DNA from: Fidelibacterota bacterium
GTDB lineage: Bacteria; Fidelibacterota; UBA2242
Direction: 5' to 3'
DNA length: 37,659 nt
Assembly: GCA_021161185.1 (NCBI GenBank)
Contig: JAGHBC010000144.1
Span: 1 to 37,659 of the forward strand
The notes beneath the pieces were generated by a model. It ran no database searches and was not told the origin of the DNA. It saw nothing but the letters and a program-made list of their open reading frames with translations. The position numbers and the translations under genes are program-made. This document shows positions 1 through 37,659 of the stretch, one piece after another; the first letter of the stretch is position 1; every line of letters starts with the position of its first letter.

Positions 1-165
1 ATTGATTTGATTGGAACGGTGAAGAAACTCTGTTCGATGAATTCTGTATTTTCTGGTTTTTTTGATACCGGAAATTGTGTTCGTTTTAGCGCCTCGTATT
101 TCATGCGTTGCCTGGGATTATAAGAAAGATACACTATTGAGTGAAGCTAAGCATAAACAAAATGA

Positions 166-195
166 TTGACAATCGTGCGCATAATACTGTATATT
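166..195 (+). promoter_or_regulatory. Promoter of the toxin-antitoxin operon
   Basis: A perfect -35 box TTGACA (166-171) is followed after 18 bases by a -10-like TATATT (190-195), 25 bases before the antitoxin start codon. A good ribosome binding site (GGAG, 210-213) lies 7 bases before the ATG at 221. The consensus match is seen directly; promoter activity is inferred. Confidence 0.6.
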
Positions 196-197
196 AT
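181..197. promoter_or_regulatory. Operator-like palindrome over the -10 box
   Basis: ATAATA (181-186) and TATTAT (192-197) form a perfect 6-bp inverted repeat around a 5-base centre and cover the -10 box of the toxin-antitoxin promoter. Ribbon-helix-helix antitoxins usually bind such palindromes in their own promoter and repress it, so this is a candidate autoregulation site. Binding is inferred from position and symmetry only. Confidence 0.45.
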
Positions 198-220
198 CGT
201 GTGATATTTGGAGAATTAAG

Positions 221-454
221 ATGATTGAAAAACATATACGAATTAATATAACTCTACCTAAATCCCTGGAGCAAGAACTTACTTCCGTATCTAAAGAATT
301 AAACGATAAGAAAAGCCACATTATTGCCCGTGCGCTGAACCTATATTTTGACGAATTAGATACGTTAATTGCCGATAATAGATATAAGAAATATAAGGAA
401 GGTAAAACGAAGACATATACACTCGCTGATTTGGATAAAGTAATCGGACAATAA
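221..454 (+). CDS. Ribbon-helix-helix antitoxin (CopG/RelB-like)
   Basis: This 77-residue protein begins with the ribbon-helix-helix pattern: a short beta strand (HIRINITLP, residues 5-13), then two helices ending near residue 45 (SHIIARALNLYFDEL). The charged C-terminal tail (about 46-77, rich in Lys, Tyr and Asp) is of the kind that wraps the partner toxin. It should neutralise the toxin encoded directly downstream and repress its own promoter as a dimer. The stop codon lies one base before the toxin's TTG start, so the two genes are almost certainly co-transcribed and translated together. The family assignment rests on the fold pattern and the toxin partner; the exact antitoxin subfamily cannot be told by eye. 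Confidence 0.8.
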   Translation: MIEKHIRINITLPKSLEQELTSVSKELNDKKSHIIARALNLYFDELDTLIADNRYKKYKEGKTKTYTLADLDKVIGQ

Positions 455-455
455 A

Positions 456-716
456 TTGTATAAAGTCGAAATCCTGAACGAAGCGGTTGAAGAACTAAGT
501 CGAATAGATCCGATTTGGCAAAAACGTATTCTCAAAAAGATTAAAATATTATTCGATAATCCCCAAAATCTTGCTAATAATATCAAGAAACTTAAAGGTA
601 AGTATCACGAATATTTTCGATTACGAGTAAGCGATTATAGAGTAATATATAGTCAGGAAACAGATCGGCTGGTTATATTAATTGTTCGTGTAGGTCATAG
701 AAAAGAAATCTATTAA
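456..716 (+). CDS. RelE/ParE-family toxin
   Basis: This is an 86-residue protein with the compact RelE/ParE layout: an N-terminal strand (YKVEIL), two helices with Lys/Arg-rich faces, and a C-terminal sheet with the typical run YFRLRVSDYRVIYS followed by VRVGHRKEIY. Arg and Tyr residues in that block are the usual active-site or target-binding positions. RelE-type members cut mRNA on the ribosome and ParE-type members poison gyrase; the sequence does not separate these with certainty, though the GHRxxxY ending resembles RelE-like mRNA interferases. The start is a TTG at 456, one base after the antitoxin stop. No frame disruption is visible, so the toxin looks intact. Confidence 0.82.
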   Translation: MYKVEILNEAVEELSRIDPIWQKRILKKIKILFDNPQNLANNIKKLKGKYHEYFRLRVSDYRVIYSQETDRLVILIVRVGHRKEIY

Positions 717-940
717 AAGCCTAATTACAAAGTACGGCGGACGCGCAGCCCCGGAACAAGAGGAAGGGTTATGTGTAACGGTTATATTTGATAACTGAGG
801 TTAATGTTTATATTTTCATTCCGGGGATGTGATGTGGGAACAAACAAGGAATAATAATTACAATATTTTCAGTAGGTTGTACATAATTGTCGTATTTTAT
901 TGAAAATAACTTTGATAGGTTCGTAAAAAGTACAAATAAT

Positions 941-988
941 GTCATTCTGAGCGAGGCACGAGCGAAGAATCCCCGTATCCCAATGCAC
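941..988 (+). repeat. Dispersed repeat copy 1 (GTCATTCTGAGCGA-type)
   Basis: GTCATTCTGAGCGA at 941-954 runs into GCGAAGAATCCCCG and then CCAATGCAC ending at 988. This matches the widespread intergenic repeat with core GTCATTCTGAGCGAAGCGAAG that I know from many environmental genomes. A short related piece, GTCATCCTGAATCCC, sits at 1001-1015. The match to the known motif is from memory. Confidence 0.6.
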
Positions 989-1082
989 TTCTCCTTATCT
1001 GTCATCCTGAATCCCTATATCCTATGTTAGTGTGCTAATGTTCAAATTGCATCGTATTTTATAAATCGGAGTTATAAGGGGT

Positions 1083-1194
1083 GAAGAATCCCCGCACCAC
1101 AATGCACAATCACTCCGACTTTCACAGATTCTTCGGAACACAACCATTTCTGAAATGCAAAACCTTCTGTACGTTTGTTCCTCAGAGTGACAAA
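1083..1194. repeat. Dispersed repeat copies 2 and 3, in opposite orientation
   Basis: GAAGAATCCCCG...CAATGCAC (1083-1107) repeats 964-988 in the same orientation with only a few differences. Directly after it, the complementary strand reads a repeat-like unit: GTCACTCTGAGG (complement of 1181-1192) and CCGAAGAATCTGTG (complement of 1122-1135), flanking about 45 bases. So one partial + strand copy abuts one - strand copy, and the whole region can fold on itself. Confidence 0.55.
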
Positions 1195-1392
1195 TTCGGA
1201 TCTTTTTACGACTCCCTCAACTTTGCGAACCTTGTATCTCTGTGTTTTAAAATAGTTTTTTACGAATTCGTCAATATTGTTTTGTAATCTCATTCGAACT
1301 TGTTTATCTTTTTTATTATTTGAAAGGAAACCTGTATACGAAGCGCATGAAGTAAAATCAAAGTTGAAAAAATCATAAAAAGGGAATTAAGA

Positions 1393-2457
1393 ATGAAAGC
1401 ATTAATCACTGCCGGTGGACATGGCACCCGCTTACGACCCATTACCCATACCCAAAACAAACATCTGATTCCCATTGCTAATAAGCCCATTCTGAATTAT
1501 GCTCTGGAGTATGTTAAGGAAGCCGGCATAACCGAAGTCGGTATCATTACCAATAAAGATGGCAGCGAAGTTCAAGATGTCTATGGCGACGGAAGTAAAT
1601 TAGGGTTGTCCATAACCTATATTCCCCAGGAAAAGCCGTCGGGCTTAGCCGATTGTGTGCGGATTGCCGAACCTTTTCTCGGTGATGCACCGTTTATATT
1701 TTATCTTGGCGATAATATAATTGTTGGCGGTATTAAGCGGTTTGTGGAGGAATTCCAAAAAAACAGATCCAATTGCCACCTGGTTCTGGCGAAAGTTCCC
1801 GATCCCGAGCGTTTTGGTGTGCCGGAAATCCGTAATAATCAGATCGTCGGTATCGAGGAAAAACCGAAAAAGCCTAAAAGTGATTATGCGGTCACTGGAA
1901 TTTATCTGTATGACAAGACTATCTTTGAGGCGGTCAATAGTATCAAGCCCAGCGCCCGTGGCGAAATGGAAATATCCGACGCGCACCAATATTTGATTGA
2001 TAAAGGATTGAAGATAAGTTATTCAGAGATTACCGGTTGGTGGAAGGATACGGGCAAGCCTTCTGATCTTTTAGAGGCGAACCGCCTTGTCTTGGATAAT
2101 ATTTCCAAAAATATTGCCGGTGATGTGGATAGTAACAGCGTGATTTCAGGACGGGTAATAATTGAGGAGGGCGCCAAAATACAGAACAGCAATGTCCGGG
2201 GACCGGCGATTATTGGTGTGGGTACTCAAATAATCAACGCCTATATCGGTCCCTATACCGCCATTGAACAGAATTGTGTAATTAAAAATTCCGAAGTTGA
2301 ATTCAGCATAATTTCACAAAATTGTGAAATACTCAATCAGAAAATCCGTATAGAAGCCAGCCTGTTGGGCAAGAACGTGAAAATCATTGAAGCAAACTCA
2401 AAACCTTATACAAACCGATTCATAATTGGTGATCAAAGTTTGATAGAGATTCGTTAA
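1393..2457 (+). CDS. rfbA: Glucose-1-phosphate thymidylyltransferase, long form
   Basis: This enzyme joins dTTP and glucose 1-phosphate to give dTDP-glucose, the first step toward dTDP-L-rhamnose and related surface sugars, in the cytoplasm. Residues 1-240 form the nucleotidyltransferase domain, with the nucleotide loop GGHGTRLRP near residue 8, the substrate segment LIPIANKPIL, LGDN near 107 and EEKPKKPKSDYAVTG near 155-170. Residues about 250-350 are a left-handed beta-helix built of hexapeptide-like turns. At 354 residues it fits the long RmlA form rather than the roughly 290-residue enterobacterial RfbA. It is followed after 2 bases by mtaB. No other dTDP-rhamnose gene is in view, so the sugar pathway served is inferred; related enzymes also act in secondary metabolism. 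Confidence 0.88.
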   Translation: MKALITAGGHGTRLRPITHTQNKHLIPIANKPILNYALEYVKEAGITEVGIITNKDGSEVQDVYGDGSKLGLSITYIPQEKPSGLADCVRIAEPFLGDAPFIFYLGDNIIVGGIKRFVEEFQKNRSNCHLVLAKVPDPERFGVPEIRNNQIVGIEEKPKKPKSDYAVTGIYLYDKTIFEAVNSIKPSARGEMEISDAHQYLIDKGLKISYSEITGWWKDTGKPSDLLEANRLVLDNISKNIAGDVDSNSVISGRVIIEEGAKIQNSNVRGPAIIGVGTQIINAYIGPYTAIEQNCVIKNSEVEFSIISQNCEILNQKIRIEASLLGKNVKIIEANSKPYTNRFIIGDQSLIEIR

Positions 2458-2459
2458 CA

Positions 2460-3761
2460 TTGATCAATACAGTTAGTTTTAGAACCCTTGGTTGTCGTTT
2501 AAACCAATCCGAATCCGATTCGATTCAATATGAACTGCAAAATGCCGGCTTCACAATTGTCGATAAAAAAGTTCCCTCTGATCTGACTATCATCAACTCC
2601 TGTGCGGTGACCCGGCAGGCGGAAGCCAAGACCCGCGGCGCTATCGCGGCAGCCCGGCGCATCTCTCCCAACGGAAAAATTGTCGTTGTCGGTTGTTATG
2701 CCCAGCTTTCAGCGCAAGATTTAAAACATCTTTCCGGGGTCAATCTGATTCTGGGTAATAATGAAAAATACAGAATTATGGATTTTCTTAATGGTCTTGA
2801 GGATGGCGGAACGGAAATCCGGGTATCGGATGAGGTCGGTGGTAACACATTTTCACCGCCTGGAATAATTTCCAGGGGCACTCATACCCGCGCCCACATG
2901 AAAATCCAGGAAGGCTGTGATTATCGCTGCGCCTATTGTGTGATTCCATTATTACGGGGCGGTACGCGCAGCCGCAATTTTGCCGATTGCATCGCTGAAG
3001 CCAAATTACTGGTGGAGCAGGGCATTAAGGAGATTGTTCTGAGCGGTATCAATATCGGCACTTACATGTCCGAAGGCGGTCGGGATTTGACGGATCTGAT
3101 CGAATCTCTATTAAAGGAAACGGACATTCAAAGGCTTCGAATCAGCTCCATCGAACCCGATTTAATCCCGGATCGTTTGATCGCTTTAATGAAACATGAA
3201 CCCCGTATTTGCCGCCATTTTCATATACCGTTGCAACACGGCTCCAATGAAATACTCGGGTTAATGCGGCGCAGATACCGGGTTGAGAGTTATATTGAAA
3301 TTGTTGAAAAGATAGCGGGCAGCGTGCCGGAAGTCTGTATTGGAACCGATGTATTAGTCGGATTTCCGGGCGAATCGGAAGAGCATTTTATAGAAACGGC
3401 AAAATTGCTGGAACGGTTGCCCCTCGCCTATTTTCATGTTTTCCGCTTTTCCGCGCGTCCCGAAACCGCCGCATCGAAATTGCGTGACAATGTCAAAATC
3501 AGGGATAAAAAAATACGGTCGGAGCAATTGAGAAAATTAAGTGAGACGTGCAGCAATCATTTTTTAAGACGTTTCGTCGGCAAAAAACTTCGGGTATTAT
3601 TTGAAAAGAAAAATAAATCAGGGCTTTACGAAGGGCTGTCAGATAATTATATTAAGGTCAACGTCAAATCGAAGGAGCCGCTGATCAATCAGATTAAAAA
3701 CGTAGCCATTACACAAATAAACGGCGCTGTTGCCCAGGGAGAGGTTGTCGTCTGTGAATAA
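2460..3761 (+). CDS. mtaB: tRNA t6A37 methylthiotransferase MtaB
   Basis: This radical-SAM enzyme converts t6A at position 37 of tRNAs reading ANN codons into ms2t6A. The N-terminal methylthiotransferase domain has its three cluster cysteines at C12 (TLGCRLNQSE), C48 (INSCAVT) and C79 (VVGCYAQ). The radical-SAM motif is C153-x3-C157-x2-C160 (EGCDYRCAYC), followed by the conserved RGGTRSR. The last 65 or so residues form a TRAM-like RNA-binding domain. The GCRLNQSE and CAVTRQAE wording separates MtaB from MiaB and RimO. The start is a TTG 2 bases after rfbA, with only a weak ribosome binding site, which suggests translation coupled to rfbA. The 3' end overlaps the next gene by 8 bases. Confidence 0.92.
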   Translation: MINTVSFRTLGCRLNQSESDSIQYELQNAGFTIVDKKVPSDLTIINSCAVTRQAEAKTRGAIAAARRISPNGKIVVVGCYAQLSAQDLKHLSGVNLILGNNEKYRIMDFLNGLEDGGTEIRVSDEVGGNTFSPPGIISRGTHTRAHMKIQEGCDYRCAYCVIPLLRGGTRSRNFADCIAEAKLLVEQGIKEIVLSGINIGTYMSEGGRDLTDLIESLLKETDIQRLRISSIEPDLIPDRLIALMKHEPRICRHFHIPLQHGSNEILGLMRRRYRVESYIEIVEKIAGSVPEVCIGTDVLVGFPGESEEHFIETAKLLERLPLAYFHVFRFSARPETAASKLRDNVKIRDKKIRSEQLRKLSETCSNHFLRRFVGKKLRVLFEKKNKSGLYEGLSDNYIKVNVKSKEPLINQIKNVAITQINGAVAQGEVVVCE

Positions 3762-4389
3762 TAAAAAAACATATTTTATCGGAATTGCCGGTAATATCGG
3801 AGTTGGTAAAACAACCATGACGGATATCTTAGCCAACCGATTTGGCTGGAAGGCGTATTACGAATCGGTGATTGATAATCCTTACCTGGAAGATTTCTAT
3901 GGGGATATGAAACGCTGGAGTTTTAATTTGCAGATATATTTTTTATCCCATCGTTTTAAAACTCATAAAATAATGACCGAGAGTGGATTTTCGTCAATTC
4001 AGGACCGGACTATTTATGAAGATGTGGAAATATTTGCACGCAATCTCTTTGAAATGAATAACATGAGCAAGCGGGATTGGGAAAATTATCGGGCATTGTT
4101 TGACATTATGACATCCTATCTGAAGAAACCGGACTTGATCATATATCTACGCGCGAGTGTGGATACATTATTGACGCGTATAAAAAAACGTTCACGCGGA
4201 TTCGAAAGTACTATCTCACCTGACTATATCTATAGGCTAAATATCGCCTATGAACGTTGGATTAAACGGGCGCAGGGGCAATATCCGATAAAGATAGTCG
4301 AAACTGATAAGTTTAACGTTTTTGAAGATTCCAACAAACTTGAAGAATTATTTCTTGATATTCGAAAATATTGTCCTGAATGTGAATAG
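3754..4389 (+). CDS. Deoxynucleoside kinase (deoxyadenosine/deoxyguanosine kinase family)
   Basis: This enzyme phosphorylates deoxynucleosides with ATP or GTP, a salvage step for dNTP supply. The protein has 211 residues. It shows the P-loop GNIGVGKTT near residue 13, the dNK signature DRTIYED in the middle (Asp-Arg before the substrate), and the lid-region segment LLTRIKKRSRGFE. The GTG at 3754 is chosen because AGGGAGAGG lies about 10 bases upstream and the resulting N-terminus (MNNKKTYFIGIAG) fits the family; a TTG at 3730 in the same frame would add 8 residues unlike the family. It overlaps mtaB by 8 bases, so it is the third gene of the rfbA-mtaB operon. Which deoxynucleoside it prefers cannot be told from sequence. 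Confidence 0.85.
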   Translation: MNNKKTYFIGIAGNIGVGKTTMTDILANRFGWKAYYESVIDNPYLEDFYGDMKRWSFNLQIYFLSHRFKTHKIMTESGFSSIQDRTIYEDVEIFARNLFEMNNMSKRDWENYRALFDIMTSYLKKPDLIIYLRASVDTLLTRIKKRSRGFESTISPDYIYRLNIAYERWIKRAQGQYPIKIVETDKFNVFEDSNKLEELFLDIRKYCPECE

Positions 4390-4392
4390 AAA

Positions 4393-4442
4393 AATTAAGA
4401 AATTGAAATTAGATATTATTTCCAATATACTTAATTGTTTTT
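4393..4442 (+). terminator. Terminator-like hairpin after the kinase gene
   Basis: AATTAAG (4393-4399) pairs with CTTAATT (4430-4436). Inside it ATTGAAAT (4402-4409) pairs with ATTTCCAAT (4418-4426) with one bulged C. A run of five T follows (4438-4442). The stem is AT-rich and has an internal loop, so it may be weak, but its place right after the last gene of the operon fits a Rho-independent terminator. Confidence 0.5.
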
Positions 4443-4498
4443 ACCGAAGGAATTAGATAAATTTGACAGGTATTTGGACGGGATTGGAATAGACTACT

Positions 4499-5119
4499 TT
4501 GAAAAGAATTGCTGTTTTTGCTTCAGGCCGGGGGTCAAATTTTTCTGCAATACTTGAACAGATAGAACGAGGCGTTATTCCTGCGATGGTCGCATGTGTC
4601 GTCAGTGATCATGTTCATCCGCCTGTTTTTGACATTGCCGAGAAACATGATATTCCAACCTATTGGGTCAATCGCAAGCACTTTTCGGCGGCTGAAGACT
4701 ATGGAAAATTCTTAATATCTCTGCTCGAATCCTATCGGGTTGATCTGGTTGTACTGGCTGGTTTTTTAAAACTTGTTCCGGCGCCGCTTGTCGAACGTTA
4801 TCAATATGCCATGATTAATATTCATCCGGCATTGCTGCCCAATTTTGGTGGTAAAGGATATTATGGGATGAAGGTGCACGAGGCGGTCATTGAGTCCGGC
4901 ATCAAGACCACGGGGGTCACGATTCATTTTGTGGATGAACATTACGATAAAGGCTTGGTAATTTTACAGGAAAAAGTAGATGTTTTGCCCGACGATACAG
5001 CGGAAACTCTGGCGCATCGTGTTCTGGAATTGGAACACAGGGCTTATCCGAAAGTGGTAAAAGCAATTTGTGAAAATAAAGTTTATGTTTCAGACGGGGA
5101 GGTAATTTGGGAAAAATGA
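4499..5119 (+). CDS. purN: Phosphoribosylglycinamide formyltransferase
   Basis: PurN transfers a formyl group from 10-formyl-THF to GAR, the third step of de novo purine synthesis. The 206 residues are the normal length for the family. The phosphate-binding GRGSNF is at 10-15, and the catalytic triad is visible as N107 and H109 (MINIHPALLP) and D150 (VDEHYDKG). The TTG start at 4499 gives the expected N-terminus MKRIAVFASGRGSN; the ribosome binding site is weak. TTGACA lies at 4463-4468 but no good -10 box follows at the right spacing, so the promoter is uncertain. The stop TGA overlaps the ATG of purH (ATGA), so the two purine enzymes are coupled. Confidence 0.93.
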   Translation: MKRIAVFASGRGSNFSAILEQIERGVIPAMVACVVSDHVHPPVFDIAEKHDIPTYWVNRKHFSAAEDYGKFLISLLESYRVDLVVLAGFLKLVPAPLVERYQYAMINIHPALLPNFGGKGYYGMKVHEAVIESGIKTTGVTIHFVDEHYDKGLVILQEKVDVLPDDTAETLAHRVLELEHRAYPKVVKAICENKVYVSDGEVIWEK

Positions 5120-6660
5120 ATTTTCTTGAAGTAAAACGGGCGATTATCAGTGTTTGGGATAAGGAAAATATCGTTCCATTGGCGCAAGCCTTACAGCAAA
5201 AAGGGGTGCAGCTGTTTTCCACCGGTGGAACTTATCGAAAATTGAGCGAATCCGGAATTCCTGTCGAAAAAATTGAAGATTTAACCGGATTTCCGGAAAT
5301 TATGGGAGGGCGTGTAAAGACTCTGCATCCTCTTATATTTTCCGGTATTTTAGCCGATAGCGCTAATCTGAACCATCAAGCAGATCTGAAGAAAGTAAAA
5401 GCTGCGCCCTTTCAGTTAGTGGTAGTAAATCTTTACCCCTTTTCCGAGACTTTTCACGGGGGCGATAAAACCCATGCTGAAATTGTTGAAATGATCGATA
5501 TCGGCGGTCCGAGTATGCTCAGAGCAGCTTCGAAAAATTATAAAAGCGTTGCGGTTTTATCAGACCCGCGGCAATATGATGAGTTTATAGATCGATTCAA
5601 AAATAATAAGATTGACGAGGACTACCGCCTTCGATTAGCAAAGGATGTTTTTATAAAAACTACAATTTATGATAGTGAAATTGTATCCTTCTTAGCAGGT
5701 GAATCGGGAGTTTTACCGGATATTATGCTTAGACCTTATCAAAAATCGGCTGAATTGCGTTACGGAGAAAACCCGGATCAGAAGGCGGCGCTGTATAATC
5801 CATTTTTAAATCCCGGGTTAAAACCATTCCGCCAATTACAGGGTAAAGAGATTTCTTTCAATAATTATATCGATTGCATTGCCGCATACCGAATCGCCTT
5901 TGAGTATCGTAGCGAGCTGGCTGTATGCGTCAATATCAAGCACACCAATCCCTGTGGTTTTGGTCTGGGAGTGACGCCGCTTGAGGCTTATAAGCGGGCC
6001 GTCAAAGCCGATCCGGTGAGCTACTATGGCGGGATTGTTGGCGTGAATCGAACAGTGGACGAACCTCTTGCGGAAGAATTCAAAAAAAGTTTTTTGGAAT
6101 GCATTGTTGCACCTGATTATACTCCCGCGGTGCTGGAGATATTAGCTAAAAAGAAGAACCTGCGGCTGCTTATTCCCGATGAAAGTTATCTGAAGACCAA
6201 TTTTGATATCAAGGGATACGGGCAGGGACTCCTTATTCAGGAAATGCAGTCGACAGATGACGAGGAACAGTGGGAAGTGGTAACGAAAAAACAACCTGAT
6301 GATGAATTTTATGAAGCCCTGAGACTTGGCTGGCATCTGGTCAAATATGTAAAATCCAATGCTATTGTTCTCTCTGACAGCGCCGGGTCAATCGGAGTAG
6401 GCGCTGGACAGATGTCCCGGGTAGATGCTTTGAAAATTGCTGTCCGTAAAGCCGGTGAAGTGGGGCTGGATACGCGCAATTCCGTAATGGCTTCGGACGC
6501 TTTTTTCCCTTTTCGGGATTCTGTTGATCTGGCAGTAGAACATGGGATCGTGGGCGTAATTCAACCGGGTGGCAGTATCCGCGATAAAGAGGTTATTAAA
6601 GCGTGCAATGAACACGGATTATTCATGCTTTTTACGCATAAAAGAGTATTTAAACATTAA
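5116..6660 (+). CDS. purH: Bifunctional AICAR transformylase / IMP cyclohydrolase
   Basis: PurH carries out the last two steps of IMP synthesis. The N-terminal cyclohydrolase domain has the MGS-like loop FSTGGTYRKL and GGRVKTLHP. The C-terminal transformylase has the catalytic Lys-His pair K275-H276 in NIKHTNPCGFG, plus SNAIVLS and FFPFRDSVD near the end. Length (514 residues) is normal. I chose the ATG at 5116, which overlaps the purN stop as ATGA. A TTG at 5107 in the same frame lies 4 bases after a strong GGGGAGG (5096-5102) and would add three residues, so the true start is uncertain by 9 bases. Only 15 bases separate it from mreB, so transcription may continue into the cell-shape genes. 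Confidence 0.94.
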   Translation: MNFLEVKRAIISVWDKENIVPLAQALQQKGVQLFSTGGTYRKLSESGIPVEKIEDLTGFPEIMGGRVKTLHPLIFSGILADSANLNHQADLKKVKAAPFQLVVVNLYPFSETFHGGDKTHAEIVEMIDIGGPSMLRAASKNYKSVAVLSDPRQYDEFIDRFKNNKIDEDYRLRLAKDVFIKTTIYDSEIVSFLAGESGVLPDIMLRPYQKSAELRYGENPDQKAALYNPFLNPGLKPFRQLQGKEISFNNYIDCIAAYRIAFEYRSELAVCVNIKHTNPCGFGLGVTPLEAYKRAVKADPVSYYGGIVGVNRTVDEPLAEEFKKSFLECIVAPDYTPAVLEILAKKKNLRLLIPDESYLKTNFDIKGYGQGLLIQEMQSTDDEEQWEVVTKKQPDDEFYEALRLGWHLVKYVKSNAIVLSDSAGSIGVGAGQMSRVDALKIAVRKAGEVGLDTRNSVMASDAFFPFRDSVDLAVEHGIVGVIQPGGSIRDKEVIKACNEHGLFMLFTHKRVFKH

Positions 6661-6675
6661 ATAATTGGAGACAAT

Positions 6676-7689
6676 ATGGGGTTTTCGTTTTTTAATTTTT
6701 GGGGCGGCGATATTGGCATTGATCTTGGTACGGCGAATACTTTGATATATATGAAGGGTAAAGGGGTAATTCTGGATGAACCGAGCATTGTGGCAAAGTC
6801 CAGTCATGACGGCAAAGTGCTTGCCGTCGGCGCCGATGCCAAAGAGATGCTTGGTAAAACTCACCAGGACATTAATACTATTCGGCCGTTAAAAGATGGT
6901 GTTATCGCCGATTTTGAGATGACCGACGCTATGCTGCGCGGCTTTATTCGCAAAATTAACATGAGCAGAATTGCCCGACCCCGTATTGTGATTTGTATTC
7001 CTTCGGGTATAACCGAAGTTGAAAAACGAGCGGTCAGAGACTCGGCGGATCGCGCTAATGCACGGGAAGTGTTTCTGGTTGAAGAACCTATTGCAGCCGC
7101 CATTGGAATTGGAATTGATATATCCAAACCCATAGGAAATATTATTGTTGATATTGGCGGCGGGACGACTGAGATCGCTGTTATTGCGCTGAATGGAATC
7201 GTAACCAAACAATCGATTCGGGTAGCGGGTGATGAAATGGATGATGCGATAATTCAATATTTCAAATCTGAGCATAATCTTCTTATTGGTGAACGGACAG
7301 CGGAAAGGATAAAATGCACTGTTGGTTCGGCTATGCCAATCAATGACACAACTATTATGGTCAAAGGTCGGAGTCTGGTAGCCGGAATTCCAAAAACCAT
7401 AGAGGTTTCATCGGTTGAAATCAGGGAGTGTTTAAAAGATACTGTAGAGCTCATTACCCAGGCGATTAAACAAGCTCTGGAGATGACCCCACCGGAATTA
7501 TCCTCGGATATTTTAGACCGTGGTATTATTCTGACGGGTGGCGGCGCCCAGTTGAAAGGTCTGGACCAGCGCATCAGGGTCGAAACCGATCTCCCTGTAA
7601 ATGTCGCTGAAGATCCGCTTCTGTCTGTTGTAAAAGGCACCGGAGTCATCGTAGAAGATGTGGATGAATACAAAGAAGTGCTTGTTTAA
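6676..7689 (+). CDS. mreB: Rod-shape-determining actin homologue MreB
   Basis: MreB is the ATP-driven actin-like filament protein under the inner membrane that directs lateral cell-wall synthesis. Its 337 residues show the actin-fold signatures: phosphate-1 loop GIDLGTANT (residues 14-22), EEPIAAAIGIGID, phosphate-2 loop VDIGGGTTE, and the adenosine motif LTGGGAQLKGLD near 290. A GGAG ribosome binding site precedes the ATG. It opens the shape cluster mreB-mreC-mreD-mrdA-rodA, with a 185-base gap before mreC. The N-terminal GFSFFNFW segment is hydrophobic and may contact the membrane, as in other MreB proteins (inference). Confidence 0.96.
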   Translation: MGFSFFNFWGGDIGIDLGTANTLIYMKGKGVILDEPSIVAKSSHDGKVLAVGADAKEMLGKTHQDINTIRPLKDGVIADFEMTDAMLRGFIRKINMSRIARPRIVICIPSGITEVEKRAVRDSADRANAREVFLVEEPIAAAIGIGIDISKPIGNIIVDIGGGTTEIAVIALNGIVTKQSIRVAGDEMDDAIIQYFKSEHNLLIGERTAERIKCTVGSAMPINDTTIMVKGRSLVAGIPKTIEVSSVEIRECLKDTVELITQAIKQALEMTPPELSSDILDRGIILTGGGAQLKGLDQRIRVETDLPVNVAEDPLLSVVKGTGVIVEDVDEYKEVLV

Positions 7690-7814
7690 CCTGCATCATT
7701 CATAGCTACCAAGATGCAAAGTGATGTTTAATATAAAGATAGAAAGGCAAAGTATAAAATTCGATTTGTTTTGTATGTTTCAACATCTACATTTTTTTAA
7801 TTCTTAGAGTCTTA

Positions 7815-7828
7815 CCTGCCGCAGCAGG
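7815..7828. repeat. Small GC-rich hairpin in the mreB-mreC gap
   Basis: CCTGC (7815-7819) and GCAGG (7824-7828) form a 5-bp stem with loop CGCA, flanked by TACC and GGTA that can extend it imperfectly. It stands out as a GC-rich island in an AT-rich gap. The wording CCTGCCGCAGCAGGCGGGG resembles a short dispersed repeat that I have seen in other environmental genomes. There is no T-run, so it is not a standard terminator. Confidence 0.4.
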
Positions 7829-7874
7829 CGGGGTATCGTTGTGGCAAGATTTATGATTAAACGGTTTAGATTAA

Positions 7875-8663
7875 ATGTTAAAAAAAATAATAGCAATACT
7901 ATTTAATTTTTATGAATACATCCTATTATTAATTCTTGTTTCTGCTTCTTTCATTATTTTATCAATGAACGAAGTGCCCCAGGTGAGGTCCTTGCAGGGA
8001 GATATAGCCGATACATTTGCGTTTATTCATTTCCCCGGAATCTGGATTAACCAGCTGTCCGGTTTACTTACAGAAAATGAAGCCCTGAAGCGTGAGAATC
8101 TGCAATTAAGGCTTCAAAATATTGAGTTCAAAGAAGCCTATATAGAAAACCAGCGCCTGAAAAAAATGTTGAACTTTCTTGATAGTACCTCTTTTGAGTT
8201 GGTTCCGGCAAAGGTGATCAATAAAGGAACCACGCCAATCGCCAATTCCATTTTAATAAATATTGGTAAACGCGCGGGAGTTCAACCAAATATGGCGGTC
8301 ATTTCCACAAAAGGAATTGTAGGAAAAACAATCGCTGTGGGAGATATTACCACACAGGTGCAGATATTTTTGGATGTGAACTTCAGGCTCAGTGTGAAAT
8401 TTCAGAATTCCAGAGCACTGGGTATCATGAAGTGGCATCCCGACGGTAGAGCGGAAGTACGTGAGATTCCAAACACGGTGGAAATTTATCCGGGAGAGTT
8501 AGTGCTTACTTCCGGTTATAGTAAAATTTATCCACCGAATATGATTGTTGGTAAAGTTATCGAAGTGAATCGTTCGGGAAATGAATTATTTCAATCGGTA
8601 ATAATTCGCCCGGTTGTAGATATTGATACCCTTGAAGAAGTATTTGTGATTTTATCTTATTGA
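7875..8663 (+). CDS. mreC: Rod-shape-determining protein MreC
   Basis: MreC links cytoplasmic MreB to the periplasmic wall enzymes and activates PBP2. The 262-residue protein has a short cytoplasmic N-terminus, one membrane segment (about residues 13-32), a periplasmic coiled coil (about 68-105, NEALKRENLQLRLQNIEF onward), and a C-terminal beta-rich domain with the family hallmarks GxxxGVQPNMAVIS, KGIVGK and LVLTSGYSKIYPPN. The start has no clear ribosome binding site. Its stop lies just before the mreD start codon. The order mreC-mreD-mrdA-rodA is the classic one. Confidence 0.92.
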   Translation: MLKKIIAILFNFYEYILLLILVSASFIILSMNEVPQVRSLQGDIADTFAFIHFPGIWINQLSGLLTENEALKRENLQLRLQNIEFKEAYIENQRLKKMLNFLDSTSFELVPAKVINKGTTPIANSILINIGKRAGVQPNMAVISTKGIVGKTIAVGDITTQVQIFLDVNFRLSVKFQNSRALGIMKWHPDGRAEVREIPNTVEIYPGELVLTSGYSKIYPPNMIVGKVIEVNRSGNELFQSVIIRPVVDIDTLEEVFVILSY

Positions 8664-8665
8664 TT

Positions 8666-9142
8666 ATGAAAAATGCGTTGTTATTAATCGGATTCAGCCT
8701 GTTGGCAATATTGCTGAATATTATAGTATCTCCATGGTTGGCAATTCAGGGGATCAAACCGGACTTTGTCCTGATTTTGCTTTTATTTGTATCAGCTCTG
8801 AAAGGGCGAGTATTCGGGCAATCCTACGGGTTTGTAATAGGCTTGCTCGTCGATATTATTGGAATAGGCTCCTTTTTGGGGCTGTCGGCTCTCACCAAGA
8901 CAATCGCAGGGTTTCTGGCGGGGAATTTTAAGAATAGCCGTAACCGAATAAATAATTTTACTTTTTATGGAATTAATATCATCATCATTTTTATCCATTT
9001 TGCAATATTTTATCTGATTAACTATAAATCCTGTGATTACAGCACCCAGTTTATAATTTTACGGTTCGTAATTCCTGAAACGATTTATACGTCGGTGGCG
9101 TTTATTTTAATTGACTATATTTTTCCCCTCGAGTCCTATTAA
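8666..9142 (+). CDS. mreD: Rod-shape-determining membrane protein MreD
   Basis: This is a 158-residue, very hydrophobic protein with about five membrane segments, the size and profile of MreD, which works with MreC and PBP2-RodA in the inner membrane. IKPDFVLILLLFVSALKGRVFGQSYGF and the following GLLVDIIG match the conserved MreD region (P-D-hydrophobic, then G-x-x-x-G-x-x-x-D). I chose the ATG at 8666; a TTG at 8660 in the same frame would overlap the mreC stop and add two residues. MreD sequences diverge strongly, so the call leans also on position between mreC and mrdA. Confidence 0.88.
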   Translation: MKNALLLIGFSLLAILLNIIVSPWLAIQGIKPDFVLILLLFVSALKGRVFGQSYGFVIGLLVDIIGIGSFLGLSALTKTIAGFLAGNFKNSRNRINNFTFYGINIIIIFIHFAIFYLINYKSCDYSTQFIILRFVIPETIYTSVAFILIDYIFPLESY

Positions 9143-9144
9143 AT

Positions 9145-10968
9145 ATGTTTTACTCTCCGAATAATGTCAATGTAGCGCGGCGCAATGCCCTTCTATTGGT
9201 CGTATTTACGTTGTTTGTAATCCTGGGGGCGCGATTATATCAGCTTCAGATTGTGCAATACAACCGCTTTGCCGGTATTGCCGAGGCAAACCGGATTCGG
9301 GTGGTTTCTCAGCAAGCGCCGCGGGGGATTATTTACGATCGGAATGGTAATATTATTGCTGAGAACAAATCCCAATATAATGTAAACATCATCCCCTTTG
9401 AAGTCGGAAAAGATAAAATGACGTACACTACTCTAAGTGAGATTTTAAATATTCCTGAAGAGGAAATTCACCGCAGGGTAAAAAGGAATTGGCGCGGTCA
9501 ATTTTTACCGGTAAGAATTATGGAAGATATAGATTTTCAGACTTTAGCGGAGATGGAAGAACGCCGGTTGGAATTACCCGGAGTGCTTTATTCTCTCGAA
9601 CCGATACGTTCATTCCCGACTCATGCAAATTTAAGCCATGTCCTTGGATATGTGCGGGAAGTGAACGCGAAAGATTTGCAAACAATTAAAGATTACGGCT
9701 ATCAATCGGGTGATTTAATCGGTTGGAAGGGAGTTGAACGTGAATATGAAAGTGTTTTGCGCGGTAAACGGGGCTTCAGTTATATTCAAGTGAATGTTTT
9801 TGGTCAGGAAGTCGGTACGGTACAAGATAAACGTAGTGTCGTGCCGGAGTTTGGTAATGATCTTTATTTGACCATAGACCTCGGGCTACAGCAATATGCG
9901 GAAGAAATTCTCGTTGGTAAGAAAGGTGCCATTGTGATAATGAACGCGATAAATGGCGAAATACTTTCGTTAGTCAGCAAACCGGATTATTCTCCCAACC
10001 TGTTTTCCGGGATTGTTAGGTCTGAAATCTGGGACACTTTGCGCACTAATCCGGATCGCCCTCTTTATAATCGTGTTACACAAGGGATTTATCCTCCCGG
10101 CTCTACTTTTAAAATGATTGCCGCTATAGCAGCTCTTGAGAATAATATTATCGATCCAAAGATGAAAATACGATGCCGGGGAAGTTTTAAACTTGGGCGT
10201 CGAACTTTTAAATGCTGGAAATTAACCGGTCACGGGAACATGGATTTACATGATGCCCTAGTCAATTCCTGTAATGTCTATTTTTATAATCTGATTCGGA
10301 AAATGGATATTGATTTGTGGGCTAAGTATGCGAAGAAATTCCGATTTGGTGAAATAAGCGGCATCGATTTATATGGAGAGTCTCCCGGGGTTGTGCCTGA
10401 TAAAGCTTTTTTAGATAAAAAATATGGCGTCGGTGGTTGGGCGGAAGGTAATAAATTAAATCTGGTGATCGGTCAGGGGGATTTACTAGTTACTCCGATA
10501 CAGATGGCTCGTTTTTCAGCCGCCCTGGCCACTAACGGCAAATTATGTGTTCCTCATCTGGGATTGAAATATTTTAATCGTAAGAAAAATCAATTTTATC
10601 AGTTTAATCCGGTAAATTCTGATTCTATAACGGATATTTCAGAATCCACCTGGGAGTTTATCAAAGATGCGATGTTTGAAGTTGTTAATTCCCAAATCGG
10701 TACGGGGCGAGCAGCGCGAGTAAAAGGCTTGGATGTTTACGGGAAGACCGGAACTGCCCAAAATCCTCATGGGAAATCACATTCCTGGTTTATAGGGTTT
10801 TCTAAAGATGGTCAACAGGTGACGGCAATGGCGATACTTGTCGAGCACGGCGGATCTGGTGGAGGGGAAGCTGCCCGGATTGCCTCAAAATTATTTAAGT
10901 ATTGCTCTAAGAATCTAGCCCAACAACGATTTCTAAGCATGAAGGTGAATGATATTGAAGCAAGGTAA
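9145..10968 (+). CDS. mrdA: Penicillin-binding protein 2 (cell-elongation transpeptidase)
   Basis: PBP2 cross-links peptidoglycan during elongation, partnered with the RodA glycosyltransferase. The 607-residue protein has an N-terminal membrane anchor (about 14-33), a PBP dimerisation domain (about 50-230, with APRGIIYDRNG), and a transpeptidase domain with all three active-site motifs: S320-T-F-K323, S375-C-N377 and K534-T-G536. The length is typical. It begins 2 bases after mreD and its 3' end overlaps rodA, which fits the tight coupling of this pair. Nothing suggests beta-lactam-resistance remodelling; all motifs are canonical. Confidence 0.95.
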   Translation: MFYSPNNVNVARRNALLLVVFTLFVILGARLYQLQIVQYNRFAGIAEANRIRVVSQQAPRGIIYDRNGNIIAENKSQYNVNIIPFEVGKDKMTYTTLSEILNIPEEEIHRRVKRNWRGQFLPVRIMEDIDFQTLAEMEERRLELPGVLYSLEPIRSFPTHANLSHVLGYVREVNAKDLQTIKDYGYQSGDLIGWKGVEREYESVLRGKRGFSYIQVNVFGQEVGTVQDKRSVVPEFGNDLYLTIDLGLQQYAEEILVGKKGAIVIMNAINGEILSLVSKPDYSPNLFSGIVRSEIWDTLRTNPDRPLYNRVTQGIYPPGSTFKMIAAIAALENNIIDPKMKIRCRGSFKLGRRTFKCWKLTGHGNMDLHDALVNSCNVYFYNLIRKMDIDLWAKYAKKFRFGEISGIDLYGESPGVVPDKAFLDKKYGVGGWAEGNKLNLVIGQGDLLVTPIQMARFSAALATNGKLCVPHLGLKYFNRKKNQFYQFNPVNSDSITDISESTWEFIKDAMFEVVNSQIGTGRAARVKGLDVYGKTGTAQNPHGKSHSWFIGFSKDGQQVTAMAILVEHGGSGGGEAARIASKLFKYCSKNLAQQRFLSMKVNDIEAR

Positions 10969-12187
10969 GATAGATAATTCAACGCTCAACTCTAATTTTC
11001 TTATGTTTCTCACGGTCTTTCTGCTCTGTATGGCGGGACTTGTTGCTCTTTACAGCACTTCCATTCATATTGATGCCCCATTTTTTAAAAAAGTAGTTGG
11101 TAAACAATTGATTTGGATACTATTCGGAATTTTATCAGCTCTAATAGTTATTTTTACCCAAAAGAAAATTCTCTTTAATGGAGCCTACATTTTTTATTGG
11201 GTTGGAATTGTTCTAATACTTTCGCCTTTTTTTATTGGTGGTTCTGTGGCCGGAACTCATCGTTGGTTGGCCTTAGGGCCTTTTCATTTCCAACCCTCGG
11301 AGTTTATGAAAATATTCGTTATTCTTGGGGTTGCTCGTTATTTATCCAAAAATGATCTGGTTATCTCAAATTTCAGGTCGTTAATCATACCGCTGTTACT
11401 GGTATTATTACCAATGGCAATCGTATTGCGACAGCCCGATTTAGGGACTTCCTTGATTTATATTTTACTGGTTTTTCCAATGTTAATTTGGGCCGGAGCG
11501 CGAATCTACCATCTATTCATTATTGTGGCGCCTGTAATTAGTATTTTGACTGCGTTTAATTTTTATACTTTTTTTATTTGGGTTATTTTCGTGCTTATTG
11601 TGCTGTATTTAAGTAAAGAGAAAATCTGGCTGGCCATTGTGCTGTTTGTATTGAATTTGTCTCTTGGGTTTCTTACTCCTGTACTTTGGAATCGCCTTAA
11701 GCCGTATCAGCAGAACCGAATTTTAACGCTTTTTAATGTCGATGCCGACCCCCAGGGGTCCGGATATCAGGTAATTCAGTCACAGATTGCAATTGGAACC
11801 GGGGGAATGTTTGGGAAGGGGCTGGGCAATGGCACTCAAACCCATCTGAAATTTTTGCCAGAGCAGCATAATGATTTCATTTTTTCAGTTGTAGGAGAAG
11901 AGTGCGGATTTATTGGAGTGGCTGCGGTTCTGATATTGTTCTTTTTGCTTATAGTATTGTTAATCGATACAGCTTTCCGTCTTAGAGACCGATTTAGTTC
12001 TCTGGTTGTTATTGGAGTGGCAAGTGTTTTACTTTTTCACGTTGTTATTAATGTCGCGATGACAATTGGATTAATGCCCGTAACGGGCTTACCGCTTCCT
12101 TTTTTAAGTTATGGAGGCTCATTTATTGTGCTCTGTTTTATCTTAATTGGGATGGTTTGGAATCTTAGTATGGAACGATTTCGGTAA
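10955..12187 (+). CDS. rodA: RodA peptidoglycan glycosyltransferase (SEDS family)
   Basis: RodA polymerises glycan strands from lipid II in the inner membrane for elongation. It has about ten membrane segments and the SEDS signatures GTHRWLALGPFHFQPSE, RQPDLGTSLIY (with the catalytic-loop Asp), FLPEQHNDFIFSVVGEECG and GLPLPFLSYGGS. I chose the TTG at 10955 because GAAGGTGA (10941-10948), a near-perfect ribosome binding site, lies 6 bases before it; the ATG at 10949 sits only one base after that site and would add two residues. It overlaps mrdA by 14 bases. The product is 410 residues, a little longer than E. coli RodA. Confidence 0.94.
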   Translation: MKQGKIDNSTLNSNFLMFLTVFLLCMAGLVALYSTSIHIDAPFFKKVVGKQLIWILFGILSALIVIFTQKKILFNGAYIFYWVGIVLILSPFFIGGSVAGTHRWLALGPFHFQPSEFMKIFVILGVARYLSKNDLVISNFRSLIIPLLLVLLPMAIVLRQPDLGTSLIYILLVFPMLIWAGARIYHLFIIVAPVISILTAFNFYTFFIWVIFVLIVLYLSKEKIWLAIVLFVLNLSLGFLTPVLWNRLKPYQQNRILTLFNVDADPQGSGYQVIQSQIAIGTGGMFGKGLGNGTQTHLKFLPEQHNDFIFSVVGEECGFIGVAAVLILFFLLIVLLIDTAFRLRDRFSSLVVIGVASVLLFHVVINVAMTIGLMPVTGLPLPFLSYGGSFIVLCFILIGMVWNLSMERFR

Positions 12188-12351
12188 ACTGGTTGAATTA
12201 TTTAAATTTACATTTGTATTTTTAAGAGAATTTAGTAAATTTCAGCTTGGATTTATGTCGAGAATTAAAAGTAGAGAAGTTTTGAGAAATATATGACAGC
12301 CTCTATAAAAGTGGGCATTAAAAAACGCTAAAATATTTATGAAATGGGATT

Positions 12352-13191
12352 ATGATTAAACGAATTTATTTTTTAACATCCGAAATAGTTCCCTTTGCGG
12401 AAAACTATCACCTTGCATCCTTTTCAAAAGAGATACCGGTGGTATTCAATGAAAGAAAATTTGACTTCAGAGTAATGATGCCGAAATACTCTTTCATCAG
12501 CGAAAGACGTTATGTCCTACGTGAAGTTATTCGATTGAGGGACATGGAACTTCAGTTTAAAAATGAAACCATCATGGCCAGTGTAAAGTCGGCTTTTATT
12601 CCAAATACAAAAGTTCAGGTCTATTTCCTCGAACATGAAAATTATTACACGAATGAAGCACCCGGTCTGTATGAAGAGCAGCCTAAGTCGGAATTTGGAC
12701 GAAATGCCTTGCGATTTGGCTATTTTGCGTCGGCGGCGTTAATAACCTTAAATTATTTACGGTGGAAACCGGAAGTAATTATCTGTAACGATTGGCAAAT
12801 GAGTTTGGTCCCATTACTGATTAATTCCAATATATTGGACAAATCCTATTTTGAGGGCGTTAAAATTATCCAAATATTGCAGTCAAAAAATCCCAATTCG
12901 AAGTATAAGATCGAAGATTATAAAAGCATTGGACTGACGGAATTCGATACCGCTTTAATAGAGGATGGCGATAAAATGGATTGTGTTGCCGCCGCTCATC
13001 ATATCTGTGATCATACCCTGGTGATAAATAATAAAGAAGATCTGTTGGAAACTTATAAAGCTGATCCTACGTTTAAAAGTTTGTTTAAAGATAGCGAACC
13101 AAAAATTACAACTTATAATCTTGAGAATGAATCTCCGGAAGAATGGCAAAAGTTAGCAGATGAAATTATTAGAATTGTGGAAAAATTATAA
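12352..13191 (+). CDS. Truncated glycogen/starch synthase-like protein (GT5 N-terminal domain only)
   Basis: The 279 residues correspond to the N-terminal Rossmann half of GT5 glycogen synthases: YFLTSEIVPFAE at the start, FRVMMPKYSFISERRYVLREV, VQVYFLEHENYY and PEVIICNDWQMSLVPL. The C-terminal GT-B half that binds ADP-glucose is absent. The N-terminal KxGG loop used by real synthases is also missing: after PFAE comes NYHLASFSKEI, and the usual HDWQ is NDWQ. The gene is therefore unlikely to make glycogen on its own. I recall proteins of about 270 residues with this same reduced form throughout Bacteroidota, annotated as glycogen/starch synthase and of unknown function, next to a DUF4270 lipoprotein gene. 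The following lipoprotein gene here overlaps by 32 bases, the same kind of arrangement. Confidence 0.72.
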   Translation: MIKRIYFLTSEIVPFAENYHLASFSKEIPVVFNERKFDFRVMMPKYSFISERRYVLREVIRLRDMELQFKNETIMASVKSAFIPNTKVQVYFLEHENYYTNEAPGLYEEQPKSEFGRNALRFGYFASAALITLNYLRWKPEVIICNDWQMSLVPLLINSNILDKSYFEGVKIIQILQSKNPNSKYKIEDYKSIGLTEFDTALIEDGDKMDCVAAAHHICDHTLVINNKEDLLETYKADPTFKSLFKDSEPKITTYNLENESPEEWQKLADEIIRIVEKL

Positions 13192-14419
13192 TCAAAAGGA
13201 TCGCCGTTCCGGGCGCTCAATAAGTCAACCGCCTTATCTTGCTATCATTTCAGTCTATAAATGGTGGTTTCTTGTTATATTATTGGTTTTGGGAGCATGT
13301 GAAGAAAAAATACCGACTCTGCCGATCAACAAAGCGCCTTTAATATTCGAAACAATCACTATTCCGGCTAATTCCCTGAATTTTGTTCAGAGAACTATAG
13401 AACCCAATTTGGGCACCTCAGGTGTTCTGTTTGCCGGCAACGATGAACATATCTATGCCTATACGTTATTAAAGTTTGCAGACCTTACGAGCCTACCGGA
13501 TATCCTGGATTCGCTCATATCGGTGTCTCTGAATTTGCAAACTTACCATCAATTTCAATCTTCAGGAGTGTCGGCGGATTCCGTTGATATATCAATTTCC
13601 CGGCTCTATAATAATGGGGATGATCCCTGGTCGGAAGATAGTAGTAACTATAATAACTTTGTTTTAACGGACTACACGGTTGATTATCTTACTTCCTTTA
13701 CATTTCACGAAAGCGATACTATAACTGTTAAAAGTGTTTTGCTGGATAGTGTTTTGCTGGATTGGCATGCCGGAAATAATACGGACTATACTCTGGTTTT
13801 ACAGCAGGCCGACACAGCGATAGCCAGCGTACAGGCATTCTATTCCAGTGAAGAAACTTATTATCCGTGGTTAGAGATTTCTTACATTCAGGATGGTGAT
13901 ACCGTTATTAATAAAATCAAACCCTCCGAAGATCTGTCTATAATATCTTTTAAGGATAATGTGGATACTGACAAAAGCCTGTCAATCAGCGCCGGTCGAA
14001 TGTCTTTTGTCCGTTTGAATTTTAATTTAAAAAATCTAATCCTGGATAAAAATGCAGTAATTGCCAAAGCTAATTTACATTTAAATATTAATCAGGACCA
14101 GAGCCAGTCATACGGGGAAAATTTCAGTCTTTATGTGACGATACCGGATTCTGTCGTGAATGATACTTCGGATTATAATCCTATGCATCAGGTCTATGAT
14201 CACCTGCATCCGATTGGAAGTACGGACAACGATGCGGTAATTGATGTCAAGAAGGTGATTCAAGGCATTACCAGTAACTATATCGATAACTATGGAATCG
14301 TTCTGTGGGCGGCGCCGACAAATTTAAATATATCGACTATAAGTTTTTATAATACATCCAGTCAAAATCCGGTCGATAGCCGACCTTATTTGGAAATACT
14401 AACCATGAAAGAACAATAG
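13160..14419 (+). CDS. Lipoprotein with two beta-rich repeats, DUF4270/DNRLRE-like
   Basis: No enzyme family is recognisable. The protein has a long, basic N-terminus (residues 1-34), a hydrophobic stretch WWFLVILLVLGAC ending in a lipobox with C47, then two domains of similar plan. Domain 1 (about 55-250) and domain 2 (about 250-417) each run: hydrophobic strand (SVSLNLQ / KANLHLNI), a segment starting with DSVDISI / ENFSLYVT, a strand ending YTLVLQQ / YGIVLWAAP, and a closing PWLEISY / RPYLEIL. This resembles DNRLRE-type and DUF4270-type surface proteins. The ATG at 13160 overlaps the upstream gene by 32 bases and leaves an unusually long pre-membrane segment; no better start codon is available downstream. 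The role is unknown, probably at the outer membrane. Confidence 0.6.
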   Translation: MKLLELWKNYNQKDRRSGRSISQPPYLAIISVYKWWFLVILLVLGACEEKIPTLPINKAPLIFETITIPANSLNFVQRTIEPNLGTSGVLFAGNDEHIYAYTLLKFADLTSLPDILDSLISVSLNLQTYHQFQSSGVSADSVDISISRLYNNGDDPWSEDSSNYNNFVLTDYTVDYLTSFTFHESDTITVKSVLLDSVLLDWHAGNNTDYTLVLQQADTAIASVQAFYSSEETYYPWLEISYIQDGDTVINKIKPSEDLSIISFKDNVDTDKSLSISAGRMSFVRLNFNLKNLILDKNAVIAKANLHLNINQDQSQSYGENFSLYVTIPDSVVNDTSDYNPMHQVYDHLHPIGSTDNDAVIDVKKVIQGITSNYIDNYGIVLWAAPTNLNISTISFYNTSSQNPVDSRPYLEILTMKEQ

Positions 14420-14423
14420 ATTA

Positions 14424-15617
14424 ATGTATAAACGGATATTGTTATTACTGCTTATCTCCGGATCATTGATGGGACAGAATTCTAATTATTCTTCCTATGG
14501 CTTTGGTTTACCGGCTCCTTACCTTTCTGTCCGCAGCCTTGGATTGGGTAATACCGGGGCGGCAATCTCCGATTCATTAAGTCTAAATATAGCCAATCCA
14601 GCGCTCTGGAATGGGTTTGCTACAACCTCTTTGCAGGGACAGGCGGGCTCATCCATGCTTGAAAATCAACAAGGAATATTAACCCAATTTTTAGGATTTT
14701 CTGTTAAATTCCCTGTGGGTGATAAGGTTGGTCTTGCCATGGGTATCACACCGGTGACACGGATGGAAGGGGGAAAAAGTTTCACTGATTCCAGCTCCTT
14801 TGGAGCGACGGTAGTAAACTATTCATCCGATGTTCAGGTTTCCGGTGGGATTTCACAATTCTTCATAGGCGGTGGTTACCGGATAAGTCCGCGGTTTCAA
14901 CTGGGATTAAAAGCCCAAGTATATTTTGGTAATTATTTGACCAAAATGGATACCGATCTTGATGATGGAAGTATAAAAAGTTATTTTAAGAAATATACAA
15001 TTGTTCAGGGGGTCCAAATTGGTACCGGTTCGTACTGGATCAGCAAAGACCGTAAATCGGGGTTGGCGCTTTATTTGGATTATCCTTTAAAATTTGAATC
15101 TTACCGAATGTACGATTTTTATTTTGGCGATGACAGCACAACCAGCCACCAGGCAATTCCTTATCCGGCGATGTTTCAGTTGGGCGTCCGAAGGCAAATA
15201 AGCAAATCGCTGACTTTTTCTGCGGATGTTTCACATTCTATCGTTTCGGGTTCACTATTAAAGGACTTTTATGTCCTCGAAAAAACTGAAGCAAAAAATC
15301 CCTTTTATATTGGATTCGGTCTTGAAAAAGAGAAACCCTATCGACCGGGGACAACTATTTGGCAGCAAATGGCGCTGAGAGGCGGCGCATACTATAAATC
15401 GGAGATGATTTATCAATCCGGTGGGTTGAAAGAGTCCGGTATCAGCATTGGAGTAGGATTGCCTTTTATGCAAAATTTAAATCGCATAGATTTAGCGATT
15501 GTTGCTGCAATTCGCGACGGATTTCTAAATAATACCTACGGCAAAGAGAAGGTGCTGTCCGTTTATATCAGCGTTACAACAGGGGAATTGTGGTTTAGGA
15601 AGTTTAAACGTTTTTAA
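14424..15617 (+). CDS. Outer-membrane beta-barrel protein, function unknown
   Basis: This is a 397-residue secreted protein with an 18-residue signal peptide (cut after LMGQ or thereabouts) and an alternating beta pattern throughout, as in FadL/PorV-like barrels. The segment YLSVRSLGLGNTGAAISDSL with NIANPALW is the common start of this class, in which SxALGGAGxA and NPA motifs line the N-terminal strand. The C-terminus is basic and lacks the usual terminal aromatic carboxylate strand in an obvious form. It starts 4 bases after the lipoprotein gene and so likely works with it. I cannot name a substrate or pathway. Confidence 0.6.
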   Translation: MYKRILLLLLISGSLMGQNSNYSSYGFGLPAPYLSVRSLGLGNTGAAISDSLSLNIANPALWNGFATTSLQGQAGSSMLENQQGILTQFLGFSVKFPVGDKVGLAMGITPVTRMEGGKSFTDSSSFGATVVNYSSDVQVSGGISQFFIGGGYRISPRFQLGLKAQVYFGNYLTKMDTDLDDGSIKSYFKKYTIVQGVQIGTGSYWISKDRKSGLALYLDYPLKFESYRMYDFYFGDDSTTSHQAIPYPAMFQLGVRRQISKSLTFSADVSHSIVSGSLLKDFYVLEKTEAKNPFYIGFGLEKEKPYRPGTTIWQQMALRGGAYYKSEMIYQSGGLKESGISIGVGLPFMQNLNRIDLAIVAAIRDGFLNNTYGKEKVLSVYISVTTGELWFRKFKRF

Positions 15618-15639
15618 AAACCAGGAGGAGGAGCGTGAT

Positions 15640-16926
15640 ATGGAAAACAAGCGCTTAATACATCTGATAGTTTTCGTTATAATCCTTGCGGCATTAGTAT
15701 TTTTTACGAGTTGTGTGCCGCCGGCGGACAGTACCGAGGATGCCCAAGTATCAGGCACTGCAACCGAGCCTGAAATTGACCGGGATAAATGTGATCTTTA
15801 TCTGAATTTTGCTTATAGTTACTATCAAAACCAGAACTGGCACGGTACAATCAAGAATTACAAGAAAATGATGGAATATGGTTGTCAGAAAGAATATGCT
15901 CAGGATATATATCCCTACTACGGACGAGCTTACCAGCAATTGGCAAAAAACGACCCGGTTTATTACGATAGTGCGCTTTATGTCTATCTTGAAGGTCAAA
16001 AGTATCTTCCCGATGATTTTTATATTCATAAGAATATCGCTTACATCTATCATATCCAGGGAAAAGCTGATTTGGAAATCCGGCAATATGAGAAAATGCT
16101 GGAAATCGCACCTGAGGATATTGATCTCTATCGAAGTTATATTAAATTGTGTTTTGTCCAGGAACGTTATGAAGATATGCTTTGGGGAATTGAGAAATTG
16201 CTGGAGATCAAACCAAATGATGAACAAGCAATTAATGACCGTTTGATCGCTTATGAGAAATTGGGTAAAGATATTACAACAGTTCGCAGAGAACAGTGGG
16301 AGCGAAATCCGGACAACGTTCGTTTTGGAATGGAATACGCCAAGGCGCTAACGGAACAGCTTGAATATGGTAAAGCAATTGAAGTATACAAGAAAGTTAC
16401 GAGGCTGGATTTGCGTAATGAGCAAGCCTGGGCGGAATTAGCAGATTTATACAAGACATTAGGGCGCTATGCTGAAGCATCTTCGGTCTATGAGCATATC
16501 AATAAAAATATTGATCCCCTGGACCTTGAAGTAATCGACAATATTACAAAAATGCGACAGAATCTGACTGATTTTTCAGGCGCATACAATTGGGCTAAAA
16601 AAGCAATTGCTATCGGGAATTCCAGTTTGGCTTATAAGATACGCGGAGATCTTTTTTATGCTGCTGCCGAATATTATAGCAGCTCACGGCAGTTGAATTT
16701 TGAAGACAAACTAGTATATAAGTTGGCCTATGATGACTATCTGGAAGCATATAAGTTAGGTGATTATAGCGTCAAATCACGAATTGATTTTCTCAAGGAA
16801 TACATGATTCCCAAACGTGAAGATTGGTTCATGAATAAAATTGATGCCACTGGGAAAGAAAGGACAGTTTATCGTCCACGCTTAGAGTGTTACAGCTGGA
16901 TTGATATTAACGTAAAACAGAATTAA
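15640..16926 (+). CDS. TPR-repeat lipoprotein
   Basis: A very strong ribosome binding site (GGAGGAGGAG, 15623-15632) precedes the ATG. The signal sequence ends in a lipobox FFTSC (C25), so the protein should be lipid-anchored in the envelope. From about residue 45 onward it consists of helical tetratricopeptide repeats (for example LYLNFAYSYYQNQNWHGTI, HKNIAYIYHIQGKADLEI, AWAELADLYKTLGRYAEA), the usual protein-protein scaffold. About 70 residues at the C-terminus are not obviously TPR. The stop overlaps the rpiB start as TAATG. It could be an assembly partner for the barrel protein upstream (inference from position). Confidence 0.75.
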   Translation: MENKRLIHLIVFVIILAALVFFTSCVPPADSTEDAQVSGTATEPEIDRDKCDLYLNFAYSYYQNQNWHGTIKNYKKMMEYGCQKEYAQDIYPYYGRAYQQLAKNDPVYYDSALYVYLEGQKYLPDDFYIHKNIAYIYHIQGKADLEIRQYEKMLEIAPEDIDLYRSYIKLCFVQERYEDMLWGIEKLLEIKPNDEQAINDRLIAYEKLGKDITTVRREQWERNPDNVRFGMEYAKALTEQLEYGKAIEVYKKVTRLDLRNEQAWAELADLYKTLGRYAEASSVYEHINKNIDPLDLEVIDNITKMRQNLTDFSGAYNWAKKAIAIGNSSLAYKIRGDLFYAAAEYYSSSRQLNFEDKLVYKLAYDDYLEAYKLGDYSVKSRIDFLKEYMIPKREDWFMNKIDATGKERTVYRPRLECYSWIDINVKQN

Positions 16927-17378
16927 TGATAATCGCTTTTGGTTCTGATCATGGCGGCGTTCAATTAAAAGCCATTCTTATTGAATGTGCCAGGCAACAG
17001 GGACATATTGCGATCGACTGCAGCGCCAATTCCACTCAGCCGATCGACTATCCCGATCCTGCTAAAATTGTTGCCGGGAAAATTATTGCCGGGGATGCCG
17101 ACAAAGGTGTACTCATTTGTAAAACCGGTATCGGTATGAGTATCGCGGCTAACAAAGTGCGCGGAATACGTGCGGCGCTAGCCTACAATGAAGAAATTGC
17201 TCGGCTTAGCAGACGTCATAATGATGCGAATGTTCTTTGTTTCGGAGCTGGTTACACCGAAGCGGATCTGGCGGTGAGAATATTGACTGCCTGGTTGGAA
17301 TCTGAATTTGAAGGCGGTCGCCATCAACGCCGGGTAAATAAATTGCAAGAACTTGAGGAGATGAATTGTGGATTTTGA
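16926..17378 (+). CDS. rpiB: Ribose-5-phosphate isomerase B
   Basis: RpiB interconverts ribose 5-phosphate and ribulose 5-phosphate in the pentose phosphate pathway. The 150 residues carry the family's N-terminal SDHGG (D8, H9), the conserved DYPD (41-44), the active-site cysteine C65 in [14 protein letters not shown], and [10 protein letters not shown] with its catalytic-region His. One departure: the residue after the active-site Cys is usually Gly (CGTGIGMS) but is Lys66 here. The related sugar-phosphate isomerases LacA/LacB share the fold; the shape of the active site favours RpiB. It overlaps the TPR gene at its start and glyA by 11 bases at its end. The rpiB-glyA order is common in bacteria. 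Confidence 0.9.
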
Positions 17379-18672
17379 TTATTTAAGGAAAGAAGATCCA
17401 GATATTATGTCTGCGATCACGGCAGAATTTGAACGTGAGCGCTGGACACTCGAACTCATTGCATCTGAAAATTTTGTCAGTCCGGCGGTGCTGGAAGCCG
17501 CTAGTTCGACAATGACTAATAAATATGCCGAAGGGTATCCCGGAAAACGGTATTACGGTGGTTGTTCGGCTGTGGATACGGCTGAAAACCTTGCCCGGGA
17601 CAGAGTGAAGGAACTGTTTAACGCTGAATATGCAAATGTACAGCCCCATTCCGGATCTCAGGCCAATATGGCGATTTATTTTTCGTTCTTGCAGACGGGG
17701 GATACCGTTATGGGTATGGACCTTGCCCATGGCGGGCACCTAACTCATGGCAGCCCGGTTAATTTTTCCGGCAAATTGTTCAATATTGTCTCTTATGGAG
17801 TAAAAAAGGAAACCGGTCACATCGATTATGACCGGATGACCAAGATTGCTAAAGAGATGAAACCTAAAATGATTATTGCCGGAGGCAGCGCTTATCCCCG
17901 GTTTATTGATTTTGCAAGATTCCGGGAGATAGCCGATAGCGTTGGCGCTTTTTTAGTGGCTGATATTGCCCATCCTGCCGGTCTGGTTGCAACCGGATTG
18001 CATCCGAGTCCATTGCCCTTTTGTCATGCCGTTACTTCAACCACGCATAAAACTTTGCGTGGTCCCAGAGGTGGGTTAATTCTTATGGGTAAAGATTATG
18101 AAAACCCATTTGGGATTGTTGCCGCTAAAAGTGGTCGGACTAAAATGATGTCGGAAATTATTGATTCAAATGTGATGCCCGGTATTCAGGGTGGACCATT
18201 AATGCACATCATTGCCGCAAAAGCCGTAGCTTTTGGTGAGGCTTTAAAGCCGTCATTTAAACAGTATGCACAACAGATTATTCGGAACGCCAAAGTATTG
18301 GCTGAAGAACTTATGAAATTGGACTACCAACTAATATCCGGCGGAACTGACAATCACCTGATGCTGATTGATCTAACCAATAAAAATATCACCGGGAAAT
18401 TAGCTGAGAATACTCTCGAAGAATCCGGGATAACGACCAATAAGAATATGGTTCCTTTCGATACAAAAAGTCCTTTTGTTACGAGTGGGATACGCATCGG
18501 AACGGCGGCAATGACAACCCGGGGAATGCAGGAAAGCGAAATGAAAATAATTGCCCGGTTAATCGATAAATCTCTAACCCATCATGAAGATGATCGGGTA
18601 AAAGCTTCTGTTCGTAAAGAGGTGAAAGAACTATGTAGCCGATTTCCTTTATATCGGGAAATAAACGCATAA
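17368..18672 (+). CDS. glyA: Serine hydroxymethyltransferase
   Basis: GlyA converts serine and tetrahydrofolate to glycine and methylene-THF, feeding one-carbon units to purine and thymidylate synthesis. The 434-residue protein shows [16 protein letters not shown] near the start, [23 protein letters not shown], and the PLP-binding lysine in [12 protein letters not shown]. The GTG start at 17368 is backed by GAGGAG about 8 bases upstream (inside rpiB). It lies within a chain of overlapping genes that began upstream with envelope proteins and continues to nrdR. Confidence 0.96.
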
Positions 18673-18681
18673 GGTTTTATT

Positions 18682-19146
18682 ATGAAATGCCCATTTTGCA
18701 GTTCCAGTGAAACAAAAGTGGTTGATTCAAGAGCCGCACAGAAAAACAATGCCATTCGTCGGCGTCGGGAATGTCTGGATTGCGGGCACCGCTTTACAAC
18801 GTATGAATATGTCGTCGAATATCCGTTGACAATTATAAAAAACGATGGACGACGTGAAGAATATGACCGTCAAAAGCTCCTGCACAGTCTGAAGATTGCT
18901 TGTAATAAAAGACCTGTTCCTGCCGATAAACTGGAATCTATTGTTATTGATATTGAAAAGGAGATTGAAGAGCTATCCGGTGGGGAAGTGGCATCCAATT
19001 ATATTGGTGAGATGGTGATAAAATATCTGAAGGAATTGGATGAGATTGCTTATATTCGGTTTGCTTCAGTATATAAAAAGTTTAAAGATCTGGATGAATT
19101 TAGAAATCAGATCGATAAACTCTCGCATAAAAATTCTGAGATATAA
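18682..19146 (+). CDS. nrdR: Transcriptional repressor NrdR
   Basis: NrdR senses ATP/dATP and represses ribonucleotide reductase genes. The zinc ribbon has four cysteines, C3/C6 and C31/C34 (CPFC, CLDC), with the typical DSRAAQKNNAIRRRRECLDC linker. The rest (about 49-140) is the ATP-cone domain (IIKNDGRREEYDRQKLLHSL, then YIRFASVYKKFKDLDEF). At 154 residues it has the usual length. It is placed 9 bases after glyA, an arrangement found in many genomes. No NrdR box is evident near it, and no nrd gene lies in this window. Confidence 0.95.
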   Translation: MKCPFCSSSETKVVDSRAAQKNNAIRRRRECLDCGHRFTTYEYVVEYPLTIIKNDGRREEYDRQKLLHSLKIACNKRPVPADKLESIVIDIEKEIEELSGGEVASNYIGEMVIKYLKELDEIAYIRFASVYKKFKDLDEFRNQIDKLSHKNSEI

Positions 19147-19272
19147 ATGTTTGTTTTAAATTCGATGCGCATGACAGATTCGTTTTTATTTGATAAACAA
19201 TGGAACAAATATTGTGGCTAATTAGTTGGAATTGTCATATATCAGTGGATTATTTGAAGATTTGAGGTTAAA

Positions 19273-19437
19273 ATGATTTCTGATGAATTACTTGAAATAT
19301 TAGTGTGTCCAAAATGCAAGGGTGATATTGAGTACGACCGCGAAAATGCGAAACTCATCTGTCGCTCATGTCGCTTGATATATGACATCAAAGATGATAT
19401 ACCGATAATGTTGATTGAGGAGGCAGAACCCTTTTGA
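19273..19437 (+). CDS. Trm112/YcaR-like small zinc-ribbon protein
   Basis: This is a 54-residue gene. The protein runs MISDELLEILVCPKCKG and later LICRSCRLIYDIKDDIPIML, the pattern of the Trm112/YcaR (UPF0434) family: a CPxC pair (C12, C15), a second CxxC (C30, C33), then Y-x-I-x-D-x-I-P-x-M-L. In eukaryotes and archaea Trm112 activates several methyltransferases; bacterial members are less well understood. GAGGTT (19264-19269) precedes the ATG at 19273. It sits alone between nrdR and the terminator before the PorV gene. Confidence 0.85.
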   Translation: MISDELLEILVCPKCKGDIEYDRENAKLICRSCRLIYDIKDDIPIMLIEEAEPF

Positions 19438-19591
19438 TAAAATTTATGCATGATTTGTTCTTGATTCTTGATCGAATTACCAGTAATTTCCTTTTCGAAA
19501 TTGGAGTGTTTATCGAATAGTTGGTATAAACGGGCAGAAGAAACAGGAAATAATTTTCTCTAAACAAATTTTTAATTAAGGTTTTGGCAAG

Positions 19592-19619
19592 CCGAATTGC
19601 GGAATAAATTCGGTTTTTT
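19592..19619 (+). terminator. Rho-independent terminator or attenuator before the PorV gene
   Basis: CCGAATT (19592-19598) pairs with AATTCGG (19607-19613) around an 8-base loop, followed directly by six T (19614-19619). This is a textbook terminator. It ends only 17 bases before the PorV start codon and 4 bases before the GGGAGG ribosome binding site, leaving no room for a promoter after it. It may end the upstream operon while the PorV promoter lies further up, in which case it would act as an attenuator in the PorV leader. Confidence 0.75.
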
Positions 19620-19636
19620 GTTAGCGGGAGGTATAG

Positions 19637-20899
19637 ATGAAAAAAATTCTCGTTGTATTTTTTATAGTGATTGCTAGCGTTTTCTCTCTAAACGCTCAGA
19701 GTGAAGCAGGTGCGATCTGGCTTTTGATTAACCCCGGAGCCCGTCCGGCAGGCATGGGTGAAGCCGGTGTCGCAGTGGCAAACGATGCCTATGCCAGCTA
19801 CTGGAATCCAGCCGGACTTGGGTTTTTGCGGGGGAGAGAAGTGGCGCTAACTCATACGAACTGGTTACCGAATCTGGCAAGTGATATTTATTATGAGTTC
19901 GTTGGTTATCGGCATTTTGTTAAAAACGTAGGTACTTTAGGCGGTAATCTTGTTTTGATGAATCTCGGTGAGCAGGATCGTACCGATGAATACGGAAATT
20001 TCCTCGGTACTTTTTCTTCCTATATGATGGCGATAACCGGTTCCTACGGAACGGCTCTATCGCGTACATCTGCGATTGGTATTAATATAAAAATGATCTA
20101 TCAGCATTTAACCGATCAGGGCGCTGGGGCAGAACTGGGGAAGGGAACATCCACTAACTTTGCCTTTGATGTAGCTTACATGAAAAAGCAGTTTTTAACT
20201 AAAAACCTGACTTTTGGTGCTACTATAGCTAATATTGGACCAAAAATTGCCTTTATTGACGTTTCTCAGGCTGATCCAATGCCCACGAATCTGAAAATGG
20301 GTTTAAATTACACTTTCGGTGGCGAATTTAATAGAGTAACTGTCGCCTACGATGTCAATAAACTGCTGGTTGCTTCATATCCCAACAGAGATATTGACGG
20401 CGATGAACGTGTTGGATATTATGATGAAAATGGTCATTATGTCGGTGCTGCCGGACAATACAATAAAGACGGTCAAATGGAAGCGGCTCATACCGATGAC
20501 TGGTACATCGGGATGTTCACATCCTGGATTGACGATTGGTTATTGCTGTATGATTCTGATGCTGACGGTATTGGCAAAGATGTCGGTGATGGGAAAAATC
20601 AATATGGAAAAAAAGCCGATGAAGATGGAGATACCAATGACGGATCTCTGGTGAGGGAACTCGAGAAATTAAATCACAACCTCGGCGTCGAATACTGGTA
20701 TTCGGATCTTTTTGCGATTCGTATCGGATGTATCTATGATAAAACCGGTAAGATCCTCATGAAAGGTAAATGGCCTGTCCCGACTTTTGGTGCCGGTTTA
20801 CGTTATGCCGGATTGGGAATTGACTTTGGTTATACTGCCGGTGAAGCCGGTCACCCGCGGGCGAACACGATGTTTTTCTCACTGAATATAAAATTTTAG
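19637..20899 (+). CDS. PorV/PorQ-family outer-membrane protein with Asp-rich insert
   Basis: PorV-type barrels are outer-membrane partners of the T9SS that hand cargo to the attachment machinery. The signal peptide ends at LNAQ (residue 20). The family start INPGARPAGMGEAGVAVANDAYASYWNPAGLG and the ending with RANTMFFSLNIKF are clear. Between about residues 252 and 335 there is an acidic insert with Ca-binding-type loops, DIDGDERVG (252-260) and DSDADGIGKD (306-315), that the standard barrel does not need. It stands directly before a gene for a protein with a T9SS sorting domain, as expected for a cargo partner. I left the symbol blank because PorV and close paralogues cannot be separated by eye. 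Confidence 0.8.
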   Translation: MKKILVVFFIVIASVFSLNAQSEAGAIWLLINPGARPAGMGEAGVAVANDAYASYWNPAGLGFLRGREVALTHTNWLPNLASDIYYEFVGYRHFVKNVGTLGGNLVLMNLGEQDRTDEYGNFLGTFSSYMMAITGSYGTALSRTSAIGINIKMIYQHLTDQGAGAELGKGTSTNFAFDVAYMKKQFLTKNLTFGATIANIGPKIAFIDVSQADPMPTNLKMGLNYTFGGEFNRVTVAYDVNKLLVASYPNRDIDGDERVGYYDENGHYVGAAGQYNKDGQMEAAHTDDWYIGMFTSWIDDWLLLYDSDADGIGKDVGDGKNQYGKKADEDGDTNDGSLVRELEKLNHNLGVEYWYSDLFAIRIGCIYDKTGKILMKGKWPVPTFGAGLRYAGLGIDFGYTAGEAGHPRANTMFFSLNIKF

Positions 20900-20908
20900 G
20901 AGATTTGT

Positions 20909-20949
20909 CAGGAGCGACGATAAATCAGAATATTTATCACCTTGTCCTG
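20909..20949 (+). other. Hairpin between the PorV gene and the M6-like gene
   Basis: CAGGA (20909-20913) pairs with TCCTG (20945-20949), and GATAAAT (20919-20925) pairs with ATTTATC (20932-20938) around a 6-base loop, with an internal loop between the two stems. No T-run follows, so it is more likely a processing or mRNA-stability element between the two genes than a terminator. Confidence 0.4.
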
Positions 20950-20960
20950 CCGGTTATATC

Positions 20961-23900
20961 ATGAAAAAACGATTTTTATTTTCATTGATATTATTACCAG
21001 TTGTGCTATTAGCGCTTAATCCTTCAAAAGCTAATATACAACCCTCTTTACGAAAGTTATCTTCACCGTATATCTCCGGACCGCTGACAAACGGCACGAT
21101 TTCTATCTGTGCGTTGCGGGTAGCATTTCAGGAAGATGACAATGAAGCAACAACCGGCACCGGTCAATTTTTGGAATCTGCAACATTGCCTTGTGATAAT
21201 TTTCCCGTTATCGATCCCGCTCCTCATAATAATGCCTATTTTAAGGACCATATCCGGGCATTGGCAAACTTTTACAGCCACGCTTCCAACGGGCACGTTG
21301 TTATCGACACCAATCTCTCAAGCGTATTTCCTTTAGACGACTCAAATCCCTACCAACTATCCCGTAAGATGGAATACTACCATCCGTTTTTACAAAAAGA
21401 TTCCATTGATATTCGTCTGACACAGCTTTTTGTTGAAGCCGTAAAATTGGCTGATGACGATACTGATATCGATTTCAGCAAATATGATGTCGTGGTTGTA
21501 TTTCATGCCGGAGTCGGTCAGGATTTTGATCTTTTCCTCGATCCGACGCCCTATGATATCCCATCAGCCTGTTTAACCAGCGCCGATTTGATGAAATATT
21601 TTTCCGAAACAGGTGAATCGGCAAACAGCATATCCGTAGACAATGGAACTGTTCAAATCGACCGGGGACTCATACTGCCCGAATCTCAAAATCACCTACT
21701 ATATCCAAATTGGGAAGACGTCTTTGGTGACGCTTCGATACCCTGCGATTATCAAATCGGTCTGAATGGGACATTTGCTTTCATGATGGGTTTTTATCTC
21801 GGCTTGCCGGGGCTATATAATACGGAAACCGGTGAAACGGGGATTGGAAAATTCGGACTGATGGATCAGGGGTCGGCGAACCTGAACGGGCTGGTTCCGG
21901 CTTATCCTTCCGCCTGGGAACGGGAGTTCATGGGCTGGGATACACCGGTGATTGCGCAGGGCTTTAATGATGTTAAACTGCGTCATGCAGAGTCCGGAGC
22001 CGATACAACTCTGTGGAAGATACCGATTAATGATAATGAATATTTTTTACTGGAAAACAGATATACGGATGTCTATCCCGGCGTGACTTTGGACAGTATT
22101 CAGTACAGGCTTTATGTCGAAGCCGGCGAAAAAGAACCGCAGCCCTTAATTCCGCTGATTGTGGATTCAATTGATGCGAAATTTTCAGCGGCGACTGGTG
22201 TACTGCTTTCAGTTCCGAGATATGATGTTGGTTTGCCGGGCGCCGGACTGCTGATCTGGCATATTGATGAATCGGTTATCGATGCCAATCTTGCGACTAA
22301 CAGTGTGAATCTTAATAAGAACCATCGCGGCGTGGATCTCGAGGAGGGCGACGGCGCCCAGGATCTGGGTTATGAATCTCAGATGATTGGCTCTACCGTG
22401 GATGTGGGTTGGTATTTTGATCCATGGTTTGCCGGCAATGAAGGCTTCTGGCACTTGAATCCCGATTATCCCGAAGATGCTGAAAAACGGGTGGGATTTA
22501 GCGATTATACCAATCCGTCTTCCCGCAGCTATGACCGGGCTTATACCGGGATTGTGGTGGACAGTATCGGACCGGCAGATTCGGTGATGACGTTTCGGAT
22601 TTCTGAGGAATGCCAAAGATTTGAGGATGAACATATAAAAATATCATCAGGGATATTAAATGTTGACATATTTGTGGATGACGGATCAACCGAGTTTATT
22701 ACTATCTCTGACAGTATATATTTATACTTGCCAAACACCGAAAAGCTTTCTGCAACCAGTTATTTTGGTTTTAGACCAATTGAGGTGATTGGCATATCGC
22801 CAAACACATTTGCATTTTCAAATGAAACACACCGATATGTTGAGAACGATACTTCGGACAGGCTTTTACAGGTTTGGCGGATTAACGATGATTACCATCT
22901 GAATTTGATTGACACGTTGGAATATAGAATATATAAACCGTATAGTAATCTGTTTTATGATAATGGAGTATTTCTTCAGGTTATTCAAACACTCAACAGG
23001 CAGACCATCTTAATGAGTTATTCTGATCAGACTGGCAATATCGAGTATGAACAGATAATTGATGATGGAAGTTATAAAATTGTTGGACAAGGAAACGGAA
23101 TATTTTTAGTAAATAGTGATGATGGCTCGATTGATAAATTAAGTTTGAATTCTAATGGTATCCAAAATATTGACCAACTGCAGGTAACGGTGACACCGTT
23201 AGTTCTCAGTGCAGCGGTTGGTTTTATCGATGCTAATAATATTCCAGATGTAGTTACAGTGAACAGGAATGGTATCGAATTAATATTAAATCCTGGTTCA
23301 GATTCTGTTGAACTGAAATCCTATGCTGTTCATTCCTCTTACGGCGACCATCTTGCCCTGAGTGATATTGATGGGGATACACGCCCGGAAATACTTCTGC
23401 AAACTAGTTATGATCTATATGCTTTTAACGAAGCATTATTGCTGGAAAATAATTATCCGATCAGTGTTCCAAACCAATTCCGAGGAACAATGTTTGATAC
23501 GCAGTTACTCACAAGTGACGTTGATGGAGATGGATTAGTAGATGTTATTACGATGTTGGATCATACTGGCATAATTTCTTTTAATTACCGGGGAGAACTG
23601 ATTGATGGATTTCCCAAAAGCTTCCCAATGCTATTAGATGGAACCGTTTCTTTGTTATCATTTAATGGTAGCTTGGTTTTTTGTGGGAGAACTGCAGAAC
23701 CAGCAGGACATTATACTGCAATTCAATTGAGTGATAATGTTTTATCTGAGGATGCATGGTACACGAGCGGTGGGAATCGGAAGCGGAATAATTATTATTC
23801 CTTAATTCCATCCGGAAACGGAATCGTTTCTAATGGTCTTTTAAACAAGCATAAAACCTTTAACTGGCCGAATCCGACCAAGTTTAACCGCACGGCGATT

Positions 23901-24122
23901 CGCTATTTCCCGACTGCGGAATGTGATATTTTGATTGATATCTATGATCTTGCCGGGGATTTTATCACATCTTTCAGGGATTCCAATCCATTAATTAATG
24001 ATTACAACGAAATAGAGTGGAACGTCACTAATGTAGCTAACGGCGTCTATTTTGCCGTTGTAAAAGCCACGTCCGGCAGTAAGACCGAAAGTAAAATCGT
24101 CAAAATAATGGTTATTCATTAG
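20961..24122 (+). CDS. Secreted M6 peptidase-like protein lacking the active site, with T9SS sorting domain
   Basis: The protein has 1053 residues. After a signal peptide (about 1-25) comes an M6 (immune inhibitor A-type) peptidase-like domain to about 550, recognisable by the GLPGLYNTETGETGIGKFGLMDQGS region, AWEREFMGW, and GAGLLIWHIDESV with NHRGVDLEEGDG. The catalytic HExxHxxGxP is replaced by FMMGFYLGLP (274-283): both His and the Glu are lost, so it should not be an active metallopeptidase. Residues about 560-970 form a beta-propeller with FG-GAP/VCBS-type Asp loops (SDIDGDTRPEI, SDVDGDGLVDV). The last 85 or so residues are a T9SS type A sorting domain (NWPNPTKFNRTAIRY ... IYDLAGDF ... 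NGVYFAVV). The stop overlaps the GTG of the next gene as TAGTG. A binding or structural role on the cell surface is likely. Confidence 0.75.
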   Translation: MKKRFLFSLILLPVVLLALNPSKANIQPSLRKLSSPYISGPLTNGTISICALRVAFQEDDNEATTGTGQFLESATLPCDNFPVIDPAPHNNAYFKDHIRALANFYSHASNGHVVIDTNLSSVFPLDDSNPYQLSRKMEYYHPFLQKDSIDIRLTQLFVEAVKLADDDTDIDFSKYDVVVVFHAGVGQDFDLFLDPTPYDIPSACLTSADLMKYFSETGESANSISVDNGTVQIDRGLILPESQNHLLYPNWEDVFGDASIPCDYQIGLNGTFAFMMGFYLGLPGLYNTETGETGIGKFGLMDQGSANLNGLVPAYPSAWEREFMGWDTPVIAQGFNDVKLRHAESGADTTLWKIPINDNEYFLLENRYTDVYPGVTLDSIQYRLYVEAGEKEPQPLIPLIVDSIDAKFSAATGVLLSVPRYDVGLPGAGLLIWHIDESVIDANLATNSVNLNKNHRGVDLEEGDGAQDLGYESQMIGSTVDVGWYFDPWFAGNEGFWHLNPDYPEDAEKRVGFSDYTNPSSRSYDRAYTGIVVDSIGPADSVMTFRISEECQRFEDEHIKISSGILNVDIFVDDGSTEFITISDSIYLYLPNTEKLSATSYFGFRPIEVIGISPNTFAFSNETHRYVENDTSDRLLQVWRINDDYHLNLIDTLEYRIYKPYSNLFYDNGVFLQVIQTLNRQTILMSYSDQTGNIEYEQIIDDGSYKIVGQGNGIFLVNSDDGSIDKLSLNSNGIQNIDQLQVTVTPLVLSAAVGFIDANNIPDVVTVNRNGIELILNPGSDSVELKSYAVHSSYGDHLALSDIDGDTRPEILLQTSYDLYAFNEALLLENNYPISVPNQFRGTMFDTQLLTSDVDGDGLVDVITMLDHTGIISFNYRGELIDGFPKSFPMLLDGTVSLLSFNGSLVFCGRTAEPAGHYTAIQLSDNVLSEDAWYTSGGNRKRNNYYSLIPSGNGIVSNGLLNKHKTFNWPNPTKFNRTAIRYFPTAECDILIDIYDLAGDFITSFRDSNPLINDYNEIEWNVTNVANGVYFAVVKATSGSKTESKIVKIMVIH

Positions 24123-27100
24123 TGTCTAAAGTTCATCGAATACTTATAAATTATATTTTCTTTTTCCTGATCTTCAGCGGGATTTTTATTCCGGCTAAAG
24201 TAAATGCCCAATTTGCCACTTATAATCATCCCGAATTGAATTGGAAAAGTTTTGAAACCGACCATTTTGAGATTCATTATCATGAAGGCGCCGAGTGGAC
24301 CGCCTGGAAGTCAGCCGATATTGCCGAGGCTGTTTATGGACCCGTTACTTCATTCTATAATTATGAACCGGATCAAAAAACCGATCTGATTATTAAAGAT
24401 ATTGGCGATAACTCTAACGGCGCCGCTTACTATTACGACAACAAGATTGAAATCTGGGCTACACCCCTGGACTATCCGCTGAGAGGAAATCATTACTGGT
24501 TGCTGGATGTAATCACCCATGAATTCACTCATATAGTTTCGCTTCAGAAATCAATGAAATACACCCGCTCGATACCGGGTTTCTATTTTCAGGTAATTGA
24601 CTATGAAGATGAAAAACGTGATGATGTTGTTTACGGATATCCCCGGGTAATTTCCTCTTATCCGATTCCGGGGCTGGTGATTCCTATGTGGTTAGCCGAA
24701 GGGATGGCGCAATTCATGTATCCCGGAACGACCAATGACCTTTGGGATTCTCATCGGGATATGTTGTTGCGTGACCGCACACTGCACAAGAAGGTCTTAT
24801 CCTTCAGTCAAATGGCTTCATTTGGGAAACGGGGCATTGGAAATGAATCGACCTACAACCAGGGTTATGCTTTTGTCAGATATCTATCCGATCGTTTTGG
24901 ACCGGATGTGATTCCCCGGTTGGCAGACATTATTTCAAATCCCGTACAGTTTTCGATTAATAATGCGCTGAAGAAAGCCACCGGAGTTCCCGGTAAGCAG
25001 ATATATAACGAATGGGTTCAATATCTTGAAACCTATTATGGCAAACTGGCGCAAACAATTTTACAAAATCAGGTAATTGGCGATATTCTAATTGGTGACG
25101 CTACGACTCAGTATTATCCGGAGTGGAGCGGTGATTCACTGATCTATTATCTCTCAAATCGCGGGCGCGATTATTTTATGCAGACCTCATTGTATGCATA
25201 CGACGTAAATACAAAGAAAAGCAAATTAATTCAACCCAAAGTACTATCGCGCATATCGGTCGCCCCGGACGGTAAAAGTATTTATTATTCCAAAAGTAGC
25301 AAACCCGACAAACAGGGCTGTGTCTTTTTTGATATTTATCGCTATGATTTACAGCGCAAGAAGGAAAAACAGATTACAAAATATGCCCGGGCTTATAACC
25401 CGGCGATATCACCCAACGGCAAACAACTCGCCTTTGTTTCCGGTCGGGACGGCACCTCGAACCTGTTTATCATGAATATGGACTCGATGACATCAAAAAA
25501 GGTCACCGATTACAGTGACGGCTTGGAGATATTCACCGCTCACTGGTCGCCTGATGGCAGACAGATTGCTTTCGATTATATGACCGATCACGGCCGGAAT
25601 ATCGCCGTGTACCACGTCGCCGATGGAAAATTTGACTATATAGATACCGAACATTATGATTCCCGAAATCCTTTTTTCAGCCCCGATGGAAAATGGCTCT
25701 ATTACGCTTGCGATAAAACAGGCATCTTTAACATTTACCGCAAGTCGCTTGGTAGCGGCGCCGTGGAACTGGTGACCAATGTCGTCGGCGGCGCCCAAAT
25801 GCCTTCCGTGAATCAAAAAGGTGAATTGCTCTATTCGCTTTTTGATGATTCGTCTTTTAAGATCGCTATGATCGAAGAACCCCGGGAGATCAGTAATGAA
25901 ATTGCACAATATTTCAATTATTCTGAAACGGTTCCCAACATTATGGCTGTCGCGGAATTGGAACGAGTAAAGCCGGTAAAATATAAAGACAAGTTCTCGA
26001 AAATGTTTATTATGCCTCGCGTAATGATAGACTATGGCACCGTGAAACCGGGTTTTTATTTCTCTTCGTCGGAAATTCTGGACCGTTTTAATATTTTCGG
26101 GGGCGCCTCGGTCAACAGCATCAAAGATCGGGATTTGATGGTGTTATTGGAATATCATCAGTGGTATCCGACGATTTATCTGGAGTTTAATAATATCAGC
26201 CGCAGTATTTTAAATAAAAAAACTACTTATAACGGTTACCCGATTGAAGTGGATTATACCTTTTATTTAACTGAGGCGCTTGCGGGAATTTCTGTTCCCA
26301 TGTCCGGCATCAATCAGTTAAGGTTTGACGTGAGTTGGTCGAAGTACCGGACAGCGACAGATGAGAAAATTCCATCAGCCGGTATTTATTCCAATGGATT
26401 CACCTATGATTATTACCGGGGTGTAGATTTTAAACTGAACTGGCTGCTTAAAAAGGTAGTTCCAACTTTGAATCAATTTACAAATCCGGACAACGGCATT
26501 ATTTTAAACACCAATATTTATAGAAATTATGATAAATTTCTAAAGGATTTTGGCGTCAATGAGGATTTTGGGACATTAGCCGAAAATTTCCGTAAAAATT
26601 ATTACTGGAAAATTGAGCATGAAGGTGAATGGCGGCACAAATATCCGGTGGTCAACAAATTGGTTGGAACCTTGAAGTGGCGAGCCGGCTGGATATCCAA
26701 ATATGATATTGATACCTTTTTCAACTTTTTTGCCGGGGGAATGCCCGGTTTGAGGGGTTATCCATTTTATAGCATGGAAGGACGCAACCTGTTCAGTTTG
26801 CACTATACCTGGAGAATTCCGCTGTTTCGGGAACAAGATATTCAGATTTTGCCTTTCAATCTGCAAAACGCATTTTTGGCGACCTATGTTGAAACCGGGA
26901 ACGCTTGGAATAAGGTAAAGGGCTATCCGGGCATGAACTGGTCGGATTTTACACTGAATACCGTGGACATCGTAAAATCCATAACATCGGATTTTAAATC
27001 CGATATTGGTATACAATTAAGATTAAGCGGATTTTCATTTTATGCTTATCCAACGGCAATCAGTCTGGATTTCGTCTATGGTATTGACGAGTTTACAATC

Positions 27101-27175
27101 GTAGACAGGCAAGATGTACCCCATCAGTATGGGAGAGAATGGCGAACATATTTAACAATACTTTTTGGATTATAA
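24122..27175 (+). CDS. Outer-membrane metallopeptidase: gluzincin, PD40 propeller and Omp85-like barrel
   Basis: The protein has 1017 residues and a signal peptide ending at VNAQ (residue 30). Residues about 31-315 are a gluzincin (peptidase MA-like) domain with H133-E-F-T-H137 and the third zinc ligand E193 in WLAEGMAQF. Residues about 320-600 hold five or six PD40 (TolB-like) blades, each with a SPDGK-type turn (ISPNGKQLAF, WSPDGRQIAF, FSPDGKWLYY). From about 640 to the end it is beta-rich; GGMPGLRGYPFYSMEGRNL, with LRGY at 877-880, matches the (V/L)RG(F/Y) motif of Omp85 barrels. I see no POTRA domain. The design suggests a protease anchored by its own barrel. Its GTG start overlaps the pseudo-M6 stop, so the two are translationally coupled. 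Confidence 0.75.
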   Translation: MSKVHRILINYIFFFLIFSGIFIPAKVNAQFATYNHPELNWKSFETDHFEIHYHEGAEWTAWKSADIAEAVYGPVTSFYNYEPDQKTDLIIKDIGDNSNGAAYYYDNKIEIWATPLDYPLRGNHYWLLDVITHEFTHIVSLQKSMKYTRSIPGFYFQVIDYEDEKRDDVVYGYPRVISSYPIPGLVIPMWLAEGMAQFMYPGTTNDLWDSHRDMLLRDRTLHKKVLSFSQMASFGKRGIGNESTYNQGYAFVRYLSDRFGPDVIPRLADIISNPVQFSINNALKKATGVPGKQIYNEWVQYLETYYGKLAQTILQNQVIGDILIGDATTQYYPEWSGDSLIYYLSNRGRDYFMQTSLYAYDVNTKKSKLIQPKVLSRISVAPDGKSIYYSKSSKPDKQGCVFFDIYRYDLQRKKEKQITKYARAYNPAISPNGKQLAFVSGRDGTSNLFIMNMDSMTSKKVTDYSDGLEIFTAHWSPDGRQIAFDYMTDHGRNIAVYHVADGKFDYIDTEHYDSRNPFFSPDGKWLYYACDKTGIFNIYRKSLGSGAVELVTNVVGGAQMPSVNQKGELLYSLFDDSSFKIAMIEEPREISNEIAQYFNYSETVPNIMAVAELERVKPVKYKDKFSKMFIMPRVMIDYGTVKPGFYFSSSEILDRFNIFGGASVNSIKDRDLMVLLEYHQWYPTIYLEFNNISRSILNKKTTYNGYPIEVDYTFYLTEALAGISVPMSGINQLRFDVSWSKYRTATDEKIPSAGIYSNGFTYDYYRGVDFKLNWLLKKVVPTLNQFTNPDNGIILNTNIYRNYDKFLKDFGVNEDFGTLAENFRKNYYWKIEHEGEWRHKYPVVNKLVGTLKWRAGWISKYDIDTFFNFFAGGMPGLRGYPFYSMEGRNLFSLHYTWRIPLFREQDIQILPFNLQNAFLATYVETGNAWNKVKGYPGMNWSDFTLNTVDIVKSITSDFKSDIGIQLRLSGFSFYAYPTAISLDFVYGIDEFTIVDRQDVPHQYGREWRTYLTILFGL

Positions 27176-27184
27176 GGAGGTATA

Positions 27185-28060
27185 ATGAAAAAGACGATTA
27201 TTAAGACGGCATTGCTCCTTGGCTTTTTATTGCCTGCACTGGTTTTCGGGCAGGTGTATCTGGCAAATGAAACCTTAACTACATCCGATCGCGCTATGCT
27301 GGAAAGCGGATTGAAGTTTAATTCGTCTCCGCAAGATTCTTTCGAGTTTGAATATAAAAAATCACCGGGTAAAGCATTTTTATTATCGGCACTGGTACCG
27401 GGTGCCGGTGAATATTATGCGGGCGCCAAATGGCGGGCTTTGACGTTTGCCGGTGTTGAAGTATTTTCCTGGATAATGTATTTCAACAGGAAAGGTAAGG
27501 GCGAAGACCTGGAAAAAGAATATAAGAAGTATGCCGATGAAAATTGGACATTGAAAAATTTATATATGAATGGCATGAATAGTGAGAAAACCGGACTCTC
27601 GGGGTCGCATTACATTTATCTGGAATATGATGACGTTGAATATGAAGGCAATGCCACGTATTTGGATACTGCTTTTGTGGGTTGGGAATCCTATGTATTA
27701 AATGGAGATATGCAACCTGTCCGCACACGTGATTATTATGAAAATATTGGTAAATATGATCAATTTGCGGGCGGTTGGAATGATTTTTTGAATTTCAATT
27801 CCGATCCTGATACAGTGTATATGTCAGATCTGCGGAATAATTATTTAAATCAGCGCAAAGATTCCAATGATGCGTTAAAGATGGCGACCAATTTCGCCAC
27901 GGCAATTATGTTTAATCATATAATTAGCGCTTTTCATGCCCAGGTTGCGGCGAAAAATTATTTCCCCGAAGCGGAAAAAGTCAGTTGGCAGGTCGGCTTA
28001 ATTACGGACATTCGTCAGAAAAATCCTTTCAGAGGTGTGTCGTTATCGGTGGCTTTTTAA
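27185..28060 (+). CDS. DUF5683-like membrane-associated protein
   Basis: A perfect GGAGG site precedes the ATG, 9 bases after the upstream stop, so it belongs to the same operon. The 291-residue protein has a signal peptide (cut near FGQ, residue 23) and the segment SPGKAFLLSALVPGAGEYYAGAKWRAL, typical of DUF5683-type proteins in this superphylum (hydrophobic, S-x-L-x-P-G-x-G, then Y-x-G-x-x-W-x-A). One or two further hydrophobic helices follow, then a polar region with many Tyr, Asn and Asp. The C-terminus FRGVSLSVAF looks like a membrane-spanning beta strand. The function of this family is not known to me. It may support the coupled surface protease. Confidence 0.55.
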   Translation: MKKTIIKTALLLGFLLPALVFGQVYLANETLTTSDRAMLESGLKFNSSPQDSFEFEYKKSPGKAFLLSALVPGAGEYYAGAKWRALTFAGVEVFSWIMYFNRKGKGEDLEKEYKKYADENWTLKNLYMNGMNSEKTGLSGSHYIYLEYDDVEYEGNATYLDTAFVGWESYVLNGDMQPVRTRDYYENIGKYDQFAGGWNDFLNFNSDPDTVYMSDLRNNYLNQRKDSNDALKMATNFATAIMFNHIISAFHAQVAAKNYFPEAEKVSWQVGLITDIRQKNPFRGVSLSVAF

Positions 28061-28168
28061 CAAAGCAAAAATAGTAGTAATCCTTTAATCCTAACCTGGA
28101 CAAGCCAGTCCCAAAAAGGTAAAGAATAAAATTTGAGAAATGAGAAGTTGCCCCACATATTTTGAGAC

Positions 28169-28222
28169 GATACTGGATGCTGGGTAGAAAAAAACAAGTA
28201 TCCAATATCCAGTATCTTTTTT
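28169..28222 (+). terminator. Long hairpin with T-run after the DUF5683-like gene
   Basis: Bases 28169-28186 pair with 28199-28216: an 18-bp stem with one mismatch and two G-T pairs, a 12-base loop, and a run of six T at 28217-28222. It sits about 110 bases after the stop codon and before bamD, as a terminator would. The repeated words TACTGGATGCTGG and TATCCAATATCCAG resemble short dispersed repeats seen in other environmental genomes, so it may be a repeat that was co-opted. Confidence 0.65.
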
Positions 28223-28305
28223 GATTTGTGAATAAATTTAATGATGACCATTTTCTTTGCAAAAAAGCAAGAAATTAACTTTTAAGAGCCTAACAGGATG
28301 ACAAC

Positions 28306-29109
28306 ATGAGAGTTATTAAATCGGGAAAATTGAAGCCGGTTATTTTAATCGCGCTGATAATAATGTTGGTCGGATGTGCCGGAACAAAGATAAAAACGGG
28401 TATGAGTACCGAGGAATATTTCAAAAAAGCTGAAACCGCTTTTAAGAAAAAAAGATGGGAATCCGCCATTGATAATTTCAATATGGTCCTTTTAAATAGT
28501 CCCGGCGGTGAATTAGCCGATGACGCCCAGTTTAAACTGGGAGAGTGTTACTTTAACAAGAAAGAATTTCTCCTGGCAGTTTCGGAATATCAGCAGCTTA
28601 TCGAGCGATATAGTTATAGCCCCTTCGTTGAAGAGGCGTACTATAAAATTGCCCTGTCGTACTATAAGCAGTCGCCGAAATATCCTCTGGACCAGGTGAA
28701 TTCTCTACGAGCCTTACAAAGTTTTCAGGATTTTATTGATTCCTATCCGGCGAGCGAATTGCGTCAGAGTGCTGAGGATCAGATTAAAGATATTCGTAAT
28801 AAACTTGCCCGGAAAGTTTTCGAAAGCGGAAAATTATACCGAAAAATGGAAGAGTGGCAATCGGCGATAATTTATTTAGATAAAATGCTTGAGGAGTTCT
28901 ACGATACCGACTGGGTTGTAAAGGCAAAATTGGAGAAAGCCCACTGCTATATCAAACTCCACCAATTTGATCAGTATCAGGAATTGATCGAAGAAATTCA
29001 GAAAGAGGAAAAATCCCTTAAAGAAGAAAAACGCTTGAATTCTTTAAAACGGTTATATGAACGCGAACTTCTGAAGATAGAAAAGGAAAAGAAGAAGTTT
29101 AGCAAATGA
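28306..29109 (+). CDS. bamD: Outer-membrane assembly lipoprotein BamD
   Basis: BamD is the essential lipoprotein of the BAM complex that inserts beta-barrel proteins in the outer membrane. The lipobox is LVGC (C24). The TPR series begins at about residue 37 (EEYFKKAETAFKKKRWESAI) and includes the BamD-type segments FKLGECYFNKKEFLLAVSEY and EEAYYKIALSYYKQ. At 267 residues, with a Lys/Glu-rich coiled tail, it is slightly longer than E. coli BamD. The stop overlaps the nadD ATG as ATGA, so translation is coupled. It matches the outer-membrane theme of this half of the window. Confidence 0.88.
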   Translation: MRVIKSGKLKPVILIALIIMLVGCAGTKIKTGMSTEEYFKKAETAFKKKRWESAIDNFNMVLLNSPGGELADDAQFKLGECYFNKKEFLLAVSEYQQLIERYSYSPFVEEAYYKIALSYYKQSPKYPLDQVNSLRALQSFQDFIDSYPASELRQSAEDQIKDIRNKLARKVFESGKLYRKMEEWQSAIIYLDKMLEEFYDTDWVVKAKLEKAHCYIKLHQFDQYQELIEEIQKEEKSLKEEKRLNSLKRLYERELLKIEKEKKKFSK

Positions 29110-29705
29110 GCGTCTGCATCTTTGGCGGTACATTTGATCCGCCTCATCTGGGGCATCTGGTTATTGCAGAAGCAATTCGAGATCGTTTGAAGATCGATAC
29201 AATCTTGTTTGTTCCGGCCTATTTACCTCCCCATAAAATATCCCATTCTCTGAGTTCGGTCGATGCACGGCTTCGTATGCTGGAATTGGCGATCAAAGGT
29301 CGGAAAGGTTTTGAAATATCAAATATCGAAATACTGCGGAAAGGAATATCCTTTTCGATCGACACAATTCGACAATTGAAACAGGAAAGAGGTCTTCGGA
29401 GGGAAGAACTTTTTTTCCTGATGGGAGCGGATAGTCTCAAAGAATTTCACACCTGGAAAGACCCCGATCAAATTCTCGCCGAATCCAGGGTTTTGGTCGT
29501 GAAAAGACCGACGTTCGATATTAAATCTGTCCAGTCGAACTTCCGTGATAAGATTGAGTTAATTGAAGCGCCCTTCCTGGAGATATCTTCTTCCATGATT
29601 CGCCACAATGTGAAAGAGAGGGCGCCAATCGATTCTATGGTCCCAAAAGCGGTCGCGGATTATATTCACCGGGAAGGATTGTATAGATCCTGCCCCCGAC
29701 GATAA
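29106..29705 (+). CDS. nadD: Nicotinate-nucleotide adenylyltransferase
   Basis: NadD makes deamido-NAD from nicotinate mononucleotide and ATP, the adenylyl-transfer step of NAD synthesis in the cytoplasm. The N-terminal nucleotide-binding motif is FGGTFDPPHLGHL (residues 6-18, with the HxGH-type signature), followed by PAYLPPHK and the C-terminal ISSSMIR motif of the adenylyltransferase superfamily. At 199 residues it has the normal size. Coupling to bamD through ATGA appears to be a matter of operon structure rather than shared function. Confidence 0.94.
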   Translation: MSVCIFGGTFDPPHLGHLVIAEAIRDRLKIDTILFVPAYLPPHKISHSLSSVDARLRMLELAIKGRKGFEISNIEILRKGISFSIDTIRQLKQERGLRREELFFLMGADSLKEFHTWKDPDQILAESRVLVVKRPTFDIKSVQSNFRDKIELIEAPFLEISSSMIRHNVKERAPIDSMVPKAVADYIHREGLYRSCPRR

Positions 29706-29794
29706 AACCACCGTAAACTTCGTTACCGGGCAGTCAGAACCTAAAGAGGTATAAAAAATTAACAGTTAACTTTTGGAGTGATATGATGGGAAAT

Positions 29795-29842
29795 CAGATC
29801 TAATTTTCCCAAGGGATGCCTTCGGCACAAATTTCAAATCTG
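29795..29842. repeat. Imperfect palindromic element after nadD
   Basis: CAGAT (29795-29799) pairs with ATCTG (29838-29842), AATTT with AAATT just inside, and TGCC-TTC-GGCA (29817-29827) forms the tip. Between them GGGAAA/TTTTCCC can pair as an alternative fold. It looks like a dispersed palindromic repeat. No T-run follows, so termination is unlikely. Confidence 0.4.
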
Positions 29843-29864
29843 TTATGTGGAGTAACGGAGTCAA

Positions 29865-29896
29865 ATAAACTAATAAACCAATAAACTAGTAAACCA
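29865..29896 (+). repeat. Four tandem 8-base repeats before lepA
   Basis: ATAAACTA, ATAAACCA, ATAAACTA and GTAAACCA follow each other without gaps, an alternating C/T variant of one 8-base unit. The block lies about 80 bases before lepA. It may be simple slippage sequence; no regulatory role is evident. Confidence 0.6.
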
Positions 29897-29976
29897 ATTA
29901 TTAATTCTTTACGTTATAGCATCAATTGTCGTATGTCACCTTGTTTGAGGAGAACAATTATCTTAAATTTATATAT

Positions 29977-31773
29977 ATGAATATAAATGTAAGAAATTTT
30001 TCGATTATTGCTCATATAGACCACGGTAAATCCACGCTGGCAGACCGGATGCTGGAGTTTACGGGGACAATTAGTCAGAGAGATATGAAATCCCAGGTGC
30101 TCGATGATATGGATCTGGAGCGGGAGCGTGGAATTACGATAAAATCTCACCCGATTCAGATGGATTATAAACATAGTGACGGTAAAAATTATATCCTTAA
30201 TCTTATCGATACACCCGGTCATGTTGATTTTTCTTATGAAGTTTCCCGGAGCCTTGCCGCTTGCGAAGGCGCCTTGCTATTGGTTGACGCCTCCCAGGGG
30301 GTTGAAGCTCAGACGGTCAGTAATGCCTATCTTGCAATTGAGAATGATTTGGCTATTATTCCGATAATCAATAAAATCGATTTACCGGGCGCTGATATTG
30401 AGAGCTCTATCCACCAGATTGTCGATCTCATTGGTTGTGACGAAAGTGAAATTGTTTTAACCAGCGCTAAAAGCGGTCTGGGACTTCAGAGCGTTTTTGA
30501 TGCCATTGTAGAAAATATTCCACCGCCGCGGTATCATCCCGATAAATCTTTACGGGCTTTGATCTTTGATTCAATGTTTGATGTTTTCCGCGGTGTTATC
30601 CCTTATATAAGGGTGTTTGACGGTGAGGTAAAAGCCGGGCAACAGATTCGCTTTTTTGCCGGTGATGCCAGTTATGAAGTCGCCGAGGTCGGAAAATTTA
30701 AGATGAACCGAGTCAAAACCGCTTGCCTGGTTTCCGGTGATGTCGGCTATATCGTTGCCGGAGTTAAAGATATTTCAAAAGTGCACGTCGGTGATACAAT
30801 TATAAATAAAATAAAACCGGCGGATGAACCTTTACCCGGTTATCGGGAAATAAAACCCATGGTCTTTAGCGGAATGTATCCCGTTGTTAGTGAAGATTTT
30901 GAAGAACTGCGAAGTTCCTTAGAGAAGATGAAATTAAATGACTCTTCGCTGACATTTGAAGCAGAAACATCTAATGCGTTGGGCTTTGGATTTCGATGCG
31001 GGTATTTGGGATTGCTTCACATGGAAGTTGTCCAGGAACGCCTGGAGCGGGAATTTAACCTGGAGCTTATTACGACTATGCCGAACGTTAGATACCAGGC
31101 GGTTCTCCATACAGGGGCGATGATCGAAATTCATAATCCATCCGACATGCCGCCCGCCGGTGATATTGAGGTTGTCAATGAGCCCTATGTCAAGGCTGAG
31201 ATCATTGTTCAAAGTGATTATTTGGGAAATATTTTGAAATTATGTCAGGATAAGCGGGGAATATATAAAACGACCCGCTATCTTGATACCGGTAAAGTTC
31301 AGGTAATTTATGAATTACCGCTTGGCGAAATCGTATTTGATTTTTATGATAAGCTAAAATCCGTATCCCGGGGATATGCTTCCTTTGATTATGAACCGAT
31401 TGGCTTTCGCAAAGGAGATCTGGTGAAACTGGATATTTTGATTAATGGTGAACCGCTTGATGCGCTTTCCTGGATTGTTCACCGGGAGAAGGCATTTTAC
31501 CATGGACGGGAACTCTGTAGTAAATTAAAAGAATTGATTCCCAAGCAGCTTTTTGAGGTTATTATTCAGGCTGCGATTGGAAGTAAGATTATCGCCAGAA
31601 CTACTGTAAAGGCTTTGCGGAAAAATGTGACCGCCAAATGTTATGGCGGAGATATTACGCGGAAGCGCAAGTTGTTGGAAAAGCAGAAAGAGGGTAAAAA
31701 GCGGATGAAACAGGTCGGTCGGGTCGAAATTCCTCAGGAAGCTTTTCTTGCAGTTCTCAAGATGGAGCACTAA
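29977..31773 (+). CDS. lepA: Elongation factor 4 (LepA), ribosomal back-translocase GTPase
   Basis: LepA is a ribosome-binding GTPase related to EF-G. The GTPase motifs are AHIDHGKST (G1, residues 12-20), the switch-I segment [17 protein letters not shown] (G3) and NKIDLPGAD (G4). The C-terminal LepA-specific domain ends with [17 protein letters not shown] and [11 protein letters not shown], as in nearly all members. I chose ATG 29977 (598 residues, [18 protein letters not shown]), which fits the family's N-terminus; the same frame is open upstream from a TTG at 29926 but would add 17 unrelated residues. A GAGGAG 25 bases upstream is too far to serve this ATG directly. Confidence 0.94.
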
Positions 31774-31811
31774 ACACCTCCTTTTTTAACACGGTAAAAA
31801 TTAATCGTTAC

Positions 31812-32522
31812 ATGAATCTTTTGAAGGCATATTGGCAACAATCAAAATCGCCGTTTTATAGCCTACTTTTTACATTGCCTCTTTTGATCTGTTATGAAAT
31901 TCTGATTTTTACCTTAAATCACTCCGACATACTGGGCATGCGAAATGGCGCCGATATACTGTTTCGCCAATTTTTTGCCATGTTTAACATTTATGGATTT
32001 TACATTGTTGGATTCTTAGTGCTTTCTACATTGGGCATTTCATATTATTTTCATAGTCGCCGGAATATCTCCAAACCATTTCATTTTCAGTTTTTTGTTC
32101 TGATGTTTCTGGAAAGTCTGGTGTTTGCCATGTTAATGTTCATATTTATTGATAAAGTTGGTGATTACTTAATAACAATTGGGACAGCGCCCGGAAAAAA
32201 AGAGATGATAGTGCTGGCACTCGGCGCCGGCGTTTATGAAGAGTTCATTTTTCGGGTAATATTGGTGAGTGGGTTTTTATTTTTCCTGAAAGATATATTA
32301 AGACTTCAACCGCATCTATCTGCAATATTGGCAATGATTTCCGCTTCTCTGATCTTTTCTTTGTTTCATTATCTGGGCAGTTATGGTGAAGTAATTGAAA
32401 TCAGGTCCTTTTTAATCCGTTTTGGGGCAGGGATGTTTTTATCGTTACTATTTATCTTGAGAGGGTATGGGATTACAGCCTATACCCACACGCTGTATGA
32501 TTTACTTGTGATTTTGATATAA
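31812..32522 (+). CDS. CPBP-family intramembrane metalloprotease
   Basis: This is a 236-residue, multi-span membrane protein with about six to eight hydrophobic segments. It has the ABI/CPBP (type II CAAX-protease-like) motif 1 E143-E-F-I-F-R148, motif 2 FSLFHYLG with H186, and a late polar segment AYTHTLYDL that may supply the third conserved position. The family includes Rce1-type prenyl-protein proteases and many bacterial proteins of unsettled substrate. It follows lepA by 38 bases and is followed at once by a tRNA gene on the other strand. A precise function cannot be assigned. Confidence 0.8.
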   Translation: MNLLKAYWQQSKSPFYSLLFTLPLLICYEILIFTLNHSDILGMRNGADILFRQFFAMFNIYGFYIVGFLVLSTLGISYYFHSRRNISKPFHFQFFVLMFLESLVFAMLMFIFIDKVGDYLITIGTAPGKKEMIVLALGAGVYEEFIFRVILVSGFLFFLKDILRLQPHLSAILAMISASLIFSLFHYLGSYGEVIEIRSFLIRFGAGMFLSLLFILRGYGITAYTHTLYDLLVILI

Positions 32523-32536
32523 ACGAAATACATTTG

Positions 32537-32626
32537 CGGAGAGACAGGGATTCGAACCCTGGATCCCGGTTTCCCAGGATACTCACTTAGCAGGCGAGCG
32601 CCTTCAACCGACTCGGCCACCTCTCC
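32537..32626 (-). tRNA. tRNA-Ser(GCT)
   Basis: Read on the - strand the sequence starts GGAGAGGTGGCCGAGTCGG and ends GGGTTCGAATCCCTGTCTCTCC plus G73. The anticodon loop is CTGCTAA with anticodon GCT, which reads AGC and AGU. A long variable arm is present, as expected for serine tRNA. The acceptor stem pairs fully apart from one G-T at position 7-66. CCA is not encoded. Its 5' end faces the other serine tRNA across about 210 bases. Confidence 0.93.
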
Positions 32627-32651
32627 ACTTTAAAAACGGGTGAATTTAGCA

Positions 32652-32678
32652 ATTGTAAATTCAAAAAACAAATTGCAA
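32652..32678 (-). promoter_or_regulatory. Possible promoter of tRNA-Ser(GCT)
   Basis: On the - strand a TTGCAA (32673-32678) and a TACAAT (complement of 32652-32657) are separated by 15 bases, about 26 bases before the tRNA. The spacing is shorter than usual, so this is a weak call. Confidence 0.3.
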
Positions 32679-32786
32679 AGGTAAAGGAAATTGCTGGGAA
32701 GGTTATTAGGTGTTAAAGCATATTTTTTAGGAATGTGAATTTATTTTGAGTGGTGTTCCTGTTTTCACGGTTCCTGTTTAAATAAC

Positions 32787-32816
32787 TTGCATCGTTTAGA
32801 CCGTTTATTGTATATT
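32787..32816 (+). promoter_or_regulatory. Promoter of tRNA-Ser(TGA)
   Basis: TTGCAT (32787-32792) and TATATT (32811-32816) are separated by 18 bases and lie 20 bases before the tRNA start, with a GC-rich CCGGCGC just after the -10 box, a discriminator of the kind seen at stable-RNA promoters. The match is seen; activity is inferred. Confidence 0.55.
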
Positions 32817-32835
32817 CCGGCGCTATTGTTGAGAT

Positions 32836-32919
32836 GGAGGTGTAGTCCTAATTGGTAAGGCAGCGGTCTTGAAAACCGCCGGGTTTACGCCCTTGGGGGT
32901 TCGAGTCCCTCCACCTCCG
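32836..32919 (+). tRNA. tRNA-Ser(TGA)
   Basis: The acceptor stem GGAGGTG pairs with CACCTCC. The anticodon stem GCGGT/ACCGC encloses loop CTTGAAA with anticodon TGA, which reads UCA (and, by wobble, other UCN codons). A long variable arm (GGG...CCC) marks it as a class II serine tRNA. The T loop is TTCGAGT, discriminator G. CCA is not encoded. The anticodon is TGA, not TCA, so it is not a selenocysteine tRNA. Confidence 0.92.
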
Positions 32920-33120
32920 CAAATATTTTAAAAAGATTCGATGATCAGGTTTTAAAATGTCAGGAATTGTACATTAACCCGGAACATCCCGGATCGGGGG
33001 GAGTAACAAAACTGGTTTTAGCGTCAATAATACTTGTATAAAGAATGCTTCCTATGCTTAATAAGATGGTTTGGAGATTTCACTACGCGTACCTAACTTA
33101 CTAAGTTTAACAGGTGGTAT

Positions 33121-36100
33121 GTGAAAAAAGCAGTTAAAATAGCGATCTGGATATTTATCGTACTCCTACTTGTAGGAAGCGGGGCTGCCTTCTATATACT
33201 TCACTCAGATATCTGGAAGAATTCCCTGGCTGCCGTACTTCATAAACAGTTGGAAAGTAAGTATCAGCTGGATTTGTCAATTGAGGAAATAAGTGGTAGT
33301 CCTTTCGGCAGTCTTCAATTCAAAAGTCTTAATCTAGCCACGTTTAATAACGCAGAAATTCTTTATATCGGTAAAATAAATTTAGAGTTCGGTTTAATTC
33401 CGCTTATTTTTCAAAAAGGTACAATCAATTACCTCGGCATTGATTCCCTGTTCTTTTCTTATCCCGGAAGTATCGATACTTTAAAATCACATCTTAGCCT
33501 TCAAAACAGATCGGCTTCTGGAAAACGGTTAGAATTTCAAAAAATTGAAATAACAAAATTAATTATTCACGATAGTAATAATTCTGAAGAAGAATTAGTA
33601 ACCAGCCAGGCGATAAACGGCAGTTGTCTATTTACGCCGGAGTCTATCTCAATATTCGTTGAAGATGCTGGTTTTTTTGTTGAGTCATTCAACGAAAAAG
33701 TGACGATGCAAAATACCGCAATGTCATTGATATCCGACTCTTTGGTTATTCATGAATGTCAATTAAAAAATAGATCTACCGAACTGGGATTGTGTGGGTA
33801 TGTAAAATTGGATTCCGGCAAGAGATTTAATCTTGATTGCAGAGCCGGGCGAATTATCTTCCGGGAACGTTTCCCCGAGCAGCAAAATATATTTTCAAAG
33901 AATGATTACCTGGATATTGTGGGTAACGTGAACAATGAAGATGATTTTGTTCAAATAGATTTTAGGTTTAACGGCGTTTATCAAGATAACAAAATCACAA
34001 AAGGGGTTGTTAAAGGATCTATAGATCAGGGCGATTATAGTGTCTCTGAATTTTTCTGCCGTTCCGGAGAGGAAACTATTACCGGTAGTGGAAAGTGGAA
34101 TGCAAAAAGTGGTTTATTTGCCCAAATTGGCATCGACGGCGTAAATTTGGAAAAATGGAATGTCCTTAATATGCAAACGCGGGTAAATGGTCTCGTATCG
34201 GTCAACGTTGATGGTAATTTATTTAACCCCAACAGTATTATTACGAAAATAAATTTCAATCATACGCGCTTTGATACTCTCCTTGTTAATTCCATGGAAG
34301 GTAAATTTATTTATGCCAATGGTCGCATTGAGACGGTTGATACCGTGCGGGCATTTTTTGAAGATACGAAAGTAAAACTTGAGGGCTGGGGGAATCTGGA
34401 TTCCAACACTGTAAATGCAAGAGTCTATTTTAATTCAAGAAACGTTCTTTCGCTTTCGGAATTAGCCGGGATTGGGAAACTCAAGGGCGGATTGGAAGGG
34501 TTTCTTGAAGCAACCGGAAAAATCCGCAATCCGGATTTTCGGGGATGGATCAGAGGCCGTGATATTGGCGTTTCAAATATGTATTTCGAAGATGCTGTTG
34601 CGCGTTTTGGTCTTCTTAATATCAGGGAAAAGCATTTTGGCGACATCTATGTTGAGGCAACGAACGGTATTACTCCGCTGCTTAACGATACAATTCCGAT
34701 GGCATCAATGATCGTTAGTTTTGAAAATGACACGGCAATTGTAAGGTCTTTACGGATTGTCGGTGAAGATCTTAATGTTGAGATTCAAGGGAAAATGATC
34801 GAATTTACAGACCTCTATTTTGACCGGATTGAAGCTGACAAACAAGGCAATTCAATACGAAATATTGACCCGATTCATTTTTCCTGGAATGCCGATACGA
34901 TCAGTTTGGATGAAGTTCGTTTTTCACTGAATGGCGGTATGTTAATCGTGTCGGGCGATGCAGTAAACCGCCGGATTAAGTCGCTTATTGTTAATATCAG
35001 CGATTTAAACATTGATCCTTTTAATAGCTATTTACGAGGTCCTCGGGGAGTTACGGGTGTATTAAACGGATTGATCTCTTATGTGGATACTTCCGGAGTC
35101 CCTGCAGTTTATAGCCGAATAGATATAAAAGATGCAAATTTATTCGGGAATAATTTTAATATTGTTCGACTCGAATCGAGAATAGCGCAAAACCGGATTA
35201 AGTTGGAAAATATATTGTTCGAGGATGTTGAAAAAGGATTCATGAATGGATATGGTACCCTTGGGTGTAATTTTCCATTGACTGAGGGTTTTATGTTTAT
35301 CGACTCAACGGATTCGATAGATATTCAGATGGTATTTGAAAATTTCGCTTTTAATATATTTGATCCTTTTCTGTTACCTGGAAAGTCGAAAGACGGCAAG
35401 ATGTTTGGATCATTGAATATTAACGGGCTCATGAATGATCCTGTATTTAAGTATCAATTAAAGATAATGGATCCGGTTTTCGATCGTTTATCCGGAGATG
35501 AATTACAGGTGAAAGGAGAATATAAAAATTCAAAATTAGAATTTGCCGACATTATGTTGCGGGATGAAAAGGGACTATGCAGGGGCTCCGGCTATTTGCC
35601 ATATAATTTTAAATTTATACCGAGACATTTTATCCTTGAAAAAGATTCAAGTATGTATATGAATTTTTCCCTACACACATCGGGGCTCAAATTTTTATCC
35701 GAATATGTAAAAATATTTGAGAGTATAGACGGCGAATATAATTTGGCTCTGAGTCTTTCCGGAACACCAAATAATCCTATCCGTTCGGGGAATGTTATTG
35801 TGAGAAATGGGGTTGTTCAACTTAGACCGCTTGAAAATCCTATAACCGGTCTTGAAGGCAGCGCTATAATGCGTAATAATACGATGGAAATTGTATCTTT
35901 ATCAGGATATATGCAAAAGCCTGTATCACGAACCCGTATAGATAAATTCAGGCGCAAATTAAGTTCTTGCACCTGGGACATTCTGTTTCCCCCGTCACTA
36001 TCGTCCAATGAACCAAACGTGTCTATAGCCGGCACACTTGACTTTACAAAATTTTTCAGACCTGCTTTTGACATTCAAGTGACCGGAAAGGAGATGTACA

Positions 36101-37029
36101 TTCGTACACTTCTGGCAGAACAAGAGGGAATTGTCGATGGTCAATTCAGTGTTATCGGTGGCGATACGTTGAATATCGAGGGTAATGTTGATATCAATGA
36201 ATTTATTATTCGGAATGAATTCGGAAGTTCCGAACAGCTATTAAAGAAAGTATTACCAAGTAAAACCTATACAAATATCAATTTGCATACGATTATTCCC
36301 GGCAACTTATATTTTCGCAACAGCCAGTTGGATTGTGAGCTTGAAGGCGAAATGTGGATCATTAAACACGGAGCTGACCCATATCGCTTTTCCGGAACAC
36401 TTGATATACGTAAGGGAAAATTCATTTATTACGGTTGGGAGTTTGAGGTTGTTCACGGAACAGTGATTTTTGATCCTACGGAATTCAATCCGATCTTGGA
36501 TATAGAAGCAAAAGTAAATCTTGCATCTTATGTACAATCCGATACCATGACTACCCAATTAGCTGAAGATGATTATGTAGTAATACGGCTGTCCGGAGAC
36601 CTTCAGAACCCTACCTTGGAATTTGATTCCGGAAATAAATATAATGAAAGTGATATATTAATGTTTTTAACCAGAACAGGTGGACCCTTTAATCAAGATC
36701 GTCTATCAGCTGATGTCATAAACGTATTTGGATTGTATTTTAAGAGGCAATTTGAAAAGAATATCAGTCGGATCAGCGGTTTGGATGAATTTGAATTGCG
36801 TACCAGGGGAAATTTATTGTCCAATCGACAGCCGGATCAGTGGAGTTTTGTCATTGGTCAAAAAATACGGCCCAATCTTTATTTAAAATACGAACGTGCA
36901 TTATCATTGATTGAACCCAATCAGCAATTGGGAGTTGAATATCGCTTAAGCAGGAATATCTCCATAGTAGGCGATATTAACCAGGATGGATTGCTAAGTA
37001 TTAACTATATATATAAGTATCGATATTAA
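33121..37029 (+). CDS. tamB: TamB-like translocation and assembly protein
   Basis: TamB-type proteins are long beta-groove bridges between inner and outer membrane and are linked to phospholipid transport and outer-membrane protein assembly. The 1302-residue protein has an N-terminal membrane anchor (about residues 5-27), then more than 1000 residues of repetitive beta strands with the AsmA/TamB pattern, and the DUF490 (TamB C-terminal) block near the end: FSGTLDIRKGKFIYYGWEF, VIFDPTEFNPILDIEA, VIRLSGDLQNPTLEFDS, DILMFLTRTG. The GTG start has an AGGTGG site 5 bases upstream. The Omp85 gene right behind it (2 bases after the stop) is the natural partner, as TamA is for TamB. Confidence 0.9.
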   Translation: MKKAVKIAIWIFIVLLLVGSGAAFYILHSDIWKNSLAAVLHKQLESKYQLDLSIEEISGSPFGSLQFKSLNLATFNNAEILYIGKINLEFGLIPLIFQKGTINYLGIDSLFFSYPGSIDTLKSHLSLQNRSASGKRLEFQKIEITKLIIHDSNNSEEELVTSQAINGSCLFTPESISIFVEDAGFFVESFNEKVTMQNTAMSLISDSLVIHECQLKNRSTELGLCGYVKLDSGKRFNLDCRAGRIIFRERFPEQQNIFSKNDYLDIVGNVNNEDDFVQIDFRFNGVYQDNKITKGVVKGSIDQGDYSVSEFFCRSGEETITGSGKWNAKSGLFAQIGIDGVNLEKWNVLNMQTRVNGLVSVNVDGNLFNPNSIITKINFNHTRFDTLLVNSMEGKFIYANGRIETVDTVRAFFEDTKVKLEGWGNLDSNTVNARVYFNSRNVLSLSELAGIGKLKGGLEGFLEATGKIRNPDFRGWIRGRDIGVSNMYFEDAVARFGLLNIREKHFGDIYVEATNGITPLLNDTIPMASMIVSFENDTAIVRSLRIVGEDLNVEIQGKMIEFTDLYFDRIEADKQGNSIRNIDPIHFSWNADTISLDEVRFSLNGGMLIVSGDAVNRRIKSLIVNISDLNIDPFNSYLRGPRGVTGVLNGLISYVDTSGVPAVYSRIDIKDANLFGNNFNIVRLESRIAQNRIKLENILFEDVEKGFMNGYGTLGCNFPLTEGFMFIDSTDSIDIQMVFENFAFNIFDPFLLPGKSKDGKMFGSLNINGLMNDPVFKYQLKIMDPVFDRLSGDELQVKGEYKNSKLEFADIMLRDEKGLCRGSGYLPYNFKFIPRHFILEKDSSMYMNFSLHTSGLKFLSEYVKIFESIDGEYNLALSLSGTPNNPIRSGNVIVRNGVVQLRPLENPITGLEGSAIMRNNTMEIVSLSGYMQKPVSRTRIDKFRRKLSSCTWDILFPPSLSSNEPNVSIAGTLDFTKFFRPAFDIQVTGKEMYIRTLLAEQEGIVDGQFSVIGGDTLNIEGNVDINEFIIRNEFGSSEQLLKKVLPSKTYTNINLHTIIPGNLYFRNSQLDCELEGEMWIIKHGADPYRFSGTLDIRKGKFIYYGWEFEVVHGTVIFDPTEFNPILDIEAKVNLASYVQSDTMTTQLAEDDYVVIRLSGDLQNPTLEFDSGNKYNESDILMFLTRTGGPFNQDRLSADVINVFGLYFKRQFEKNISRISGLDEFELRTRGNLLSNRQPDQWSFVIGQKIRPNLYLKYERALSLIEPNQQLGVEYRLSRNISIVGDINQDGLLSINYIYKYRY

Positions 37030-37031
37030 AT

Positions 37032-37659
37032 TTGAGTTTTACAAATAGTTTCAAATACCGGATTTTTGTTTTCCTGTTTATCATGGGGCTTGCTTATATT
37101 GTAGGTGCCCAAAGCCGCTTTACACCGACGGAATACACTGTTGGGAAGATCTATATTTCCGGGAATCATTCTTTTACGACCCGCTGGCTGAAAAAGCAGA
37201 TGAACTTAAAAGATAAACGTTTTAACCGGAGCAAGACTTTTACCCGGCGACTGATTGAACTGGACAGGATATTATTACAGACTATCTATATTAAAAATGG
37301 CTACTTGAATTGTACTGTCAGAGATTCCTTTGATGTTAACGATAAGGGAAGGGTCGATCTGTTCTATTTTATTGACGAAGGGCGTCAGTATTTCCTGGAG
37401 GAAATCAATATTGAGGGCAATAGTTCCTTGTCAAAACGAAATATTATAAATATTCTAAACCATAAATTGCATGAACCGTATAATCCTATCCGAATTCGGA
37501 AAGGCCTAAAAAAGGTCAAAACTGAATATGCCAACATTGGAAAGCCCTTAGCCAGTGTGACTGATTCTCTTGATGTAAATGATGATATTCATCTATTTAT
37601 TCGCATTGTGGAAAATTCAACGATGAGTATTGATGATATTCGGATAACTAATAACAAGC
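37032..37659 (+). CDS. Omp85-family protein (TamA/BamA-like), 5' part only
   Basis: The reading frame is open from a TTG at 37032 to the end of the window (209 codons), so only the N-terminal portion is seen. A signal peptide (YRIFVFLFIMGLAYIVGAQ, cut near residue 27) is followed by POTRA-type sequences: VGKIYISGNHSFTTRWLKKQM, then FYFIDEGRQYFLEEINIEG followed by NSSLSKRNIINILNHKLHEPYN. The wording I-x-x-x-G-N-x-x-x-x and G-x-x-Y-x-x-x-x-I is that of POTRA repeats. The barrel would lie beyond the window. Its position directly behind tamB (2-base gap) suggests a TamA-like role rather than BamA; a second BAM-type gene elsewhere cannot be excluded. Confidence 0.82.
   Translation, partial: MSFTNSFKYRIFVFLFIMGLAYIVGAQSRFTPTEYTVGKIYISGNHSFTTRWLKKQMNLKDKRFNRSKTFTRRLIELDRILLQTIYIKNGYLNCTVRDSFDVNDKGRVDLFYFIDEGRQYFLEEINIEGNSSLSKRNIINILNHKLHEPYNPIRIRKGLKKVKTEYANIGKPLASVTDSLDVNDDIHLFIRIVENSTMSIDDIRITNNK

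Follow-up and report, generated by a model that had tools for sequence, protein, structure and literature searches.

The M6i locus and its domain layout

The window analyzed in this study, a 37,659-nucleotide stretch of DNA, comes from a 2.09-Mb genome of Candidatus Neomarinimicrobiota (also known as Marinimicrobia, SAR406, or Fidelibacterota). An ORF on its forward strand, which stays open from the ATG at position 20961 to the stop at 24122 (20961..24122), encodes a protein of 1053 aa, designated here as M6i. The protein was identified as a T9SS-exported, M6-like inactivated peptidase by its full-length match to the NCBIfam model NF052323 (T9SSA_dep_M6i, “T9SS-dependent M6-like inactivated metalloprotease”; 8e-157, residues 7-1053 to model positions 6-1043), although the score, 524 bits against a cut-off of 600, does not confer formal membership. 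M6i exists in a single copy, being the sole full-length match in a search of its own genome. Its gene is preceded by that of PorV, the outer-membrane T9SS shuttle (19637..20899, forward strand), which was assigned from NF033709 (1.1e-74, 252 bits; cut-off 90), NF033710 (197.6 bits; cut-off 250), and its rank in the genome. Behind M6i lie the genes of a peptidase-MA-like protein, referred to as MAP (24122..27175, forward strand), and of a DUF5683-like protein (27185..28060, forward strand), the latter being placed as the next member of a conserved block by synteny and by a match to PF18935 just below the cut-off (3.9e-5).

M6i begins with a probable Sec signal peptide, read directly from the sequence, at approximately residues 1-25 (MKKRFLFSLILLPVVLLALNPSKAN; 20961..21035, forward strand). 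An M6-like domain follows at approximately residues 41-545 (21081..22595, forward strand), as delineated from paralogue alignment, conservation, and the match of residues 277-369 to TIGR03296 (4.6e-18), which at 66.1 bits stays below the cut-off of 110.8. The scaffold motifs that the initial annotation had picked out, GLPGLYN, GLMDQGS, GLLIWHIDE, and NHRGVDLEE, are all found in the protein. The propeller proposed in the same annotation can be maintained only in a weaker form: the variable middle of the protein (22596..23822, forward strand) contains FG-GAP-like beta-propeller repeats at residues 756-812 and 847-864, but their matches to PF13517 (1.2e-5, 26.2 bits; cut-off 26.9) and PF01839 (0.0048) are both below the cut-offs. 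A type-A T9SS C-terminal sorting domain (CTD) occupies residues 969-1047 (23865..24101, forward strand) and exceeds both curated cut-offs, with 28.9 bits for PF18962 (cut-off 27) and 29.3 bits for TIGR04183 (cut-off 23), which bears out the earlier description of the protein as a T9SS cargo. A sequence search of PDB with the single M6i protein gave no match, while the best matches of the M6i CTD profile there were PorU (6za2) and 5m11, which we take to be PorZ.

Loss of the zinc site across the clade

M6 peptidases use the HExxHxxGxxD motif, in agreement with the 12 M6 paralogues from the same phylum that served as the comparison set. These read G(V/I)xxHExGHxxGLPDxYDT and keep His1, Glu2, His5, and Asp11 without exception (12/12), whereas the alignment shows that all four are gone in M6i. 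PMC3890501 describes this sequence as the Asp-zincin motif. The corresponding stretch of M6i reads GTFAFMMGFYLGLPGLYNTETG, and the dead site itself, FMMGFYLGLPG, spans residues 274-284 (21780..21812, forward strand): the first His is replaced by F274, the Glu by M275, the second His by F278, and the Asp that would be the third ligand by G284, with M276, G277, and G281 lying between the replaced ligands. The residue numbers given in the initial annotation are thus exact, and the M6i protein of the window contains no other HExxH that might take over the active site.

The same loss is found throughout the relatives of M6i. Among 119 distinct site sequences obtained from related loci of three phyla, namely Neomarinimicrobiota, KSB1, and a phylum represented by nine genomes, the first position is never His, the second is never Glu, and the HE..H pattern does not occur; Leu occupies position 1 in 86 of the 119 and Met position 2 in 82. 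No HExxH exists anywhere in the 41 aligned M6i sequences from Neomarinimicrobiota. As for a displaced motif in the orthologues, an isolated HExxH occurs some 60 residues upstream of the site at two loci (L109 and L113) and was taken as a product of chance. Asp at position 11 is retained in six site sequences, all from the nine-genome phylum. The loci in which the third zinc ligand is kept (as GMPD) without HExxH are L160, L217, L218, L222, L224, and L253, and this remainder suggests that the site was only partly erased in that phylum.

The expectation that an alignment of the site would reveal a clade lacking HExxH has therefore been realized, and the alternative in which M6i is a lone mutant among intact orthologues, a pseudogene, or the result of a sequencing slip can be practically discounted, because all the orthologues from the three phyla have the dead site together with open frames. 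As a separate observation, in one locus (L257, G243:C1) a single TGA splits the M6i frame into pieces of 238 and 813 aa, which might be a sequencing error or the sign of a decaying copy. In a quick tree, the inactive proteins were split from the HExxH-bearing paralogues by a branch with a support of 100, with the proteins of Neomarinimicrobiota grouping together (90), those of KSB1 likewise (89), and those of the nine-genome phylum appearing in two places. The paralogues in the tree are all from Neomarinimicrobiota, and a wider sampling of M6 proteins could shift the root; the inactive proteins can, from their sequences, be regarded as one clade.

The distribution of the clade is wide. The M6i protein of the window found matches in 58 of 61 relatives, and the NF052323 model found matches at E<=0.001 in 197 of 199 Neomarinimicrobiota genomes and, at E<=1e-40, in 75 of 82 KSB1 genomes and all nine genomes of the third phylum. 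One lineage, f9 (0.7-1.0 Mb), was sampled with 20 genomes, in which the matches were weak (1e-6 to 1e-12) or absent; all 20 were counted as lacking M6i. The sampled genomes are mostly incomplete metagenome assemblies, and the sampling extends to three phyla because the one scan of the named genome collection covered the best 79 loci of 481 relatives.

The pattern of conservation helps in considering what has been preserved. Mean pairwise column identity is highest in the M6-like domain (0.40), followed by the CTD (0.36) and the middle (0.13), and the replaced site itself (residues 268-292) is, at 0.60, among the better conserved stretches of M6i. Residues common to the dead and HExxH-bearing proteins include H182, G184, G186, P240, E241, G270, G277, G281, P283, G296, M301, G304, E360, L363, E365, R367, G429, W433, H434, D464, G465, and D487. 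One might suppose that the domain still works by means of another metal site or another chemistry, given that H182, D188, D194, D199, H434, E360, and E365 persist as conserved residues in M6i. H182, H434, E360, and E365 are, however, equally conserved in the HExxH-bearing paralogues and therefore look like scaffold residues, and the dead site is filled by Leu/Phe and Met, so that we consider a surviving activity very improbable. The scaffold is kept while the zinc ligands and the general base are lost throughout the clade. Because the domain and its scaffold residues are conserved without the catalytic residues, purifying selection acts on the fold of M6i. Such selection is the usual mark of a binding-type pseudo-enzyme, and a binding function might be supposed here as well. 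That M6i might serve an active M6 sibling as a decoy was rejected for this genome, in which, at 91% completeness, no second M6 domain was found.

Gene order and the T9SS context

The order of porV followed by the M6i gene was found at 65 of 65 loci across the three phyla. The gap between the two genes is 3 to 157 bases in 64 of the 65, and the exception is L257, where the broken first piece of M6i fills the gap. Within the limits of the contigs, 40 loci from Neomarinimicrobiota and the window share the order PorV, M6i, MAP, DUF5683, BamD-like, and nadD, and 18 loci from KSB1 have PorV, M6i, MAP, and two DUF5683 genes. At the six loci from the nine-genome phylum, the pair of PorV and M6i is constant; MAP and DUF5683 come next in two of them (L252 and L254) and are absent behind M6i in three (L250, L251, and L253), while the contig ends in the last (L160). 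PorV is, therefore, a more constant neighbor of M6i than MAP is.

The linked PorV appears to be the true one. A search of the window genome with the model of the PorV/PorQ family hit 15 places (E<=1e-10), and the linked copy has the top score for true PorV (NF033710), with 154 bits for its best piece compared with 93 for the next copy. The same holds for almost every one of the 41 genomes searched, the exceptions being broken-contig genomes such as G015 and an f9 genome without M6i (G027), and on this basis a tie of M6i to a PorV paralogue instead of PorV was rejected. Apart from this, Neomarinimicrobiota (G000 and its relatives) have about 10-25 proteins of the PorV/PorQ family per genome against one or two expected, which are possibly many dedicated shuttles.

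T9SS is generally regarded as restricted to Bacteroidota (PMC12618676). In that phylum, type-A CTD proteins exit via SprA/Sov, PorV collects them, and PorU removes the CTD and anchors the product (PMC5562754, PMC12618676); PorV there serves all type-A cargo (PMC12618676). Of the 199 Neomarinimicrobiota genomes, 188 have SprA and 168 have PorU. The window genome contains SprA, PorV, and PorU (744 bits), as expected for the host of a type-A cargo with a CTD, and it also contains a PorZ-like protein (247 bits; cut-off 260). The presence of this protein was the reason for rejecting M6i as the missing PorZ, and PF21544 alone is too weak to show PorZ. Probable PorZ orthologues of approximately 790-815 aa (L266:1880-4252 and L267-L270) have a CTD of the longer-loop type, lie downstream of a ribBA-like gene in four of the five loci, and fall just under the NCBIfam PorZ cut-off (247 against 260 for L266). 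Another side finding is a full-length SprA at G185:C9:2506-9399, which scores 2362 bits, whereas the other long matches in the phylum score about 500-690; the contig is probably a Bacteroidota contamination of the assembly.

The f9 lineage lacks both M6i and PorU (e.g., G027, G045, and G102). No PorU match at E<=1e-20 was found in its 20 genomes, most of which keep a strong SprA match, and f9 is the one sampled lineage without PorU. At six f9 loci (L260-L265), a MAP homologue exists without adjacent PorV or M6i, with a score of only 130-148 bits that leaves its orthology uncertain.

These distributions bear on the earlier proposal that M6i is a partner of the active protease encoded next to it. 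MAP has the gluzincin motifs HEFTH...WLAEG, a PD40 propeller (PF07676, 1e-19), a match to PF13485 below the cut-off (8e-6), and probably a C-terminal outer-membrane barrel. HExxH is kept in 61 of 61 MAP sequences and WxxEG in 59 of 61, and MAP looks like an intact gluzincin. It is as widespread as M6i and belongs to no Pfam peptidase family above threshold. M6i and MAP are consecutive at 55 loci, with spacing that is mostly an overlap of 1 base, as in the window, or of 4 bases, or a separation of a few bases, and M6i might bind the outer-membrane gluzincin or its substrates as a regulator, the two proteins acting as one unit. The pair is, however, broken at L250, L251, and L253, where PorV and M6i exist in flanked loci without MAP directly behind, and also in f9, which retains the distant MAP homologue without M6i. 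Because of these breaks, partnership with MAP is less well supported than the link to PorV, which is unbroken wherever M6i exists, and we regard it as an unlikely explanation.

Possible role of M6i and comparison with known systems

The findings of the present study suggest, with somewhat better than even probability in our judgment, that M6i is a vertically inherited M6-fold product of the T9SS in Neomarinimicrobiota, KSB1, and their relatives that has lost catalysis, and that it would be delivered by PorV and act on the surface as a housekeeping binding or scaffold protein. Since the CTD exceeds the type-A cut-offs, export and surface display by the T9SS route would be the simplest fate of M6i: the protein would be made together with PorV, cross the outer membrane via SprA, and be collected by PorV before its display. 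The dead cleft and the FG-GAP-like propeller suggest binding, one of the candidate roles (binding, adhesive, or regulatory) raised by the initial annotation. In such a role, the M6 cleft, no longer cutting, would serve as a binding or scaffold face and the propeller might assist in binding. The partner might be something common to these cells, such as another T9SS product, an envelope glycan, or a peptide, and the role would be a housekeeping one rather than that of a niche effector. Several points weaken this explanation: the standing of the M6i gene beside porV could be due to shared regulation only, M6i and PorU went missing together just once, in a single lineage with reduced genomes, and the CTD finds its best PDB matches in PorU and 5m11, which gives a component-type role some probability.

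Another explanation, to which we assign a rather low probability, is that M6i is an unrecognized constituent of the T9SS that, similar to PorU and PorZ, is exported and then held on PorV or the attachment complex. The fixed link to true PorV in three phyla, the joint absence of M6i and PorU in f9, and the resemblance of the CTD to those of 6za2 and 5m11 are consistent with this explanation. Precedents also exist: the CTD stays on PorU, PorZ, and PorA, which are constituents exported by the system (PMC11285876), and PorZ combines a propeller with a CTD (PMC8545088). If so, M6i would be a constituent found specifically in deep FCB lineages other than Bacteroidota. It would act on PorV, perhaps as a chaperone, a gate, or a docking factor for loaded PorV, and the display of type-A cargo would require it, but we think this improbable as well. 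M6i cannot be a simple substitute, given that PorU and a PorZ-like protein are also present; the TIGR04183 cargo cut-off is passed by the CTD of M6i and failed by PorU of the same genome (21.6 bits); and the model systems of Bacteroidota function without M6i as far as described. The loop from W to GVY in the CTD lacks the longer form in 46 of 65 M6i proteins, whereas all PorU and PorZ proteins examined here have it; ordinary cargo has both lengths, and the loop is therefore weakly informative, with the shorter form leaning weakly toward cargo.

No matter whether M6i is a standard surface protein of these cells, as we prefer, or a missing part of the T9SS, a dead peptidase is among the most constant T9SS products in three phyla, one of them large and marine, where it is locked to the gene of the shuttle. 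It also illustrates clearly how the fold of a peptidase can persist long after its catalytic site was lost, with one branch still retaining the third zinc ligand. No paper on the M6i family or on the T9SS of Neomarinimicrobiota was found in the open-access literature.

Compared with M6 peptidases of the TIGR03296 type, such as immune inhibitor A and PrtV, M6i shares HAGxG, GxGxxxLM, EYLxENR, GLLIWHIDE, N450, and DG, but HExxHxxGxxD is wholly replaced (by FMMGFYLGLPG in the window) and the score is 66 bits against the required 110.8, which places M6i outside the active M6 peptidases. PorZ and PorU are likewise envelope proteins that are exported by the T9SS and have a CTD at their ends, and propellers are present in PorZ as well (PMC8545088, PMC5562754); the two differ from M6i in the folds upstream of the CTD and in the longer loop that M6i mostly lacks, and the window genome encodes PorU and a PorZ-like protein elsewhere. 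The pairs of type-B CTD proteins and PorP/SprF in Flavobacterium johnsoniae (PMC12618676) resemble M6i and PorV in that the gene of the cargo adjoins that of the shuttle, but M6i has a type-A CTD and its shuttle is PorV. The closest known counterpart is NF052323, which has the same domain order, the same loss of the catalytic site, and the same C-terminal type-A CTD as M6i of the window. Its cut-off is passed in none of the 199 Neomarinimicrobiota genomes but in 26 of 82 from KSB1 and four of nine from the nine-genome phylum, and the model appears to be centered outside Neomarinimicrobiota. Because the full-length match of M6i is below the cut-off while members from KSB1 are above it, M6i of the window would represent a sister branch, not a formal member, of a kind already recognized by NCBIfam. 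To that kind, the present study adds the gene order behind porV at all 65 loci, the link to the best true PorV of the genome, and the co-occurrence with PorU.

Follow-up and report, generated by a model that had tools for sequence, protein, structure and literature searches.

A gluzincin–propeller–Omp85 protein linked to T9SS genes and paired with an inactivated metalloprotease across FCB bacteria

Results

The window, by which we mean the whole 37,659-nucleotide stretch of DNA that was analyzed, comes from a Fidelibacterota bacterium. On its plus strand, an ORF with a GTG start at 24122–27175 encodes a protein of 1017 residues, which we call MAB; an earlier note on this DNA had given the same coordinates, and they are correct. 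The upstream gene (20961–24122, plus strand) meets MAB in the sequence TAGTG, where one base is common to its stop codon TAG and the MAB start GTG. It encodes M6i, an inactivated M6-like metalloprotease that matches NCBIfam NF052323 (“T9SS-dependent M6-like inactivated metalloprotease”) at 8e-157 and 524 bits, against a cut-off of 600. M6i carries a T9SS type A sorting domain (Por_Secre_tail, 1.4e-6) and no HExxH, a motif that is absent from 83 of 84 M6i orthologs. Further upstream on the same strand is a gene for a PorV-family outer-membrane protein (19637–20899), assigned by NF033709 (1.1e-74, 252 bits, cut-off 90); it also scores 197.6 bits with NF033710, under the cut-off of 250. Downstream of MAB, again on the plus strand, lie genes for a DUF5683-like protein (27185–28060), assigned by synteny and by a PF18935 match at 3.9e-5 that is below the gathering score, and for a BamD-like TPR lipoprotein (28306–29109; TIGR03302 at 1.3e-47, and synteny) that is kept as a neighbor within Neomarinimicrobiota. 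The same genome encodes PorU on a separate contig (745 bits), and SprA.

Domain searches and structural models confirm the composition that the earlier note had proposed: a single chain, without POTRA domains, in which an intact gluzincin site is followed by a β-propeller, here of the TolB-like kind, and by a genuine Omp85 barrel. Residues 1–29 (24122–24208), delimited by inspection, make up a signal peptide region, with a hydrophobic N-terminal helix at residues 2–27 in the model. They are followed by the gluzincin (peptidase MA-like) domain at residues 33–318 (24218–25075), placed by profile, alignment and model; by the propeller at residues 319–585 (25076–25876); and by the barrel at residues 629–1017 (26006–27172).

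In the peptidase domain, the zinc motif HEFTH occupies residues 133–137, and the downstream Glu ligand, E193, lies within WLAEGMA. The site is intact, as had been claimed: H133, E134, H137 and E193 are invariant across the 32 orthologs found by a whole-protein search. The same four residues are invariant in 80 MAB sequences from a pattern scan spanning several phyla (records titled Neomarinimicrobiota, KSB1, Calditrichota, Ignavibacteria, LCP-89 and Bacteroidota), although E193 is not independent there, this set having been gathered partly with a W..AEG pattern that contains it. HE(F/Y)(T/V)H and a Glu at equal spacing recur in the more distant orthologs that were read out, barring two for which the script took an earlier chance HExxH. 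The Peptidase_MA_2 profile matches MAB at 8e-6 and 26.2 bits, below its gathering score of 32.4, and matches 30 of the 32 orthologs at E-values up to 0.1, the best being 6.6e-10. A profile of the peptidase domain found no convincing relative among PDB sequences (best E 0.21).

The propeller is made of PD40 repeats (1e-19), and TolB propellers are the closest solved relatives of MAB by sequence (1e-16). In Foldseek, the whole-chain model likewise retrieved mostly propellers (TolB), a result that is uninformative on the other domains. MAB scores only 106 bits with the NCBIfam model of TolB itself (TIGR02800), far under the cut-off of 343. Domain searches of MAB matched neither a POTRA nor a patatin domain, the traits of patatin-Omp85 (type Vd) proteins. 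A POTRA between the propeller and the barrel, which we considered as a candidate, is ruled out because the linker leaves no room for one: it measures about 44 residues in the window and 43–46 in nearly all orthologs, with a single case of 52.

For the barrel, an AlphaFold2 model of MAB based on the 32 orthologs (pLDDT 86.7, pTM 0.84) has 16 long strands over residues 629–1015, and the count was again 16 when the barrel was modeled by itself from 33 sequences, most of them more divergent. The motif LRGY (residues 877–880), a form of the Omp85 signature (V/L)RG(F/Y), sits in a 30-residue loop (residues 859–888, 26696–26785) between strand 11 (848–858) and strand 12 (889–902), which is the position of L6, the barrel-lumen loop of Omp85 proteins; G879 and Y880 are invariant in the 80 sequences. 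The earlier proposal hinged on the C-terminal part being a barrel and on LRGY lying within L6, and both are the case. When the barrel model was compared with the PDB by Foldseek, the best 50 matches listed were all chains or complexes of the Omp85 superfamily (TamA, BamA, Sam50 and CdiB), at E-values of about 1e-8 to 1e-6. By sequence the resemblance is fainter: below E = 1, the barrel profile found among PDB sequences TamA chains only, weakly (0.019–0.11), in an alignment centered on FFAGG..(R/K)GY. The Pfam Omp85 profile PF01103 recognizes 9 of the 33 aligned barrels, the best at 1.8e-10, but leaves the MAB of the window unmatched in this profile search, which the earlier note had advised.

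In distant orthologs, identity to the MAB of the window is 51% in the peptidase domain, 35% in the propeller and 32% in the barrel, rising to 56% in the L6 loop. The peptidase domain and L6 are the most conserved parts of the protein, and selection has therefore acted hardest on both.

A survey of genomes, another check the earlier note had suggested, placed MAB orthologs in several phyla within one conserved gene block. Named genomes assign the window to Candidatus Neomarinimicrobiota. All 41 genomes examined from this phylum have a MAB match, which in a few is a distant paralog only; where full orthologs occur, the order porV, M6i, MAB, DUF5683, bamD, nadD holds wherever the contig allows. 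The core of this arrangement, porV–M6i–MAB–DUF5683, recurs in Neomarinimicrobiota, KSB1, Calditrichota, Ignavibacteria and LCP-89, at nearly all loci with sufficient contig, and an overlap of 1 or 4 bases between the genes for M6i and MAB is frequent. At several loci porU stands upstream of the block; in Ignavibacteria and LCP-89, the gene of about 1300 codons preceding porV is PorU (743–985 bits, cut-off 420). MAB is found across FCB bacteria together with the secreted “dead” protease M6i, usually with porU and porV.

Co-occurrence was counted, uncorrected for phylogeny, in 148 genomes of one phylum, that of an Ignavibacteria locus carrying the block. MAB and M6i are each present in 61 of them, and the two sets of 61 are identical. 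Linkage alone is insufficient to account for this agreement because at least five genomes carry the two genes at a long distance from each other or on separate contigs. PorU is present in 103 of the 148, comprising 57 of the 61 genomes with MAB versus 46 of the 87 others (Fisher 5e-8, a statistic that ignores shared ancestry), and in 49 of those 57 it lies 6.2–9.3 kb from MAB. MAB is therefore genetically linked to, and co-occurs with, T9SS genes, but the 46 genomes with PorU and without MAB indicate that it is not a core component or general requirement of the T9SS. Four genomes with MAB and M6i lack PorU at the threshold used; they retain porV–M6i–MAB–DUF5683 and SprA. Distances correlate most strongly, among the operon pairs, between MAB and M6i (partial correlation 0.59 given PorV, versus 0.31 for MAB and PorV given M6i), which is weak evidence for the pair since M6i is longer than PorV. 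DUF5683 was considered as a third strict partner and set aside; the family occurs in 121 of the 148 genomes, mostly away from MAB, and is uninformative in this respect.

Discussion

We found no description, in the open-access literature, of a gluzincin–propeller–Omp85 protein or of a function for M6i, and the passages on T9SS components drawn on here from that literature do not list MAB. Within that literature, the novelty that the earlier note suspected lies in the three-part fusion; its propeller–Omp85 portion is an architecture known since 2014, when Heinz and Lithgow defined the WD40-Omp85 proteins, which, unlike most Omp85 subfamilies, lack POTRA domains and are reminiscent of a fusion of BamA and BamB (PMC4104836). 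As far as can be compared from their description, these proteins resemble MAB in that a TolB-like propeller precedes the Omp85 barrel and no POTRA is present; the portion of the 2014 account used here mentions neither a gluzincin domain nor a link to the T9SS, and the “Metallo” subfamily in it rests on PF00149, a domain other than gluzincin (PMC4104836). In Cytophaga hutchinsonii, porU–porV is followed by a gene whose annotation reads zinc protease (PMC8564354). The attachment module PorU–PorV shares an operon with MAB in many genomes, and its PorU is a sortase. TolB has the PD40 propeller fold and gives the best PDB matches to MAB by both sequence and structure; unlike MAB, it is a soluble periplasmic protein of the Tol-Pal system.

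The N-termini of Omp85 proteins are periplasmic. In that polarity the long loops of MAB, L6, L7 and L8 (30, 29 and 19 residues), are extracellular, whereas most turns on the inner side are short. A hydrolase joined N-terminally to an Omp85 barrel has a precedent in the patatin-Omp85 protein PlpD, which was long taken for a surface enzyme until experiments placed its enzyme in the periplasm (PMC11116518). PlpD differs from MAB in being a phospholipase and a homodimer with a POTRA, whereas MAB has a zinc-peptidase-like domain and a propeller (PMC11116518). From the periplasmic position of the segment before strand 1 in Omp85 proteins, and from the PlpD result, we infer that the peptidase and propeller of MAB lie in the periplasm beneath the barrel.

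The explanation that we favor, tentatively and at somewhat short of even confidence, is that MAB is an outer-membrane-anchored, periplasm-facing zinc peptidase that is paired with M6i in a T9SS-linked module and cleaves proteins on the periplasmic side of the outer membrane. The partner M6i is secreted, catalytically dead and equipped with a type IX sorting domain, and the module also includes PorV and often PorU. Cleavage by MAB, whose proteolytic activity and class of substrates we infer, would mature or clear stalled components or cargo of the T9SS or outer-membrane assembly route. In this it would resemble BepA of Escherichia coli, except that the protease of MAB shares a chain with an Omp85 barrel. 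BepA is a periplasmic M48 zinc metallopeptidase that matures or degrades LptD at BAM; it is soluble and has neither barrel nor propeller, so that the likeness would be one of role (PMC8423444). The pairing of MAB and M6i suggests that M6i may be a regulator, a cap or a client of MAB, any of which would presumably involve physical contact between them. Several observations run against this explanation. M6i is expected outside the cell, and its meeting with a periplasmic peptidase is unexplained unless it takes place via the barrel; 46 genomes have PorU and no MAB, and four have MAB and M6i with no PorU at the threshold; the co-occurrence counts take no account of phylogeny; and the Peptidase_MA_2 score of MAB falls below the gathering score.

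Three other readings deserve consideration. First, MAB could act chiefly in outer-membrane assembly or in translocation, as an insertase devoted to a T9SS client such as PorV, SprA or M6i-related barrels, with the peptidase in an accessory quality-control or regulatory role. Assembly or translocation is the job of most studied Omp85 proteins, the L6 loop of MAB is strongly conserved, and the gene is linked to PorV and, in the phylum of the window, to a BamD-like gene. The BAM complex of Bacteroidota, known from Flavobacterium johnsoniae, similarly combines an Omp85 barrel bearing LRGY in L6 with a FadL-like barrel, extracellular partners and BamD; there, however, BamA has POTRA domains, the surface subunits are lipoproteins rather than T9SS cargo, and no protease is described (PMC12611786). 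The lack of POTRA domains in MAB counts against this reading, as does the fact that conservation is highest in the peptidase domain rather than in the barrel, and PlpD illustrates that an Omp85 barrel is able to hold an enzyme (PMC11116518). We regard it as unlikely, though the most serious of the three.

Second, the peptidase and propeller could be moved to the cell surface to act there as an anchored or self-released protease, as the earlier note had suggested. These bacteria commonly secrete other metalloproteases, and M6i, being T9SS cargo and likely surface-exposed, could then contact MAB directly. The polarity of Omp85 barrels, with periplasmic N-termini and with L6, L7 and L8 outside, disfavors this arrangement; domain searches of MAB found no T9SS sorting domain, and the type Vd precedent PlpD is periplasmic (PMC11116518). 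The suggestion is weakly supported and seems improbable. Third, the gluzincin domain could have given up cleavage and act, by binding peptides or zinc, as a structural receptor for partners such as M6i. This would fit with the inactivation of M6i itself, from which it follows that domains of this module can lose catalysis, but is improbable given the invariance of H133, E134, H137 and E193 over several phyla, including E134, a general base for which a pure binding role has no need.

Returning to the periplasm-facing peptidase, the Bacteroidota BAM, with its surface subunits, lends plausibility to an extracellular partner for the MAB barrel as well (PMC12611786). A more speculative extension, which we consider rather unlikely as a whole, is that MAB and M6i form a two-sided outer-membrane machine throughout the FCB bacteria, with the live protease and propeller in the periplasm and M6i, delivered by the T9SS, as an external cap held by PorV, assembling or policing T9SS-related outer-membrane proteins.

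In general, MAB is probably an uncharacterised part of the outer-membrane or secretion machinery and not a lone surface protease. What this analysis chiefly adds is the genomic context, absent from the earlier note: a gene block linked to the T9SS, and a strict co-occurrence of MAB with a secreted pseudo-protease. Since a large share of the 148 sampled genomes carry members of the family, MAB can probably be tested in culturable species. If the explanation favored here is right, the field of T9SS and outer-membrane assembly would gain an uncharacterised factor and, with PlpD as the first, another example of an Omp85 barrel that serves to hold an enzyme.

The gene for the gluzincin-propeller-Omp85 protein, MAB, is usually followed by a DUF5683-like gene, which in the window lies at 27185-28060 and which forms a tandem pair in the KSB1, Calditrichota, and LCP-89 loci (L138, L112, and L116). 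Throughout Neomarinimicrobiota, a BamD-like gene comes after this block (window copy, 28306-29109); in the KSB1 and Ignavibacteria loci, none was detected at that position. A TamB-family gene with a GTG start (33121-37029, 1302 amino acids) is found a few genes downstream; none of the scanned window genes was recognised as TamA. Upstream of the block are two adjoining ORFs of ∼400 amino acids each, 13160-14419 and 14424-15617, neither of which has a Pfam match; the position of the latter is conserved in several relatives.

The porV-M6i-MAB-DUF5683 arrangement, where M6i is the inactivated M6-like metalloprotease, is present together with SprA in four genomes from the phylum of the Ignavibacteria locus (G111, G131, G158, and G169; loci L151-L154). 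No PorU was found in these genomes at the threshold used, and four of the five top M6i scores belong to them. Within the phylum of the window, G027 has no strong PorU match, and its only MAB match is a distant paralog. This genome is reduced (0.9 Mb) and retains SprA.

The genome of the window itself encodes a MAB paralog on contig C9 (L030:10919-14026). The two proteins share ∼20% identity and have the same domain order, with HELVH in the paralog followed by propeller repeats and then a C-terminal LRGARYYEREGN. Many of the phylum's genomes encode comparable paralogs, and some of these proteins carry another motif, HEGRH.
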